DNA of 64,000 bases from Rhodospirillum centenum SW (GTDB taxonomy: Bacteria > Pseudomonadota > Alphaproteobacteria > Azospirillales > Azospirillaceae), in the NCBI RefSeq assembly GCF_000016185.1, contig NC_011420.2, positions 62,001 to 126,000 on the forward strand, given 5' to 3'. The position numbers were made by a program, and so were the translations under genes. Positions within the stretch are counted from its first letter, which is position 1. Each line of letters starts with the position of its first letter. Under the pieces are notes generated by a model. It did not search any database. It had not been told where the DNA came from and was given only the letters and a program-made list of their open reading frames with translations. Below are positions 1 through 64,000 of this stretch, piece by piece.

Positions 1-2
1 AA

Positions 3-629
3 GGCCGCCTCACCGAGATGCTGGCGGCCGACCTCGCGGCGGCGGAGCGCGCCGTCACCGCGGGCCTGCGCGAGGCCAGCGACGGGCTGAAGGCCGAGCT
101 GCGCGGCCAGATCGCCGGCGCCGGCCTCGGCACCCGGCTGGCCCGGACCTGGCGCAGCGAGATTTATCCCAAGGGCGGTCGCAGCCTCCGCGCCGCCGGG
201 CTGGTCTGGAGCAAGGCGCCCGGCATCGTCGGCCTCCACGCGGACGGGGCCATCATCCGCTCCCGCCAAGGTCTGTTCCTGGCCATCCCGACCCCGGCGG
301 CCGGCCGGTATGGGGACGGCGGCAAGAAGATCACGCCGGGCGGGTGGGAGCGGCGCACGGGACTGCCGCTGCGCTTCGTCTACCGCCGCCGCGGCCTGTC
401 GCTGCTGGTCGCCGACAACGCCCGCCTCAGCAAGCGCGGGCTGGCCACGGCCAACCGGGGACGACGGGGCGAGGCCGGCTTCATCCGTCTGGCCGGGCGC
501 ACCACGGTGCCGGTGTTCATCCTCGTGCCGCAGGTGCGCGTGAAGAAGCGCCTGGACGTGGCGGGGGCCGGCCGTGCCTGGCAGGGCCGGTTGCCCGGTC
601 TGATCCTGCGCCACTGGAAGGAACCCTGA
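3..629 (+). CDS. Phage protein of DUF6441 type, 5' end cut by window
   Basis: The frame is open to the left edge; the first ATG is at 18, but the family usually has some residues before this point, so the true start is probably outside the window. The protein is basic and soluble with no membrane segment. It sits just upstream of a tail-terminator-like gene, the place where siphovirus head-tail connection genes lie. I recognise the general DUF6441 pattern (N-terminal AVTAG..EA..GLK, internal GGKKITP) from memory only; no biochemical role is known to me. The stop at 627-629 is 3 bp before the next ATG, so the two are co-transcribed. The role in head-tail joining is inferred from position. Confidence 0.6.
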   Translation, partial: GRLTEMLAADLAAAERAVTAGLREASDGLKAELRGQIAGAGLGTRLARTWRSEIYPKGGRSLRAAGLVWSKAPGIVGLHADGAIIRSRQGLFLAIPTPAAGRYGDGGKKITPGGWERRTGLPLRFVYRRRGLSLLVADNARLSKRGLATANRGRRGEAGFIRLAGRTTVPVFILVPQVRVKKRLDVAGAGRAWQGRLPGLILRHWKEP

Positions 630-632
630 CCC

Positions 633-1082
633 ATGCCGAGCATCCGGGAGGCGGCCCTGTCCGCGCTGCTGGCGCGGCTCGCCGCCGTGCCGGACGCCAT
701 GGACGGACGGGAGGTCGCGGTGCCCGAGCGCATTCCGCCCGGCGGTCTGCTGATCCTGCGCGACGGCGAGCCGGGCGTGCCCGAGGTGACGCTGTCGCCG
801 CTGCTCCACCACTACGACCATGTCGCCGAGATCGAGGTGCTCGTCCAGGCCGCCGACCCGCCGCTGGGCCGCACCGGTCCCGGCCGGGCGAGAGCCCTGG
901 ACGAGCTGCTGCGGGCATTGGCCGCGTCCCTGGCCGCCGACCGCACCCTGGGCGGCACGGTCGACTGGATGGCCTGGGGCGCGCCGGAAACCGAGGACAT
1001 CGCCGTCGCCGGCGGGGCCGCCATCAAGGCCGCCCGCGTGCCGGTGACGCTGACCTACAGCACGCCCGATCTCCTGACCTGA
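633..1082 (+). CDS. Tail terminator / tail completion-like protein
   Basis: A 149-residue soluble protein lying directly before the tail tube gene, where siphoviruses encode the tail terminator that caps the tail tube and joins it to the head. The N-terminus (SIREAALSALLARLA) is a predicted helix and the middle alternates short strands, consistent with the small alpha/beta terminator fold, but no diagnostic motif is visible and the call rests mainly on length and gene order. Database annotation of such genes is often uninformative. The ATG at 633 follows the previous stop by 3 bp. Confidence 0.55.
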   Translation: MPSIREAALSALLARLAAVPDAMDGREVAVPERIPPGGLLILRDGEPGVPEVTLSPLLHHYDHVAEIEVLVQAADPPLGRTGPGRARALDELLRALAASLAADRTLGGTVDWMAWGAPETEDIAVAGGAAIKAARVPVTLTYSTPDLLT

Positions 1083-1099
1083 CCCCGGAGACCCCGACC

Positions 1100-2036
1100 A
1101 TGGCCCGCGCCACCGGCGCCCACCGCGCAGTTGCTGGGTGCCTTCGAGACCGCCTACGGCACCGCCCCCGGCGGCAATTTCCACACGCTGCCCTTTGTCA
1201 GTTGCGACCTCGGCAGCCAGCAGCCGCTGGAAGCCTCCGATGTCCTCGGCCTGGGGCGTGACCCGGCCCCGCCATCCCGTGACGTCATCACTGCCGAGGG
1301 GCAGATCACCGTCCCGGTGGACCTGCGCAGCATCGGTTTCTGGCTGAAGGGGCTGTTCGGGCCGCCGGTCACCACCGGCACCGGCCCTTACAGCCATGTC
1401 TACACATCCAGGGCCGACACGCTGCCCAGCCTGGCGCTGGAAGTCGGTCACCCGCAGGTGCCACGTTATTTCCTGAACCTCGGCTGTCTGGTCAACAGCC
1501 TGAACCTGGGGTGGGCGCCGTCGGGCAAGGCCAATGCCACCCTGGCCGTGATCGCCCAGGTGGAGACGGATGCCGCCACCTCGTCCGGCGGCACCCCCAC
1601 CACACAGGGTTTGCAGCGGTTCCACCAGTTCCAGGGACGCATAGCCAAGGATGGGGCGGCACTGGCCAACATCACCGCCGCGGAATTGACCTACGCCAAC
1701 AACCTCGACCCCGTCCGCGTCATCCGCGACGACGGCAAGATCGAAGGCGCCGACCTGGGCGTGGCCGCCTGCACCGGCAATCTGGCGGCGCGCTTCGCCG
1801 ACATGGTGCTGCTGGATGCCGCCACCGACGGCACCGCCATGGCGCTTGAATTCGCCTGGGTGATCGACGCCGACCGCTCGCTGACCGTAGCATTGCCGTC
1901 GGTCTTCCTGCCCAAGCCGCGCATCCCGATTTCCGGCCCGGCCGGCATCGAGGCCCGCTTCGACTGGCAGGCCGCCAAGCCGGACAGTGGGGCTTTCGCC
2001 ACCGTCACCCTGAAGAACGACGTCGCCAGCTACTGA
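1100..2036 (+). CDS. Tail tube (major tail) protein, frameshifted near its start
   Basis: The product forms the tail tube. The body (from 1131) is about 300 residues, the size of long siphoviral tube proteins, and ends with a strand-rich region (TVTLKNDVASY). The natural start is the ATG at 1100, with GGAG at 1087-1090 correctly spaced, giving MARATGA. That frame does not continue into the tube protein. Removing one C from the CCC run at 1119-1121 restores MARATGATAQLLGAFETAYG and joins the two frames. In the body frame the only start before 1134 is a TTG at 1131 without a Shine-Dalgarno. So the gene is either broken by a one-base insertion, read with a frameshift, or affected by a sequencing error. 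Confidence 0.75.
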
Positions 2037-2050
2037 CCGGAGCGCCCGCC

Positions 2051-2410
2051 ATGATCCGCCTCGACCTGCTACGCGAGCCGTTCTGGCTCGACCTGGGGAT
2101 GGGGGTGCGTCTGCACCTGCGTCCCTGCACCACGGCGCTGGTGCTGGCCGCCCGCCAAGCCGTGCGTGATACGGACATGACCGACGAACCGCCGGACCTC
2201 GTGCCGGGGACGCGCACTGCCACCTTCCTGAAGGCGATGGGCCGGCTGTCCATCCTCGGCTGGGAGGGGGTGGGCGATGCCGATGGCGCGCCGGTGGAAC
2301 CCACGCCGGATGGGATCGACGCCCTGCTGGACCTGCACCCGGTGGCCGACGCCTTCAGCCTGCGCTACCTGGGACCGGTTGCGCTGCTGGAGCAGGAAAA
2401 AAACGTCTGA
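2051..2410 (+). CDS. Tail assembly chaperone, short (G-like) form
   Basis: A 119-residue protein located between tail tube and tape measure, the slot of lambda gpG-type chaperones that coat the tape measure during tail assembly. It starts at ATG 2051, 15 bp after the tube gene stop. The 3' end carries the heptamer A AAA AAC at 2398-2404, six bases before the UGA stop. Most ribosomes should end here and release the short form; a minority would slip to the -1 frame and make a longer G-T fusion. The family call comes from position, length and the slippery site rather than from a conserved motif. Confidence 0.65.
   Translation: MIRLDLLREPFWLDLGMGVRLHLRPCTTALVLAARQAVRDTDMTDEPPDLVPGTRTATFLKAMGRLSILGWEGVGDADGAPVEPTPDGIDALLDLHPVADAFSLRYLGPVALLEQEKNV
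2398..2404 (+). promoter_or_regulatory. -1 ribosomal frameshift slippery site
   Basis: The bases A-AAA-AAC are in the phase X-XXY-YYZ relative to the chaperone frame (codons GAA AAA AAC GTC TGA). This is a canonical -1 heptamer. After slipping, translation continues without a stop from 2404 to 2760. Tail-chaperone genes of tailed phages very often use such a shift at this exact place. Confidence 0.75.
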
Positions 2411-2760
2411 AGGCCCGCGCCGAATGGCACTTCGGCGGCGGGCCGGGATACTGCGCGAACTGCGCCACCGCCGGCCTGCCCTGTGCCGGGGGACGGCCGG
2501 GACCGACGGGCGCACGCTGCCCCTACGACGAGCACGCGCCGCAGACGGTGGAGGGCTGGCAGGTCTGGGATCTCGCCCTGGTTTGTGCCGGGCAGCTTCG
2601 GATCGCGCCGAGCGGGGCTGTGCTGGGTTTCGATCATGCCGCCGTCCTGGACATGGCGGCGGCGCAAGGCATGCCGATCGCCGCCATGACCATCCTGTTG
2701 CCGGCGGTCGAGGTGGCCTTGGTGGACGCGGCGAACGCCGAACGGAAACAGAGCGCCTGA
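2404..2760 (+). CDS. T-like extension of tail assembly chaperone, reached by -1 frameshift
   Basis: This open frame is in the -1 phase of the chaperone gene, has no good independent start (first candidate GTG at 2548, mid-domain) and has no stop between the slippery site and 2760. The fused product would be about 236 residues. The extension begins RLKARAEWHFGGG and contains four cysteines in the arrangement C-x2-C-x6-C-x11-C (codons 2452-2520), which looks like a small zinc-binding ribbon. Its C-terminal half is a predicted helical region. In lambda the equivalent T domain binds tail tube subunits while the G part binds the tape measure. Function is inferred from that model. Confidence 0.65.
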   Translation, partial: RLKARAEWHFGGGPGYCANCATAGLPCAGGRPGPTGARCPYDEHAPQTVEGWQVWDLALVCAGQLRIAPSGAVLGFDHAAVLDMAAAQGMPIAAMTILLPAVEVALVDAANAERKQSA

Positions 2761-2766
2761 CAAGCG

Positions 2767-3141
2767 TTACGGCTCACCCATCTCATTTTCGACCGCGGGA
2801 AGATGTCGGCTGATGTCCATCGAGTCGTGCAGCAGGCGCAGGACGTCGATGGTCCGTTCATCCGTGTTCGGCGTGATGCGGAACAGGACGAAGTGCCGCC
2901 CCTTGTTGCCCGTCCGCGCCACATGCAGAGTCAGGAGGCCCGGCGCGATCTCATTTCGTTGTCTGACCCCGATGATCGTCGGACCCGAAACCAGGGCTTC
3001 AAGAGCCGCACTCAGAACCCTTGCGTAGGTGTTCGCCTGCCGGAGACCGAACCGGTCCGCCGTCCAGCGGAGAATCTCCTGAAAATCCCGCTCGGCCGCC
3101 GCCGACAGGCGGACCGTCCAGGTCGGACCGCCAGACGTCAT
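2767..3141 (-). CDS. parE: RelE/ParE-family toxin
   Basis: A 124-residue protein of the RelE/ParE fold: an N-terminal helix (AAAERDFQEILRWTADRFG) followed by strands ending with VLRLLHDSMD. ParE toxins usually poison DNA gyrase while RelE toxins cut mRNA; the sequence alone does not decide. The ATG overlaps the parD stop by 4 bp (3138-3141), the usual antitoxin-first coupling. It is encoded against the direction of the tail operon and its 3' end lies 6 bp from the end of the chaperone extension frame, so the pair looks inserted between tail genes. Confidence 0.75.
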   Translation of the reverse strand: MTSGGPTWTVRLSAAAERDFQEILRWTADRFGLRQANTYARVLSAALEALVSGPTIIGVRQRNEIAPGLLTLHVARTGNKGRHFVLFRITPNTDERTIDVLRLLHDSMDISRHLPAVENEMGEP

Positions 3142-3440
3142 GACCGGTCCCGGAGACCCGCCTGATCGCCGAGCACGGTTTCGGCCAATCCGGTCAGATG
3201 CCGCCCCAGGGCGTCGGCGGTGGTGAATGACCGGAAGCGACCGTCCTCGATGTCGGCGATCCCCAAGCGGGCCGCTTCACGCAGGGCGTCCAGCCGAGCG
3301 CGTTCTTCCGCCTCCCGGTCTTCGACCAGCCGCAGCCCCTCGCGGAGGACTTCGCTGGCGTTCTGGTAGCGACCGGACGACACCAGCCGCTCGATCAGGT
3401 CGGCTTGATGGTCGGTGAGAACCACATTGCGGGTCGGCAT
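3138..3440 (-). CDS. parD: ParD-family ribbon-helix-helix antitoxin
   Basis: About 100 residues. The N-terminus (MPTRNVVLTDHQADLIERLV) gives the beta-strand and helix of a ribbon-helix-helix DNA-binding domain, followed by GRYQNASEVLREGLRL, the typical ParD/CC2985 signature. The C-terminal half is expected to wrap the toxin. I chose ATG 3440 because the conserved ParD N-terminus begins there; an in-frame ATG at 3473 would add 11 unconserved residues and would place the start inside the operator palindrome. It should bind that palindrome and repress its own operon. Confidence 0.75.
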   Translation of the reverse strand: MPTRNVVLTDHQADLIERLVSSGRYQNASEVLREGLRLVEDREAEERARLDALREAARLGIADIEDGRFRSFTTADALGRHLTGLAETVLGDQAGLRDRS

Positions 3441-3467
3441 GGTCGGCCTCCGGTATGAACGCAACGA

Positions 3468-3482
3468 TGGCATATTATGCCA
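3468..3482 (-). promoter_or_regulatory. Palindromic operator of parDE, with overlapping -10
   Basis: TGGCATATTATGCCA is a perfect 15-bp palindrome 28 bp upstream of the parD start. Read on the minus strand it includes CATAAT/TAATAT, a plausible -10 element. A ParD dimer bound here would block RNA polymerase, matching the autoregulation normal for these modules. Confidence 0.5.
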
Positions 3483-3536
3483 ATGACCGGGCCGCGCTCA
3501 AGTCGTGCCCAACGGTGTATTCCGAAGGTCTGTTGC

Positions 3537-3793
3537 TTAGGGCAGGTCGTCGCTATGGTACCGGTGCGCGTCGGGAATGCGCGCCGCCTCGATCCCCGCG
3601 ATGTCGTCATCGCTGAGATCGGTGACCGCCAGGACCTGCCGGTCGAGACGCTTCAGACGCTCATACTCACCGGCCGAGAGGATCACCACGCTGGGGCGGC
3701 CGTACTTCGTCACGATCACCGGTTCGGCCAGGGCCTGGCCTGATAGCGGCCGAAGTTCTTCTGGACCTCGCCGGCGGAAACGGGCTGTGCCAT
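3537..3793 (-). pseudogene. Phd/YefM-type antitoxin, frameshifted
   Basis: From ATG 3793 (AAGGAAGG Shine-Dalgarno just upstream) the frame reads MAQPVSAGEVQKNFGRYQ, the Phd/YefM N-terminus, then leaves frame and stops soon after. The rest, beginning QALAEPVIVTKYGRPSVVI and ending at the TAA at 3537-3539, continues in another frame; adding one base within about 3725-3745 would rejoin the two halves into a normal antitoxin of about 85 residues. No toxin partner follows: the next gene downstream on this strand is parD. It looks like a decayed solitary antitoxin, or a sequencing error. Confidence 0.7.
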
Positions 3794-3816
3794 CGCTCAC
3801 CTTCCTTGTGTTACGG

Positions 3817-3845
3817 AAGATGCGGAACTCCGACCGACCCGTCAA
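3817..3845 (-). promoter_or_regulatory. Candidate promoter of the phd-parD-parE group
   Basis: On the minus strand TTGACG (3845-3840) is followed after 17 bp by CATCTT (3822-3817), 24 bp upstream of the phd start. The -35 is strong and the -10 weak. Confidence 0.35.
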
Positions 3846-3900
3846 GCAAGCCGTGGCCACCTTCCGATCAATCCGTCCCCCCATGCCAGCGGAATAGACC

Positions 3901-6573
3901 ATGACCGACCGTACCATCGCCGTGCGCCTCGCCGCCATCGGCGGTGACCGGGTGCGGGCGGAGCTGCGCGAGGTTGGCACCACCGGGGAACGGGCGCTCC
4001 AGCGCATCGAGCAGGCCTCCCGGCCGGCCTCACGCGCCCTGCAGGCCGTGGATGCCGCCGCCGGTGAGGTCCGCGGCGGGGCGGAGGCGCTGGCGGGGCG
4101 GCTGGGGCCGGCGGGGGCGGCGCTGGCCGCCCTGGGGCCGGTGGGGCTGGCGGCAGCGGCGGCCATGGGCGTGCTCAGCCTCGGCATCACCGAGGGGCTG
4201 AGGGCGGCCGGCGAGGCCGAACAGTCCTACCGCCGCCTGGAGGCGGTGCTGAAGGCCACTGGCCAGTCCGCCGGGCTGACCGCCGACCAGATCGCCGCCT
4301 TCGCCGACGGCCAGGAGGCGGCGACGTTGGCCAGCGCGGAAGCGGTGCAGGATGCGGCGGCCGTGCTCGCCACCTTCCGCTCGGTGGCCGGCGACACCTT
4401 CACCCGCGCCTTGACCCTGGCCGGCGACATGGCGGCGGTGTTCGGCGGTGACCTGTCGTCCGCGGCCATGCAGTTGGGCAAGGCGCTGGAGGACCCGGTC
4501 GAGGGCCTGAGTGCCCTGCGGCGGGTCGGTGTGTCCTTCACCGGCAGCCAGGCCGAGGTGATCCGCAGCCTGGTCGAGACCGGGCAGGTCGCCGAGGCGC
4601 AACGCCTCATCCTGGATGCGCTGGAGCAACAGGTGGGCGGGGCGGCGGCGGCCGAGGCCGGCGGCGTCACCGGGGCGGCCAACCGGCTGTCGGACGCATG
4701 GGGCAAGCTGCTGGAAGCGATCGGCAAGACACCGGCCGTAGCATGGCCGGCCGAGGCAGTGCTCGACCTGCTGGCGCGGGCGGCTGACGGCTTGGCCGGC
4801 CTGTTCGAGGACACGCCGATCGAGCAGCGCATCGTCGCCCTGAACCGCCGGCTGGTGGAGGCGCAGGACCGGGCGGCGGAGATCCAGGGGATCGTCGACG
4901 CCGCCGGTGGACGCTTCGGCCAACGCCGGCTGGCCGACGCCCGCGCCGACGTGGCCCGCCTGGAAACCGACCTGGAGGCGCTGATCGCCGAGGCCCGCCG
5001 GCAGGCGGACGCCGTCGATGCCGACCAGCGGCAGGCCGACGGGGGCCGCGCCCGTGCCGAGGCCGAACGGCGGGCGGAGATCATCGCCGACTGGCGCCGG
5101 CGGCTCGACGACGGTCTGGCCCAACCGGCGAACGACCCGGCCGAGCGCATCGCCCGCGTTAACGCCGAACTTGACCGCACGCGCCAAGCGCTGGAGGCCC
5201 TGCGCAGCCCGGACGGCGGCAATGCCGACGCCGTGGACGCGGCACTCGCCAAGGCCGAGGAGCTGGCGCGGCGGCGGATCGCGCAGATCGAACAGCCCGA
5301 CCGCGACCGGGCGGCCCGCGAACAGGAGGCCGAGACCAAGCGGCGGCAGGCCGCCCTGGACGCCATCGACGGCCAGATCGCCGCCCTGTCCCGCGAGCGG
5401 GATGCAGTCGCCCTGTCCGCCCGCGAGCGGGCCATCCAGACCGAACTACTGCGCGCCGAAGAAACCGCACGGCGCGGCGGTATCGCCCTGACCGAGGCGC
5501 AGCGGGAGGCGATCCATGCAGAAGCCGGCGCCAATTACGATGCCGCCGCCGCGACGGCTGAGCGCAACCGGCTGCTGGAGGAAGGATCGCGGCTGACCGA
5601 AAGCCTGCTCGACCCGACCGAACGCTATCAGGCGGAACTGGCGCGGCTCCAGACCCTGCTGGAGGCCGGCGTCCTCTCCTGGGAGACCTACCAGCGGGCC
5701 GTGGAGCGGGCGGCACAGGCCGATCCGGAGACCCAGAAGCGCAACCGCCTGCTGGAACAGGGGGCGTGGCTTACCGAGCGGCTGCTGTCGCCGACCGAAC
5801 AGTACGCCGCCACCATCGCCAAGCTGAATGACTTGCAGGCGGCCGGCGCCATCACCGCCGAGAGCCGGGCGCGTGCCGAGGAACAGGCGGCCGACCTGGT
5901 GCTGGCCGCCAGCCGGCGCTGGCAGGACGGCGCGATCCGCGGGCTGAAGGACTATGCCGACGAGGCCGGGAACGCCGCCCTCCAGGTCGAGCGGGTGATG
6001 ATGCGGGCCTTCGGGCGGCTGGAGGACGCGCTGGTCGATCTGGTCATGCGCCAGAAGCTCAATTTCGCCGACCTGCTGAACGCCATCGCCGAGGATTTCG
6101 CGCGGATGATGATCCGCATGTCCATCACCGCCCCCTTGGCGCAGGCGGCCTCGGGCGCCATCGCCGGCATCTTCCACGAGGGCGGCACGGCGGGCGGGGC
6201 CGCCCCCGGACGGGCGGTGCCGGCAGCGGCCTTCCTGGCCGCACCCCGTCTGCACACCGGCACCGTGCCCTGGCTGGCGCCGGACGAGATCCCGGCCATC
6301 CTGCAACGGGGCGAGATCGTGTTGAACCGGGCGCAGTCCGCCGCCGTGGCGTCCGCCGGGGCGCGCACCGAGGCCGGCACATCGGGACCAGTCTATGTGA
6401 TCCAGGTCGATGCCCGCGGCGCCGACGATCCCGACGCGGTGGCGATGCGGGTGGAGGCGGCGGTGGATCAGGCGCTGGCGGCCCGGCTGCCGGGGGTGGT
6501 CAAGGCGGCGGCCGGCGTCGCGCGGTCGCAGGTGGCCGACGAATGGAGCCGGCGCGGAGGGCGCTTCGGGTGA
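3901..6573 (+). CDS. Tail length tape measure protein
   Basis: 890 residues, the longest gene of the tail module. It sets tail length and is later ejected with the DNA. Residues about 60-105 are rich in Ala/Gly with a hydrophobic stretch (LAALGPVGLAAAAAMGVLSL). Long helical, coiled-coil-like segments rich in Ala, Arg and Glu run from about 300 to 670. The C-terminus holds FHEGGTAGG and LAPDEIPAILQRGEIVLNRAQ, a pattern common at the end of tape measures. Two copies of a 59-residue unit occur at residues 555-672. The gene starts at ATG 3901, past the inserted toxin-antitoxin genes, and its last bases overlap the next gene start (GTGA at 6570-6573). Confidence 0.9.
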   Translation: MTDRTIAVRLAAIGGDRVRAELREVGTTGERALQRIEQASRPASRALQAVDAAAGEVRGGAEALAGRLGPAGAALAALGPVGLAAAAAMGVLSLGITEGLRAAGEAEQSYRRLEAVLKATGQSAGLTADQIAAFADGQEAATLASAEAVQDAAAVLATFRSVAGDTFTRALTLAGDMAAVFGGDLSSAAMQLGKALEDPVEGLSALRRVGVSFTGSQAEVIRSLVETGQVAEAQRLILDALEQQVGGAAAAEAGGVTGAANRLSDAWGKLLEAIGKTPAVAWPAEAVLDLLARAADGLAGLFEDTPIEQRIVALNRRLVEAQDRAAEIQGIVDAAGGRFGQRRLADARADVARLETDLEALIAEARRQADAVDADQRQADGGRARAEAERRAEIIADWRRRLDDGLAQPANDPAERIARVNAELDRTRQALEALRSPDGGNADAVDAALAKAEELARRRIAQIEQPDRDRAAREQEAETKRRQAALDAIDGQIAALSRERDAVALSARERAIQTELLRAEETARRGGIALTEAQREAIHAEAGANYDAAAATAERNRLLEEGSRLTESLLDPTERYQAELARLQTLLEAGVLSWETYQRAVERAAQADPETQKRNRLLEQGAWLTERLLSPTEQYAATIAKLNDLQAAGAITAESRARAEEQAADLVLAASRRWQDGAIRGLKDYADEAGNAALQVERVMMRAFGRLEDALVDLVMRQKLNFADLLNAIAEDFARMMIRMSITAPLAQAASGAIAGIFHEGGTAGGAAPGRAVPAAAFLAAPRLHTGTVPWLAPDEIPAILQRGEIVLNRAQSAAVASAGARTEAGTSGPVYVIQVDARGADDPDAVAMRVEAAVDQALAARLPGVVKAAAGVARSQVADEWSRRGGRFG
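5563..5916 (+). repeat. 59-residue internal duplication in the tape measure gene
   Basis: Two adjacent units (5563-5739 and 5740-5916) both begin RNRLLE(E/Q)G..LTE(S/R)LL.PTE.Y and continue as diverged helical sequence. Tape measure length sets tail length, so gain of a unit lengthens the tail. Confidence 0.6.
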
Positions 6574-7166
6574 GCGACCTCGTCTGGCCCCTGGACCTGC
6601 GGCCGGGCAGCCAGGAGTTCTACATCCAGACCCTCAGTGTGGTGTGGGCCAGCCCCTATACCGGACAGACCCAGGTGCTGGAGCGCGACGGCGCCCGCTG
6701 GGTCTGCCGGCTGACCTTCCGCCGGGGCGATCCGCTCGCCCGGCAGGTGGACGCCCTGATCGCCTCCTTGCGCGGTCCCGCCGGCACGGTGCTGGTGCCC
6801 GACTGGCGGACCCTGGCTGCGCGCGGGACGCTGGCAGGAACACCCCAACTGGTGGGCGGCAGCGGGCGCAGCCTGACCGTGGCCGGGTTTGCCCCAGGGG
6901 CAACGGGTGTGCTGCTGCCCGGCGACCTGATCCAGACCTCGCCCGGTCGCGCCCATCTGGTCACCAGCACCGTCACTGCTGGCTTGGATGGCGACGCCCT
7001 GGTGTCGGTGGAGCCGCGCCTGCGCGAACCGGTGACGATCGGTCCCCTGGTCACCTCGGCCTGCCGGGTGCGCATGCGGCTGTCGTCCGACGATGCCGGG
7101 CGGAACCCGACCCGGCCGCCGCGCCGCAGCGAATGGGCGCTGGAATTGTTCGAGGTGCTGCCGTGA
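6570..7166 (+). CDS. Distal tail / baseplate protein, first of two paralogues
   Basis: 198 residues from the GTG at 6570, which overlaps the tape measure stop as GTGA and has GGAGG at 6557-6561. An ATG at 6543 is possible but lies inside the tape measure C-terminus and lacks such a site. The position right after the tape measure is that of distal tail or minor tail proteins. It shares a scaffold with the next gene: LERDGARWV, VAGFAP, VEPRLREPV and MRLSSDDAGRNPTRPP. No enzyme motif is visible. It probably helps build the tail tip. Confidence 0.6.
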   Translation: MSDLVWPLDLRPGSQEFYIQTLSVVWASPYTGQTQVLERDGARWVCRLTFRRGDPLARQVDALIASLRGPAGTVLVPDWRTLAARGTLAGTPQLVGGSGRSLTVAGFAPGATGVLLPGDLIQTSPGRAHLVTSTVTAGLDGDALVSVEPRLREPVTIGPLVTSACRVRMRLSSDDAGRNPTRPPRRSEWALELFEVLP

Positions 7167-7846
7167 CCCCGGACTGGCCGGGCGACATCCATCCCGTCGC
7201 GGTGGCCTTCTGGTTCGAGCCGGTGACGGCGCAGACCGTCTCGCCGCTGACCCGGCAGACGCTGGCCCTGGAACGGGACGGCGCCCGCTGGGTGGCGGAG
7301 GTCACGGTGGAACTGTCCGGCACGCAAGCCGCCCGCTTCGGGGCGTGGCTGGCCGGCTGTCGCGGTCCCGTTGCCGCGTTCCGCGTGCCGCTCTGGCTGC
7401 ATGAGGGTGCCGCCGGGTCGCTCCAGTCCATGGACGCCTACGCCGCCGCCATCGGCGTCACCCGCTTCAGTGACGGCACCGACTTCGACGACGGCGCCGG
7501 CTTCATCGAGGGAGCCGGGCAACCGCACATCACCGGCGGCGTCGCCGCGCGCCTGGCGGTGGCGGGTTTCGCGCCCTGGACCGACAGCGTCCTCAAAACG
7601 GGCGGCGCCGTCGCCGTACCGCCCGGCAGCGTCCACCTGCTGGTCGAGGCCGGGCGTACCGACATCGACGGCCGCATGATCGTCACGGTGCGGCCCAAGC
7701 TCCGCACCCCGGTCGGCCGCGCACCCCTGCCAACCGAGGGGCTGGCCCTGCGCATGCGGCTGGCCGGCGACGATGCCGGCCGGGGTCTCACCCGGCCGCC
7801 GGTCCGGACCCGCTGGACCCTGAATCTCGTGGAGGACCTGCCGTGA
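7163..7846 (+). CDS. Distal tail / baseplate protein, second paralogue
   Basis: 227 residues from GTG 7163, overlapping the previous stop by 4 bp. It repeats the scaffold of its neighbour (LERDGARWV, VAGFAP, VRPKLRTPV, MRLAGDDAGRGLTRPP) but is about 30 residues longer through an insertion in the middle (AAIGVTRFSDGTDFDDGAGF). This points to tandem duplication followed by divergence. The much longer upstream frame that could be read into it is a shadow of the tape measure gene. Likely a structural subunit of the tail tip. Confidence 0.6.
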   Translation: MTPDWPGDIHPVAVAFWFEPVTAQTVSPLTRQTLALERDGARWVAEVTVELSGTQAARFGAWLAGCRGPVAAFRVPLWLHEGAAGSLQSMDAYAAAIGVTRFSDGTDFDDGAGFIEGAGQPHITGGVAARLAVAGFAPWTDSVLKTGGAVAVPPGSVHLLVEAGRTDIDGRMIVTVRPKLRTPVGRAPLPTEGLALRMRLAGDDAGRGLTRPPVRTRWTLNLVEDLP

Positions 7847-8412
7847 CCCAGCGCCTCAGCGCCCCCCTGGCGGCCGAGACCGGCCGGCCGGTGGTGCGGC
7901 CGGTGCTGCTGGCCCTGTTCGACTTCGCCGGTGGGGAGGTGCGGGTATGGTCGGGGGTGGGCGACCTGGTCTGGGAGGGGCGGACCTGGATCGGGGTCGG
8001 CAGCTTCGGCACGGTCGGGCCGATCGAGGAGACCACCGAGGTGCGGGCGACGGGCGCGCGCTTCCAACTGTCCGGCGTGCCCTCCGGCCTGCTGAACGAG
8101 GTGGTCGGCCTCAACGTCCAGGGCCGCCGGGCGCGGCTGTGGCTGGCCTTCATGGCGGAGGACTGGGGCGGTTTCGTCGACGCGCCGGTGCCGCTGTTCG
8201 ACGGGCGGATGGACATGGTCGAGGTCACCGACGGCGGCCGGATAGCCACCATTGCCCTGGCCGCGGAAAACCGCCTGCGCGACCTGGAACGGCCCCGGCT
8301 GCGCCGCTACACCAGCCAGGACCAGCAGTCCGAGTTCCCCGGCGATCTGGGATTCGACTTCGTGCCGGAGCTTCAGGAACTGGAGATCCGCTGGGGGGCG
8401 CCCGCGGCATGA
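7843..8412 (+). CDS. Tail hub / baseplate protein
   Basis: 189 residues from GTG 7843, again with a 4-bp overlap. The sequence is strand-rich (LLALFDFAGGEVRVWSGVG, TWIGVGSFGTVG) and ends RRYTSQDQQSEFPGDLGFDF. It lies directly before the NlpC/P60-like gene, where gene transfer agents and related siphoviruses place a DUF2163-type hub subunit; I cannot confirm the family by eye. No catalytic motif is seen. Confidence 0.5.
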   Translation: MTQRLSAPLAAETGRPVVRPVLLALFDFAGGEVRVWSGVGDLVWEGRTWIGVGSFGTVGPIEETTEVRATGARFQLSGVPSGLLNEVVGLNVQGRRARLWLAFMAEDWGGFVDAPVPLFDGRMDMVEVTDGGRIATIALAAENRLRDLERPRLRRYTSQDQQSEFPGDLGFDFVPELQELEIRWGAPAA

Positions 8413-8828
8413 CCCGGTTGCCCGACTGGCCGGAACGGCTCGACCAAGTGGTCGAGGCCGCGCGGCACAGCACCTTCGCCTGGGGGCGGGTCGACTGCTG
8501 CCTGTTCGCCGCCGACGCAGTCGCGGCGGTCACCGGCGTCGATCCGGCCGCCCCGTGGCGGGGGACCTATGCCGATGTCCGCACGGCCGCCCGCCTGCTG
8601 GCGCGGATGGGGGGCCTGGAAGCAACCGCTGCCGGCATGGCCCGCCACCACGGCTGGCCCGAGACGCCCCCGGCCTTCCTCGGCCGGGGCGACGTGGCCC
8701 TGGTGCGGCTGGACGACGGCCGCCAGGCACTCGCCGTCTGCCTGGGCGCCGCCCTGGTCCTGCCCGCCGCGCGCGGACTGGCCACGCTGGAGCGCGACCG
8801 GGTGCTGACGGGCTGGAGGATCGGCTGA
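8409..8828 (+). CDS. NlpC/P60-like tail enzyme (DUF6950 type)
   Basis: 139 residues from ATG 8409 (ATGA overlap). The motif FAWGRVDCCLFAADAV resembles the catalytic-cysteine segment of NlpC/P60 papain-like peptidases, and GRGDVALVRL matches their following strand. Lambda gpK and gene-transfer-agent gp14 occupy the same place, before the tail tip gene, and are thought to cut peptidoglycan stems during entry. A histidine partner may be in ARHHGWPE but is not certain. The family assignment is from memory of such proteins. Confidence 0.6.
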   Translation: MTRLPDWPERLDQVVEAARHSTFAWGRVDCCLFAADAVAAVTGVDPAAPWRGTYADVRTAARLLARMGGLEATAAGMARHHGWPETPPAFLGRGDVALVRLDDGRQALAVCLGAALVLPAARGLATLERDRVLTGWRIG

Positions 8829-10258
8829 TGCCGCCGGCCGTCATCGCCGTCGGCGCCTCCATCGCAGGGTCCGCCGCCGCGGCGGCCGTGGGCGGGGGGG
8901 TGATCGGCGCCATCGTCGGCGCCACGGTCACCGTGGGCGTGTCCTATCTCGGTAACCGCATCGTCGGCCCGCCCAAGGCCCCGGCGGTCGACCTCGGCCA
9001 GTCCATGCTGGACGCCCGCAGCGGCCGCACGCAGATGCTGGTGCAGCCGGTGACCAGCCACCGCGTGGTCTACGGCGAGGTGCGCGTCGGCGGCCCGCTG
9101 GTCTTCGCCCACACCCGGACCGAGGGCGGGGGCAGCAAGCTCGACATGCTGCATCTGGTCGTCGTCCACGCCGCCCATGAGGTGGAAAGTCTGGGCGCGG
9201 TCTGGTTCGGCGACACCGCCATCATGCTGGACGGCGGCGGGGCGGCCACCGCGGCCCCCTGGGCCGGCAAGGTCCAGGTCTGGAGCCATGCCGGCCTCCC
9301 CGACCAGGGGGCCGACGCCGTGCTGGTGGCGGAGGGCGGGGGGCGCTGGACGCACAATCACCGCCTGCGCGGGCGGGCCTACACCCATCTGCGCCTGCGC
9401 TACGATCCGGAGGCCTTCGCCGGCGGCATCCCCAACCTGAGCCGGTTGGTGCGCGGGCGCAAACTCTGGGATCCGCGCGACGGCGCCACCCGCTGGTCGG
9501 CCAATGCCGCGCTGTGCATCCTCGACTACCTGATGGCGCCCTGGGGGCTGGCCGCCGGCCCCGACGAGATCGACCTCGCCGGCTGGATCGCCCAGGCCAA
9601 CATCTGCGACGAGCCGGTGGCGACCCTGACCGGGGCCGAACCCCGCTACACCTGCAACGGCGTGCTCGATCTGGCGGGCCGGCCGCTGGACAATCTGGAA
9701 TCCCTGCTGACCAGCTGCGCCGGGCGGCTCAGCTTCACCGGCGGCAAGTGGCGGCTGGCGGTGGGGGCGTGGCAGCCACCGACCGTCATCCTGGGGGAGA
9801 ACGAGCTGCGGGCGCCGGTGACCTACCGGCCCTGGCGCTCGCGGCGCGATCTGGTCAACACCGTGCGCGGCGCCTTCACCAGCCCGGCCCACAACTGGCA
9901 GCCGACCGACTATCCGCCGGTCGCCGACGCCCCTTCCATCGCCACCGACGATGGCGAGGCGGCGCTGACCCTCGATCTGCCCTTCACCACCTCCCACACC
10001 ATGGCCCAGCGCATCGCCCGCATCGCGCTGCGCCAGAACCGCCGCCAGAAGAGCCTGGACTGGCCCGCCAATCTGGCCGGGCTGCGGCTGGCGGCGGGCT
10101 ATCCGGTGGCGGTGTCGCTGGGGCGCCTCGGGCTCGCCGGCACGCCCTTCCGGGTGGAGACCTGGCGGCTGACCGAGGAGATGGGCGTCGATCTGGCGCT
10201 CGCCGAGGACGCCGCCGAGGTCTACGCCCACGATCCCTCCTGGCTGAAGGCCATGTAG
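8828..10258 (+). CDS. Tail tip / host-specificity protein (gpJ-like)
   Basis: 476 residues from ATG 8828, joined to the previous stop as TGATG. The N-terminus is a glycine/alanine-rich hydrophobic segment (SIAGSAAAAAVGGGVIGAIVG), common in tip proteins ejected into the envelope. The body contains YGEVRVGGPL, VVHAAHEVESLGAVWFGD and RLRYDP, typical of the tip attachment family related to lambda gpJ. It is shorter than gpJ, so receptor-binding parts are probably carried by the separate fibre and tailspike genes that follow. Confidence 0.75.
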   Translation: MPPAVIAVGASIAGSAAAAAVGGGVIGAIVGATVTVGVSYLGNRIVGPPKAPAVDLGQSMLDARSGRTQMLVQPVTSHRVVYGEVRVGGPLVFAHTRTEGGGSKLDMLHLVVVHAAHEVESLGAVWFGDTAIMLDGGGAATAAPWAGKVQVWSHAGLPDQGADAVLVAEGGGRWTHNHRLRGRAYTHLRLRYDPEAFAGGIPNLSRLVRGRKLWDPRDGATRWSANAALCILDYLMAPWGLAAGPDEIDLAGWIAQANICDEPVATLTGAEPRYTCNGVLDLAGRPLDNLESLLTSCAGRLSFTGGKWRLAVGAWQPPTVILGENELRAPVTYRPWRSRRDLVNTVRGAFTSPAHNWQPTDYPPVADAPSIATDDGEAALTLDLPFTTSHTMAQRIARIALRQNRRQKSLDWPANLAGLRLAAGYPVAVSLGRLGLAGTPFRVETWRLTEEMGVDLALAEDAAEVYAHDPSWLKAM

Positions 10259-10262
10259 CCCC

Positions 10263-11531
10263 ATGCGCGATGCCCGTTTCATCCTGCCCGGCGTCCGCGC
10301 CGCCCTGGAGGCCAAGGCCCCCGCCGACCACGGCCATGTCCTCGACGACGTGGCGGGGCTGTCCGCCACACTCGCCGGCAAGGCGCCGGCCGCCCACACC
10401 CACGCCCTGTCCGACCTGCCGGTCGCCACGGCCGGGGAGAGCCATGCCGCCCGGCTGGTCCGGGCCGACGATCCGCGCCTGTCCGACAGCCGGGCGCCGC
10501 TGGCCCATGGGCACGCGCTCGCCGACCTGCCGGTGGCCGGGCCGGGGGAGAGCAGTGCGGCCAAGCTGGTGCGCGCCGACGATCCCCGGTTGTCCGGCGG
10601 TGGCGAAGCCGGCGGGCCGGCGGCCCTGCGCAATCTGGTGGTCAACGGCTGCGCCCGCGTCTCTCACCGCCCGGCCGCACCCCTGGCCTCCACTTGGCAG
10701 CCGGGGGAGGTCGATCTGTGGCGGGTCCGCGCCGATGGCAACCCCAGCGCCGGCACGGTCAAGCGCGCGACCGGCGTGTTCACCCTGTCGCCGTCGGGCT
10801 CCGCCTGCCTCGTCCAGGGCGCCACCCTGGGCAGCGGCGGCGCCTTCCACTGGCGCCTGCGTCTCGAGGGGGCGGACGCCTTGCGGCTGCGCCACGGCCC
10901 GGCGGTGCTGTCGGCCCGCGCCTACCATGACTGCGGGCGCGATGTCGGCTGGACCCTGACGCTGGCCCGCGCCGGCGCCCCCGACGGCTTCGCCAGCGTC
11001 AGCACCATCGCCACCACCACCGTCACCGTGCCCCACGACAGCAACACCGACCTCGTCCTGGCTGTGCCCGACATGGGCGCCTGCGAGACCGGGCTGCAGA
11101 TCACTTTCACCGCCGCCTGCGGGGCGGTGTCCGGCCGCTGGTTCTATCTGGGTGCCGTCCAGTTGGAAGCGGGAAGCACCGCTACGGAGTTCGACCTGCG
11201 CCCCATCGCCCTGGAGACGGCCCTGGTCCACCGCCAGCTTCGGCCGATCGCCACCGCCGTCGGCCGGGCCAATTCCGGCACCAACGTTCAGCTCTCGGTG
11301 AGCCATTCGGGGCTGCGGGCGCCGCCCGAGTACCAGACGACCGCCCCCCTCACCATCACCGACATGGTCACCGCCAACTTCACGCAAGCTTCCCTCGGCC
11401 TCGGCACCATCCACGAGCGCACCGCCGACGGGGGGCGCTTCGATGTGGGCACCTTCTCCGGCCTGACCAGCGGCACGCCGGTGGTGCTAACCAGCCTCGG
11501 CGGCCGCATCCTCGCCAGTGCGGAACTCTGA
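10263..11531 (+). CDS. Tail fibre protein with HxH repeats
   Basis: 422 residues. The N-terminal 120 residues contain His-x-His motifs (H23-H25, H45-H47, H82-H84) in repeats of the type HxHALxDLPVAxxGESxAAxLVRADDPRLS. In phage fibres such HxH motifs coordinate metal along a trimer axis. The C-terminal two thirds is strand-rich, fitting a receptor-binding or capping domain. It starts 4 bp after the tip gene. Likely a trimeric fibre attached to the tail tip. Confidence 0.75.
   Translation: MRDARFILPGVRAALEAKAPADHGHVLDDVAGLSATLAGKAPAAHTHALSDLPVATAGESHAARLVRADDPRLSDSRAPLAHGHALADLPVAGPGESSAAKLVRADDPRLSGGGEAGGPAALRNLVVNGCARVSHRPAAPLASTWQPGEVDLWRVRADGNPSAGTVKRATGVFTLSPSGSACLVQGATLGSGGAFHWRLRLEGADALRLRHGPAVLSARAYHDCGRDVGWTLTLARAGAPDGFASVSTIATTTVTVPHDSNTDLVLAVPDMGACETGLQITFTAACGAVSGRWFYLGAVQLEAGSTATEFDLRPIALETALVHRQLRPIATAVGRANSGTNVQLSVSHSGLRAPPEYQTTAPLTITDMVTANFTQASLGLGTIHERTADGGRFDVGTFSGLTSGTPVVLTSLGGRILASAEL
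10395..10616 (+). repeat. Tandem 37-residue repeat in the tail fibre gene
   Basis: Two units of 111 bp (10395-10505 and 10506-10616), each starting at a His-x-His motif and containing DLPVA, GES, LVRADDPRLS. A partial, more diverged unit precedes them around 10329. Confidence 0.65.
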
Positions 11532-11534
11532 GCC

Positions 11535-12962
11535 ATGGCATCCGCCATCGACGACGTGCTGATCCCCGGCCAGCCGGTGGACAAGCAGCGCCTGCGCGAC
11601 TACCTGCGCGGCCGGGAGATCGCCGTGCCGCAGAGCTACGGCGGCATCCCCGACGGTGTGTCCGACTGCTCCGACGCCATCGAGGCAGCACTCGCCGCCT
11701 CGTCCACCGTGCTGCTGGTGCCGGGTACCTACCGCGTCTCGCGGCCCGTCGTGCTCGGCTATGGCCAAACCCTGATGGGGGTGGGTGAGGGCTCCGTCCT
11801 CCAGGCACGGCCCGATCCCTTCGACGGGGCGGCCCCCATTTACAGCCAGACCGGCTGGAACGCGGTGGAGGTGGTGGACGGCTACGCCTCCCTCCGCGAC
11901 CTGCGCATCGTCGGCGGGGCTGCCGGCATCAAGCTGGTCGGCCGCGACGGTGCTTGCGTCAAGACGGTGATCGAGAACGTCTCGATCTGGGATGCGGTGA
12001 TCGGCATCGTGCTGGACGGGTACGACAATCCCGACCGGCCCTGCTACTGGAACCACATCGCCCGCACCCTGGTCGCCCGGCCGCAGTTGCATGGCGTGCT
12101 GCTGACCGTGGACTCCGCCGGCGACACGCCCAACGCCAACAAGTTCCACGATGTCCGCGTCTATTCCCTGGCGGCACCCATGGCCGGCTGCGGGTTCTTC
12201 ATCTCGGCCGGGCGGTTCAACAACAGCTTCGTCGACTGCGAAGCCAACCTACACCCCAATGCGGAGTCCTGCTTTCGGCTGGGGTTTTCGACCGACCAGA
12301 ACCTGATCGTCAACTTCTACGCCGAGAGCCTGGGGCCGGTGCCGGGCATCCGCATCGACGGCGGCTCGCAGAACACCGCCATCCTCAACCTGTTCTCCGC
12401 CACCGGTGGGGCGCCGATCTGGGACACTACCGGCGCCCGCCGCTACACCGCCTTCAACGCCGGCCATCCGGTCAAGAACCACCTGAAGCGCACCGAACTG
12501 ACCGAGGCGCGCATCGGGCGGCTGGAACTGGAGACCGCCTTCACCGAGGGTGTGGCGACCGTCACCCTCGATCCGGCACGGGCCGTCCACCTGATCAGCG
12601 CCTGGACTGGACCGGTCACCGCCGAACTGCCCGACCCGCACCCGCTGAACGGTGTGGTGCTGGTGGTCAAGAAGAGCGACAGCGGTCCCCATGCCGTGAC
12701 CGTCACCCAGGCCGGCGGCGGCGGTCCCGACGCCGACCCGGTCCGGCTCGGCCGGCGCGGCGACCATGTCGTCGTCGTCTCCAACAGCGCCGCCTGGCAC
12801 ATCATCGCCGCCCGCTACGACCGCCCCGCCGCCGCCTGGCCCAATCCCTCCGGCACCGCCTTCACCCGCAGCCTGAACGCCGACGCCTCCACCCTGGCGG
12901 ACGTCCGCGCCGTGCTGCGCGCCCTGATCCTGGACCTGAAGACTGCCGGGATCCTGTCCTGA
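11535..12962 (+). CDS. Tailspike with pectate-lyase-like beta-helix
   Basis: 475 residues. Residues about 35-75 (YGGIPDGVSDCSDAIEAAL, VLLVPGTYRVSRPV) form the entry of the pectate-lyase-3 right-handed beta-helix, a fold used by phage tailspikes that bind or cut surface polysaccharide. The central part is a run of short strands with Asn/Gly turns (VIENVSIWDAVIGIVLDG). After about residue 330 the sequence changes to a different C-terminal domain. Whether it is an active depolymerase cannot be told; no conserved catalytic set is evident. Confidence 0.75.
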   Translation: MASAIDDVLIPGQPVDKQRLRDYLRGREIAVPQSYGGIPDGVSDCSDAIEAALAASSTVLLVPGTYRVSRPVVLGYGQTLMGVGEGSVLQARPDPFDGAAPIYSQTGWNAVEVVDGYASLRDLRIVGGAAGIKLVGRDGACVKTVIENVSIWDAVIGIVLDGYDNPDRPCYWNHIARTLVARPQLHGVLLTVDSAGDTPNANKFHDVRVYSLAAPMAGCGFFISAGRFNNSFVDCEANLHPNAESCFRLGFSTDQNLIVNFYAESLGPVPGIRIDGGSQNTAILNLFSATGGAPIWDTTGARRYTAFNAGHPVKNHLKRTELTEARIGRLELETAFTEGVATVTLDPARAVHLISAWTGPVTAELPDPHPLNGVVLVVKKSDSGPHAVTVTQAGGGGPDADPVRLGRRGDHVVVVSNSAAWHIIAARYDRPAAAWPNPSGTAFTRSLNADASTLADVRAVLRALILDLKTAGILS

Positions 12963-12988
12963 GCCCCTGATTCGAAGGAGACCTGCCC

Positions 12989-13261
12989 ATGACCACCGCC
13001 GAATGGGCCCTGCTGGTTGCCATCGTCGCCCACGGTGCCGCCATCATGGCGGCGCTGCTGAAGCTCGTCGCCTGGGGCACCACCAAGGTCGCCGTCATCG
13101 AAGGGCGGATCGGCACGCTGGAGCGCGCCGTCGACAACGACATCACCGGCCGCCGGGTCGTGGCGCAGATCGTCAACGACGTCGCCGTGATCAAGAGCGA
13201 AATCGCGGAGGTGCGGCAGGCGTTGCGACACGCCGAGCATCAATCCGATAAACAATCATAA
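12989..13261 (+). CDS. Small membrane protein at end of tail module
   Basis: 90 residues with one hydrophobic N-terminal segment (ALLVAIVAHGAAIMAALLKLVAWG) and a charged helical, coiled-coil-like tail (EGRIGTLERAVDNDI to EVRQALRHAEHQ). An AAGGAG Shine-Dalgarno at 12975-12980 precedes ATG 12989. Small one-helix proteins near the end of phage tail operons may be holins, spanins or superinfection-exclusion factors; no lysozyme gene is next to it in the window, so I leave the role open. Confidence 0.65.
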   Translation: MTTAEWALLVAIVAHGAAIMAALLKLVAWGTTKVAVIEGRIGTLERAVDNDITGRRVVAQIVNDVAVIKSEIAEVRQALRHAEHQSDKQS

Positions 13262-13341
13262 AGCCGTGGCGGCAACTCAAGGAAAACGCGAAGATCGGCG
13301 CAGCCGGGTTCCGAGCGGGATTCTGCCGCCAAGGCATCCTT

Positions 13342-13380
13342 GTCGCCTACCCGCAAATCGCGCGGCGGGCAGGTGGCGAC
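13342..13380. other. Imperfect hairpin in the gap between prophage tail module and island
   Basis: GTCGCC (13342-13347) pairs with GGCGAC (13375-13380), and CCCGC (13350-13354) with GCGGG (13365-13369), separated by an internal loop. There is no U tract. It lies in the 285-bp gap 13262-13546, in which I see no gene. It may end the tail transcript or be chance in GC-rich DNA. Confidence 0.3.
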
Positions 13381-13488
13381 CTCCGCTTCCATCGTCACCG
13401 CCGCGATAAATTGCCGTCGGCGTTGGTTGCGGTGAAGTGGGCCAACAGGGCATTTTGGCTCCCAACATGCGCAGTTAACAATTTATGA

Positions 13489-13528
13489 ATCATCGCCCAT
13501 TTACGTTTCTCGGGAACGAGACGATGAT
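13489..13528 (+). promoter_or_regulatory. Inverted-repeat leader before the three-Cys protein gene
   Basis: ATCATCG (13489-13495) and CGATGAT (13522-13528) flank an inner TCTCG-GGAA-CGAGA hairpin (13508-13521) whose loop is a GNRA-type tetraloop. It ends 18 bp before the GTG at 13547. It could be an operator or an mRNA structure. The AT-rich DNA just upstream (13474-13490) may hold the promoter. Confidence 0.35.
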
Positions 13529-13546
13529 CCCGCGGGGAGACGCACC

Positions 13547-14293
13547 GTGAGTACCAGTTCGAAGATCGAATGGACCGAGCAGACGTGGAACCCGACGACG
13601 GGCTGTACGAAGATATCCCCCGGCTGTAAGCATTGCTACGCCGAGGTGATGGCGCGCCGTCTTCACGCCATGGGTGCTGCCGGCTACGAGAACGGATTCA
13701 AGCTCGCCCTCCACCCCGAGCGCCTCGCCCAGCCTCTCGCCCGTCGTAAGCCGACGGTCTATTTCGTCAATTCGATGAGCGACCTATTCCACCGTGACAT
13801 CCCGGACACCTTCCTGGATGACGTGTTCGCGGTAATCGGCCGGACCCCTCAACACACCTATCAAATCCTGACCAAGCGAGCGGAGCGGTTGACAGAGTAT
13901 TTCGCGTCCCGTCGTTGCCCGCCGAACGTCTGGCTGGGCGTGTCGGTGGAGGACCGGGAGTATGGCGTGCCACGGATCGACTACCTGCGCCGGGTCGAAG
14001 CACAGGTCCGCTTCCTGTCCATCGAACCGCTGCTGGAAGACCTGGGGGCATTCGACCTCTCCGGCATTCACTGGGTGATTGTTGGAGGTGAGTCGGGCCA
14101 CAAGGCACGCCCTATGGAGGAAGTCTGGGTCGAGAACATCAAGCGCCAAGCCGATAGCGCCAGCGTCGCCTTTTTCTTTAAGCAATGGGGCGGCTGGGGC
14201 GCCGACGGCGTCAAGCGCCACAAGAAAGCGAATGGGCGGGTATTCAAGGGGCGGACGTGGAACGCCTATCCGGAGATCAATACTGCGTATTGA
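13547..14293 (+). CDS. Three-Cys-motif protein, phage Gp37/Gp68 family (DUF5131)
   Basis: 248 residues from GTG 13547 with GGGGAG 7 bp upstream. The N-terminal motif IEWTEQTWNPTTGC is followed by C20-x6-C27-x2-C30, the three-cysteine signature for which the family is named; it recalls radical-SAM cluster sites but the spacing differs. Later blocks VYFVNSMSDLFH, PNVWLGVSVE, FLSIEPLLEDLG and WVIVGGESG are hallmarks of DUF5131. The family is frequent in phages and is usually coded next to TcmP, as here, although the two are convergent with a 5-bp gap. The reaction is unknown to me. Confidence 0.85.
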   Translation: MSTSSKIEWTEQTWNPTTGCTKISPGCKHCYAEVMARRLHAMGAAGYENGFKLALHPERLAQPLARRKPTVYFVNSMSDLFHRDIPDTFLDDVFAVIGRTPQHTYQILTKRAERLTEYFASRRCPPNVWLGVSVEDREYGVPRIDYLRRVEAQVRFLSIEPLLEDLGAFDLSGIHWVIVGGESGHKARPMEEVWVENIKRQADSASVAFFFKQWGGWGADGVKRHKKANGRVFKGRTWNAYPEINTAY

Positions 14294-14298
14294 TTTGG

Positions 14299-15120
14299 TC
14301 AGAACAGCGACCTCTGGCCATTGTCCGTGGCAACGCTCCAGAACTTGTGTGCCAGTTCGTTTTCCGCAGCGAGCAGAAGCCAGTACAGGCGCTGTCCGGT
14401 GTTCCCGGTGATCAGTTCCATGCGGGTCGATGGCTTTTTTCCGAGACCAGCCACCAAGTCCCGCCAGTATTCAACCACCTGCTGTCGGATTGCTTGCTGC
14501 GGCCGGGCAAGGTCCACTTTCTCGCGCCATCCGGGCGCGAAGCTATCGAAGGCCGAACCATCCTGTCCAAGGTTGATTCCGAGATTCCGCTGAAGGTCCA
14601 TTGCGCTCACATGGATCAGCATGTCGATTCGTTTCAATGTCGCGAGAGATTGGATAATCCTGAAATCCAGCGCCCCCAGGCTGAAGGGGTCGATGAAGGC
14701 GAAATGGAGGCCGTATCGATTGATGACCCCGGCTAATTCGGCGGCGGCATCGGCCGCCGACCCACTGAGTTCGCGGACCGGGGCCTTCAGCCGGTTGAGC
14801 CGTTCGACCGTAGCCTTACGTCGGTCGTCGTCGATATCGGCGACGTAAATGTCGGAGAACGGCGCCCCGCCATTCTGGCTGATCTTCCAGGCGGCGACGG
14901 CGCTGCCGTCGATCCATTCCCCGGTTTCCTTCACTTGTGCCCGCCCAGGCCCGCAGAAGAGGTCGATGAACGTCGCCGACCTCGCGGCACCCGTGAGGAA
15001 TTTGTTGCGGGCCGCGCGGGAGATATCGAGATAGCGGCGCAGCCGATCGTGCTTCTCCTTCGCCCAGGTGCCAACCTCCTCAGCAGGCAGCCCATCATCT
15101 CCATTGATCAGCGCCCCCAT
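14299..15120 (-). CDS. tcmP: Three-Cys-motif partner protein TcmP
   Basis: 273 residues. TcmP is defined by its association with the Cx6Cx2C protein found here on the other strand. The N-terminal half has a methyltransferase-like Rossmann pattern: FIDLFCGPGRA (51-61) as motif I, then VADIDDDR (93-100), and HFAFIDPFSLGALDF (139-153) as a motif IV-like DPF block. That suggests binding of S-adenosylmethionine, but no modification target is known to me. It is the last gene of the minus-strand defence operon, 22 bp after res. Its position suggests co-expression with the restriction genes. Confidence 0.8.
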   Translation of the reverse strand: MGALINGDDGLPAEEVGTWAKEKHDRLRRYLDISRAARNKFLTGAARSATFIDLFCGPGRAQVKETGEWIDGSAVAAWKISQNGGAPFSDIYVADIDDDRRKATVERLNRLKAPVRELSGSAADAAAELAGVINRYGLHFAFIDPFSLGALDFRIIQSLATLKRIDMLIHVSAMDLQRNLGINLGQDGSAFDSFAPGWREKVDLARPQQAIRQQVVEYWRDLVAGLGKKPSTRMELITGNTGQRLYWLLLAAENELAHKFWSVATDNGQRSLF

Positions 15121-15142
15121 GACGTCATCTTCCTCATTACCC

Positions 15143-17824
15143 TTACCTCGTTACGAATTGCCTCTCCAGCCCGGTGAGGGTCATGTTCTCGGCGATGGCG
15201 TCGTGCGGGATAAGCAGGTATTTCCATGGCTTGCCACCATAGGTGCCGGCGTGGCCGCTTGCATGGCGACACCACTTTACAGCTGCATCCCGTTTGGCCA
15301 GAACCTCCTCATCGGTCATTTGGTTGGCGGCTTTGGGCTCAAGCATGTAGATCGTGTCGGCGGCCTCGGCGACGAAGTCCGGCTGGTACTCGGCGTGGTC
15401 GGCGCCCCGCTTGTAGAAGATCTGGAACTGCCCCTTGGCCGGCTTGAACCATTTCAGCGATTCCCGCTCCAGGATCACCGACATCTTGCGCTCGGAGTCG
15501 GACTGGAACTTCTGGACCGGATAGAGGCATTTCTGGAAGCCGCTGAAAAGGTACTTTGCCATGTTGCTCTTGTCGGTCGGGGATGTGCGGAAATCCAATG
15601 GCGGTTCCGTCGCCGAGGCGGTGAAGGCGCTGGTCTTCAGCTCGGTGAAGCCTTTGCTCACCACCACCTCGTAATCGACCGCCTCCTCCCAATAGTGCGC
15701 CTGCATTTGGGCATGGACGAAGCGGGCGATTTCCCGTTGATGGAACCGCAGCACCCGTCGGGCGTCATCGGACGAAAGGTAGCCGAGGAGATGCGAGGTC
15801 ATCTGGCCGGCAAGGTCGTAGAGCAGGTCGGCATGGTCGTCATAGGCGATGTCGTCGAAGTCGATCAGGCCGCCGACGATGTAATCTTCGAGCCGGCTTT
15901 CCTCGATCCCGCCGTGGCCAAGGCCGATGATTTCCAGGTGGTTGGTCCGCAGGTGCTGGACCCACAACTCCTCCGACGGCGCCTGGTAGTTGATCTTCGA
16001 CAGATCGAGGGTGAACGGCTTGAAGCCCGACCGCACCTCGCCCTTGGGCACCACCAGAATGCGCGGGATATCGATGGTCTGCTGCACCACCAGTTCGGTG
16101 GTCTTCGCCACGACGGCCGCCAGGTCCGGCTTGCTTACCCCCTCCATCTCCAACTGCTGGGGCCGGTATTGCGCCGCCACTTCGCGCAGGACCGTCTCAC
16201 GGACCTCCGGGTTCTGGAGGTACGTCACGCTGGGCAGCTTGCCGGGCTGGTTCTCCAGCCTGCGGATCACCTCGTAGGTGATCCGGGCAACCTTCTGCTC
16301 CTCGGGCGTGGCGAAAGCCGGCGCCTCGCCGCCAGAAGCCACGCTGGTGCTCGCCGTCATCTGTTCGGGTTGGAAGCCGAGCTTGGCGGCCAGCCGCGAT
16401 TGCGACACCACGGTCGCCGTCTTTTGCTGGAATTGCTCTGGCGCGATGATCACCTGCTGGAGGCGGATGGTCGAGTTCGGCCGGTTCGCTTCCTCGACGA
16501 TTTCCTGGAACTTGTCGTGGGCGACGATGTTCAGTCGGTCGACCGAGATCACGCCGGTCCGCTTGCCATAGGGCAGGCGCAAGCCACGGCCAATGGACTG
16601 CTCGATCAGCGTGCGGGCGTTGGCGGCCCGCAATGGCACGATGGTGTAAAGGTTGGTAACATCCCAGCCTTCTTTCAGCATGTTGACGTGGATAACGATC
16701 TCGGTGGGTTCCTCGGTGTGTTCCACCTTCAGCAACCGTTCGATCATCTCGTCTTCCTCGGCGCCGGTCTTGCTCGAATCGACCTGGATCACCTTGTGGG
16801 CGTACCGGCCCCCGAAGAATCTGTCCGACTGGATGAACTGCATGAGCTGCCCGGCGTGGGTTGTGTCCCGCGCGATGACCAGGACGAACGGCTTGACGAT
16901 GGCATTGCCGGTCTGGCGGGCATAAGTCTCCAACTCGACCTTGACGCCTTCGTGCAGGCGCACGCCGTCTTCCAGCTTCAGGCGCTCGATCTCTTCGATC
17001 GACATGCCGGCCGGGTTGAAGTCCTTGCGGGTGACCACCGCCGGCTCCTTGACAAAGCCGTCGGCCATGGCACGACCCAGCGGGTAATCGAGAATGACGT
17101 TCTTGAACGGCACCGCGCCCCGGCTGGTCTCCACAAATGGCGTGGCGGTCAGTTCCAGTCCCAACACCGGCTTCAGCTCGTTGATGGCGCGGACCCCGGC
17201 CGAAGCCCGGTAGCGGTGGGATTCGTCCATCAGCAGCACAAGGTCGGGCAGGCCGGCGAGATAGTCGAAATAGCTCTCGCCGATGTACTCCGAAAGCCGT
17301 TTGATGCGCGGGGATTTGCCGCCCCGGACCTCTGAATTGATCTTCGAGATATTGAAGATGTTGATTTTACAACGGAGTAGCTCGTTGAGCAGCGCACCAC
17401 GCGACTCGTAATTATCACCTGTAATGACTTCCGGAGTTTCAACGGAGAACTCGGCGATTCCCTTGAACACGTACTTGGGCGTGTTTGGGGTGAAATCGGC
17501 GATCAGTTTGTTGTAGATGGTCAGGTTGGGCGCCAGAACGAAGAAGTTGTTGATGCCATGCGCCAGATGCAGATAGGTGATGAAAGCGCCCATGAGCCGC
17601 GTCTTACCGACGCCGGTGGCCAGCGCGAAGCATAGGCTGGGGAAGTCGCGTTCGAAATCGGTGACGGTCGGGAACTCGGCTTTGATGGCCTCCAGCGCCG
17701 CCACTGCGTCGGCCACCTTCCTGGGCGGAATGACCTCTGTGATCCGGTCGAGAATTTCGAGCGACTGCCGCTGGGGCGGGCGTAGGCTGAGACGGCCGGC
17801 GATGGCGTTGACATGACGGTTCAT
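15143..17824 (-). CDS. res: Type III-like restriction subunit Res (helicase-nuclease)
   Basis: 893 residues. Superfamily 2 motifs are clear: ATGVGKT (69-75) for ATP binding, DESH (200-203), LTATPF (225-230), and QSIGRGLRLPYG (409-420). The C-terminus carries PDF at 815-817 and E-P-K at 829-831, a PD-(D/E)xK endonuclease site. Type III Res proteins use ATP to translocate or slide on DNA and cut in a complex with Mod. The ATG overlaps the rhuM stop by 4 bp. Unusually, mod and res are separated by the rhuM gene. All catalytic motifs look intact. Confidence 0.88.
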   Translation of the reverse strand: MNRHVNAIAGRLSLRPPQRQSLEILDRITEVIPPRKVADAVAALEAIKAEFPTVTDFERDFPSLCFALATGVGKTRLMGAFITYLHLAHGINNFFVLAPNLTIYNKLIADFTPNTPKYVFKGIAEFSVETPEVITGDNYESRGALLNELLRCKINIFNISKINSEVRGGKSPRIKRLSEYIGESYFDYLAGLPDLVLLMDESHRYRASAGVRAINELKPVLGLELTATPFVETSRGAVPFKNVILDYPLGRAMADGFVKEPAVVTRKDFNPAGMSIEEIERLKLEDGVRLHEGVKVELETYARQTGNAIVKPFVLVIARDTTHAGQLMQFIQSDRFFGGRYAHKVIQVDSSKTGAEEDEMIERLLKVEHTEEPTEIVIHVNMLKEGWDVTNLYTIVPLRAANARTLIEQSIGRGLRLPYGKRTGVISVDRLNIVAHDKFQEIVEEANRPNSTIRLQQVIIAPEQFQQKTATVVSQSRLAAKLGFQPEQMTASTSVASGGEAPAFATPEEQKVARITYEVIRRLENQPGKLPSVTYLQNPEVRETVLREVAAQYRPQQLEMEGVSKPDLAAVVAKTTELVVQQTIDIPRILVVPKGEVRSGFKPFTLDLSKINYQAPSEELWVQHLRTNHLEIIGLGHGGIEESRLEDYIVGGLIDFDDIAYDDHADLLYDLAGQMTSHLLGYLSSDDARRVLRFHQREIARFVHAQMQAHYWEEAVDYEVVVSKGFTELKTSAFTASATEPPLDFRTSPTDKSNMAKYLFSGFQKCLYPVQKFQSDSERKMSVILERESLKWFKPAKGQFQIFYKRGADHAEYQPDFVAEAADTIYMLEPKAANQMTDEEVLAKRDAAVKWCRHASGHAGTYGGKPWKYLLIPHDAIAENMTLTGLERQFVTR

Positions 17825-18849
17825 CGCTTGGTCCCCTTTTTCGCCGGAGCCGGGCGCGGGTTGCGCGCCGTTGCCGCCTGCTCCGCGATGCGCTTCAGTT
17901 CGTCCAACTCATCGGCTTCCTCGGATGCCCGCCGTTCGGCCTCCTTTCGCTGGGTATCGAACAGGGCGTAGCGGTCGTGGGCGATCTTTTCCGCCTGCTT
18001 GGCCGAGACGCTCCCGGCGTTGTGGAGAAGCGGAAGCTCGTTCGCCTTGAGGAAGCCGTCGAGGATCGTCTCCCATTCGGCCAGATGGATTTGCTGACGC
18101 CGCGTGGAACGCAGCTCGGCGGTGTCGAGGAACATGCCGACGATCAAATTCAGTTCCCTGACCTCCGTTTCGCCCAGGTAATTCTTGGCGGTGGTTACGT
18201 CGGCCTTGCGGACACGCCCCCCCTTCCAGCTGGTCAAACCCATGTTGGGGGCGTTTTCATCGGCACGCGCGGCGATCAGTTCCGCCGCCGTATGGTGGGT
18301 CACGGCGTGGAGCATCTTGTTCTGGATGGTGGCGTAGAAGGTTGGTACCGTATCGGCCTTGGCGGTGTAATCGACGCTCAAGGCCAGGATGTCGCGGACC
18401 TTCTGATAGAATCGGGCCTCCGAGGCACGGATGTCCCGAATCCGTTCCAGCAGTTCATCGAAGTAGTCGAATTTCGGGTCTTTCAGGCGTTCGTCGTTCA
18501 TGACGAAGCCCTTGACCAGATATTCCTTCAGCACCGTCGTCGCCCAGCGTCGGAACTGGACGCCCCGCTCGGAACGCACCCGGTAGCCAACGGCCAGGAC
18601 CACATCCAGGCTGTACAGCCTGACCGGCTTGTCCGAATGGGCAACGTGCATGTTTTGCACATTGCTTTCCTCCCCAAGCTCACCGTCGGCAAACAGGTTG
18701 CCGATGTGCTTGGTGATCACCGACCGTTCGCGATCGAACAGAATCGCCATCTGTTCCTGGGTCAGCCAGACCGTTCCACCGCTGGACCGAAGCTGAATTT
18801 CGGTCCGGCCGTCCTCTGTGGTGTAGAGGATCACTTCACCCGTGCTCAT
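17821..18849 (-). CDS. rhuM: RhuM-family protein
   Basis: 342 residues matching the RhuM virulence family: WLTQEQMAILFDRERSVITK resembles a DNA-binding helix-turn-helix, followed by DVVLAVGYRVRSERGVQFRRWAT, NYLGETEVRELNLIVGMFLD and a Lys/Ala-rich tail. The name comes from a Salmonella pathogenicity island gene, but members are widespread in phage- and restriction-linked loci and their molecular function is not established. It overlaps both mod (18846-18849) and res (17821-17824) by 4 bp, so its production is tied to theirs. A regulatory or sensor role is a guess. Confidence 0.85.
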   Translation of the reverse strand: MSTGEVILYTTEDGRTEIQLRSSGGTVWLTQEQMAILFDRERSVITKHIGNLFADGELGEESNVQNMHVAHSDKPVRLYSLDVVLAVGYRVRSERGVQFRRWATTVLKEYLVKGFVMNDERLKDPKFDYFDELLERIRDIRASEARFYQKVRDILALSVDYTAKADTVPTFYATIQNKMLHAVTHHTAAELIAARADENAPNMGLTSWKGGRVRKADVTTAKNYLGETEVRELNLIVGMFLDTAELRSTRRQQIHLAEWETILDGFLKANELPLLHNAGSVSAKQAEKIAHDRYALFDTQRKEAERRASEEADELDELKRIAEQAATARNPRPAPAKKGTKR

Positions 18850-20510
18850 TCGTCGTCTTCCCTGGTCCCACTGAAGAGGTCGGGTACAGGCGTTGTTGTC
18901 CGCCGTCCTGACTTGGCTGCGGGAAGCGGTGTAACCGGTTTCGGCGTCGCCTTTGGCAGGTTCTCGACCTTCAAGCTGTAGTCGTCATGCCCCCATTCGC
19001 AGCGGTTCTTGATGTGGTTGGGGATCTTCTTGACCGTCAGATTCGGCCAGCCATCCACCGCCCCCCGGAAGGCGGCGCACAGCACCAGCAGGCTGCGGTC
19101 CGGCCCGACCTCATCACTCAACTGCTGGAGCTGGTCCGGCCCCAGCGTCTGGGTGGTGACATAGATGAAGTCGCGCTCGGTCGAATGCCCATGCTGCCAA
19201 TAAACGGCGTCGCTGGGCGCGTAGACGAAGCCTTCCAGCTTGCAGACAGCTTCCGCCAGCATGGCGGCGTTGTATTCCTTGGCTATGACCTCGCGGCCCC
19301 ATTTGTCCTTTTCCAGCAACGACGGCGCCAACCGGAAATAACGGAAACCGCCGCCGCCCTGCCAGCCGACGGCCTCGGTAACGCCCCCCTTGTCTTCGCC
19401 GTCGATGACCTTCTTCAGGCGGGGGATGATGTGGGTGTGGCAGTGCTCGCCCAACTCCACCATGATCCAGCGGCGACCCATCTTGTGCGCGACGGCGCCA
19501 GTGGTGCCGGAGCCGGCGAAGGAGTCGAGAACTAGATCACCGGGGTTGGTGGCAATGTGAATAACGTTCATCAGCAACTTCTCTGGCTTCGGAGTGCCAA
19601 AGATGTCATCGTCAAAAAGTCCCAGAATCTCTTTCTTGGCGGCCTGATTGTCTCCAGCGAATGCGGCATCCCACCATGTCATTGGCGCCAAGCCAACTTC
19701 TTCCCCTTTGTACTGCTTGATGCGTGGCCTGCCGGTTCCACCATTCGGGAAATACACGCGACCATCCGCCAGATGTTTTTTGAAAACGGGTTCCGTCGCC
19801 CCCCAGCATCTGCCTGCGGGTGGCTTCACGATTTCGCCAGATGGCGTTTCAATGTCATACATTTGGTTGGCACGGTATCCCTGGGCACTAAAAGGGATTG
19901 AGCGCCAAGGCCCCTTAGTATCATTGTCTGGATTTGAATAGCTCCCTTCGTCACCGAGTCTATTTCGCACATCTTTCCAGCGCTGTGGTCCGGACGGCGC
20001 GTAAATAAGAATATGGTCGTGGGCGGAACCGATCGCGGCTCTATTTTCCCGTGATGTGCGCTTTTGCCATACAATATTTGCAATAAACGATGATCTTCCA
20101 AAGACTTCGTCCAGCAATATCTTCAGATAATGTGCTTCATTGTCATCAATGGTTATCCACAAAGACCCATCATCCGAGAGCATACGCCGGATAATTTCCA
20201 AGCGGTCGCGCATCAGCGACAACCACAGGGAGTGCTCGACTCCGTCCTCATAATGCTCGAACGCGCTCCCGGTGTTGTAGGGCGGATCGATGAAGACGCA
20301 CTTTACCTTGCCGGCAAATTCCTGCTCCAGCGCCTTCAGGGCGAGCAGGTTGTCGCCGAAGATCAGGCGGTTGTCGAAGATGTCTTCATCCGTCACGCGG
20401 GCATCTGCGTGATGTGATTTTTCCGGGTCTTCCAGCAGGATGCGCGGCTCCAGCCGGGGCCGATCCTCCTTGCCGATCCATGTCAGTTCGAGTTTCGTTT
20501 TTCTACTCAT
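18846..20510 (-). CDS. mod: Type III-like DNA adenine methyltransferase Mod
   Basis: 554 residues of the beta-class order: DPPY (75-78, the catalytic motif IV) comes before the cofactor motif FAGSGTTG (331-338). This is the layout of type III Mod proteins, which methylate adenine N6 at asymmetric sites and give specificity to Res. The target recognition region should fall between about 160 and 330. That part of the gene (about 19557-20170) is clearly more AT-rich than the rest, as if exchanged. The C-terminal 40 residues are Pro/Lys-rich linker. It overlaps its neighbours on both sides by 4 bp. Confidence 0.88.
   Translation of the reverse strand: MSRKTKLELTWIGKEDRPRLEPRILLEDPEKSHHADARVTDEDIFDNRLIFGDNLLALKALEQEFAGKVKCVFIDPPYNTGSAFEHYEDGVEHSLWLSLMRDRLEIIRRMLSDDGSLWITIDDNEAHYLKILLDEVFGRSSFIANIVWQKRTSRENRAAIGSAHDHILIYAPSGPQRWKDVRNRLGDEGSYSNPDNDTKGPWRSIPFSAQGYRANQMYDIETPSGEIVKPPAGRCWGATEPVFKKHLADGRVYFPNGGTGRPRIKQYKGEEVGLAPMTWWDAAFAGDNQAAKKEILGLFDDDIFGTPKPEKLLMNVIHIATNPGDLVLDSFAGSGTTGAVAHKMGRRWIMVELGEHCHTHIIPRLKKVIDGEDKGGVTEAVGWQGGGGFRYFRLAPSLLEKDKWGREVIAKEYNAAMLAEAVCKLEGFVYAPSDAVYWQHGHSTERDFIYVTTQTLGPDQLQQLSDEVGPDRSLLVLCAAFRGAVDGWPNLTVKKIPNHIKNRCEWGHDDYSLKVENLPKATPKPVTPLPAAKSGRRTTTPVPDLFSGTREDDE
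19557..20170 (-). other. AT-rich tract covering the target-recognition region of mod
   Basis: Counted by hand, 20041-20100 has 23 of 60 G+C and 19921-19980 has 27 of 60, while 19321-19380 in the same gene has 42 of 60. The tract maps to Mod residues of about 114-318, covering the predicted recognition domain but not the cofactor motif. This is what recombinational exchange of a specificity domain would leave. Confidence 0.55.
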
Positions 20511-22324
20511 GGGTTGTGCGTACCGGATGAAGGTGAAGACGTCGAGGCGGGTGTTGACGATGCGGCCAGACGGGCGGCGGCGTCCTGCTCGGCCAGTCGG
20601 TCGAGCACGGCATTGGCCAGCGGCTGGGCATCGGTCAGGTTACGGAAGATCGAGAGGTAGCCTTTGCTGGTCAGCCAGGGGTGGGAAACGGCGTAGATCA
20701 ACTCGGACAGTTCGTTGACCTTCCGGGACAGGGTTGTCCGGTCGGCCTCCGACAAAGCCAGGTCCGAGCGCCTGATGAGGTCCGGCAGCCGGTGGGCGAC
20801 GAAGGCCATGACGAAATACCGGCCGTGGCGGAAGAACATGCGCCGGTGATAGGCGGTCTCGGATCGCTCGGAGTCGGCGAGAATCTGGTCGATGAAGCCG
20901 AAGATGCGCACCGCGCGGCACGTCTTCAGGCCCGAAAGCGACGGTGTGAAGATTTGGCCGTAGTGGGCGCCATCCTGCTCCCAGAGCCGCCCGATCTCCT
21001 TCTTCGCCGTCACCACCAGATCGACGGCGTTCGGATGTGCCCGCCGTGGCGCGGCGTGGGCATCGCGGCTGTGGACAACCGGGAAGGACAGACAGGCCAG
21101 CGCCACGGCGGCCTCCTCCAGGGTGAAAGCATCCTCCCGCCGCGCCCTCGCTTCCGCCGACGGCCGGTAATGGTAGGTGATGCCCGCCAGGGCCAATTCC
21201 TGGCGCAGCCTTTCCTGGTTGGGATCCAGCGCCGCGAAGTCCACGCCGCGCACCACGTTCTGGTGATTGCGTGCCCGGGTGATTTCCAGCCCGAAATCGC
21301 CCGCGCCCGGGCCAATCTCGATGATGGTGATCAACAGTTTGGCGTCGGGAGAAATGGTTCCGGCGATGGCGGCGTTGGCGATGGAGCCGGCCGTCTGGGC
21401 GCCGTTGACAATGGACAGATTCTTGAATCCGAACACACAACGGGCATTGGTTCCAGCTGCTGGGGTGATCCTGTCGGCGACCGCCGTGAGGCCGTTGTTG
21501 AGGTAGAAAAAGTCACCCGGCCGCCCCCTGACGGTTCTTTCGATGGCCAGATTAACGCCGACCGATCCGAGGTAGTGCCGAATGTTGCGCTCGAACAGCG
21601 CCTTGCCGTGGTCCTCGACCAACTGGGCCAGCTCCGCCGCCGAAATCTGACCATACACTGCGTTGCGCGGCGCGGTGATGCAGGACCAGTTCTCCAGCGT
21701 GACCTGAGCATTAACGGTGACCGGCATTTGCTCGGCGATCAGCCAGTTGTGGACCTTTGAAAGGCCGGCCGCCTCCCACGCCATGCGCGGGGCAAACCGA
21801 TTCATGTCCGCCTGTAGGGCATTCAGGTCGGCTGTTGCGTGGGGGCCGAGAGTGTCACCCAGAAAGGCGGGCACCACTTCGATCCGCACCCCGGCCGTAT
21901 CGAGGGCTTCCTCGATCTCATCCAGGCGCCCCTGGATCGCCTGGTTGAAGTCGCCGAAGCGTCGCTCCAGGAGCGCCCTGATGCCGTTGATGGTCTTGAG
22001 CATTTCCTCCTGCGAGGGGGCCGCGCCGCCACGCTTGAATTTCGCCTGAACGAAAACAAGACGGCTTCCAGTGCGGTCGAAGAACAGGGCGTCGATGCCG
22101 CCATCGTTCTTGCCATCGGTGATCGCGCCCACTGCCATGGTGTCGTCGATGCCGCACAGCCCAACCAACACGTAGGCCGCCAGGGCTCGTGAGAGACGAT
22201 CGGTGTCGTGTTGTTCCTCCGACCAACCGCCGCGCTCGGGCGTTTCGATCTTGGGCACCAACGGGAAGAACCTACGCCGGAGCGCAGCTTCGATCTGGGC
22301 AGTCTGTTCTTGAGGTGTCGGCAT
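20507..22324 (-). CDS. AIPR-family protein with PD-(D/E)xK site
   Basis: 605 residues. AIPR proteins (abortive infection phage resistance) are recognised here by FFYLNNGLTA (272-281) and NLSIVNGAQTAGS (302-314). The N-terminus holds DGGIDAL with D78 and FVQAKF with Q93-x-K95, a D...QxK arrangement like Mrr-type restriction nucleases, so it is probably a nuclease. It lies between the SNF2 helicase (7-bp gap) and mod (4-bp overlap). Family members were first described in lactococcal phage abortive infection. The C-terminus ends in a Ser/Pro-rich low-complexity tail. Confidence 0.83.
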   Translation of the reverse strand: MPTPQEQTAQIEAALRRRFFPLVPKIETPERGGWSEEQHDTDRLSRALAAYVLVGLCGIDDTMAVGAITDGKNDGGIDALFFDRTGSRLVFVQAKFKRGGAAPSQEEMLKTINGIRALLERRFGDFNQAIQGRLDEIEEALDTAGVRIEVVPAFLGDTLGPHATADLNALQADMNRFAPRMAWEAAGLSKVHNWLIAEQMPVTVNAQVTLENWSCITAPRNAVYGQISAAELAQLVEDHGKALFERNIRHYLGSVGVNLAIERTVRGRPGDFFYLNNGLTAVADRITPAAGTNARCVFGFKNLSIVNGAQTAGSIANAAIAGTISPDAKLLITIIEIGPGAGDFGLEITRARNHQNVVRGVDFAALDPNQERLRQELALAGITYHYRPSAEARARREDAFTLEEAAVALACLSFPVVHSRDAHAAPRRAHPNAVDLVVTAKKEIGRLWEQDGAHYGQIFTPSLSGLKTCRAVRIFGFIDQILADSERSETAYHRRMFFRHGRYFVMAFVAHRLPDLIRRSDLALSEADRTTLSRKVNELSELIYAVSHPWLTSKGYLSIFRNLTDAQPLANAVLDRLAEQDAAARLAASSTPASTSSPSSGTHNP

Positions 22325-22331
22325 GGGAGGG

Positions 22332-25208
22332 TCACGCCAACGTCCAGCGGATCGTGAACAATGCTTGCAAGGAGGCGCTCTGCATCAGTTTCGCCTCAAT
22401 CTGGGCGATCAGTTCCTCACGCTGCTTGTCCACCTGGTCCTGCGCATCGAAGAGCGAGCGACGCTTCTGGTTGCGCAAGCTTTCCAGTGCCTTGACCTGC
22501 TTCTGGCCGGCGAGCTTTTCCTCCAGCGTCAACGCCGTGGTCGCGGCGCGGCGGGCTTCCTTGATCTGGCGATCGATTTCCCTGATCTCCCGTTCCAGAC
22601 CCAACTTCAGGTCGTCAGCCCAGCTGTCCAACTTCTCGGCCTCCGCCGCAAAGAATGTGGCATTGCGCTCCGAGATACCACGTTGGATGCCATTCTGTCG
22701 CCTATGGATAAGCTCATCCAAGGCTCTCCGCACGTCAGCCGGGATATCCAGGGCCGCGCCGACCTTCCCCGGAATGGTCAGCAGCCGCCGCAGAGTGTCG
22801 TCACTGAGGGGGCTGCCGGAATCCGCCACGCCCGTGAGCAGGAGATGGTCCTCGATCTGATCGAGGGCCTCGACGGTGAACAGCGACAGGCTGAGCCAGC
22901 CGGACTGTCCACGAAGATGTTCCAGGATGCTGACTTTGCCCTCGTGGCTATCGTAATCGAAGCAGACCTCGGCGACGGGCAGGTCGCGGCCTTTGGCCCG
23001 GACCAAAATGGCTTCGGCCAGCGGATGGTTGAGGCGGTAGAGGTGGGCTTCGCCGGTGCGACGGGGCAGTTCATAAAGGCCGAGCGGGATGTCGCCAACC
23101 CAAGCCGGAAACGGGCTCGATTTCAGACGAAAGGATGAGTCGTCGGGAAACTCTGCGTTATCGTCCAATTCGTAACGGGTCAGACGCATCAGCAGCCGCT
23201 CGAAACGGTCGAGATAGGCTTTCGATGCCTCATCACGTACCTTAAGTTTCTCCCGCACCTCGTCGTCAAAGTTCTCCAGCAACTGCTGACGGGTACGGGT
23301 CATCGCTTGGTCGATTTCCAAACTAAGCTCGAGCTGAAGCTGATCGAAAGCGGTTTTTATTTCATCCGGCTGTCGGCATTTCTGGTAGATGGTGGCGATG
23401 CGCTTTTCGAAGTCCACGCCGGATTCGATGGCGCCCAACACCTCGTCGCTGGCGCCGAACACGCCTTCGAAAAGCTGGAATTTCTCGGAAAGCAAACGGA
23501 AGACGCGTTGATCGGCCTCGTTCTTGCGATTGAGGAAGTTTACTACCACCACGTCATGCTTCTGGCCATAGCGATGGCAGCGGCCGATGCGCTGTTCTAT
23601 GCGCTGGGGGTTCCAGGGCAGGTCGTAATTCACTACCAGCGAGCAGAACTGAAGATTGATGCCCTCGGCGCCGGCCTCCGTGGCGATCATGATCCGCCCC
23701 TGCTCGCGGAAATAGTCTACCAGAGCGGAGCGCATGTCGGCGGTGCGCGAGCCCGTCACCCGGTCGGAGCCTTCATGTCTGGCTTTCCAGGCGGTGTAGA
23801 TTTCCTTTGAGCGTTCGTCGGTGTTGGTGCCGTTGAAGAGTACGATCCGGTCGGCGAACGGGCTGTCGGCCAGGGTACGGAGCAGGTAGTCCTGGGTGCG
23901 CCTGGATTCGGTGAAGATGATCGCCTTTTCTGCGGCGTCAAGCTCCCTGGCCTTGGCGAAGGCGACAGTGAGGGCCTTCAGTAGAGCCTTGCCCTTCTCG
24001 TTGTGTTCGATCGAGGTGGCAATTCGGGTGAACTCATCTAAATCGGCGATCTCCGCTTCAATTGCTCTGCGATCTACCTCGGACAACGACTCGGCCGCTT
24101 CATCCTCGGACCATTCCTCGGCGGTCGTGTCGAGAGCCTCGTAGTCTTGGTCGAGTTCCTCCTCAAGCGATTGGGATGGTTCAGGCTTGCGCAGCTTTTC
24201 CTTGAGTCGCGTCGACAGGGTGGTGAGGGCTCCGGCAATTGCGAAGGTGGAGGAGGCCAGCAGCTTGCGCAGAACCAGCGTCATCAGGGAACGCTGGCTC
24301 GCTGGCAGAGCCTGAAGATTGTCTCGGCGAAGGTACTCCGACACCAATTGATAGAGGCGATCCTCGCTATCGCTCGGGGTGAACTCCTCGATCAACGGCA
24401 GCCGCTTGGTGTACGGCACGTAAGCAGTGACCTGCCGACGAAGGGTGCGATGGCAGATCGGCTTCAGCCGCTCCTTAAGCACTTGGAACGCACGGTCCTG
24501 GCCTAGATTGGCAAACTGCTCACGGAAGCTCTTGAGGTCGCCGAAGGTATGCTCATCGATAAAGCTGACGAGGCCGTACAGTTCCAACAGGGAGTTCTGG
24601 AGCGGTGTCGCAGTTAGCAGCAGCTTCTGAGTATGACCCAGTGCGCCCTTGAGCGTATTGGCGATGACATTGGATGTCTTGTAGACATTCCGAAGACGAT
24701 GGGCTTCGTCGATGACGACCAAATCCCAAGGCGCAGCCTGAACATCTGCTGCCTTGTTACGGGCGAACTGGTATGAGCAAATAACGATAGTGTCTTTGAT
24801 TTCAAATGGGTGGACGTTCCCTGCCTTCATGGCTTCTTTGTAGGAGCCTGCTTCCAGAATTGCGCAAGGCAAAAAGAATTTTTCTTTCAGCTCCTGGTGC
24901 CATTGCTTGCGCAGATTGGACGGTGCAATGACGAGGATCCGTCGCTTGCGTTCGGCCCATTTCTGCGAAATCACCAAGCCGGCCTCAATGGTCTTGCCGA
25001 GACCAACTTCGTCGGCCAGGACGGCTCCTTTCGAGAGGGGAGATCGAAAGGCAAAGAGCGCTGCATCCACCTGATGCGGATTGAGGTCGACTTGCGCCCT
25101 AGCGACCGCGCCGGCGAGCTTCTCATCGCTGTCGGACGGGAAACGCCGGGTCAGTTCATGGGCGAGATACTTGCTGTGATAGGCGGTCAGATTCATTCGG
25201 CGCAGCAC
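22332..25208 (-). CDS. SNF2/RapA-type helicase-related ATPase
   Basis: 958 residues. The two motor lobes are complete: LADEVGLGKTIEAG (64-77), DEAH (167-170), LLTATPLQN (197-205), IATEAGAEGINLQ (508-520), and QRIGRCHRYGQ (539-549). The C-terminal third is long, charged and helical. Such proteins translocate on double-stranded DNA without unwinding; relatives occur in DISARM (DrmD) and other restriction-linked loci. The frame can start at GTG 25208, 4 bp after the PIN gene stop, or ATG 25196; neither has a strong Shine-Dalgarno, so translational coupling is likely. Confidence 0.85.
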   Translation of the reverse strand: MLRRMNLTAYHSKYLAHELTRRFPSDSDEKLAGAVARAQVDLNPHQVDAALFAFRSPLSKGAVLADEVGLGKTIEAGLVISQKWAERKRRILVIAPSNLRKQWHQELKEKFFLPCAILEAGSYKEAMKAGNVHPFEIKDTIVICSYQFARNKAADVQAAPWDLVVIDEAHRLRNVYKTSNVIANTLKGALGHTQKLLLTATPLQNSLLELYGLVSFIDEHTFGDLKSFREQFANLGQDRAFQVLKERLKPICHRTLRRQVTAYVPYTKRLPLIEEFTPSDSEDRLYQLVSEYLRRDNLQALPASQRSLMTLVLRKLLASSTFAIAGALTTLSTRLKEKLRKPEPSQSLEEELDQDYEALDTTAEEWSEDEAAESLSEVDRRAIEAEIADLDEFTRIATSIEHNEKGKALLKALTVAFAKARELDAAEKAIIFTESRRTQDYLLRTLADSPFADRIVLFNGTNTDERSKEIYTAWKARHEGSDRVTGSRTADMRSALVDYFREQGRIMIATEAGAEGINLQFCSLVVNYDLPWNPQRIEQRIGRCHRYGQKHDVVVVNFLNRKNEADQRVFRLLSEKFQLFEGVFGASDEVLGAIESGVDFEKRIATIYQKCRQPDEIKTAFDQLQLELSLEIDQAMTRTRQQLLENFDDEVREKLKVRDEASKAYLDRFERLLMRLTRYELDDNAEFPDDSSFRLKSSPFPAWVGDIPLGLYELPRRTGEAHLYRLNHPLAEAILVRAKGRDLPVAEVCFDYDSHEGKVSILEHLRGQSGWLSLSLFTVEALDQIEDHLLLTGVADSGSPLSDDTLRRLLTIPGKVGAALDIPADVRRALDELIHRRQNGIQRGISERNATFFAAEAEKLDSWADDLKLGLEREIREIDRQIKEARRAATTALTLEEKLAGQKQVKALESLRNQKRRSLFDAQDQVDKQREELIAQIEAKLMQSASLQALFTIRWTLA

Positions 25209-25212
25209 CCCG

Positions 25213-26474
<1,262 letters not shown>

Positions 26475-26598
26475 TCCTCAAAACCCGGGAGAACGTGTCG
26501 TGGCTCGGCAGGCCGCCGGGAAGCTTCAGGAACTCCTCGAACAACGCCCGATGGTCCCGCGCAAGCATCCCTGCCGACGCACATCCGCCCTGGTCCGT
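26475..26598 (-). pseudogene. ISAs1-family transposase, N-terminal remnant
   Basis: The minus-strand frame reads GGCASAGMLARDHRALF then EEFLKLPGGLPSHDTFSRV, the DDE_Tnp_1-associated N-terminal block of ISAs1 transposases. Similarity is lost after SRV, and no catalytic DDE part or terminal repeats are seen. The fragment starts within about 20 bp of the moeA stop. It marks past insertion-sequence activity at the edge of the island. Confidence 0.6.
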
Positions 26599-26615
26599 GG
26601 AATGCCCGGAAAAGC

Positions 26616-27818
26616 TCAGAAACCGTCCAGCGGGATGATCTCGACCTCGGTGCCGGCGGGGGCCGCGGGCGCGAGCGGCGGGCGCACGATCAGGCAGTCC
26701 GCCGCCGCCAGGGCGGAGAGCATGGAACTGTCCTGCTTCGGAAAGGCGCCCGCCAGCAGGCTGCCGTCCGCCGCCCGCTCCAGCCCGGCGCGCAGATAGT
26801 CCTGGCGGCGGTCATTGGCGGCCAGGGGCGCTGCGAGTCGGGCGAGAGGGGCAGGCCCGTCGTCCGGCGGCAGACCCTGGAGGAGGCGCAGCAGCGGCCG
26901 CAGGAAGACCAGGGCGCAGACCAGGGTCGAGACCGGATTACCCGGCAGGCCCAGCACGGGGACGTCGCCCACCCGGCCGGACAGCAGGGGCTTGCCCGGC
27001 CGCATGGCGACCTTCCAGAAGTCGAGCCGCGTCCCCGGTGCGGCCAGCGCCTGCCGCATCAGGTCGTGCTCCCCGACGGAGGCACCGCCCGTCGTCACCA
27101 GCAGGTCGCAGCCCGCCGCCGCGGCCAGATGGCCGGCAAGGGCGGCAGGATCGTCCGGGGCGATGCCCAGGGTGACGGGCAGCCCGCCCTCCCGTTCGAC
27201 CAGGGCAGCCAGGGCCAGCCCGTTGGAACTGACGATGCAGCCCGGCCCCACCGGATCGCCGGGCATCACCACCTCGTCGCCCGTGGCGAGGATCGCCACC
27301 CTTGGACGCCGCCGCACCGTCAGCCAGGGGACGTTCATCGCGGCGGCCAGAGCCACGTCGCGCACCGTCAAACGTCGGCCGGCGACCAGTCCGACCTCTC
27401 CCGTGCGGAAGTCCAGCCCCGCGGGCCGCACCCAGCGGCCCCGGCCGCCGCCCTCGCGCACGGTGACGGCACCGCCGGCCTCGTCGCAGTCCTCCTGCAA
27501 CACGACCGTGTCCGCTCCCGCCGGCATCACCGCGCCGGTGAAGATCCGGACCGCCTCGCCCGGTCCGACCGTGCCGGGGAAGGGATGGCCTGCCGGCGCT
27601 TCCCCGATCCGGCGCAGGCTCGCGGGCAGGGGATCAAGGTCCGCCGCCCGCACGGCCCAGCCGTCCATGGCCGAGACATCGGCCGGCGGCTGGGTCAGGC
27701 GGGCCGCCACGTCGGCCGCCAGCACCCGCCCCAGGGCCTGCCCGATCCCCACCACCTCGGCAGGCAGCGGGGCGACGCCGTCTAGGATGCGCCCGCGGGC
27801 CTCGGCGACGGGGATCAT
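26616..27818 (-). CDS. moeA: Molybdopterin molybdenumtransferase
   Basis: 400 residues from ATG 27818, overlapping the moaC stop by 4 bp; the frame is open further upstream but that part is the moaC antisense-frame shadow. MoeA inserts molybdate into adenylated molybdopterin. Family blocks are present: [43 protein letters not shown], and LPGNPVS. It is the last gene of the trpG-trpD-trpC-moaC-moeA unit and ends next to the IS remnant and island. Confidence 0.95.
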
Positions 27819-28324
27819 GCCTCGTCCCCGGCCCGGTAGGTGCCGCTCTTGCCGCCCGATTTGTGGAGCAGGCGGATGCCGCCGATGGTCATGCCGCGGT
27901 CCACGGCCTTGCACATGTCGTAGAGCGTCAGCGCCGCGACGCTGACGGCGGTCAGCGCCTCCATCTCCACGCCGGTCCGGCCTTTCAGCGTCACCGTCGC
28001 CTCGATGCGGACGGCGGGACGGTCCGGCAGCAGGGCGAAGTCCACCGCCACCCTGGACAGGGCCAGCGGGTGACAGAGCGGGATCAGGTCGGCCGTGCGC
28101 TTGGCCGCCATGATGCCGGCGATGCGCGCCACCCCCAGAACGTCGCCCTTGGCGATGCCGCCGGACTCGATCAGGGCGAAGGTCTCGGGCCGCATGCTGA
28201 CCAGGGCCTCGGCCGTCGCCACGCGCTCCGTCTCCGCCTTGGCGGAGACGTCCACCATGGCGGCGTTGCCGTGTTCGTCGAAATGGGTCAGCCGGGGGGC
28301 GCCCCCGGGATCGCCGGTGCCCAC
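27815..28324 (-). CDS. moaC: Cyclic pyranopterin monophosphate synthase
   Basis: 169 residues from a GTG at 28324, 4 bp after the trpC stop. MoaC, with MoaA, converts GTP to cyclic pyranopterin monophosphate in molybdenum cofactor synthesis. Diagnostic segments are [36 protein letters not shown] and the start [12 protein letters not shown] at about residue 23. Lysine, histidine and aspartate of the active site are included in these blocks. The link to the trp genes is common in alphaproteobacteria. Confidence 0.95.
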
Positions 28325-28328
28325 GGGG

Positions 28329-29141
28329 TCAGGCCGCGGTGGCCGGGGCGGGGGTGAGCAGGGCGCGCGTGGCGGCCGTCACGTCCGCCTGCCGCATCAG
28401 GGACTCGCCGACCAGGAAGCGGCGGGCGCCGACCGCGGCCAGCCGGGCGATGTCGGCGGGACCGTAGATGCCGCTCTCCGCCACCAGTGCCCGGCCGGGC
28501 GGCACCATGGCGGCGAGCCCCTCGGTCGTCGCCAGATCCACGGCCAGGGTCTTCAGGTTGCGGTTGTTCACGCCCAGCAGGCCGCCCGGCAGGGCCAGTG
28601 CCCGTTCCATCTCCGCCTCGTCATGGACCTCGACCAGCACGTCCATGCCGTAATGGATGGCGGCGGCGTACAGTTCCGCCGCCTGCCCGTCGTCCAGCGC
28701 GGCCATGATCAGCAGGATGCAGTCGGCGCCCAGTGCCCGGCTCTCCACGATCTGGTAGGGCTCCAGCATGAAGTCCTTGCGCAGTGCGGGAAGCGGCACC
28801 GCCGCCCGCGCCGCCTCAAGATAGCGGTCGTCGCCCTGGAAATAGGGGATGTCGGTCAGGACCGACAGACAGGTAGCCCCACCGACGAGATAGGCCCGTG
28901 CAAGGGCGGGCGGGTCGAAGTCCGGCCGGATCAGACCCTTGCTGGGGCTGGCCTTCTTGATCTCCGCGATCAGGCCGTGGCGGCCCGCCGCGACCGCGGC
29001 GTCCAGGGCTCGGGCGAAGCCGCGCGGTGCCGGGGCGGCACGGGCCGCCGCCTCCACCGCCGCGAGCGGCCGGTCGCGCCGGCACCGGGCCACATGCTCC
29101 CGCTTGTCGGCGCAGATGCGCGCCAGCACGTCCGCGCTCAT
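28329..29141 (-). CDS. trpC: Indole-3-glycerol phosphate synthase
   Basis: 270 residues from ATG 29141, overlapping the trpD stop by 4 bp. The TIM-barrel enzyme closes the indole ring in tryptophan synthesis. [11 protein letters not shown] carries the catalytic lysine and the phosphate-binding [27 protein letters not shown] and SGIYGPADI are further core strands. It is a single-function enzyme, not fused to TrpF. Confidence 0.95.
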
Positions 29142-30190
29142 GCCGCGGTGCTCCCGTTCGTGATGGCGACGAGCCGGTCCAGGGTCGCCATGGCGCGGCC
29201 TTCGTCGATGCAGCCGGCCGCATGCCGCACCCCGGAGCGGAGGTCGGGGACCGCACCGGCGACGACCAGGGCGCCGGCGGCGTTCAGCAGGACGATGTCG
29301 CGGTAGGGGCCATGGGCCCCGCCCAGCACGGAGCGCAGGGCGGCGGCGTTCGTTTCCGGATCGCCGCCGTGCAGGTCGTGCAGGCTGGCCCGGGGCAGGC
29401 CGGCCTCTTCGGGCGTGACCTCGAAGGTGCGGATGCGGCCGTCGCGCAGTTCCGCCACGTAGGTCGGGCCGGTCGTCGTGATCTCGTCCAGCCCGTCGCT
29501 GCCATGCACGACCCAGGCACTCTCCGATCCCAGGCGGAGCAGGACCTGCGCGATCGGCTCGACCCAGGTCCGGGCATAGACGCCCAGAAGCTGGCGCCGG
29601 GCGTGGGCCGGGTTGGACAGGGGCCCCATCAGGTTGAAGATGGTGCGGGTGCCCAGTTCGACCCGCGTCGGGCCGACATTGCGCATGGCGGTGTGGTGGC
29701 GCGGTGCCATCATGAAGGCGATGCCCGCTTCCCACAGGGCCTTGTGGACCAGATCGAACTCCGCCTCCACGTTCACGCCCAGGGCGGCCAGCACGTCCGC
29801 GGCGCCGGAGCGGGAGGAGATGGCACGGTTGCCGTGCTTGGCGACGGGCACGCCGCAGCCGGCCACCACCAGGGCGACGGCGGTGGAGATGTTGTAGGTG
29901 CCGGCGGCGTCGCCCCCGGTGCCGCAGGTGTCGATCAGTCCTTCCGGCCCCTCCACCGGGACGAGGCGGGAGCGGATGATCCGGGCGGCGCCCGTGATCT
30001 CGTCCACCGTCTCGCCGCGGACCCGCAGGGCCATCAGGAAACCACCCATCTGGGCCGGCGTGGCGTTGCCGGCCATGATGATGTCGAAGGCCGTCTCCGC
30101 CTCGGTCTCGCTGAGGGCGGCGCCCGTGGCCACCTTCGCCAGCAGGCTCTTGAAGTCGGGCATGTCGCCCGGGGTGCGTTCGGCGTTCAT
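29138..30190 (-). CDS. trpD: Anthranilate phosphoribosyltransferase
   Basis: 350 residues. TrpD transfers phosphoribose from PRPP to anthranilate. [17 protein letters not shown] is the PRPP/magnesium loop; [33 protein letters not shown] and [10 protein letters not shown] complete the family pattern. It begins 11 bp after the trpG stop and overlaps trpC by 4 bp, so trpG, trpD and trpC are one translationally linked unit. Confidence 0.95.
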
Positions 30191-30201
30191 CGCTCCCCCG
30201 C

Positions 30202-30816
30202 TCAGGCCGCTTCGCCGGGGACGCGGCTCGGCACGTTGCGGCCGCCGCGGGCGATGTCCAGGAAGTTGTCGAGAATCCTGTGCCCGTGCTCCGAGGCGAT
30301 GCTCTCGGGATGGAACTGGACCCCGTGGATCGGCAGGTCGCGGTGGGACAGCGCCATGATCATCCCGTCCTCCAGCTCCGCCGTGACCTCAAGGCAGTCC
30401 GGCAGGCTCTCGCGCTCGACGATCAGGGAATGGTAGCGCGTGGCCTGGAACGGGCTGGGCAGCCCCCGCATCAGTCCGGCGCCCGCATGGCGCACGCTGC
30501 CCATCTTGCCGTGCATCGGTTCCGGCGCCCGCACCACCTTGCCGCCGAAGGCCTGACCGATCGCCTGATGCCCCAGGCAGACCCCCAGGAGCGGCAGGCG
30601 CGCCTGCGCCGCCAGATGGATCATGGGCAGGCAGATGCCGGCCTTGTCAGGGTCGCAGGGGCCGGGCGAGAGAACCACCGCCTCCGGCCGCATCGCCAGG
30701 GCCTCTTCGGCCGTCAGCGCGTCGTTGCGACGCACCTCGACCTCGGCCCCCAGCTCGCCGAGATAATGGACCAGGTTCCAGGTGAAACTGTCATAGTTGT
30801 CGATGAGCAGCAGCAT
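30202..30816 (-). CDS. trpG: Anthranilate synthase component II (glutamine amidotransferase)
   Basis: 204 residues with the class I amidotransferase triad: C80 in [12 protein letters not shown], and His-Glu in VQFHPESI near the C-terminus. It delivers ammonia to TrpE; in many bacteria the same subunit also serves aminodeoxychorismate synthase, and as the only trpG/pabA copy in the window it may do both. It is first in the trpGDC-moaC-moeA unit and divergent from the cueR-like gene. Its partner trpE is about 2 kb away behind three other genes. Confidence 0.95.
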
Positions 30817-30921
30817 GGTCGGATTCTGCGGAAGAGCCGGGAGCGGGACGCGGGCACGTACCGTACAGCCTGCACCGGGGGATTTCCAGCGCGCGGCCTG
30901 TCACGCCGGAGGGGCCGGTCG

Positions 30922-31323
30922 ATGAGAATCGGGGACGCAGCCGCCCGGTCGGGCGTTCCGGCCAGGACGATCCGCTATTACGAGAGCGTGGGCCTGATCG
31001 ACGCCGCGGGGCGCGGGGAGAACGGCTACCGCGATTACGACGACACCGATGTCCGCACCCTGCTGTTCATCAGCCGCGCGCGGGCTCTCGGGTTTTCCAT
31101 GAAGGAAGTGGCCGGGCTGCTGGAACTCTGGCGTGACCGGGCGCGCGCCTCCGCCGACGTGCGGGCGCTCGCCCAGCAGCACATGGCGGAGATCGACGCC
31201 CGCATCGCGGACCTGCAAAGCCTGCGCCGGACGCTCGGCGATCTGGTAGAACGGTGCCAGGGGGACGGGCGGCCCGACTGTCCGATCCTCGACACCCTGT
31301 CCGGTTCCCGCTGCCACGGCTGA
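30922..31323 (+). CDS. cueR: MerR-family copper-responsive regulator (CueR-like)
   Basis: 133 residues. The N-terminal winged helix (MRIGDAAARSGVPARTIRYYE) is followed by a dimerisation helix and the metal loop C112-x7-C120 in RCQGDGRPDCPIL. These are the two cysteines, at the same numbers, that bind Cu(I) in E. coli CueR; a valine/serine-type substitution for other metals is not seen. It would activate copper genes by untwisting a 19-bp-spaced promoter. The copper chaperone gene copZ lies 1.3 kb downstream, supporting the copper role. Confidence 0.85.
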   Translation: MRIGDAAARSGVPARTIRYYESVGLIDAAGRGENGYRDYDDTDVRTLLFISRARALGFSMKEVAGLLELWRDRARASADVRALAQQHMAEIDARIADLQSLRRTLGDLVERCQGDGRPDCPILDTLSGSRCHG

Positions 31324-31329
31324 TCGACC

Positions 31330-32534
31330 ATGCCCGAACCAAGGCGTTCCCCTTCACGCCCGCGTCGGAAGGGGCGCGCGAAACCCGTTCCCCTCTGGCA
31401 GAGGCTGCGGCGGTCCCGTTGGGCGCCCGGTCTTGCGGCCATGGCGCTCGTCCTTGTCCTCGGTCTCGTGGTCGGGGTCACCCTGTCACCGCCGCCGCTG
31501 CCCGACGGGGTGACGGAGGAACTGGACGAGTCGGGCATGGCCGAGGCGGTCCCCACGGAGGAGGCCGAACCGCTGCCGTCCGTCCGGCCGGCCCTGCCGT
31601 CCGCACCGCTGGCGCCGCCACCGGCCGCACCGCCTGTCGCGCAACCATCACCGCCCCGCCAGGCAGCGACGCCGGCCCCGGTCCGGCAGGCCGCCGCATT
31701 GCCGCCGGCAGCGGCCGTAACGCCGGCCCACCCGCCGGTGGCCCAGGGTCGCCCTTCTGCCGCCGCCCGCACCGCCGCGGCCCGACGCTGCCCCCCCCGG
31801 CGCCCGGGGGCGTGCCGGCATGGCAGCGCAATGCCGTGCCGACGCCGCCCGCCGAGGGGCGCCCCCGCATCGTCATCGTGATCGACGACATGGGGCTGGA
31901 CCACCGTCGCAGCGGCCGGGTCGTCGCCCTTCCCGGGCCGTTGACCCTGGCCTGGCTGCCCTATGCCCGCGACCTGCCGATCCAGACGCGGCAGGCGCAC
32001 CAGCGAGGGCATGAACTGATCGTCCACATGCCGATGGAGCCGGCGGGCAGTGGCGATCCAGGGCCGAACGCGCTGCTGGTGCGGCAGAGTCCCGAGGAGA
32101 TCCGCAGCCGCCTGCGGACCAATCTGGACGCCTTCAGCGGCTATGTCGGCATCAACAACCACATGGGCAGCCGCTTCACGGCGGATGCCGCCGCGTCGGC
32201 CGTCGTGGTCGAGGAACTGGCGCGGCGGGGCCTGCTGGTGCTGGACAGCCGGACAACCGCAGACAGCCGGCTGCGCGACGAGGCGGTGCGCCGACATGTC
32301 CCCAGTGCCAGCCGGGACGTCTTCCTGGATCATGTGCAGACCCCGGCCGCCGTCTCTGCCGCGCTGGAGAAGGTCGAAGCCACGGCCCGCCGGCAGGGGC
32401 TGGCCATCGCCATCGGCCACCCGCACGATGTAACGACCGAGGCGCTGGCGCGTTGGCTGCCGACGCTGGCCGGCAAGGGATTCCAGCTTGTTCCGTTGAG
32501 CGCCGTGGTGCGGACCGGACCATCGGAGTCCTGA
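31330..32534 (+). CDS. Divergent polysaccharide deacetylase, frameshifted in a C8 tract
   Basis: The first part (31330 to about 31798) encodes a basic N-terminus, one membrane helix (GLAAMALVLVLGLVVGVTL) and a long Pro/Ala linker. The catalytic domain follows in a different frame: IVIVIDDMGLD, HMPMEP, GINNHMGSRFTAD, LDSRTTADS and IGHPHDVT are the signatures of the divergent polysaccharide deacetylase family (YibQ-like). One extra C in the C8 run at 31791-31798 would join them. As read, the anchored protein ends early; the domain alone could start at GTG 31812. Probably a periplasmic glycan-modifying protein. Confidence 0.8.
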
Positions 32535-32602
32535 AACGGCGACGGAGCGGGCACCGTCCGCCCCCTCAACCGACCACTTCCGCAGATGAGAAGGAGACAA
32601 CC

Positions 32603-32806
32603 ATGGCTGCCATCTACCGGGTCGAGGGCATGACCTGCCAGGGCTGCGCCAATTCGGTATCGCGCGCGATCGAGACACAGACCGGCGCCACCCGGGCGCT
32701 GGTCGATCTGACCGCCGGCACGGTGTCCGTGGAGGGGCAGGTGTCCGAGGCGGAGGTGCGGTCCGCCATCGAGGCTGCCGGCTTCGACTTCAAGGGAACC
32801 GTCTGA
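32603..32806 (+). CDS. copZ: Copper chaperone (HMA domain)
   Basis: 67 residues, the full length of a single heavy-metal-associated domain. GMTCQGCA places the metal ligands at C12 and C15. AAGGAG stands 6 bp before ATG 32603. It should carry Cu(I) in the cytoplasm to a P-type ATPase, which is not in this window. Expression is probably under the nearby CueR-like regulator, although I see no clear operator upstream. Confidence 0.9.
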   Translation: MAAIYRVEGMTCQGCANSVSRAIETQTGATRALVDLTAGTVSVEGQVSEAEVRSAIEAAGFDFKGTV

Positions 32807-32842
32807 AGGGGAGCCGCCTGAAGCGGAGCCGCCGGGCGGACG

Positions 32843-32865
32843 GGGCGGGTGCGCATCACCCGCCC
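32843..32865. terminator. Hairpin between convergent copZ and trpE
   Basis: GGGCGGGTG (32843-32851) pairs with CACCCGCCC (32857-32865) around a 5-base loop. There is no clear U tract on either side, so this may act with Rho or only as a 3' end stabiliser. Its place between two convergent genes supports a bidirectional terminator. Confidence 0.45.
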
Positions 32866-32875
32866 GCTGCCCCGG

Positions 32876-34405
32876 TCACAGATCGGCGGCCGCCGCCTGA
32901 CGGCGTTCTGCGGCGAAGCGCATCGCCTCTTCCGCCGCCTTGAACAGCGCTTTCGACTTGTTCACCGTCTCCTGGTACTCGGCTTCGGGGTCGCTGTCCG
33001 CGACGACCCCGCCGCCGGCCTGCACGTACATCATCCCGTCCTTGATCACGGCAGTGCGCAGGGCGATGCAGGTATCCATCGTGCCGTTGGCGGCGAAATA
33101 GCCGATGCAGCCGCCATAGATACCGCGGCGGGTCTTCTCCAGCTCGTCGATGATCTCCATGGCGCGGATCTTGGGCGCGCCGGACACGGTGCCGGCGGGA
33201 AAGCCCGCGATCAGGGCGTCGATGGCCGTGAAGGTGGGGGCCACCTGACCTTCGACGTTGGAGACGATGTGCATGACGTGGCTGTAGTACTCGATGGTGA
33301 AGCGTTCCGTCACCTTCACCGTGCCGACCTGCGCCACGCGGCCGACATCGTTGCGGCCGAGATCCAGCAGCATCAGATGCTCGGCCAGTTCCTTCGGGTC
33401 CGACAGCAGATCGGCCGCCAGCTCCTTGTCCTCGGCCGCATCCTTGCCGCGCCGGCGGGTGCCGGCGATGGGCCGGATGGTCACCGTGTTGTCGCGCAGC
33501 CGGACCAGGATCTCCGGACTGGATCCGACGACGGAGACATGGCCGAAATCCAGGAAGAACAGGAAGGGGGAGGGGTTCAGCCGGCGCAGCGCGCGGTAGA
33601 GCGCGAACGGCGGCAGGCTGAACGGCACGGAGAACCGCTGGCTCGGCACGACCTGGAAGATGTCGCCGGCCCGGATGTACTCCTTCGCTCGCTCCACCAG
33701 CGCATGGTACTCGGCGCGGCTGGTGTTGGAGGCAGGCTCCGGCAGGGGCTGGAGGTCGAGGTCCGTCCCGAGCGCCGCGGGCACCGGCCCCTCCAGGTCG
33801 GCGACCGCCTCGGCCAGCCGCTCCGTCGCCCGGCGGTAGGCCACATCCGCGTCGATGCCCGGCTCCTTGCGCACGGGCGTCACCACGGTGATGACATTCT
33901 CGATGCCGTCGAAGATCGCCATCACGGTCGGGCGGATGAGGATCGCGTCGTCCAGCCCCAGCTCGTCCGGATTGGCGTCCGGCAGACGCTCCATCAGCCG
34001 GACCATGTCGTAGCCGAGATAGCCGAACAGGCCCGCCGACATGGGCGGCAGGCTGGCCGGCAGCGCGATCCGGCTTTCCTCCAGAAGGGCTGCCAGCGCC
34101 TTCAGGGGCGGCTCGGGACAGGGCTCGAACGCTTCAGGGGCCTCCGCGAAGCGGCGGTTCACCTCGGCACGGTCACCCTTGCTGCGCCACATCAGGTCCG
34201 GCTTCAGACCGATCAGGGAATAGCGCCCCCGGACCGACCCGCCGGTCACCGATTCCAGCAGAAAGGCGTTCGGCCTGCCCTGCGACAGCTTCATCATCGC
34301 TGACACAGGGGTGTCCAGGTCGCTGACCAGACGGGTCCAGACGACCTGGGAGGTGCCCTGCCGGTAGGTTTCGGCGAAGGCGTCCGCTTCCGGAAAGACG
34401 CGCAC
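32876..34405 (-). CDS. trpE: Anthranilate synthase component I
   Basis: 509 residues. The chorismate-binding domain is complete: GDIFQVVPSQRF, PIAGTRRRG, HLMLLDLGRNDVGRV, VSNVEGQV and GTVSGAPKIRAMEIIDELE. LLESVTGG near residue 50 matches the LLES tryptophan feedback element. It makes anthranilate from chorismate using ammonia from TrpG. It is 6 bp downstream of ppiD and likely shares its promoter. It is separated from trpGDC by copZ, a deacetylase gene and cueR. Confidence 0.95.
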   Translation of the reverse strand: MRVFPEADAFAETYRQGTSQVVWTRLVSDLDTPVSAMMKLSQGRPNAFLLESVTGGSVRGRYSLIGLKPDLMWRSKGDRAEVNRRFAEAPEAFEPCPEPPLKALAALLEESRIALPASLPPMSAGLFGYLGYDMVRLMERLPDANPDELGLDDAILIRPTVMAIFDGIENVITVVTPVRKEPGIDADVAYRRATERLAEAVADLEGPVPAALGTDLDLQPLPEPASNTSRAEYHALVERAKEYIRAGDIFQVVPSQRFSVPFSLPPFALYRALRRLNPSPFLFFLDFGHVSVVGSSPEILVRLRDNTVTIRPIAGTRRRGKDAAEDKELAADLLSDPKELAEHLMLLDLGRNDVGRVAQVGTVKVTERFTIEYYSHVMHIVSNVEGQVAPTFTAIDALIAGFPAGTVSGAPKIRAMEIIDELEKTRRGIYGGCIGYFAANGTMDTCIALRTAVIKDGMMYVQAGGGVVADSDPEAEYQETVNKSKALFKAAEEAMRFAAERRQAAAADL

Positions 34406-34411
34406 GGTCGG

Positions 34412-36280
34412 TTACTCCGGACGGTAGAGGCTGTCGATCAGGCCGCGGTTCACGCTGACCGGGAACTGGCGCTGCAGGCCGCCGACATACTGGGTGACCA
34501 GATCGTCCGCCAGCGTGGCCTCCGTGGTGTCGCGGATGACCTTGACGCCGGCCGCATCGGGCACGGCCGGGATGATCTCGACCAGCCGGGCAGCCACCGG
34601 CCCCTCGCGGCCGTCGGCAACGGCGACGCCCCCCGGCTGCGCACCGAACAGCTCTTCGACCAGGGAAGCGGGAAGGGCCGCCGCCTCGGGACGGCGGGTG
34701 AAGGGCTCGCTGCGTGCATGGGTCGCGCCTGGCACCGTGGCCGCGAGCCGGGCCGGGTCGGCGCCTTCGCGGAGCTTCGCGGCCAGTTCGTCCGCCTTCG
34801 TGCGGGCGGCGGCGGCGCGCTGCTCCGCCGTCCAGTCGGCCAGGACCCGCTCCCGGATCGTCTCCAGAGGTTTGAGCGCCGCGGGCTGCACACCGTCCAC
34901 GCGGACGGCGAAATAGCCCTGAGCATCCGTCTCTGTCATATGGCCGGTCTCACCCGACGGCAGCGCGAACGCCGTCTCCAGCACCTGCGGCAGGGCGGGA
35001 ACATCCTGGACCGGGGTGCCGGCGGGTGTCGTGCCGCGGCTGTCCACGGCCTCGATGCGGACGATCTCCGCCCCGGCGCGCTGCGCCGCCTCTTCCAGCG
35101 TGGCGCCGCCGGCGAGATCGTCGTCCATCTGGTTCGCCACCTCGTAGAGCCGGTCCAGCGCGCGCTCCTTGCGCAGATCGGCGACCACCTGGTCGCGCAC
35201 CTCGGCAAGCGGACGCTCATGACCCGGGGTGATGCCGCGGACGGTCAGGACATGCCAGCCCAGGGTGGATTCGACCGGGGCCGAGATGGCGCCCTGGGAC
35301 AGACCGAAGACCGGCTCCACCAGTTCCGGCAGGAGCTGGTCGCGGGTCACCTCGCCCAGATCGATGGCCTCGGCGGCGGCCGCTTTCGCGGCCTGCTCCA
35401 GAGAGGCACCGCCGGCCACGGCATCGGCGACCGACTTGGCCGCCGCCTCGTCCGGCAGCACGGCCTGCACGACGGCACGCCGTTCCGGGGCGACGAATTC
35501 GCTGGCGCGGGCGCTGTAGGCCTGCTCGATGTCGGCGTCGCTGACCGTGATGTCGCCGGCAATGGCCTCAGCAGTCAGCTTGGCGACGGTCAGGCTGCGG
35601 TACTCCGGGGCCGTGTAGCGCACGGCGCGGTCCTGGTGGTACTGCGCCAGGACGGAAGCATCCGGCGCCGCCGGTTCCGGCATGGCGGTGGCCGGAACGG
35701 TGATGAGATCGGCCACCCGCTTCTCGTTGCGGAAGCGGAAGAGCGTCTCCGCCAGGGTCGTCGGGAGAATGGCGCCGATGCTGACGGAGCCCAGGAGCTG
35801 TCCGCGGGCCATGTCGGCCCGGACCTGCTCGACGAGGCCCTGTTCGGTCATGCCGTTCTGGCGCAGCAACGCCCGCATCAGGTCGGGGTCGAACTGGCCG
35901 AGCTGGTTGTGGAAGACGGGGACGCGGCGGATCTCGTCGGCCACCATCGCGTCGCTGGGCATGAGCCCCTTGTCCTGACCGGCGAGGCTGACCAGGGTGC
36001 GCTGCACCATCTGTTGCAGCGTCCGTTCCAGCAGGCCGAAGGCGCGGGCCTGTTCTGCCGTCAGGTCCGCTCCCATGACCCGGCGCAGCCGGGTCACCTC
36101 ATCGCGGAATTCCTGATCCAGCTCCTGCGGGGTGATCTGGACATCGCCCACCTCCGCGACATGGCGGCCGAGGCCGCGCGTGAAGTCGCCAATGCCCCAG
36201 ACCGCGAAGCTCGCGATCAGGAGGATGAACAGGATCTTGGCGATCCAGGAGCCGGCGGTGCTGCGGATTGCTTGGAGCAT
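34412..36280 (-). CDS. ppiD: Peptidyl-prolyl isomerase / periplasmic chaperone PpiD-SurA type
   Basis: 622 residues, the usual PpiD length. One N-terminal membrane helix (AKILFILLIASFAVWGIGDF, about 14-33) anchors it in the inner membrane facing the periplasm. A SurA-N-like helical region follows, then a parvulin-like domain around 230-380 containing VFGLSQGAISAPVESTLGWHVLTV and GHERPLAEVRDQV. It helps fold proteins leaving the Sec translocon. It heads a ppiD-trpE unit, an arrangement known in alphaproteobacteria. Confidence 0.9.
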   Translation of the reverse strand: MLQAIRSTAGSWIAKILFILLIASFAVWGIGDFTRGLGRHVAEVGDVQITPQELDQEFRDEVTRLRRVMGADLTAEQARAFGLLERTLQQMVQRTLVSLAGQDKGLMPSDAMVADEIRRVPVFHNQLGQFDPDLMRALLRQNGMTEQGLVEQVRADMARGQLLGSVSIGAILPTTLAETLFRFRNEKRVADLITVPATAMPEPAAPDASVLAQYHQDRAVRYTAPEYRSLTVAKLTAEAIAGDITVSDADIEQAYSARASEFVAPERRAVVQAVLPDEAAAKSVADAVAGGASLEQAAKAAAAEAIDLGEVTRDQLLPELVEPVFGLSQGAISAPVESTLGWHVLTVRGITPGHERPLAEVRDQVVADLRKERALDRLYEVANQMDDDLAGGATLEEAAQRAGAEIVRIEAVDSRGTTPAGTPVQDVPALPQVLETAFALPSGETGHMTETDAQGYFAVRVDGVQPAALKPLETIRERVLADWTAEQRAAAARTKADELAAKLREGADPARLAATVPGATHARSEPFTRRPEAAALPASLVEELFGAQPGGVAVADGREGPVAARLVEIIPAVPDAAGVKVIRDTTEATLADDLVTQYVGGLQRQFPVSVNRGLIDSLYRPE

Positions 36281-36359
36281 CGGGAGCTTTTGCGATCTCG
36301 AGAGGGGCCGTCATCGGGCCGAGGAAATGCGGCAACCCTGGGGTCGCCGAAGGCCGCGC

Positions 36360-36388
36360 ATCATAGAAGCCGGTCACCGGCCCGGCAA
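36360..36388 (-). promoter_or_regulatory. Promoter of ppiD-trpE
   Basis: On the minus strand TTGCCG (36388-36383), a 17-bp spacer and TATGAT (36365-36360), about 80 bp upstream of the ppiD start. The -10 matches the consensus at five of six bases. Confidence 0.5.
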
Positions 36389-36519
36389 GCCCGCCAGCCG
36401 CCGCATTCCCGCGGGTGGAAAAGCGTATCCGCGGCTGTTAAACGGGATGGCGCGACATGCCGATCCGGCAGCCAACCCGCAGAGCGCCGTCTCAAGTGCG
36501 CCAGCCAGGAGAAACGACC

Positions 36520-37275
36520 ATGCCCGACCGCCGCCCGTTGATCGCCGGAAACTGGAAGATGAACGGCCTGCGCGCCGACGGAACCGCCCTGGCCCGGGAT
36601 CTGGCCGGGCGGCTCGCGGCGGCCGGGTCGGCAGGTTTCGATCTGCTGGTCTGTCCGCCTGCGACACTTCTTCACGCCGTCGGCGAGGCCCTGGCCGGGA
36701 GCGGGATCGCCCTGGGCGGCCAGGACTGCCATGCGGCGGAGAAGGGCGCCCACACGGGCGACGTCAGCGCCTGGATGCTGGCGGACATCGGGTGCAGCCA
36801 CGTCATCGTCGGCCATTCCGAGCGCCGCCACGACCACGGGGAGGACGACGCCGCCGTGCGCGCCAAGGCCGCAGCGGCGCACAAGGCGGGCCTGACCGCC
36901 ATCATCTGCGTCGGTGAGACGGAGGCCGAGCGCGATGCGGGCGAGGCCGAGGCTGTCGTCGCCCGCCAGCTCGAAGGGTCGATCCCGCAGGGTGCTGACG
37001 CGGTCGACACGGTCATCGCCTACGAGCCCGTCTGGGCGATCGGCACCGGGCGGACCCCGACGGTCGCCGACATAGCGGCCATGCACGGCATGATCCGCCG
37101 TCGGCTCCACGGGCTGGTTGCCAGCCCCGATTCCGTGCGCATCTTGTATGGCGGTTCGATGAAGCCCGGAAACGCCGCCGAAATCATGGCCGTGGCCGAT
37201 GTGGACGGTGGTCTGGTCGGTGGCGCCAGCCTGAAGGCGGACGATTTCTGGCAGATCGCCCTGTCCGTCCGATAG
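36520..37275 (+). CDS. tpiA: Triosephosphate isomerase
   Basis: 251 residues from ATG 36520 with AGGAG 8 bp upstream. Active-site residues are K13 (GNWKMNG), H99 (IVGHSERR) and E169 (AYEPVWAIG); the phosphate loop YGGSMKPGN and GGASL are present. It interconverts dihydroxyacetone phosphate and glyceraldehyde-3-phosphate. The frame upstream of 36520 has no family similarity, so the ATG chosen is secure. Confidence 0.96.
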
Positions 37276-37396
37276 CACATTCGGGCTGGCGCGGGACGCG
37301 GACAGACTGTAAACACTGCGGCCGAGAGCACCGGCTTCCTGCCGCTTCCGGGCGTGCAGCGTTCCGGTGCTCCGTTCGTTGCGAAGGACAGTTCCC

Positions 37397-37750
37397 ATGG
37401 AAAAGGTGGTTCTTGTCGTCCATCTGCTGATCGCCGTGTCGCTGGTCGGCGTCGTCCTCATCCAGAAGTCGGAAGGCGGCGGACTGGGCATCGGTGGCGG
37501 CACCATGGGCGGTCTCATGACGACGCGGGGCAGCGCCAATCTGCTGACCCGGACGACGGCGATCCTCGCCGCCTGCTTCTTCACCACCAGCCTCGTGCTG
37601 GCCGCGATGACCGGCGCCACCGGCCCGGCCGAGTCGATCTTCGACCGCACGGCGCCCGGCGTGCAGCAGGAGGCTCCCGCAGTGCCCGCCCCGGCGCCCG
37701 AGCAGCCTCCGGCCCAGCCGGCGCAGCCGACGGTCCCTGTCGGCCAGTAA
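37397..37750 (+). CDS. secG: Preprotein translocase subunit SecG
   Basis: 117 residues: two membrane helices (VVLVVHLLIAVSLVGVVLIQ and ILAACFFTTSLVLAAM) flanking the conserved LIQKSEGGGLG...GG loop, then a Pro/Ala/Gln tail typical of alphaproteobacteria. SecG assists SecYE-SecA protein export. The tpiA-secG-pyrG-kdsA-eno order is conserved in this group. The gene is followed by a strong terminator. Confidence 0.95.
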   Translation: MEKVVLVVHLLIAVSLVGVVLIQKSEGGGLGIGGGTMGGLMTTRGSANLLTRTTAILAACFFTTSLVLAAMTGATGPAESIFDRTAPGVQQEAPAVPAPAPEQPPAQPAQPTVPVGQ

Positions 37751-37772
37751 GCCCGGACAACCGGCTGAGACG

Positions 37773-37800
37773 AAGAGGCGGCGGAAATGCCGCCTCTTTC
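37773..37800 (+). terminator. Rho-independent terminator after secG
   Basis: AAGAGGCGGC (37773-37782) pairs with GCCGCCTCTT (37789-37798) around a 6-base loop GGAAAT, ending in TTTC. It separates secG from pyrG transcription. Confidence 0.75.
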
Positions 37801-37863
37801 CATTGGGGGGCATGGCGGCTGATCAGGCGCCGTGGCCCGGGATTTCCGATCGAGCTAGACTAG

Positions 37864-39498
<1,635 letters not shown>

Positions 39499-39505
39499 CG
39501 CGGTA

Positions 39506-39533
39506 CCGTCCGGCCGTCGGAACGGCCGGACGG
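39506..39533 (+). terminator. Strong GC hairpin between pyrG and kdsA
   Basis: CCGTCCGGCCGT (39506-39517) and ACGGCCGGACGG (39522-39533) form a perfect 12-bp stem with a CGGA loop. No U tract follows, so it may be a Rho-linked or partial terminator or an mRNA-stabilising stem. Confidence 0.45.
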
Positions 39534-39572
39534 ACGCTTGAGGCAACCGCTATCAAGGGAAGGCCTGGAGAC

Positions 39573-40415
39573 ATGGTTGCGCCCCGCACCGTCGCCGTCC
39601 GCGATCTCACGGTCGCCAACGACCGGCCGTTCACGCTGATCGCCGGGCCGTGCCAGCTCGAATCCCGCCAGCACGCGCTGGAAATGAGCGGTGCTCTGGT
39701 GGAGATCACCCGCCGGCTGGGCATCGGGCTGATCTACAAGACCAGCTTCGACAAGGCGAACCGCACCTCCGTCAGCACCGCCCGCGGGCTGGGGATGGAG
39801 AAGAGCCTGCCCATCCTGGCCGAGGTGCGGGAAACGTTCGGCATCCCCGTGCTGACCGACGTTCACGCGCCCGAGCAGTGCGCCGCGGTGGCCGAGGTGG
39901 TGGACGTGCTCCAGATCCCCGCCTTCCTCTGCCGCCAGACCGACCTGCTGCTGGCAGCCGGCGAAACCGGCCGGCCGGTCAACGTGAAGAAGGGCCAGTT
40001 CCTGGCGCCGTGGGACATGAAGAACGTGGCGGCGAAGATCGCCAGCACGGGCAACGACAACATCCTCCTGTGCGAGCGCGGCGCCAGCTTCGGCTACAAC
40101 ACCCTGGTCAGCGACATGCGCTCGCTGCCGATCATGGCGGCCACCGGCTACCCCGTCGTCTTCGACGCCACCCACAGCGTGCAGCAGCCGGGCGGGCAGG
40201 GGACGAGCAGCGGCGGCCAGCGCGAATTCGTACCCGTGCTGGCACGGGCCGCGGTCGCCATCGGCGTGGCTGCCGTCTTCATGGAAACGCACCAGGACCC
40301 TGATCACGCCCCGAGCGACGGTCCCAACATGGTGCCGGTTTCGGAACTGGAATCCATCCTTGAGGTCATGGTGGCGCTCGACCGCATTGCCAAGGCGGCC
40401 CCTGTCCGGTTCTGA
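39573..40415 (+). CDS. kdsA: 3-deoxy-8-phosphooctulonate (KDO-8-P) synthase
   Basis: 280 residues. KdsA joins phosphoenolpyruvate and arabinose-5-phosphate to form KDO-8-P, needed for lipopolysaccharide core. Blocks [47 protein letters not shown] and [12 protein letters not shown] identify the family. The second and sixth include substrate-binding lysines. The ATG at 39573 follows the pyrG hairpin by 39 bp. Confidence 0.96.
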
Positions 40416-40459
40416 TATTCCCTCTTCCTGCTCAACCCAAGGACCCGAAAGTACCGTCC

Positions 40460-41083
40460 GTGCAGATCCCCTCCATCGGTTCCGCCGTTCCGCGCCGTGG
40501 CACGCCGTTTTCCCGTTGGCTCGGCCGCACGGCGATGCGCCTGGGCGGCTGGCAGTTCGAGGGCGAGGTGCCCGATGCACCGAAGTTCATCATCATCGGT
40601 GCCCCGCACACGTCCAACTGGGACTTCCTCGTCGTGATGAGCGCGGCGCTCGCGCTCGCCATCGACGTCAAGATCATGGCCAAACACACGCTGATGCGGG
40701 GGCCGCTGGCCCCGATCATGCGCTGGTGCGGCGTGTTCGGCATCGACCGTCGTCGTGCCGGCGGCGTCGTCGGCCAGATGGCGGAGAAGTTCCGGCAGGC
40801 CGACAAGCTGACCATGGCCATCGCCCCGGACGGGTCGCGGACCGCGAGCGAGCACTGGAAGAACGGCTTCTGGCGTATCGCCCGGGCGGCCGACATTCCG
40901 GTTCTCCCCTGCGCGCTCGACTACGGGCGGCGCCGTGTCCGTTTCGGGCCGCTGATGCGGATGTCCAGCGACATCGCTGCCGATCTCGCGGCGCTGACGG
41001 ACTTCTACCTGGGGACCCGCGGCGCCCGGCGGACCATCGACCGTCCGATCTCCTTCAAGGACATCGGAGCGGAACCGGCCTGA
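40460..41083 (+). CDS. Lysophospholipid acyltransferase family protein
   Basis: 207 residues. H50-TSNW-D55 is the HxxxxD acyltransferase motif, in the HTSNWDF variant of the PlsC-like family of small proteins that act on glycerolipids or related acceptors. APDGSRTASEHWKNGFWRIA fits the second, phosphate-binding block. The start at GTG 40460 is weakly supported (AAGGA is 17 bp away); an ATG at 40532 is possible but would leave few residues before the motif. It is 44 bp after kdsA. Exact substrate unknown. Confidence 0.75.
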   Translation: MQIPSIGSAVPRRGTPFSRWLGRTAMRLGGWQFEGEVPDAPKFIIIGAPHTSNWDFLVVMSAALALAIDVKIMAKHTLMRGPLAPIMRWCGVFGIDRRRAGGVVGQMAEKFRQADKLTMAIAPDGSRTASEHWKNGFWRIARAADIPVLPCALDYGRRRVRFGPLMRMSSDIAADLAALTDFYLGTRGARRTIDRPISFKDIGAEPA

Positions 41084-41161
41084 CCGGCCCGGCTCGGCAT
41101 CCACGGGGGCGGGCGGCCCCGGCGGATGCCGTCCGAATGCAGGGCAGTGCGGCCGTATTAG

Positions 41162-42535
<1,374 letters not shown>

Positions 42536-42556
42536 GGCAGAACCGACCCGTTGTGA

Positions 42557-42584
42557 GGGGTGGCCGGCGCCGGCCACCCCTTTT
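42557..42584 (+). terminator. Rho-independent terminator after eno
   Basis: A perfect 24-base palindrome (42557-42580, 12-bp arms GGGGTGGCCGGC / GCCGGCCACCCC) followed by TTTT. The unbroken palindrome means the RNA loop must form from its central bases. Confidence 0.85.
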
Positions 42585-42716
42585 CCGTGTCTTTCCGGGA
42601 CGCGGTTCCGCCGCATCCGGCCGGCTGCGTGGACCGGCGACGGTCTTCATGACCCCGGACAGCGGTCCATCTGCGGAAGCATTGACGGGCGCGGGCGGCA
42701 GTGTTTCCATGCCCGC

Positions 42717-43088
42717 ATGATTGCAATGCACGCCCTCGGCTCCGCCTTCAACCGTGCCTTCCGGCAGATCATCGGGCCGGTTCTCGGCGCGTCGGTGGTC
42801 GCCTACTTCGCCTATCACACGGTCCAGGGGGATCGGGGGCTGGTGGCGCTCACCCACCTGCAAGGCGAGGTGGAGGAGGCGTCGCGCGTGCTGGCCGAGG
42901 TGCGCCATGAGCGCGAACAGCTCGAACACCGCGCCCGGCTGCTGCGGCCGGACAATCTCGACCCCGACATGCTGGAGGAACGGGCGCGCCTGCTGTTGAA
43001 CAAGACGCATCCGGACGATCTCGTGATCCTCCTTCCGGGCCGGCCTGCTCCGCAATCGCCGCAGGACACGCAGCCCGGGTCCCGTTAA
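42717..43088 (+). CDS. FtsB/DivIC-like cell division protein
   Basis: 123 residues: one N-terminal membrane segment (IIGPVLGASVVAYFAYHTVQG), then a coiled coil with GDRGLVALTHLQGEVEEASRVLAEVRHEREQL (in parts), and the DMLEERARLLLNKTHPDD motif common in FtsB/DivIC. Such bitopic proteins join FtsL and FtsQ at the division site. The position between eno and pdhA is the standard one for the alphaproteobacterial septum formation initiator. Confidence 0.85.
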   Translation: MIAMHALGSAFNRAFRQIIGPVLGASVVAYFAYHTVQGDRGLVALTHLQGEVEEASRVLAEVRHEREQLEHRARLLRPDNLDPDMLEERARLLLNKTHPDDLVILLPGRPAPQSPQDTQPGSR

Positions 43089-43156
43089 CCCGCTGATCTG
43101 GCATTGATTAACGGGATTTGGGTTAACTGCCTTTTTCTCTGCAAAAACAGTATATT
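43081..43156 (+). promoter_or_regulatory. Upstream region of pdhA with TTAAC boxes and a candidate -10
   Basis: CCCGTTAA (43081-43088) and TTAACGGG (43108-43115) are inverted repeats, and GTTAACCC (43084-43091) pairs with GGGTTAAC (43120-43127). TATATT (43151-43156) is a good -10 with a weak TGCCTT -35 17 bp upstream. The stretch is AT-rich against the genome and is likely the pdh operon control region; a repressor may bind the boxes. Confidence 0.35.
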
Positions 43157-43259
43157 GCAGCGCACACACCTTGCAAAGCCCGTTGGGCGGCGCTAGCTCT
43201 ACCTCCAACCCGCCGGGTGTATCACCACACCTGCGCCCCCGTGCACGAGGGAGGAGCCT

Positions 43260-44273
43260 GTGGCCATGTCCAAGCGCCGCGCCAAGGGTGCGGCTCCCGA
43301 AGCTGCGACGCTGCCCGGTCCCGAAGAGCTGCTGAAGTACTACCGCGAGATGCTGCTGATCCGCCGCTTCGAGGAGAAGGCCGGCCAGATGTACGGCATG
43401 GGCCTGATCGGCGGCTTCTGCCATCTCTACATCGGCCAGGAGGCGGTCGTCGTCGGCATCCAGAACGCGCTGCGGCCCGGCGACAGCATCATCACCAGCT
43501 ACCGCGACCATGGCCACATGCTGGCCTGCCAGATGGACCCCAAGGGCGTGATGGCCGAGCTGACCGGCCGTCGCGGGGGCTATTCCAAGGGCAAGGGCGG
43601 CTCCATGCACATGTTCAGCCGCGAGAAGAAGTTCTTCGGCGGCCACGGCATCGTCGGCGCCCAGGTTCCCATCGGCACGGGACTCGCCTTCGCCCACAAG
43701 TACGCCAAGGATGACGGCATCGCCGTCTGCTACATGGGCGACGGGGCGGTGAACCAGGGTCAGGTCTACGAATCCTTCAACATGGCCGCCCTCTGGCACC
43801 TGCCGGTCCTCTACGTCATCGAGAACAACAAGTACGCCATGGGCACGGCGCAGACGCGCTCGTCCGCCGGCGAACTCTACATGCGCGGCAGCGCCTACGG
43901 CATCCCCGGCCGGCAGGTGAACGGCATGGACGTGCTGGAGGTGAGGGGAGCCGCCGACGAGGCGGTGGCCCATGTGCGCGGCGGCCAGGGGCCGATGATC
44001 CTGGAGATGAAGACCTACCGCTATCGCGGCCACTCCATGTCCGATCCGGCCAAGTACCGGACGAAGGAGGAGGTGAACAAGATGCGGTCGGAATCCGATC
44101 CCATCGACCACCTCAAGACGAAGCTGCTTGAAAAGTCCTACGCCGACGAGGACGCCCTGAAGGTCATCGACCGCGAGGTCAAGCAGGTGGTCACCGAGGC
44201 CGCCGAGTTCGCCACCCAGAGCCCCGAGCCCGATCCGTCCGAGCTGTGGACGGACGTGCTCGTGGACGCCTGA
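43260..44273 (+). CDS. pdhA: Pyruvate dehydrogenase E1 component, alpha subunit
   Basis: 337 residues. The thiamine-diphosphate motif is GDGAVNQGQVYESFNMAALW...IENN, and RGHSMSDPAKYRTKEE contains the loop that is phosphorylated in mitochondria. With PdhB it decarboxylates pyruvate. The start is GTG 43260 or ATG 43266; a purine-rich AGGGAGGAG at 43248-43256 can serve either, and ATG has the better spacing. It opens the pdhA-pdhB-pdhC-lpdA cluster. Confidence 0.95.
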   Translation: MAMSKRRAKGAAPEAATLPGPEELLKYYREMLLIRRFEEKAGQMYGMGLIGGFCHLYIGQEAVVVGIQNALRPGDSIITSYRDHGHMLACQMDPKGVMAELTGRRGGYSKGKGGSMHMFSREKKFFGGHGIVGAQVPIGTGLAFAHKYAKDDGIAVCYMGDGAVNQGQVYESFNMAALWHLPVLYVIENNKYAMGTAQTRSSAGELYMRGSAYGIPGRQVNGMDVLEVRGAADEAVAHVRGGQGPMILEMKTYRYRGHSMSDPAKYRTKEEVNKMRSESDPIDHLKTKLLEKSYADEDALKVIDREVKQVVTEAAEFATQSPEPDPSELWTDVLVDA

Positions 44274-44300
44274 CCCCGTCGCCGATCCGGAGGGAACGAA

Positions 44301-45695
44301 ATGCCCGTGCAGGTCCTGATGCCGGCCCTGTCGCCGACCATGACGGAAGGCAAGCTGGCCAAGTGGGTGAAGAAGGAGGGCGACGAGGTCAAGGCGGGCG
44401 ACGTGCTGGCCGAGATCGAGACCGACAAGGCCACCATGGAGGTGGAGGCGGTGGACGAAGGAACCCTGGCCAGCATCCTGGTGCAGGAGGGGACCGAGGG
44501 CGTGGCCGTCAACACCCCCATCGCCGTCATCACCCAGGAAGGCGAGAGTGCCGAGCAGGCCCAGGCCCGGACCGAGGAGAGCACGCCGAAATCCGCCGCC
44601 GCCCAGCACGTGAAGGGCGAAACGGGGACGGCGCCGTCGCTGCCCGCCGCCCCGCCGCCGTCCTCTCCGGCGGCGCCGCCCGCCTCCGACGAGGACCGCT
44701 TCTTCAAGGACGCGCCGGTCATCACCGTGCGCGAGGCCCTGCGCGACGCCATGGCCGAGGAGATGCGGCGCGATCCCACGGTGTTCCTGATGGGCGAGGA
44801 GGTGGCGGAGTATCAGGGCGCCTACAAGGTCAGCCAGGGCCTCTTGCAGGAGTTCGGCGCCGAGCGGGTGATCGACACGCCCATCACCGAACACGGCTTC
44901 GCCGGCCTGGGGGTGGGGGCGGCGTTCGGCGGCCTTCGCCCGGTCATCGAGTTCATGACCTTCAATTTCTCGATGCAGGCGATCGACCAGATCATCAACT
45001 CGGCGGCCAAGACGCTCTACATGTCCGGCGGCCAGATGGGCTGCCCCATCGTCTTCCGCGGCCCCAACGGTGCCGCTGCCCGGGTCGCCGCCCAGCACAG
45101 CCAGGATTTTGCGAGCTGGTACGGCCATATCCCCGGCCTGAAGGTGGTGGCTCCCTACACGGCGGCCGACGCCAAGGGGCTGCTGAAGGCCGCGATCCGC
45201 GATCCCAATCCGGTGATCGTGCTGGAGAACGAGATCCTGTACGGCCACTCCTTCCCGTGCCCGACGGACCCGGACTTCATCGTCCCCATCGGCCGGGCCA
45301 AGGTGGTCCGGCAGGGCACCGATGTCACCGTCACGGCCTATTCCCTGATGGTGGCGCACGCCCTTGCCGCCGCGGAGCGGCTGGCGGAGGAGGGCATCAG
45401 CGTCGAGGTGATCGACCTCCGCACCATCCGGCCGCTGGATGTCGAGACCGTCGTCGCCAGCGTGAAGAAGACCAACCGCCTCGTCTCCGTGGAGGAGGGC
45501 TGGGCCTTCGCCGGCATCGGCTCGGAACTGGCCGCCCTGATGATGGAGCACGCCTTCGACCATCTGGACGCGCCCGTGGTCCGGGTCCATGCCAAGGACG
45601 TGCCGCTGCCCTATGCCGCGAACCTGGAGAAGCTGGCGCTGCCGCAGCCGGACGATGTCGTCCAGGCCGTCAAGGCCGTGACCTACAGGCGCTGA
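44301..45695 (+). CDS. pdhB: Pyruvate dehydrogenase E1 component, beta subunit with lipoyl domain
   Basis: 464 residues, about 130 longer than ordinary E1 beta. Residues 1-80 are a lipoyl domain with the lipoylation site K43 in [12 protein letters not shown] Pro/Ala linker leads to the transketolase-like domain from about 135 ([23 protein letters not shown]-like strand, DLRTIRPLD). Lipoylated E1 beta is known in alphaproteobacteria. Its lipoyl domain shares a 74-bp perfect repeat with pdhC. Confidence 0.95.
44382..44455 (+). repeat. 74-bp perfect direct repeat, copy in pdhB
   Basis: Identical base for base to 45804-45877 in pdhC; it encodes [19 protein letters not shown] and a few more residues around the lipoyl lysine. 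Synonymous sites are also identical, which points to recent gene conversion or strong constraint. Confidence 0.85.
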
Positions 45696-45722
45696 GCCGG
45701 GAAACCGCTGGAGAATCTACCG

Positions 45723-47129
45723 ATGCCGATCGAAATCCTCATGCCGGCGCTGTCGCCCACCATGACCGAGGGCAAGCTGGCGCGCTGGCTGAAGAAGGAA
45801 GGGGACGAGGTCAAGGCGGGCGACGTGCTGGCCGAGATCGAGACCGACAAGGCCACCATGGAGGTGGAGGCGGTGGATGAAGGCCGCCTTGCCCGGATCC
45901 TGATCGGCGACGGGACGGAGGGCGTGGCCGTCAACACCCCGATCGGCCTGATCGCGGAGGAAGGCGAGGACATGTCCGCCGCCGCTGACGGCGGAAAGGC
46001 TCCGCCGCCGGCCGCGCCGGCCCCGCGCGAAGGCGCGACCGGACCTGCCGACGCGGCCGTGGCGCCGAAACCCGGCCAGACGGCGACCGGCCCGGTCGGC
46101 GGCGCCAGCCCCAGCCTGCCCGAAAGCCGGGAACCGGCCGCGCCGGCCCGCCATGGCGGCGGGGAACAGGATGGCCACGACCGCGTCTTCGCCAGCCCGC
46201 TGGCGCGCCGCATGGCGCAGCAGGCGGGTCTCGACCTCGCCTCGCTCTCCGGCAGCGGTCCCCAGGGCCGCATCGTGAAGGCGGACATCGAGGCGGCCCT
46301 GGCCCGCGGCCCGCAGCAGAAGGAAGCCGCCCGATCCGCGACGAAGCCGTCGCCGGCTCCCGCCGCCCCGTCGGCAGCGCCGCAGCCTGCCGCTGCCGGC
46401 GCCGCACCGCGCGGGATCGACGCCAGGGACTATGCCGACAGGCTGGGCATGCCCTACACGGTCCTGCCCAACAGCGGCATGCGCAAGACCATCGCCAGAC
46501 GCCTGACGGAGGCGTGGCAGACCATCCCGCACTTCGCGCTGACGGTGGATCTGGAGATCGACCGGCTGCTCGCCCTGCGGGCGGAGCTGAACGAGCGCTC
46601 CGGGGAGAAGGTCTCGGTCAACGACTTCGTGGTGAAGGCGGCGGCCCTGGCCCTGCGCAAGGTGCCGGCCGCCAACGTCTCCTGGCACGAGGACGGCATC
46701 CTCCAGTACGAGAACGTGGACGTCTCCGTCGCTGTCGCCACGGAGGGCGGGCTGATCACCCCGATCGTGCGCAACGCCGACCGCAAGGGCCTCTCCACCA
46801 TCTCCGCCGAGGTCAAGGCGCTGGCCCAGAAGGCGCGCGACGGCAAGCTGAAGCCGGAGGAGTTCCAGGGCGGCACCTTCAGCGTCTCGAACCTGGGCAT
46901 GTTCGGCATCCGTACCTTCACCAGCATCATCAACCCGCCGCAGAGCTGCATCCTGTCGGTCGGTGCCGGGGAGAAGCGGGCGGTGGTGAAGGGCGACGCG
47001 CTCGCCATCGCCACCGTGATGAGCTGCACGCTCTCGGTCGATCACCGGTCGGTGGACGGCGCCGTCGGCGCCGAATTCCTGAAGGTCTTCCGGCAACTGA
47101 TCGAAGACCCCATCACCATGATGCTGTAA
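45723..47129 (+). CDS. pdhC: Pyruvate dehydrogenase E2, dihydrolipoamide acetyltransferase
   Basis: 468 residues: lipoyl domain 1-80 (K43), Pro/Ala linker, peripheral subunit-binding domain ([18 protein letters not shown], about 157-190), second linker, and catalytic domain ending [16 protein letters not shown] with the acetyltransferase His and Asp. It forms the core of the complex and passes acetyl groups to CoA. Starts 27 bp after pdhB. Confidence 0.96.
45804..45877 (+). repeat. 74-bp perfect direct repeat, copy in pdhC
   Basis: Second copy of the repeat at 44382-44455, same strand, 1422 bp apart. Recombination between them would fuse the pdhB lipoyl start to pdhC. Confidence 0.85.
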
Positions 47130-47238
47130 GGCGGCCCCGCAGGGTCGCCGGCCGGGACGCCGTGGCGCGTCCCGGCTTCTCCGCAAGGCATCCCGGACCG
47201 CTCCCGAGGCGGCCCACGCGACGGAACAAGAGGCAAGC

Positions 47239-48645
47239 ATGGCCGACACGCAGTTCGATCTGATCGTCCTCGGCGCCGGTCCCGGCGGCTATGTGGCGGC
47301 GATCCGCGCGGCCCAGCTCGGCATGAAGACGGCCGTGGTGGAGCGCGAGCATCTCGGCGGCATCTGCCTGAACTGGGGCTGCATCCCGACCAAGGCGCTG
47401 CTGCGCACGGCCGAGGTGGCGCACCTGATCCAGCACGCCAAGGACTACGGCATCACCGTCGAGGGTCCGGTCCGTTTCGATCTCGCGCCCATCATCAAGC
47501 GCTCCCGCCAGGTGGCGGCGCAGCTCTCGGCCGGCGTGAAGGGCCTGCTGAAGAAGAACAAGGTCACCGTCATCGACGGCAGCGGCCGGCTGCTGGGCAA
47601 GGGCCGCCTCGCCGTCGAGAAGGACGGCAAGCCGGCCGGCGAATACGCGGCGAAGCACATCATCATCGCCACCGGCGCCCGCGCCCGCGTCCTGCCGGGC
47701 CTGGAACCGGACGGCAGGCTGGTCTGGACCTACAAGGAGGCGATGGTCCCCGAGCGCATGCCGAAGAGCATCCTGGTCGTCGGTTCCGGCGCCATCGGGG
47801 TGGAGTTCGCCTGCTTCTACCGACAGATGGGCGTCGAGGTGACGCTGGTGGAGGTGCTGGACCGCATCCTGCCGGTCGAGGATGAGGAGATCAGCGCCAT
47901 CGCCGCGAAGCAGTTCACGAAGCAGGGCATCCGCATCCACACCGGGACCAAGGTCACTAAGCTGGAGAAGGCGGCGGACAGCGTGACCGCCACGCTGGAC
48001 CTCGGCGGCGGCCGGACCGAGACGGTGACCGTGGACCGCGTGATCGCCGCCGTCGGCATCGTCGGCAATGTCGAGGACATCGGGCTGGAGGCGACCAGGG
48101 TGAAGGTGGAGCGCAACCACATCGTCACGGACGCGTGGATGCGCACCGACGAGCCCGGAGTCTACGCCATCGGCGATGTCTGCGGCGCGCCCTGGCTGGC
48201 GCACAAGGCCAGCCACGAGGGCGTGCTCTGCGTCGAGAAGATCGCCGGCGTGCAGGGCGTGCATCCCATGGACGTGCGCAACATCCCGGGCTGCACCTAC
48301 TCGCTGCCGCAGGTGGCGTCGGTCGGGCTGACGGAGCGCAAGGCGCGGGAGGCCGGCCATGAGGTCCGTGTCGGCCGCTTCCCCTTCATCGGCAACGGCA
48401 AGGCCATCGCCCTGGGCGAGCCGGAGGGGCTGGTCAAGACCGTCTTCGACGCCAGGACGGGCGAGCTGCTGGGCGCCCACATGGTCGGCACCGAAGTGAC
48501 GGAACTGATCCAGGGCTACACCATTGCCAAGACCATGGAGACGACGGAGGCGGAGCTGATGCACACCATCTTCCCGCACCCCACGCTCTCCGAAATGATG
48601 CATGAGAGCGTGCTGGCAGCCTACGGGCGCGCCATCCACTACTGA
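47239..48645 (+). CDS. lpdA: Dihydrolipoyl dehydrogenase (E3)
   Basis: 468 residues. GAGPGGYVAA binds FAD; GGICLNWGCIPTKAL carries the redox pair C43/C48; VVGSGAIGVEFA binds NAD; HPTLSEMMHE has the C-terminal catalytic His-Glu. It reoxidises lipoamide of the complex. It follows pdhC after 109 bp and may be partly transcribed on its own. Confidence 0.96.
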   Translation: MADTQFDLIVLGAGPGGYVAAIRAAQLGMKTAVVEREHLGGICLNWGCIPTKALLRTAEVAHLIQHAKDYGITVEGPVRFDLAPIIKRSRQVAAQLSAGVKGLLKKNKVTVIDGSGRLLGKGRLAVEKDGKPAGEYAAKHIIIATGARARVLPGLEPDGRLVWTYKEAMVPERMPKSILVVGSGAIGVEFACFYRQMGVEVTLVEVLDRILPVEDEEISAIAAKQFTKQGIRIHTGTKVTKLEKAADSVTATLDLGGGRTETVTVDRVIAAVGIVGNVEDIGLEATRVKVERNHIVTDAWMRTDEPGVYAIGDVCGAPWLAHKASHEGVLCVEKIAGVQGVHPMDVRNIPGCTYSLPQVASVGLTERKAREAGHEVRVGRFPFIGNGKAIALGEPEGLVKTVFDARTGELLGAHMVGTEVTELIQGYTIAKTMETTEAELMHTIFPHPTLSEMMHESVLAAYGRAIHY

Positions 48646-48653
48646 CCGCCGGT

Positions 48654-48680
48654 CCCCCGCACCGCAGCGGCGCGCGGGGG
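48654..48680 (+). terminator. Possible terminator hairpin after lpdA
   Basis: CCCCCGC (48654-48660) can pair with GCGGGGG (48674-48680) over a 13-base loop. No U tract; weak. Confidence 0.3.
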
Positions 48681-48686
48681 CCATCC

Positions 48687-48714
48687 GGCCGAAGCCCGAA
48701 GGCCGAAGCCTGAA
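48687..48714. repeat. 14-bp tandem repeat between lpdA and lipA
   Basis: GGCCGAAGCCCGAA followed at once by GGCCGAAGCCTGAA, then a decayed third unit starting GTCCGAA. No function evident. Confidence 0.5.
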
Positions 48715-48797
48715 GTCCGAACACCCCGCCATCGCCGCGGCCAGGGGTCCGGCGCCCGGCCGGACGCGGACAGATCCAAGGCGGCGCAACGCCGCGC

Positions 48798-48826
48798 TTG
48801 GCCTTGCCTGCGCCCGGACCTATGTT
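48798..48826 (+). promoter_or_regulatory. Candidate lipA promoter
   Basis: TTGGCC (48798-48803), 17-bp spacer, TATGTT (48821-48826), 29 bp before the lipA ATG. Each element matches the consensus at four of six positions. Confidence 0.5.
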
Positions 48827-48855
48827 GGCGCTGTCACAGCAAGGTCATCTCCACC

Positions 48856-49833
48856 ATGCCCATCGCTCCCGACCGGGTCCGCCATCCCGAAAAGGCGAAC
48901 CGGCCCGACAACCCCATCCAGCGCAAGCCGGAGTGGCTGCGGGTCAAGGCACCGACCAGCCCCGAATACGGGGAGACGCGGTCCCTGATGCGGGGCCTGC
49001 GGCTGAACACCGTATGCGAGGAGGCGGCCTGCCCCAACATCGGGGAGTGCTGGAAGAAGAAACACGCGACCTTCATGATCCTGGGCGCGGTCTGCACCCG
49101 CGCCTGTGCCTTCTGCAACGTCGCCACGGGCCGGCCGGACCAGCTCGACCCGCACGAGCCGGAGAAGGTGGCCGAGGCCGTCGCGCACCTGAAGCTGGAG
49201 CACATCGTCGTCACCTCCGTGGACCGCGACGATCTGGAGGACGGCGGCGCCGGGCATTTCGCCCGGACGATCCGCGCCATCCGCGCCGCCGCGCCCGGAA
49301 CGACGATCGAGGTCCTGACCCCCGATTTCATGAAGAAGAAGGGGGCGGTCGAGACCGTGGTCGAGGCCCGGCCCGACGTCTTCAACCACAATCTGGAGAC
49401 CGCGCCCCGGCTCTATCCGACGATCCGGCCGGGGGCGCGCTACTTTACCTCATTGCAGCTTCTGGCCCGGGTGAAGGAGATCGATCCGTCCATGTTCACC
49501 AAGTCGGGAATCATGGTCGGGCTGGGCGAAACGAAGGAAGAAGTGTTCCAGGTCATGGACGACCTCCGGGCCGCGGATGTTGACTTCATGACCATCGGCC
49601 AGTACCTCGCCCCGACACCCAAGCATGCCAAGGTCGATCGGTTCGTGACTCCGGACGAATTCGCCGGCTACGTGACGGTCGGCCGTGGCAAAGGGTTCCT
49701 GATGGTGGCCAGTTCGCCGTTGACCCGCAGCTCCTATCACGCAGGGGCGGATTTCGAGCGGCTGCGGGCCGCGCGGGAAGCGAAGCTCGCCGGACGGCCG
49801 GTCGCCGCCCCGGAAGCGACGTCCGCCGAGTAA
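48856..49833 (+). CDS. lipA: Lipoyl synthase
   Basis: 325 residues. Two [4Fe-4S] sets: auxiliary cluster C54, C59, C65 ([12 protein letters not shown]) and radical-SAM cluster C80-x3-C84-x2-C87 (CTRACAFC). LipA inserts sulfur into octanoyl groups of lipoyl domains, here exactly those of the pdhB and pdhC products just upstream. The C-terminal RSSYHAG completes the auxiliary cluster ligand motif. Confidence 0.97.
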
Positions 49834-49853
49834 GCCGGGAGTTTCTTGAGAGC

Positions 49854-50321
49854 ATGCCCAGACATACCGAACAGAAGGTGTTCCCCTACAGCCCGGACCA
49901 GCTCTTCGCGCTGGTGTCGGACGTCGAGCGCTATCCGGAGTTCCTGCCGTGGGCCGTCGCGGCCCGCATCCGGCGGCGCGACGGCAACGTGTTCTGGGCC
50001 GACCTCGTGATCGGCTTCAAGATGGTGCGCGAGCGCTACACGTCGCGGGTCGTGCTGTCGCCGGACAAGCGCCGGATCGACGTGGAATACGCCGAAGGGC
50101 CGTTCGAGCACCTGGAGAACCACTGGGTCTTCCACCCGCATCCGGACGGCTGCGTGGTCGATTTCTATGTGGATTTCGAGTTCCGCAACAAGGTGCTGCA
50201 GAAGATCATCGGCGCCCTGTTCCACGAGGCCGTCCGCCGCATGGTGGCCGCGTTCGAGACGCGCGCCCACCAGCTCTACGGTGCGCCGACCGTCCGCCCC
50301 GCCGCCCGCCCGGTGCTCTGA
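49854..50321 (+). CDS. COQ10/RatA-like START-domain protein
   Basis: 155 residues of the START/SRPBCC fold: YSPDQLFALVSDVERYPEFLPW is the typical opening of COQ10/RatA proteins, ending in a long C-terminal helix. In eukaryotes COQ10 binds ubiquinone; E. coli RatA was reported as a ribosome-associated toxin. In alphaproteobacteria the gene is regularly next to lipA, and a quinone-chaperone role is more likely. Starts 20 bp after lipA. Confidence 0.85.
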   Translation: MPRHTEQKVFPYSPDQLFALVSDVERYPEFLPWAVAARIRRRDGNVFWADLVIGFKMVRERYTSRVVLSPDKRRIDVEYAEGPFEHLENHWVFHPHPDGCVVDFYVDFEFRNKVLQKIIGALFHEAVRRMVAAFETRAHQLYGAPTVRPAARPVL

Positions 50322-50351
50322 CCACAGGGCTCCGGTCCGGGCAGCCCCGGT

Positions 50352-50837
50352 TCAGAGCAGATCGAGCGCCAGTTCCAGGGAGCGCCGCACGGAGGCCAGA
50401 CGGACCGCCGTGCGGTCGCCGGGGAAGACATGGCGCTCGACCCGGACCGGGCCGTCGCGCCGGGCCGCCCCCAGCCAGACCAGCCCCACCGGCTTCGACG
50501 CCGTTCCGCCCGTCGGTCCCGCGATGCCGGTGACCGAGAGCGCCACGTCGGCCCGGCTGTGTGCGAGCACGCCACAGGCCATGGCGGTGGCGACGGGCTC
50601 GCTGACCGCACCGTGCGCGGCGATCAGCGCTGCCGGCACGCCCAGCATCTCCGTCTTCGCCGCGTTCGTGTAGGTGACGAAGCCCCGGTCGACCAGGGCG
50701 GAGGAGCCGCTGACCGAGGTCAGGCAGCCGGCGATCAGGCCGCCGGTACAGCTCTCCGCCGTCGCCAGCCAGAGCCCGCGGGCCACGAAGGCGTCGCGGA
50801 CCCGTTCGGCCAGGGCAGTCAGGTCGTCCGGGAACAC
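50352..50837 (-). CDS. CinA-family nicotinamide-nucleotide amidohydrolase
   Basis: 161 residues, the stand-alone C-terminal CinA domain (PncC type). LATAESCTGGLIAGCLTSVSGSS has the catalytic serine, and VALSVTGIAGPTGG the second block. It deamidates nicotinamide mononucleotide for NAD recycling. It lies 4 bp after ispDF on the same strand, so the two are one unit. Confidence 0.9.
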   Translation of the reverse strand: MFPDDLTALAERVRDAFVARGLWLATAESCTGGLIAGCLTSVSGSSALVDRGFVTYTNAAKTEMLGVPAALIAAHGAVSEPVATAMACGVLAHSRADVALSVTGIAGPTGGTASKPVGLVWLGAARRDGPVRVERHVFPGDRTAVRLASVRRSLELALDLL

Positions 50838-50841
50838 CGTC

Positions 50842-52020
50842 TCACTTCCCCGCCGTCGGCAGGCCCGGCATGGGCAGCCGCACGGTCGCCGTCGCCAGGG
50901 CGGCGATGCCTTCGCGCCGGCCGGTGAAGCCCAGCCCCTCCGTCGTTGTCGCCTTGACGCTCACGCGGTCGGCGGCGATCCCCAGCAGCTCCGCCATGCG
51001 GGCCTGCATGGCCGGGCGGTGCGGGCCGACCTTCGGGCGCTCGCAGATCAGCGTCACGTCCACATGGGCGATGACGCCCCCCCGCTCCCGCACCATCTCC
51101 GCCGCGTGGCGGAGGAAGACGGCGCTGTCGGCGCCCTTCCAGCGCGGGTCTGTGGGCGGGAAGTGCTGCCCGATGTCGCCCGCGGCCAGCGCCCCCAGCA
51201 GCGCATCCGTCAGGGCATGCAGCCCGACATCGGCGTCGGAATGGCCTTCCAGCGCCTGGTCGTGGGGCACGCTCACGCCGCACAGCGTGACATGGTCGCC
51301 CGGATGGAACTTGTGGACATCGTAGCCGCTGCCGGTGCGGATGTCGGAGAGCCCGGCGTAGATCAGCCGCTCCGCGCGGGCGAGGTCGTCGGCGTGGGTC
51401 ACTTTCAGATTGTCCGGATTGCTGGGGACGAGGGCAACGGCGAGGCCGGCCCGTTCGGCGACGGCCGCGTCGTCGGTGAGGTCGAGGCCGACCGCCTCGC
51501 GGTGGGCGCCGAGGATGTCGTGGTAGCGGAAGCCCTGTGGAGTCCGCGCCCGCCACAGGCCGGTGCGGTCCACCGTCGTGCAGACGCGCCCGTCGCGCTC
51601 CCGCTTCAGCGTATCGGCCAGCCGCGTCGCGGCGACGGCGGCCGGCTGCTCCGCCAGCGCGGCGATCACCCGGTCGATCGTACCGGCATCCACCAGCGGG
51701 CGGGCGCCGTCATGGACCAGGACCAGGTCCGGCTTCTCCTCCGCCAGCGCCTCCAGCCCGTTCAGCACGCTCTGCTGCCGGCTGGCGCCGCCGCGGATCG
51801 GTTCCGGCAGGCCGAGTCCGGCCACGGCCGCGTCATAGAGGTCGCGGTGCTCGGGATTGATGACGACCCGCACGCCGGTCACGCCGGGATGGCGCAGGAA
51901 CGCCTCCACCGAATGGCGCAGAACGGTCTTGCCGGCCAGCGGCAGGTACTGTTTCGGAATATCGGAGCCGAACCGCTCACCGCGGCCGGCGGCGACGATC
52001 AGGGCGATGCAGGCGGGCAT
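50842..52020 (-). CDS. ispDF: Bifunctional IspD/IspF isoprenoid enzyme
   Basis: 392 residues. The N-terminal IspD part has [13 protein letters not shown] (CTP loop) and the C-terminal IspF part from about 232 has SGYDVHKF and EGHSDADV, the metal ligands. It carries out the third and fifth steps of the MEP pathway. The fusion is typical of alphaproteobacteria. Divergent from dusB. Confidence 0.95.
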
Positions 52021-52183
52021 TGACGGAAACGCTCCCCAGGCTGTGGTGCGCGGAGCCTAGCGGGAACAGGGCCGCACGCCAATCCCGCCCGCGTCGATCC
52101 GCTGCCCCGGTCCGGTCATGTCGCACCCCGGGAGGGTTGCTTTTCCGCAGGTCATTCATTCGCCGGCCGAACCCTTGCCATGC

Positions 52184-52211
52184 TTGCAAATTCTCTCCGG
52201 CGTGCTAGCGT
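52184..52211 (+). promoter_or_regulatory. Candidate promoter of the dusB-ntrBC unit
   Basis: TTGCAA (52184-52189), 16-bp spacer, TAGCGT (52206-52211), 42 bp before the dusB ATG. Weak -10. The gap 52021-52253 holds no gene. Confidence 0.3.
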
Positions 52212-52253
52212 CCGACGCCTAATTTTCATGCAATCGCCATGGATGCCTAACAG

Positions 52254-53270
52254 ATGGGCAAGCGCCTTGCGCCGCTCCGGATCGGCCCGGTCACGATCGA
52301 CGACCCGGTGATCCTCGCCCCCATGTCCGGCGTGTCCGACATGCCCTTCCGCCGTCTGGTGAAACGGACCGGCGCCGGCCTCGTCGTGTCGGAGATGATC
52401 GCCAGCCAGGCGATGATCCGGGCGTCCCGCGAGAGCATGCTGAAGACGGAATGGTCGCCGGAGGAGGCGCCGATCTCCATGCAGCTCGCCGGCTGCGATC
52501 CCGAGGCGATGGCGGAGGCGGCGAGGCTGAACGAGGACCGCGGCGCCCACATCATCGACATCAATTTCGGCTGTCCGGTGAAGAAGGTGGTCAACGGCTA
52601 CGCCGGCTCCGCCCTGATGAAGGACGAGCCGCTCGCCGGCCGCATCATGGAGCAGACGGTCAAGGCCGTGTCCGTGCCCGTCACCATGAAGATGCGCAAG
52701 GGCTGGGACGCCGGGAACCTGAACGCGCCGCGGCTCGCCCGCATCGCGGAGGAGTGCGGCATCCGGATGGTGACCGTGCATGGCCGCACCCGCTGCCAGA
52801 TGTACAACGGCACGGCTGACTGGAAATTCATCCGCACGGTGAAGGAGGCGGTCTCCATCCCCGTCATCGCCAACGGCGACATCAACACGCTGGCGGATGT
52901 CGTCCGCTGCCTGGAGGAGAGCGGGGCGGACGGGGTGATGATCGGCCGCGGCACCTATGGCCGGCCCTGGTTCCTGGCGCAGGTCATGCACTATCTGCGA
53001 ACGGGCGAGGCGCGGCCCGACCCGTCGCTGGCCGAACAGCTCACCATCGTGCTGGAGCACTACGAGGCGATCCTGGAGCACTACGGTGCCGAGGCCGGGC
53101 TCAGGATCGCCCGCAAGCATGTCGCCTGGTACTCCAAGGGACTGCCGGGGTCGGCCGATTACCGCAACGCCATCATGACCATGGACCAGCCGGCGCGGGT
53201 CAAGCAGGCCATCGTGGACTTCTACCGCGCCCTGATGGACCGCGGCATCACCGAGCGGGTCGCCGCCTGA
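52254..53270 (+). CDS. dusB: tRNA-dihydrouridine synthase B (NifR3)
   Basis: 338 residues, FMN-dependent TIM barrel. [15 protein letters not shown] and [12 protein letters not shown] with catalytic C107 define the Dus family. It reduces uridines in tRNA. In alphaproteobacteria it is called nifR3 because it precedes ntrBC, as here; its stop overlaps the ntrB start (TGATG), so it is part of the nitrogen-control operon. Confidence 0.95.
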
Positions 53271-54397
53271 TGCCGAAGCCCGCCACCCTGGCGCGCCGGC
53301 GCCCGCAGGAAGAGATCGACCCCGCCGTCGTCCTCAACGCCCTGCCGGACCCGGTGCTGGTGGTGGACAGGGCGGGGGCGGTCCAGTTCGTGAATCTGGA
53401 GGCGGAAGAGTTCTTCGATGTCTCCTCCGCCCGGGTCGTGGGCACGCCCCTGACCGACCTGATCCCGGCCGACAGCCCGATCCTGGGCCTGATCGAACAG
53501 GCGCGGGAGACGCACGGCAGCGTTTCGGAATATGGTGTCACGCTGGAGACGCCGCGGATCGGCGCCCACTTCATGACAGTGCAGGCGGCTCCCGCCAGCG
53601 ATCCGCCCGATCTGGTGGTGCTGACGCTGCACCAGCGCTCCATCGCCCGGAAGATCGACAACCAGTTGAGCCATCGGGGTGCCGCCCGGTCCGTCATCGC
53701 CATGGCGGCGATGCTGGCGCACGAGGTGAAGAACCCGCTCTCCGGCATCCGCGGGGCTGCGCAGTTGCTGGAAGAGAGCGTCGTGGAGGAGGACCGGCTG
53801 CTGACCCGGCTGATCTGCGACGAGACCGACCGCATCGTCGCCCTGGTGGACCGGATGGAGGTCTTCGCTGACCGCCGCCCCGTGCAGAAGGCCGCCATCA
53901 ACATCCATTCGGTGCTGGAGCATGTCCGGCGCATCGCCCAGAACGGCTTCGCCCGGCACATCCGCTTCGTCGAGCGCTACGACCCCTCGCTGCCGCCGGT
54001 CCTGGGCAACCGCGACCAGCTCATCCAGGTGCTGCTGAACCTGGTGAAGAACGCGGCAGAGGCCTGCCCCGAGCAGGGCGGTGAGATCGTGCTGAGCACG
54101 GCCTATCAGCATGGCGTCCGGCTGGCCGTCGCCGGGTCGGACAGCCGGGTCCACCTGCCGCTGCTGGTCAGCGTGCAGGACAACGGCGACGGCATCCCCG
54201 AGGACATCCAGGCGAACCTGTTCGATCCCTTCGTCACGACCAAGCTCAACGGAACCGGCCTGGGTCTTGCATTAGTAGCGAAAATCGTCGGGGACCACGG
54301 CGGGGTCATCGAGTTCGAGAGCGTGCCGCGGCGCACGGTCTTCAAGGTGTCCCTGCCGATGGCGGCGGATTCTGGAGCCTTGGTGGAGGGTGCCTAA
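53270..54397 (+). CDS. ntrB: Nitrogen regulation sensor kinase NtrB
   Basis: 375 residues, cytoplasmic. PAS domain about 18-125, H-box with H151 in [15 protein letters not shown]-box LVKNAAEA and G-boxes DNGDGIPE and GTGLGLALV. Under nitrogen limitation it phosphorylates NtrC, under control of PII. A 25-residue insertion-like loop sits before the DNGDGIP box, common in NtrB. Confidence 0.96.
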
Positions 54398-54398
54398 A

Positions 54399-55847
<1,449 letters not shown>

Positions 55848-56077
55848 CGTGGCTTTCCGGCTGCCGCCCGGCCGAGTGGGACGCTGGCGCGGAGTGTAGC
55901 TTTCTGGTAACACGGTGCCCGGAACATGCCGTCCCGGCCGGGATCTCCGGCTCCCTTACGCCTCAGCCAGGGTTACAGCTTGCTCCTCGACTGCTCCGTT
56001 GGTCGCTGCCCGCCCGGTGCGTGGCGGCTGGATACCGTGCCCGAAGGCATCAGGCCGGAAAGCGCAGGGTCAAGGCC

Positions 56078-58372
56078 ATGACCGCGGTTGCCGATGCGGC
56101 CGCGCGGCCGCCCTGGTGGCGCCGTCTCGTCCGTTGGGCATCGGGGCGGGGGCTGGGCAACAAGCTCGCCATCGCACTCGCCATCGCCGCGGTGCTCGCC
56201 GGCTCGGCCACCTATGCCGCGCTGACCGAGACGCCGCCCTTCGGCAAGGACCCGAACACGGTCAGCCTGCTGCTGACCCTCGATCTGGCGCTGCTGCTGC
56301 TGCTGTCATCGATCATGGCCCGGCGCATCGTGACGCTGTGGCTGGAGCGTCGGCGGGGTCTGGCAGGCGCGCGCCTGCATGCGCGGCTGGTGGCGGTGTT
56401 CTCGCTCCTGGCCGTGCTGCCGGCCATCATCATGGCCGCCTTCTCCGCCCTGTTCTTCTATGTCGGCGTCCAGTCCTGGTTCAGCGACCGGGTACGCACG
56501 GCGGTGAATGAATCCCTGGCCGTGGCAGAGGCCTATCTGGCCGAACACCAGCAGGCGATCCGCGCCGATGCGCTGACCACCTCCTACGAGCTTCAGCGCG
56601 CCGGCGGAGCCTTCTTCCTCTGGCAGCCGGCCATGATGCAGCAGATCCTGCGCAATCAGGCCTATGCCCGCTCGATCACCCAGGCGGTGATCTTCGACTC
56701 CCAGGGCCGGATCTACGCCCGCGCCGGTCTGGCCTTCGATTTCGACGTTTCCGACGTGCCCCGTTCAGCCATGGACGAGGCCCGGCGCGGCGATGTCGTC
56801 GTCGTCGGCGGGCGTGTGGACAGGGTCAGCGCGCTGGTTCACATCGACCCCGATTTCGATGTCTTCCTGTTCGTCGGCCGCCCGGTGGAAGCCCGGGTTC
56901 TGGCCCATGTCGAAGCGACCCAGAGCGCGGTCCAGGAATATACCCGCCTGGAGGTCGAACGATTCGGCCTGCAGACGCGGCTTGCCCTGATCTTCGTCGT
57001 CGTCGCCATGCTGCTGCTGCTGGCGGCGATCTGGGCCGGTCTGAACTTCGCCACCTATCTGGTGCAGCCCATGAGCGCCCTGATCGCGGCGGCCGAACGG
57101 GTGCGCGCCGGCGATCTGACAGCCCGGGTCCCCGAAATGGAGACCGAGGCGGAGGACGAGCTTACCTCGCTCTCCCGCGCCTTCAACCGGATGACCAGCC
57201 AGATCGAGGGCCAGCGCGGTGCTCTGGTGGAAGCGAACAGGCTGCTCGACCTGCGCCGGCGCTTCACGGAAGCTGTGCTGGCCGGTGTGTCGGCGGGGGT
57301 GCTGGGGCTGGATCAGGAGGAGCGGATCAACCTCCCGAACCTCTCCGCCGCCGAGCTTCTGGGCGTGGAGGACCCGCAGTCCCTGGTCGGGGAGCGGCTG
57401 GACGACGTGGTGCCGGAGATGGCCGAACTGCTGGCCACGATCCGGCGGCGACCCGGCAAGCTGGTCGAAGGGCAGGTGCAGATCCGGCGCGGCACCCAGA
57501 TCCGGACTCTGCTGGTCCGCATCGGTGCCGAGGTGGTGGCAGGCACCATCCGCGGCTACGTCGTTACCTTCGACGACGTTTCGGAACTGCTGTCGGCGCA
57601 GCGCAAGGCGGCCTGGGCCGATGTCGCCCGCCGGATCGCCCACGAGATCAAGAACCCGCTGACGCCGATCCAGCTTTCGGCCGAACGGCTGCGGCGCAAG
57701 TATCTCAAGGAGATCCAGAGCGATCCCGAGACCTTCCGGACCATGACGGACACCATTGTCCGTCATGTGGACGACATCGGGCGCATGGTGGACGAGTTCT
57801 CCGCCTTCGCCCGCATGCCGTCTCCGGTGATGAAGCCGACCAATCTGCAGGAGCTGTGCCGTCAGGCGATGCTGCTGCACGCCACGGCGCATCCCGCCAT
57901 CCACTTCGAGGCGGACCTGCCGTCCGAGCCGCTGGTTGTCATCTGCGACGGCCGGCAGATCGGGCAGGCCCTGACCAACCTGCTGAAGAACGCGGGCGAG
58001 GCGGTGGAAGGGCGCGAGGAGACGGCGGGCGGAAAGACGCTGCCCGCCGGGCGCGTCATGGTGCAGCTCCGGGCCGACGAGGAGCGTGTCACGCTTCTGG
58101 TCGAGGATAACGGGAAGGGCCTGCCGACCGACCAGCGCGACAGGCTGACCGAACCCTATGTCACCACGCGGGCCAAGGGCACCGGCCTGGGGCTCGCCAT
58201 CGTCAAGAAGATCATGGAGGACCACGGCGGCGCGCTGACGCTTGAGGACCGGCCGGGCGGTGGCGCCCGGGTCGGTCTCGTGCTTCCGCGCGTCCAGCCG
58301 GCCGCCGTCGCCGATCCCGGCGCCGCCGACCGGGCGGAGGGAACCGCGGTGGCAGCCGGGGCGAAGGGCTGA
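56078..58372 (+). CDS. ntrY: Sensor kinase NtrY
   Basis: 764 residues from ATG 56078; the frame extends to 56021 but that part lacks conservation. Three N-terminal membrane helices and a periplasmic region are followed by a fourth helix ([20 protein letters not shown]), a HAMP linker, a PAS-like domain, and the kinase core with H522 in [13 protein letters not shown]. It pairs with NtrX in nitrogen and redox signalling. The 230-bp gap after ntrC (55848-56077) shows no gene. Confidence 0.94.
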
Positions 58373-58376
58373 AACG

Positions 58377-59783
58377 ATGGCGCACGACATTCTGATCGTC
58401 GATGACGAATCCGACATCCGGATGCTGATTGCCGGCATCCTGAACGACGAGGGGATGAAGACGCGGGAAGCGGCGGACGCCGACCAGGCGCTGGCCGCCG
58501 TGGCCGCCCGCCGTCCCAGTCTGGTGATCCTGGACATCTGGCTGCAGGGCAGCCGTCTGGACGGTCTCCAGATCCTGGACGAACTGAAGCGCGACCACCC
58601 GGACGTGCCCATCGTCATGATCAGCGGGCACGGCACCATCGAGACGGCCGTGGCCGCCATCAAGAAGGGCGCCTACGACTTCATCGAGAAGCCGTTCAAG
58701 GCCGATCGCCTGCTTCTCCTGGTCGAACGCGCCATCGAGGCCGCCCGGCTCCGCCGCGAGAACCGGGAGCTGAAGCTGCGGGCAGGGGCTGAAACCGACC
58801 TGGTCGGCAAGAGCCTGCCCGTCAACCAGCTCCGCCACGGGGTCGAGAAGGTGGCGCCGACGGGGTCGCGCGTGCTGATCTCCGGTCCGCCGGGCAGCGG
58901 CAAGGAGGTGGTCGCGCGCATGATCCATGCCCGCTCCCGCCGCGCCGACGGCCCCTTCGTGGCGCTGAACTGCGCCACCATGCGGCCCGACCGGCTGGAG
59001 ATCGAGCTGTTCGGGACCGAGCATGCGCTGGACGGCGGCGGCCGCAAGGTCGGCACCTTCGAACAGGCGCACGGTGGCACCCTGTTCCTGGACGAGGTGG
59101 CGGACATGCCGCTGGAGACCCAGGGCAAGATCGTGCGTGTCCTCCAGGAGCAGACCTTCGAGCGGGTCGGCGGCTCGGCCCGGGTGGAGGTGGATGTCCG
59201 CGTCATCGCCAGCACCAACCGCGACCTGACGCTGGAGATCGAACTGGGCCGCTTCCGGCAGGATCTCTATTACCGGCTGGCCGTGGTGCCGCTGAAGGTG
59301 CCGCCCCTGCGTGAGCGGCGGGAGGATATTCCGCTGCTGGCCCGACACTTCATGCAGCGGACCGCCGAATCCGCCGGCCTGCCGCAGCGGAGCTTCGGCG
59401 AGGATGCCATGGCGGCGCTCCAGGCCTATGACTGGCCGGGCAATGTCCGCCAGCTCCGCAACGTGGTGGAATGGCTGCTGATCATGGTGGCGGGCGATCC
59501 GCACGAGCCGGTCCGGGCCGACATGCTGCCCCCGGAGATCGGTGCCATCACCCCGACCGTGCTGAAGTGGGAGAAGGGGGGGGAGATCATGGGCCTGCCC
59601 CTGCGCGAGGCGCGCGAGGTGTTCGAGCGCGAATATCTGCTGGCCCAGGTCACCCGCTTCGGCGGGAACATCTCCCGGACGGCGGCCTTCGTCGGCATGG
59701 AGCGGTCGGCCCTGCACCGGAAGCTGAAGTCCCTGGGTGTACATGGAACGGAAAAGAACGGGACGCGCCTGACCGTCGAATGA
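58377..59783 (+). CDS. ntrX: Response regulator NtrX
   Basis: 468 residues from ATG 58377, 4 bp after ntrY. Receiver D53 in LVILDIWLQGS, AAA+ Walker A GPPGSGKE, and C-terminal HTH ending SALHRKLKSLG. The place of the GAFTGA loop reads ALDGGGRKVGTFEQ, so it cannot use the normal contact to sigma-54; alphaproteobacterial NtrX commonly lacks it and may act with other polymerase forms. A long antisense frame over this region is a GC artefact. Confidence 0.95.
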   Translation: MAHDILIVDDESDIRMLIAGILNDEGMKTREAADADQALAAVAARRPSLVILDIWLQGSRLDGLQILDELKRDHPDVPIVMISGHGTIETAVAAIKKGAYDFIEKPFKADRLLLLVERAIEAARLRRENRELKLRAGAETDLVGKSLPVNQLRHGVEKVAPTGSRVLISGPPGSGKEVVARMIHARSRRADGPFVALNCATMRPDRLEIELFGTEHALDGGGRKVGTFEQAHGGTLFLDEVADMPLETQGKIVRVLQEQTFERVGGSARVEVDVRVIASTNRDLTLEIELGRFRQDLYYRLAVVPLKVPPLRERREDIPLLARHFMQRTAESAGLPQRSFGEDAMAALQAYDWPGNVRQLRNVVEWLLIMVAGDPHEPVRADMLPPEIGAITPTVLKWEKGGEIMGLPLREAREVFEREYLLAQVTRFGGNISRTAAFVGMERSALHRKLKSLGVHGTEKNGTRLTVE

Positions 59784-59852
59784 CGGTACGCCCCCAGGAC
59801 GCCACGGAGGCCGGCCCGCGCCGGTCAGCATCACCAGGACAGCGGTAGCGCC

Positions 59853-61229
59853 ATGAAAGTCATCGTCTGCGGGGCCGGACAGGTCGGGTCCAACATCGCC
59901 CGCTATCTCGCCTCCGAAGGCAACAACGTGACGGTGATCGACCAGTCGTCGGAGCTGATCCAGAAGATCAGCGACACGCTGGAGGTCCAGGCGATGGTCG
60001 GCTTCGCCTCGCATCCCCATGTGCTGGAGGCCGCGGGCGCCGCCGATGCCGACATGATCGTCGCCGTCACCCTGGCGGACGAGGTCAACATGGTGGCCTG
60101 CCAGGTGGCGCACTCGCTCTTCAACGTGCCCACCAAGATCGCCCGCGTCCGCCACCAGAGCTATCTGGCGCCCATCTGGGCCGACCTGTTCTCCCGCGAC
60201 CACCTGCCGATCGACGTCATCATCTCGCCGGAGATCGAAGTGGCGCGGGCCGTCGCCCGCCGGCTCCAGGTGCCGGGTGCGTTCGACATGATCCCGATGG
60301 CCGACGGCAAGGTGAAGGTCATCGGCGTGATCTGCGGCGACAACTGCCCGATCATCCATACGCCGCTGCGCCAGCTCACCGGCCTGTTCCCGGACCTGAA
60401 CATCGAGATCGTCGCCATCGTCCGCAACGACAGGCCGATCATCCCGTCGGGCGACGACCAGATGCTGCCCGGCGACGAGGTCTACTTCGTCGCCGATACC
60501 AAACATGTCAGCCGGGCCATGGCCGCCTTCGGCCACGAGGAGCCGGAGGCCCGCCGGGTCATCATCATCGGTGGCGGCAACATCGGCCTGTGCCTGGCCG
60601 AGGAGATCGAGGCGAAGCACCAGGGCGTCTCCGCCCGCATCGTCGAGATCGACCGCAAGCGCGCCCAGATGGTGGCCCAGCGCCTGTCGCGCACCATGGT
60701 GCTGCATGGCGACGGGCTGGACCCCGACATCCTGGAGGAGGCGAATGTCCGCGCCAGCGAGACGGTGGTCGCCGTCACCAACAACGACGAGGGCAACATC
60801 CTCGCCTCGCTGCTGGCCAAGCGCTACGGCTGCGAACGCGCCATCACGCTGATCAACAAATCGACCTACCAGCCTCTGGTGCAGCCGCTGGGCATCGACG
60901 CGGTGGTCAGCCCGCGCTCGATCACCGTATCCTCGATCCTCCAGCATGTCCGCCGCGGCCGCATCAAGGCCGTCCACAGCCTGCGCGAGGGCTTCGCCGA
61001 GGTGATCGAGGCGGAGGCACTGGAAACCTCATCGCTGATCAACACGCCCCTGCGGGAGATCAGGCTGCCGGACGGGGTGATCGTCGGTGCCATCGTCCGC
61101 GGCGGCGACGTCATCATCCCGCGCCCCTCCACCGTCATCAAGCCGAACGACCGGGTCATCATCCTGGCCGAGGTCGGACAGGTGAAGAAGGTCGAGAAGA
61201 TGTTCGCCGTGAGGCTTGAGTTCTTCTGA
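59853..61229 (+). CDS. trkA: Trk potassium transporter NAD-binding component TrkA
   Basis: 458 residues with two tandem TrkA-N/TrkA-C units: first Rossmann VCGAGQVGSNIARYL at the N-terminus, second IIGGGNIGLCLAEEI at about residue 237. It gates the TrkH/TrkG channel in response to nucleotides. Its place after ntrX is conserved in Azospirillum-like bacteria and in Rhizobiales. Confidence 0.96.
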   Translation: MKVIVCGAGQVGSNIARYLASEGNNVTVIDQSSELIQKISDTLEVQAMVGFASHPHVLEAAGAADADMIVAVTLADEVNMVACQVAHSLFNVPTKIARVRHQSYLAPIWADLFSRDHLPIDVIISPEIEVARAVARRLQVPGAFDMIPMADGKVKVIGVICGDNCPIIHTPLRQLTGLFPDLNIEIVAIVRNDRPIIPSGDDQMLPGDEVYFVADTKHVSRAMAAFGHEEPEARRVIIIGGGNIGLCLAEEIEAKHQGVSARIVEIDRKRAQMVAQRLSRTMVLHGDGLDPDILEEANVRASETVVAVTNNDEGNILASLLAKRYGCERAITLINKSTYQPLVQPLGIDAVVSPRSITVSSILQHVRRGRIKAVHSLREGFAEVIEAEALETSSLINTPLREIRLPDGVIVGAIVRGGDVIIPRPSTVIKPNDRVIILAEVGQVKKVEKMFAVRLEFF

Positions 61230-61280
61230 CGATTCGTCCCGCTTCAGAAACCGGTTCAAGAACGATCGGACATCCGGATC

Positions 61281-62150
61281 ATGCCCCGCTTCGCCTATGT
61301 CAACGGACGCTACCTCCCGCATGACGACGCCGCCGTCCATATCGAGGACCGCGGCTTCCAGTTTGCGGACGGCGTCTATGAGGTCGTCACGATCGTCGGC
61401 GGGCGGTTCGCCGACCTGGAGGGCCACCTCGCTCGCCTGGACCGTTCGCTGCGCGAACTGCGGATGCCCTGGCCGGTGAAGCCGACCTCGCTGCGCCTGA
61501 TCATGCGGGAACTGGCGGCGCGCAACGGTGTCCGCGACGGGATGGTCTATGTGCAGGTGACCCGGGGTGTCGCACCGCGCGACTTCCGCTTCCCGGCGGA
61601 CACCGCCCCGACCCTGGTTCTGACCTGCCGCCGGTCGCGTTTCCAGACGGCGCGGCAGCTCGCGGAAGGGGTGTCGGTCATCACGATCCCGGACATCCGC
61701 TGGCTGCGCCGCGACATCAAGACGGTCGGCCTGCTGGCGCAGTCGCTGGGCAAGCAGAAGGCGGCGGAGGCGGGCGCCTACGAGGCCTGGCAGGTCGATC
61801 CCGACGGCACGGTGACGGAGGGCTGCTCCTCCAACGCCTGGATCGTCACGGCCGAGGGCACCCTGGTGACCCGTCCGGCCTCGAACCTCATCCTCAACGG
61901 CATCACCCGGCTGTCGCTGCTCCGGATCGCGCGGGATCTGGGCATTCCGGTGGAGGAACGCCCCTTTACCGTGGCGGAGGCTCATGCCGCCCGCGAGGCG
62001 CTGATGTCCAGCGCTGGCAGCTTTGCCCTGCCGGTCACCCGGATCGACGGCAAGCCGGTCGGGGAGGGCAGGCCGGGGCCGCTGACCCTGCGGCTGCGCG
62101 CGGCCTATCTGGCCGATGTCGGCGCTCCCGATCCCGTCGGCCGGGTCTGA
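61281..62150 (+). CDS. dat: D-amino-acid aminotransferase (class IV)
   Basis: 289 residues. RRDIKTVGLLAQSLGKQ contains the PLP lysine and TEGCSSNAW the phosphate-binding block of fold-type IV transaminases; FQFADGVYEVVTI is near the N-terminus. D-alanine transaminases and branched-chain or aminodeoxychorismate lyase relatives share this pattern; the gene order (trkA-dat-hfq) favours D-amino-acid transaminase. Confidence 0.85.
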   Translation: MPRFAYVNGRYLPHDDAAVHIEDRGFQFADGVYEVVTIVGGRFADLEGHLARLDRSLRELRMPWPVKPTSLRLIMRELAARNGVRDGMVYVQVTRGVAPRDFRFPADTAPTLVLTCRRSRFQTARQLAEGVSVITIPDIRWLRRDIKTVGLLAQSLGKQKAAEAGAYEAWQVDPDGTVTEGCSSNAWIVTAEGTLVTRPASNLILNGITRLSLLRIARDLGIPVEERPFTVAEAHAAREALMSSAGSFALPVTRIDGKPVGEGRPGPLTLRLRAAYLADVGAPDPVGRV

Positions 62151-62154
62151 CGCC

Positions 62155-62889
62155 ATGAATGACGCCATCGCCGACGCCACCGTGTCCGCGCCCCTGCCGC
62201 CGCAGCGGCTGCCGCGCGCCGTGCTGTTCGACTGGGACAACACGCTGGTCACCAACTGGCGCTGCGTCCATGCCGCGATCAATGCGGCGCTGGAGCGTTT
62301 CGGCCACCGGCCCTGGACCCTGGAGGAGAGCTACGGCCGTGTCCGCCACAGTCTGCGCGACAGTTTCCCCGCGATCTTCGGGGATGACTGGATGGCGGCG
62401 CGCGACGTGTTCTATGCCCATTTCCAGGAGCACCACCTGGACTATCTGGAACCGCTGCCCGGCGCGGCGGAGTTGCTGGAGCAGCTCTCCGGGACGGGCA
62501 TCTATCTGGGGGTGGTGAGCAACAAGACCGGCAGCTTCCTGCGCGCCGAGGCCGACAGCCTGGGCTGGACGCGCCATTTCGGCAAACTGGTGGGCGCCAC
62601 CGACGCCGCCGCGGACAAGCCGTCCGTGGCGCCGGTGGAGATGGCGCTGGAACCGGGCGGAATCGTCGCGGGTCCCGATGTCTGGTTCGTCGGCGATGCC
62701 GATATCGATATGGAGTGCGCGCACAGGTCCGGTTGCCTGCCGATCCTCGTCGGATGTACCCCGGACGTTGCGGCCGGCCTGGGGCGCTTCCCCCCGGCTG
62801 TGAGGCTTGATGGCTGCTCAGCGATTTCCGCCTTGGTGCAACAGATGCGTGATACCATATCGCTAGACGGTGCCCCACGGATGTCCTGA
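62155..62889 (+). CDS. HAD-superfamily phosphatase
   Basis: 244 residues from ATG 62155, 4 bp after dat. HAD motifs: LFDWDNTL (nucleophile DxD), VVSNKTG, DKPSVAPV and FVGDADIDMECA. A cap inserted after motif I suggests a phosphoglycolate phosphatase-like small-molecule phosphatase. Substrate unknown; conserved next to hfq in this group. Confidence 0.85.
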   Translation: MNDAIADATVSAPLPPQRLPRAVLFDWDNTLVTNWRCVHAAINAALERFGHRPWTLEESYGRVRHSLRDSFPAIFGDDWMAARDVFYAHFQEHHLDYLEPLPGAAELLEQLSGTGIYLGVVSNKTGSFLRAEADSLGWTRHFGKLVGATDAAADKPSVAPVEMALEPGGIVAGPDVWFVGDADIDMECAHRSGCLPILVGCTPDVAAGLGRFPPAVRLDGCSAISALVQQMRDTISLDGAPRMS

Positions 62890-62967
62890 TCCGGCCGGCT
62901 GCCGCAGAACCAGAAACCCGGGCGCTCTACAAGAGGCCCCAAGAACGAGCAAAGCGAGGCTGCTCCA

Positions 62968-63216
62968 ATGTCGGAAAAATCGCAGAACGTGCAGGACGTT
63001 TTCCTGAATCACGTCCGCAAGAACAAGACTCCGGTGACGGTATTTCTCGTCAATGGCGTCAAACTTCAGGGCATCATTACCTGGTTCGACAATTTCTCCG
63101 TCCTGCTGCGCCGTGATGCGCACTCGCAGCTTGTCTACAAGCATGCGATTTCGACGGTGATGCCGGCACACCCGATCCAGCTGTTCGAGCCCGCCAAGGA
63201 GACGGAACACGACTGA
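62968..63216 (+). CDS. hfq: RNA chaperone Hfq
   Basis: 82 residues: Sm1 motif ([29 protein letters not shown]) in two blocks and Sm2 [10 protein letters not shown]. The short acidic tail is typical of alphaproteobacteria. Forms the hexamer that pairs small RNAs with mRNAs, including in nitrogen control. hflX follows directly. Confidence 0.97.
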
Positions 63217-63289
63217 GATCCAGCCTGCCGAAGGGCGCGGGCCTGCCACCCGCGCCTTCGTCATCCATCCGGTCCTGCCCGAGGACCGG

Positions 63290-64000
63290 ATGGCAAGCCG
63301 TAGCCCGGAGGCGCAGCTGGAGGAGGCCGTCGGCCTTGCCCGCGCCATCGAGCTTGAGGTGGTCGGGGCCCGCTCCATCCGTGTGATGAGGCCGCGGCCC
63401 GCCGCCCTTCTCGGCCAGGGGGCCGTGGAGGAACTGGCCGCCGCCATCGAGGCGGAGACCGCCACGCTCGTCGTCGTCGATCACGCCCTCACGCCCGTAC
63501 AGCAGCGCAACCTGGAGAAAGCCTGGAAGGCAAAGGTCATCGACCGCACCGGCCTGATCCTGGAGATCTTCGGCGCGCGCGCCCGCACCCGCGAGGGCCA
63601 GTTGCAGGTCGAACTGGCGGCGCTGACCTACCAGCGCTCCCGCCTCGTGCGGTCCTGGACGCACCTGGAGCGCCAGCGCGGCGGCTTCGGCTTCCTGGGC
63701 GGCCCCGGCGAGAGCCAGCTTGAGATCGACCGCCGCCTGATCGGGGAGCGCATCGCCCGGCTGAAGGCGGAACTGGAGGAGGTCCGGCGCACCCGCGGCC
63801 TGCACCGCCGCGCGCGGGAGAAGGTGCCCTATCCGGTCGTCGCCCTGGTCGGTTACACGAACGCGGGCAAGTCCACCCTGTTCAACCGCATGGCCGGCGC
63901 GGATGTGTTCGCCAAGGACCTGCTGTTCGCCACGCTGGACCCGACCATGCGGGCGATCACGCTGCCGTCCAACCGGAAGATCATCCTGTCCGATACGGTG
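63290..64000 (+). CDS. hflX: Ribosome-associated GTPase HflX, cut by window end
   Basis: The frame runs to the end of the window without a stop. GYTNAGKST is the G1 loop and LDPTMRAI the switch region; the N-terminal domain includes LLGQGAVEEL and GGFGFLGGPGESQLE, the HflX signature. It rescues stalled ribosomes. First ATG is 63290, but conserved sequence (TRAFVIHPVLPEDR) extends upstream to about 63248 with no ATG, GTG or TTG before the hfq stop, so an unusual start (for example ATC 63218 or CTG 63275) is possible. Confidence 0.93.
   Translation, partial: MASRSPEAQLEEAVGLARAIELEVVGARSIRVMRPRPAALLGQGAVEELAAAIEAETATLVVVDHALTPVQQRNLEKAWKAKVIDRTGLILEIFGARARTREGQLQVELAALTYQRSRLVRSWTHLERQRGGFGFLGGPGESQLEIDRRLIGERIARLKAELEEVRRTRGLHRRAREKVPYPVVALVGYTNAGKSTLFNRMAGADVFAKDLLFATLDPTMRAITLPSNRKIILSDTV

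Follow-up and report, generated by a model that had tools for sequence, protein, structure and literature searches.

The window analysed here is a stretch of 64,000 nt, taken from positions 62001-126000 of a genome that forms a single contig of 4,355,543 bases. It holds a run of phage tail genes in the order tail terminator, tail tube, a G-like gene, a T-like reading frame (hereafter G and T), an inserted ParDE pair and tape measure (Table 1). An IMG/VR record of 53,217 bases contains both G and T with 100% identity, and the locus is therefore probably a prophage, siphophage-like in character. The closest named relatives belong to Niveispirillum, Azospirillum sp. RU38E and Oleisolibacter.

Table 1. 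Features of the G/T locus, in window coordinates.
Feature	Position	Strand	Remark
Tail terminator gene	633-1082	+	PHROG 4204, E 1.3e-26
Tail tube protein gene	1131-2036	+	PF18906 Phage_tube_2, 198.2 bits; PHROG 290 (there named minor tail protein)
G-like gene: tail assembly chaperone in the zero frame, 119 aa	2051-2410	+	PHROG 313 match, E 4.4e-9
Slippery heptamer A AAA AAC	2398-2404	+	zero-frame phase, near end of gene G
T-like -1 frame, 118 codons + stop	2404-2760	+	DUF7697 PF24752, 46.8 bits vs cut-off 27; PHROG 11212, E 2.1e-6
Spacer between heptamer and hairpin, 7 bases	2405-2411	+	contains zero-frame stop TGA 2408-2410
Predicted RNA hairpin, 13 pairs	2412-2444	+	stem 2412-2424 with 2431-2436 and 2438-2444; bulge 2437; loop 2425-2430
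Four cysteine codons of T (residues 17, 20, 27, 39)	2452-2520	+	putative metal-binding site
First ATG/GTG/TTG of T frame (GTG)	2548-2550	+	70-aa fragment without the cysteine part
Tape measure protein gene	3901-6573	+	PHROG 24, E 5e-37; PF09718, 90.1 bits

G had no match among the Pfam models, NCBIfam gave no row for G or T, and joining the two into a G-T fusion did not improve the chaperone match over that of G alone. The ParE toxin and ParD antitoxin genes (2767-3473, minus strand) lie between T and the tape measure gene. A close copy of the pair occupies the same place in Niveispirillum sp. SYP-B3756, and more distant relatives occur elsewhere near tail genes in other loci. A candidate Phd/YefM-like antitoxin gene, apparently broken by a frameshift as judged by eye, follows at about 3537-3795 (minus strand). 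Close to where the prophage record is computed to reach its far end, two convergent genes at 13547-15120 match PADLOC candidate defence models (PDC-M30B/M41B, 5.5e-114; PDC-M41A, 8.9e-11). Beyond it, at 15143-18849 (minus strand), a type III restriction enzyme-like gene (1.6e-213) stands beside a match to the candidate defence model PDC-S05 (6.9e-141).

G starts at ATG 2051 and ends with CAG GAA AAA AAC GTC TGA, in which AAA (2399-2401) and AAC (2402-2404) are the zero-frame slip codons. A first-pass annotation of this DNA had described an in-phase heptamer six bases before the stop, followed by a -1 frame open for 119 codons with no good start of its own. The letters bear this out. Six bases separate the start of the AAC codon from the TGA, and three lie between the end of the heptamer and that stop. 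The -1 frame runs for 118 codons from 2404 to a TGA at 2758-2760 (119 with the stop), and its first ATG, GTG or TTG, the GTG at 2548, would give a product of merely 70 aa. Upstream, the -1 frame is open as far back as 2170. Two copies of A AAA AAC were counted on both strands of the window against 0.53 expected (two or more in 8 of 100 shuffles), and the 4.36 Mb genome holds 53, so the mere presence of the heptamer is unremarkable. A heptamer in phase within the last codons of precisely gene G is unlikely to arise by chance, and its conservation at the same aligned position in relatives settles the observation: the slip site and the open -1 frame are confirmed.

Relatives were collected from related genomes, IMG/VR, phage records and named genomes. 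By profiles of both parts, the 193 sources, comprising 192 loci and the window, include T in 190 and both parts in 186; T is missing from L015, L016 and L109, and G from L081, L172, L189 and L192. Many of the fetched loci are copies of one another, and the window itself is present several times. T lies in the -1 frame of G in 177 of the 186 loci, in the +1 frame in seven and in frame 0 in two. The junction in the 177 is AAAAAAC (154), GGGAAAC (12), GGGGGAA (6), AAAAAAA (4) or AAAAAAG (1), and all five words occupy the same aligned spot. One genome contributes five G matches (L009, L020, L022, L023, L024; one of them partial), all with GGGGGAA at the junction.

T was clustered at 65% identity into 33 clusters. 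Rows without the -1 relation, with a T alignment starting past profile position 2 or with N nearby were excluded as representatives, while the heptamer played no part in the choice. These rules removed the clusters of L018 and L171 and left 31 usable representatives, so that the -1 relation and a junction 7-mer are found together in 31 of the 33 lineages (AAAAAAC 17, GGGAAAC 7, GGGGGAA 3, AAAAAAA 3, AAAAAAG 1). The first-pass annotation had proposed a comparison of homologues, looking for loss of the heptamer or closure of the frame. Neither was seen, apart from nine exceptional rows among the 186: L018, L187 and L191 (one locus thrice), L024, L067, L097, L128, L136 and L171, most of them with indels or Ns. 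The frame relation and its conservation are thus direct observations.

The bases used at the slip site also depart from the habits of the gene around it. The slip-codon lysine is AAA in all 21 lineages that have one, against 63 of 133 lysines (47%) in the bodies of G, and the slip-codon glycine is GGA in seven of ten lineages, against 19 of 234. Clustering at 80% (47 lineages) gave 35/35 versus 75/181 for lysine AAA and 7/12 versus 29/365 for glycine GGA.

A homopolymer is a place where sequencing errors are common, and the frame break could in principle be such an error or the mark of a decayed gene. L067 and L097 do have one A fewer in the run, and L128 and L136 carry N in or beside it. The same break, however, recurs in isolated phage records, IMG/VR contigs and independent genomes, also at words that have no A run, and both halves are conserved; these independent records practically refute error or decay, to which we give next to no weight. 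In L128 (2495) and L136 (2492-2493), the N letters at or beside the slip site place G and T in one frame. These two records, labelled MAG, are a complete Defluviicoccus chromosome and one titled Exiguobacterium profundum, and contain further Ns elsewhere (6 and 13 in all). Automatic repair of reading frames in long-read assemblies may have masked a genuine recoding site in both.

The run of seven A (2397-2403) also raises the possibility that RNA polymerase slips on it and adds a base, which would yield the same frame and hence some mRNAs with an in-frame G-T. We regard this as highly improbable, because GGGAAAC (7 of 31 lineages) and GGGGGAA (3 of 31) stand at the same place with no long A run. 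A hairpin at ribosomal spacing, described below, fits a ribosomal slip, although structure can aid polymerase slippage too.

The place at which G itself ends differs among relatives. In the clade of the window G stops two codons after the slip site, and in many other loci, such as L030, L092 and L114, its zero frame extends about 30 codons over the start of T; of the 95 distinct junctions, 64 have the zero-frame stop 91 bases downstream of where T starts. We suspect that the position of the stop follows from the codons of T.

Relatives of T align from the first residue after the slip. Between 2404 and 2547, before the first in-frame start, comparison with four close relatives revealed changes mainly at third codon positions, with 2, 6 and 15 changes at positions 1, 2 and 3 against L026 and 3, 2 and 10 against L028. 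On this pattern of substitution, T is coding from the junction onward. Among 24 T sequences, W8, C17, C20 and C39 are invariant and C27 is kept in at least 90%. The four cysteines possibly form a metal-binding site. DUF7697 (52 positions) matches T residues 68-115, with the T of phage RcOceanus scoring 60.1 bits, and PHROG 11212 (55 positions) matches residues 65-114. Since the two models cover just residues 65-115 of 118, the cysteine half of T lies outside them. The models may be short because gene callers put the start of T at an internal codon.

These data also bear on whether T could be made as a separate protein, by re-initiation or coupling near the G stop (for example at CTG 2407) or from GTG 2548. 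The frames overlap at the stop, a GGA lies a few bases upstream of CTG 2407, and two cyanophage records annotate T as a gene of its own, shorter than here. The CTG, however, is not kept and is replaced by CTC, CTT, CTA, ATC, TTG or TTT in relatives. An ATG, GTG or TTG in the T frame between -60 and +45 occurs in just 7 of 95 distinct junctions. The region before 2548 shows mostly third-position changes and holds conserved residues. For the cyanophage records, the alignment points to a misplaced start of T. A start codon alone would moreover leave the kept slip codons and the hairpin spacing unexplained. Separate synthesis of T is thus very unlikely, and translation of T as an extension of G by frameshifting is the reading that we follow below.

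A predicted RNA hairpin downstream of the slip site adds to what the first-pass annotation had claimed. The segment 2405-2460 folds with -28.1 kcal/mol (dinucleotide z -2.43). Compared with synonymous shuffles of T, the 45 bases that follow a 5-base spacer have a mean z of -2.26 across the 31 lineages, with z below -1 in 25 and above +1 in none; the window has -2.82. A scan of 42-base windows at 24 offsets located the signal: mean z was -1.65, -1.88, -1.98 and -0.85 at 0, 3, 6 and 9 bases, and the remaining twenty offsets stayed within -0.44 to +0.16.

Covariation was counted in a gap-free alignment of 28 of the 31 lineages; L181, L184 and L120, judged to carry insertions, were left out. The bulged stem is paired in 74.5% of cells, against 36.0-52.5% when slid along the alignment. 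Its covariation is 0.302, where the slid versions do not exceed 0.171, and both partners vary in 10 of the 13 pairs. In the structure that was counted, the unpaired base is column 41, one later than in the window's own fold. A strictly symmetric stem was also tried and rejected, with lower values than the bulged one (68.1% of cells paired, covariation 0.248; 56.6% and 0.230 when slid by +1). RNAalifold returned no pairs and no consensus fold for the 28-lineage alignment, perhaps because the bulge shifts register, and the best single folds of some lineages, such as L007 and L163, lack the stem.

The stem sits in codons of conserved residues (R-L-x-A-x-A-E-W-H-F-G-G-G). The hairpin could then be a mere by-product of a conserved T protein in G+C-rich genomes, one that gives no stimulation to a frameshift that is itself real, and the missing RNAalifold consensus would agree with this. 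Against it, shuffles that keep both the protein and the codon set fold worse, and do so only at the position of the hairpin; pairs change on both sides; and the stem is kept in single folds of lineages with other residues or lower G+C (L017, L186, L013). We therefore consider a by-product unlikely. The hairpin signal is observed, and the hairpin, conserved and covarying, probably helps the slip.

An upstream Shine-Dalgarno element is present at the E. coli dnaX site. Here, a Shine-Dalgarno-like candidate stimulator, GGAGCAGG at 2389-2396, varies among lineages (judged by eye) and is not counted as part of the site; no constant upstream element was seen. The E. coli dnaX site resembles that of the window in combining an A-rich heptamer with a downstream stem-loop (PMC5009743, PMC7282821, both in part), and differs in having A AAA AAG in place of AAC. 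The spacing of 7 nt found here falls within the 5-9 nt given for stimulators (PMC5009743, in part). In the open-access literature, represented by parts of PMC10885494, PMC5009743 and PMC3711429, we found nothing on a hairpin in the present G/T family.

The direct relatives among named phages are the RcC phages of Rhodobacter capsulatus (RcOceanus gp14/gp15, RcKvothe, RcKemmy), with 37-39% identity in G and about 39% in T. They share with the window the gene order, the -1 relation and a 7-mer at the same place, and their records carry a joined two-piece CDS named 'tail assembly chaperone'. They differ in having GGGAAAC instead of AAAAAAC and a zero frame of G that runs about 30 codons past the site; in RcOceanus, no gene separates T from the tape measure gene. 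The paper on R. capsulatus phages reports a programmed frameshift for most of those that it describes, RcZahn being without clear evidence (PMC8601537, in part). The Paracoccus virome paper and the RcGTA-origin paper do not mention frameshifting.

The first-pass annotation had likened the locus to the G/GT strategy of lambda. Its architecture agrees: in both, overlapping reading frames lie between the tail tube and tape measure genes and the -1 shift occurs late in the first, the second frame of lambda being read as a fusion (PMC5009743, in part). The chaperone match of G, the -1 relation and the 7-mer also support the assignment, which does not extend to sequence. At E up to 1, neither G nor T was hit by PF06894 or PF06223, the models that do recognise the lambda proteins, and profiles gave no meaningful alignment with the sequence of lambda G/T. 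The slip site of lambda is GGGAAAG, compared with AAAAAAC in the window.

The hairpin separates the two further. The same shuffle test on eight lambda-type phages (lambda and seven others, not mutually independent, with the HY01 site chosen by pattern alone) gave mean z of -0.34, -0.44 and -0.45 at 0, 3 and 6 bases. Lambda itself has +0.66, +0.75 and +0.62, with no excess of stability, and PhiR12_1, N15 and LLS reach about -1. At this spacing, then, a comparable hairpin is absent from lambda, and at most a weak signal is present in its relatives. The lambda-type phages dip further on, to -1.56 at 24 bases and -1.15 at 72. The haloarchaeal viruses HCTV-1, -2 and -5 shift between g and t on G_GGA_AAC and A_AAA_AAC (PMC5009743, in part), the two commonest words of the family studied here; their hosts are archaeal, and the comparison made here is of slip words.

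Predicted structures were compared with the PDB. The model of G (pLDDT 86.5) has as its best row the HK97 tail assembly chaperone 2ob9, at a low Z of 4.5 (rmsd 5.9 over 90 residues), followed by one at 2.9; eight rows reach Z of at least 2 among 338 chains aligned. A plain Foldseek PDB list for G has unrelated rows on top, at E 1.1 or worse. PDB sequence searches found nothing for G and nothing meaningful for T (best E 0.27). In an HK97-like cluster, frameshifting of two genes was measured at 6 and 7% in E. coli (PMC3711429, in part). Of 36 PDB chains aligned to the model of T (pLDDT 94.1), none scored above Z 3.1. No viral match fell below E 0.04, though several weak rows are named tape measure chaperone.

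Programmed -1 frameshifting of the lambda G/GT type fits the gene order, the PHROG 313 match, the conserved 7-mer and the -1 position of T, seen in 177 of 186 loci. After the tail tube gene and ahead of the tape measure gene come a tail chaperone and a second, -1 frame that lacks a usable start, and the in-phase slippery site is conserved in homologues. On this sequence evidence, we put the probability that the pair is expressed by programmed -1 ribosomal frameshifting at roughly 93%. Counted against it, besides the nine departing rows and the RNAalifold and single-fold results above, were two features of the slip words. GGGGGAA, in 3 of 31 lineages, is not an X XXY YYZ word, and A AAA AAC slips less than A AAA AAG in E. 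coli (PMC5009743, in part). The motif list of PRFect includes one called 'fivetwo' (PMC10885494, in part), and GGGGGAA may, from our reading of the name, be that motif. No paper on the A AAA AAC site of IS1 turned up in one search of the open-access literature.

The occurrence and rate of slippage, the effect of the hairpin and the roles of G and G-T are inferred as follows. Most ribosomes would translate G and terminate at its TGA, two codons beyond the slip site. A smaller share would be slowed by the hairpin, which lies seven bases ahead, while their tRNAs sit on AAA and AAC. These ribosomes would shift back by one base, bypass the stop codon and translate on into T, so that G-T fusions would be few compared with G. 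If the proteins act as in lambda, G would bind the tape measure protein, while tail tube subunits would be recruited by the T part of the fusion.

The choice of slip codon may reflect the tRNAs of the host. AAC is the slip codon in 24 of 31 lineages and AAG in one. The tRNAs of the window's genome include two Lys CUU, one Lys UUU and one Asn GUU (37 of 43 matches were typed, one being without a clear anticodon), and about half of known bacteria have a single lysine tRNA (PMC5009743, in part). AAC may be preferred because a tRNA-Lys CUU would hold AAG firmly, a suggestion drawn from the lysine tRNAs of the window's genome.

Frameshifting of tail chaperones is well established (PMC5009743, in part). 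The kind is thus already known; the hairpin and the preference for AAC lift the present case somewhat above the ordinary, and these two together with the four-cysteine half of T are what is new here. They lead us to propose, tentatively and at a little under even odds, a mostly alphaproteobacterial branch with a stimulated cassette, in which an AAC slip codon is followed seven bases on by a covarying hairpin. The cassette would perhaps be an adaptation to hosts in which a second lysine tRNA (CUU) makes AAG a poor slip codon, and its ratio of G-T to G would perhaps be higher or tighter than in lambda. The T half of this branch would be a four-cysteine, possibly metal-binding part, absent from family models that begin inside it.

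Neither DUF7697 nor PHROG 11212 covers this conserved half, which lies ahead of the first in-frame start and marks a gap in the databases. The slip site is under selection in many lineages whose proteins show no sequence match to lambda G/T. A conserved hairpin at the slip site would make it testable how phages set their chaperone ratio.
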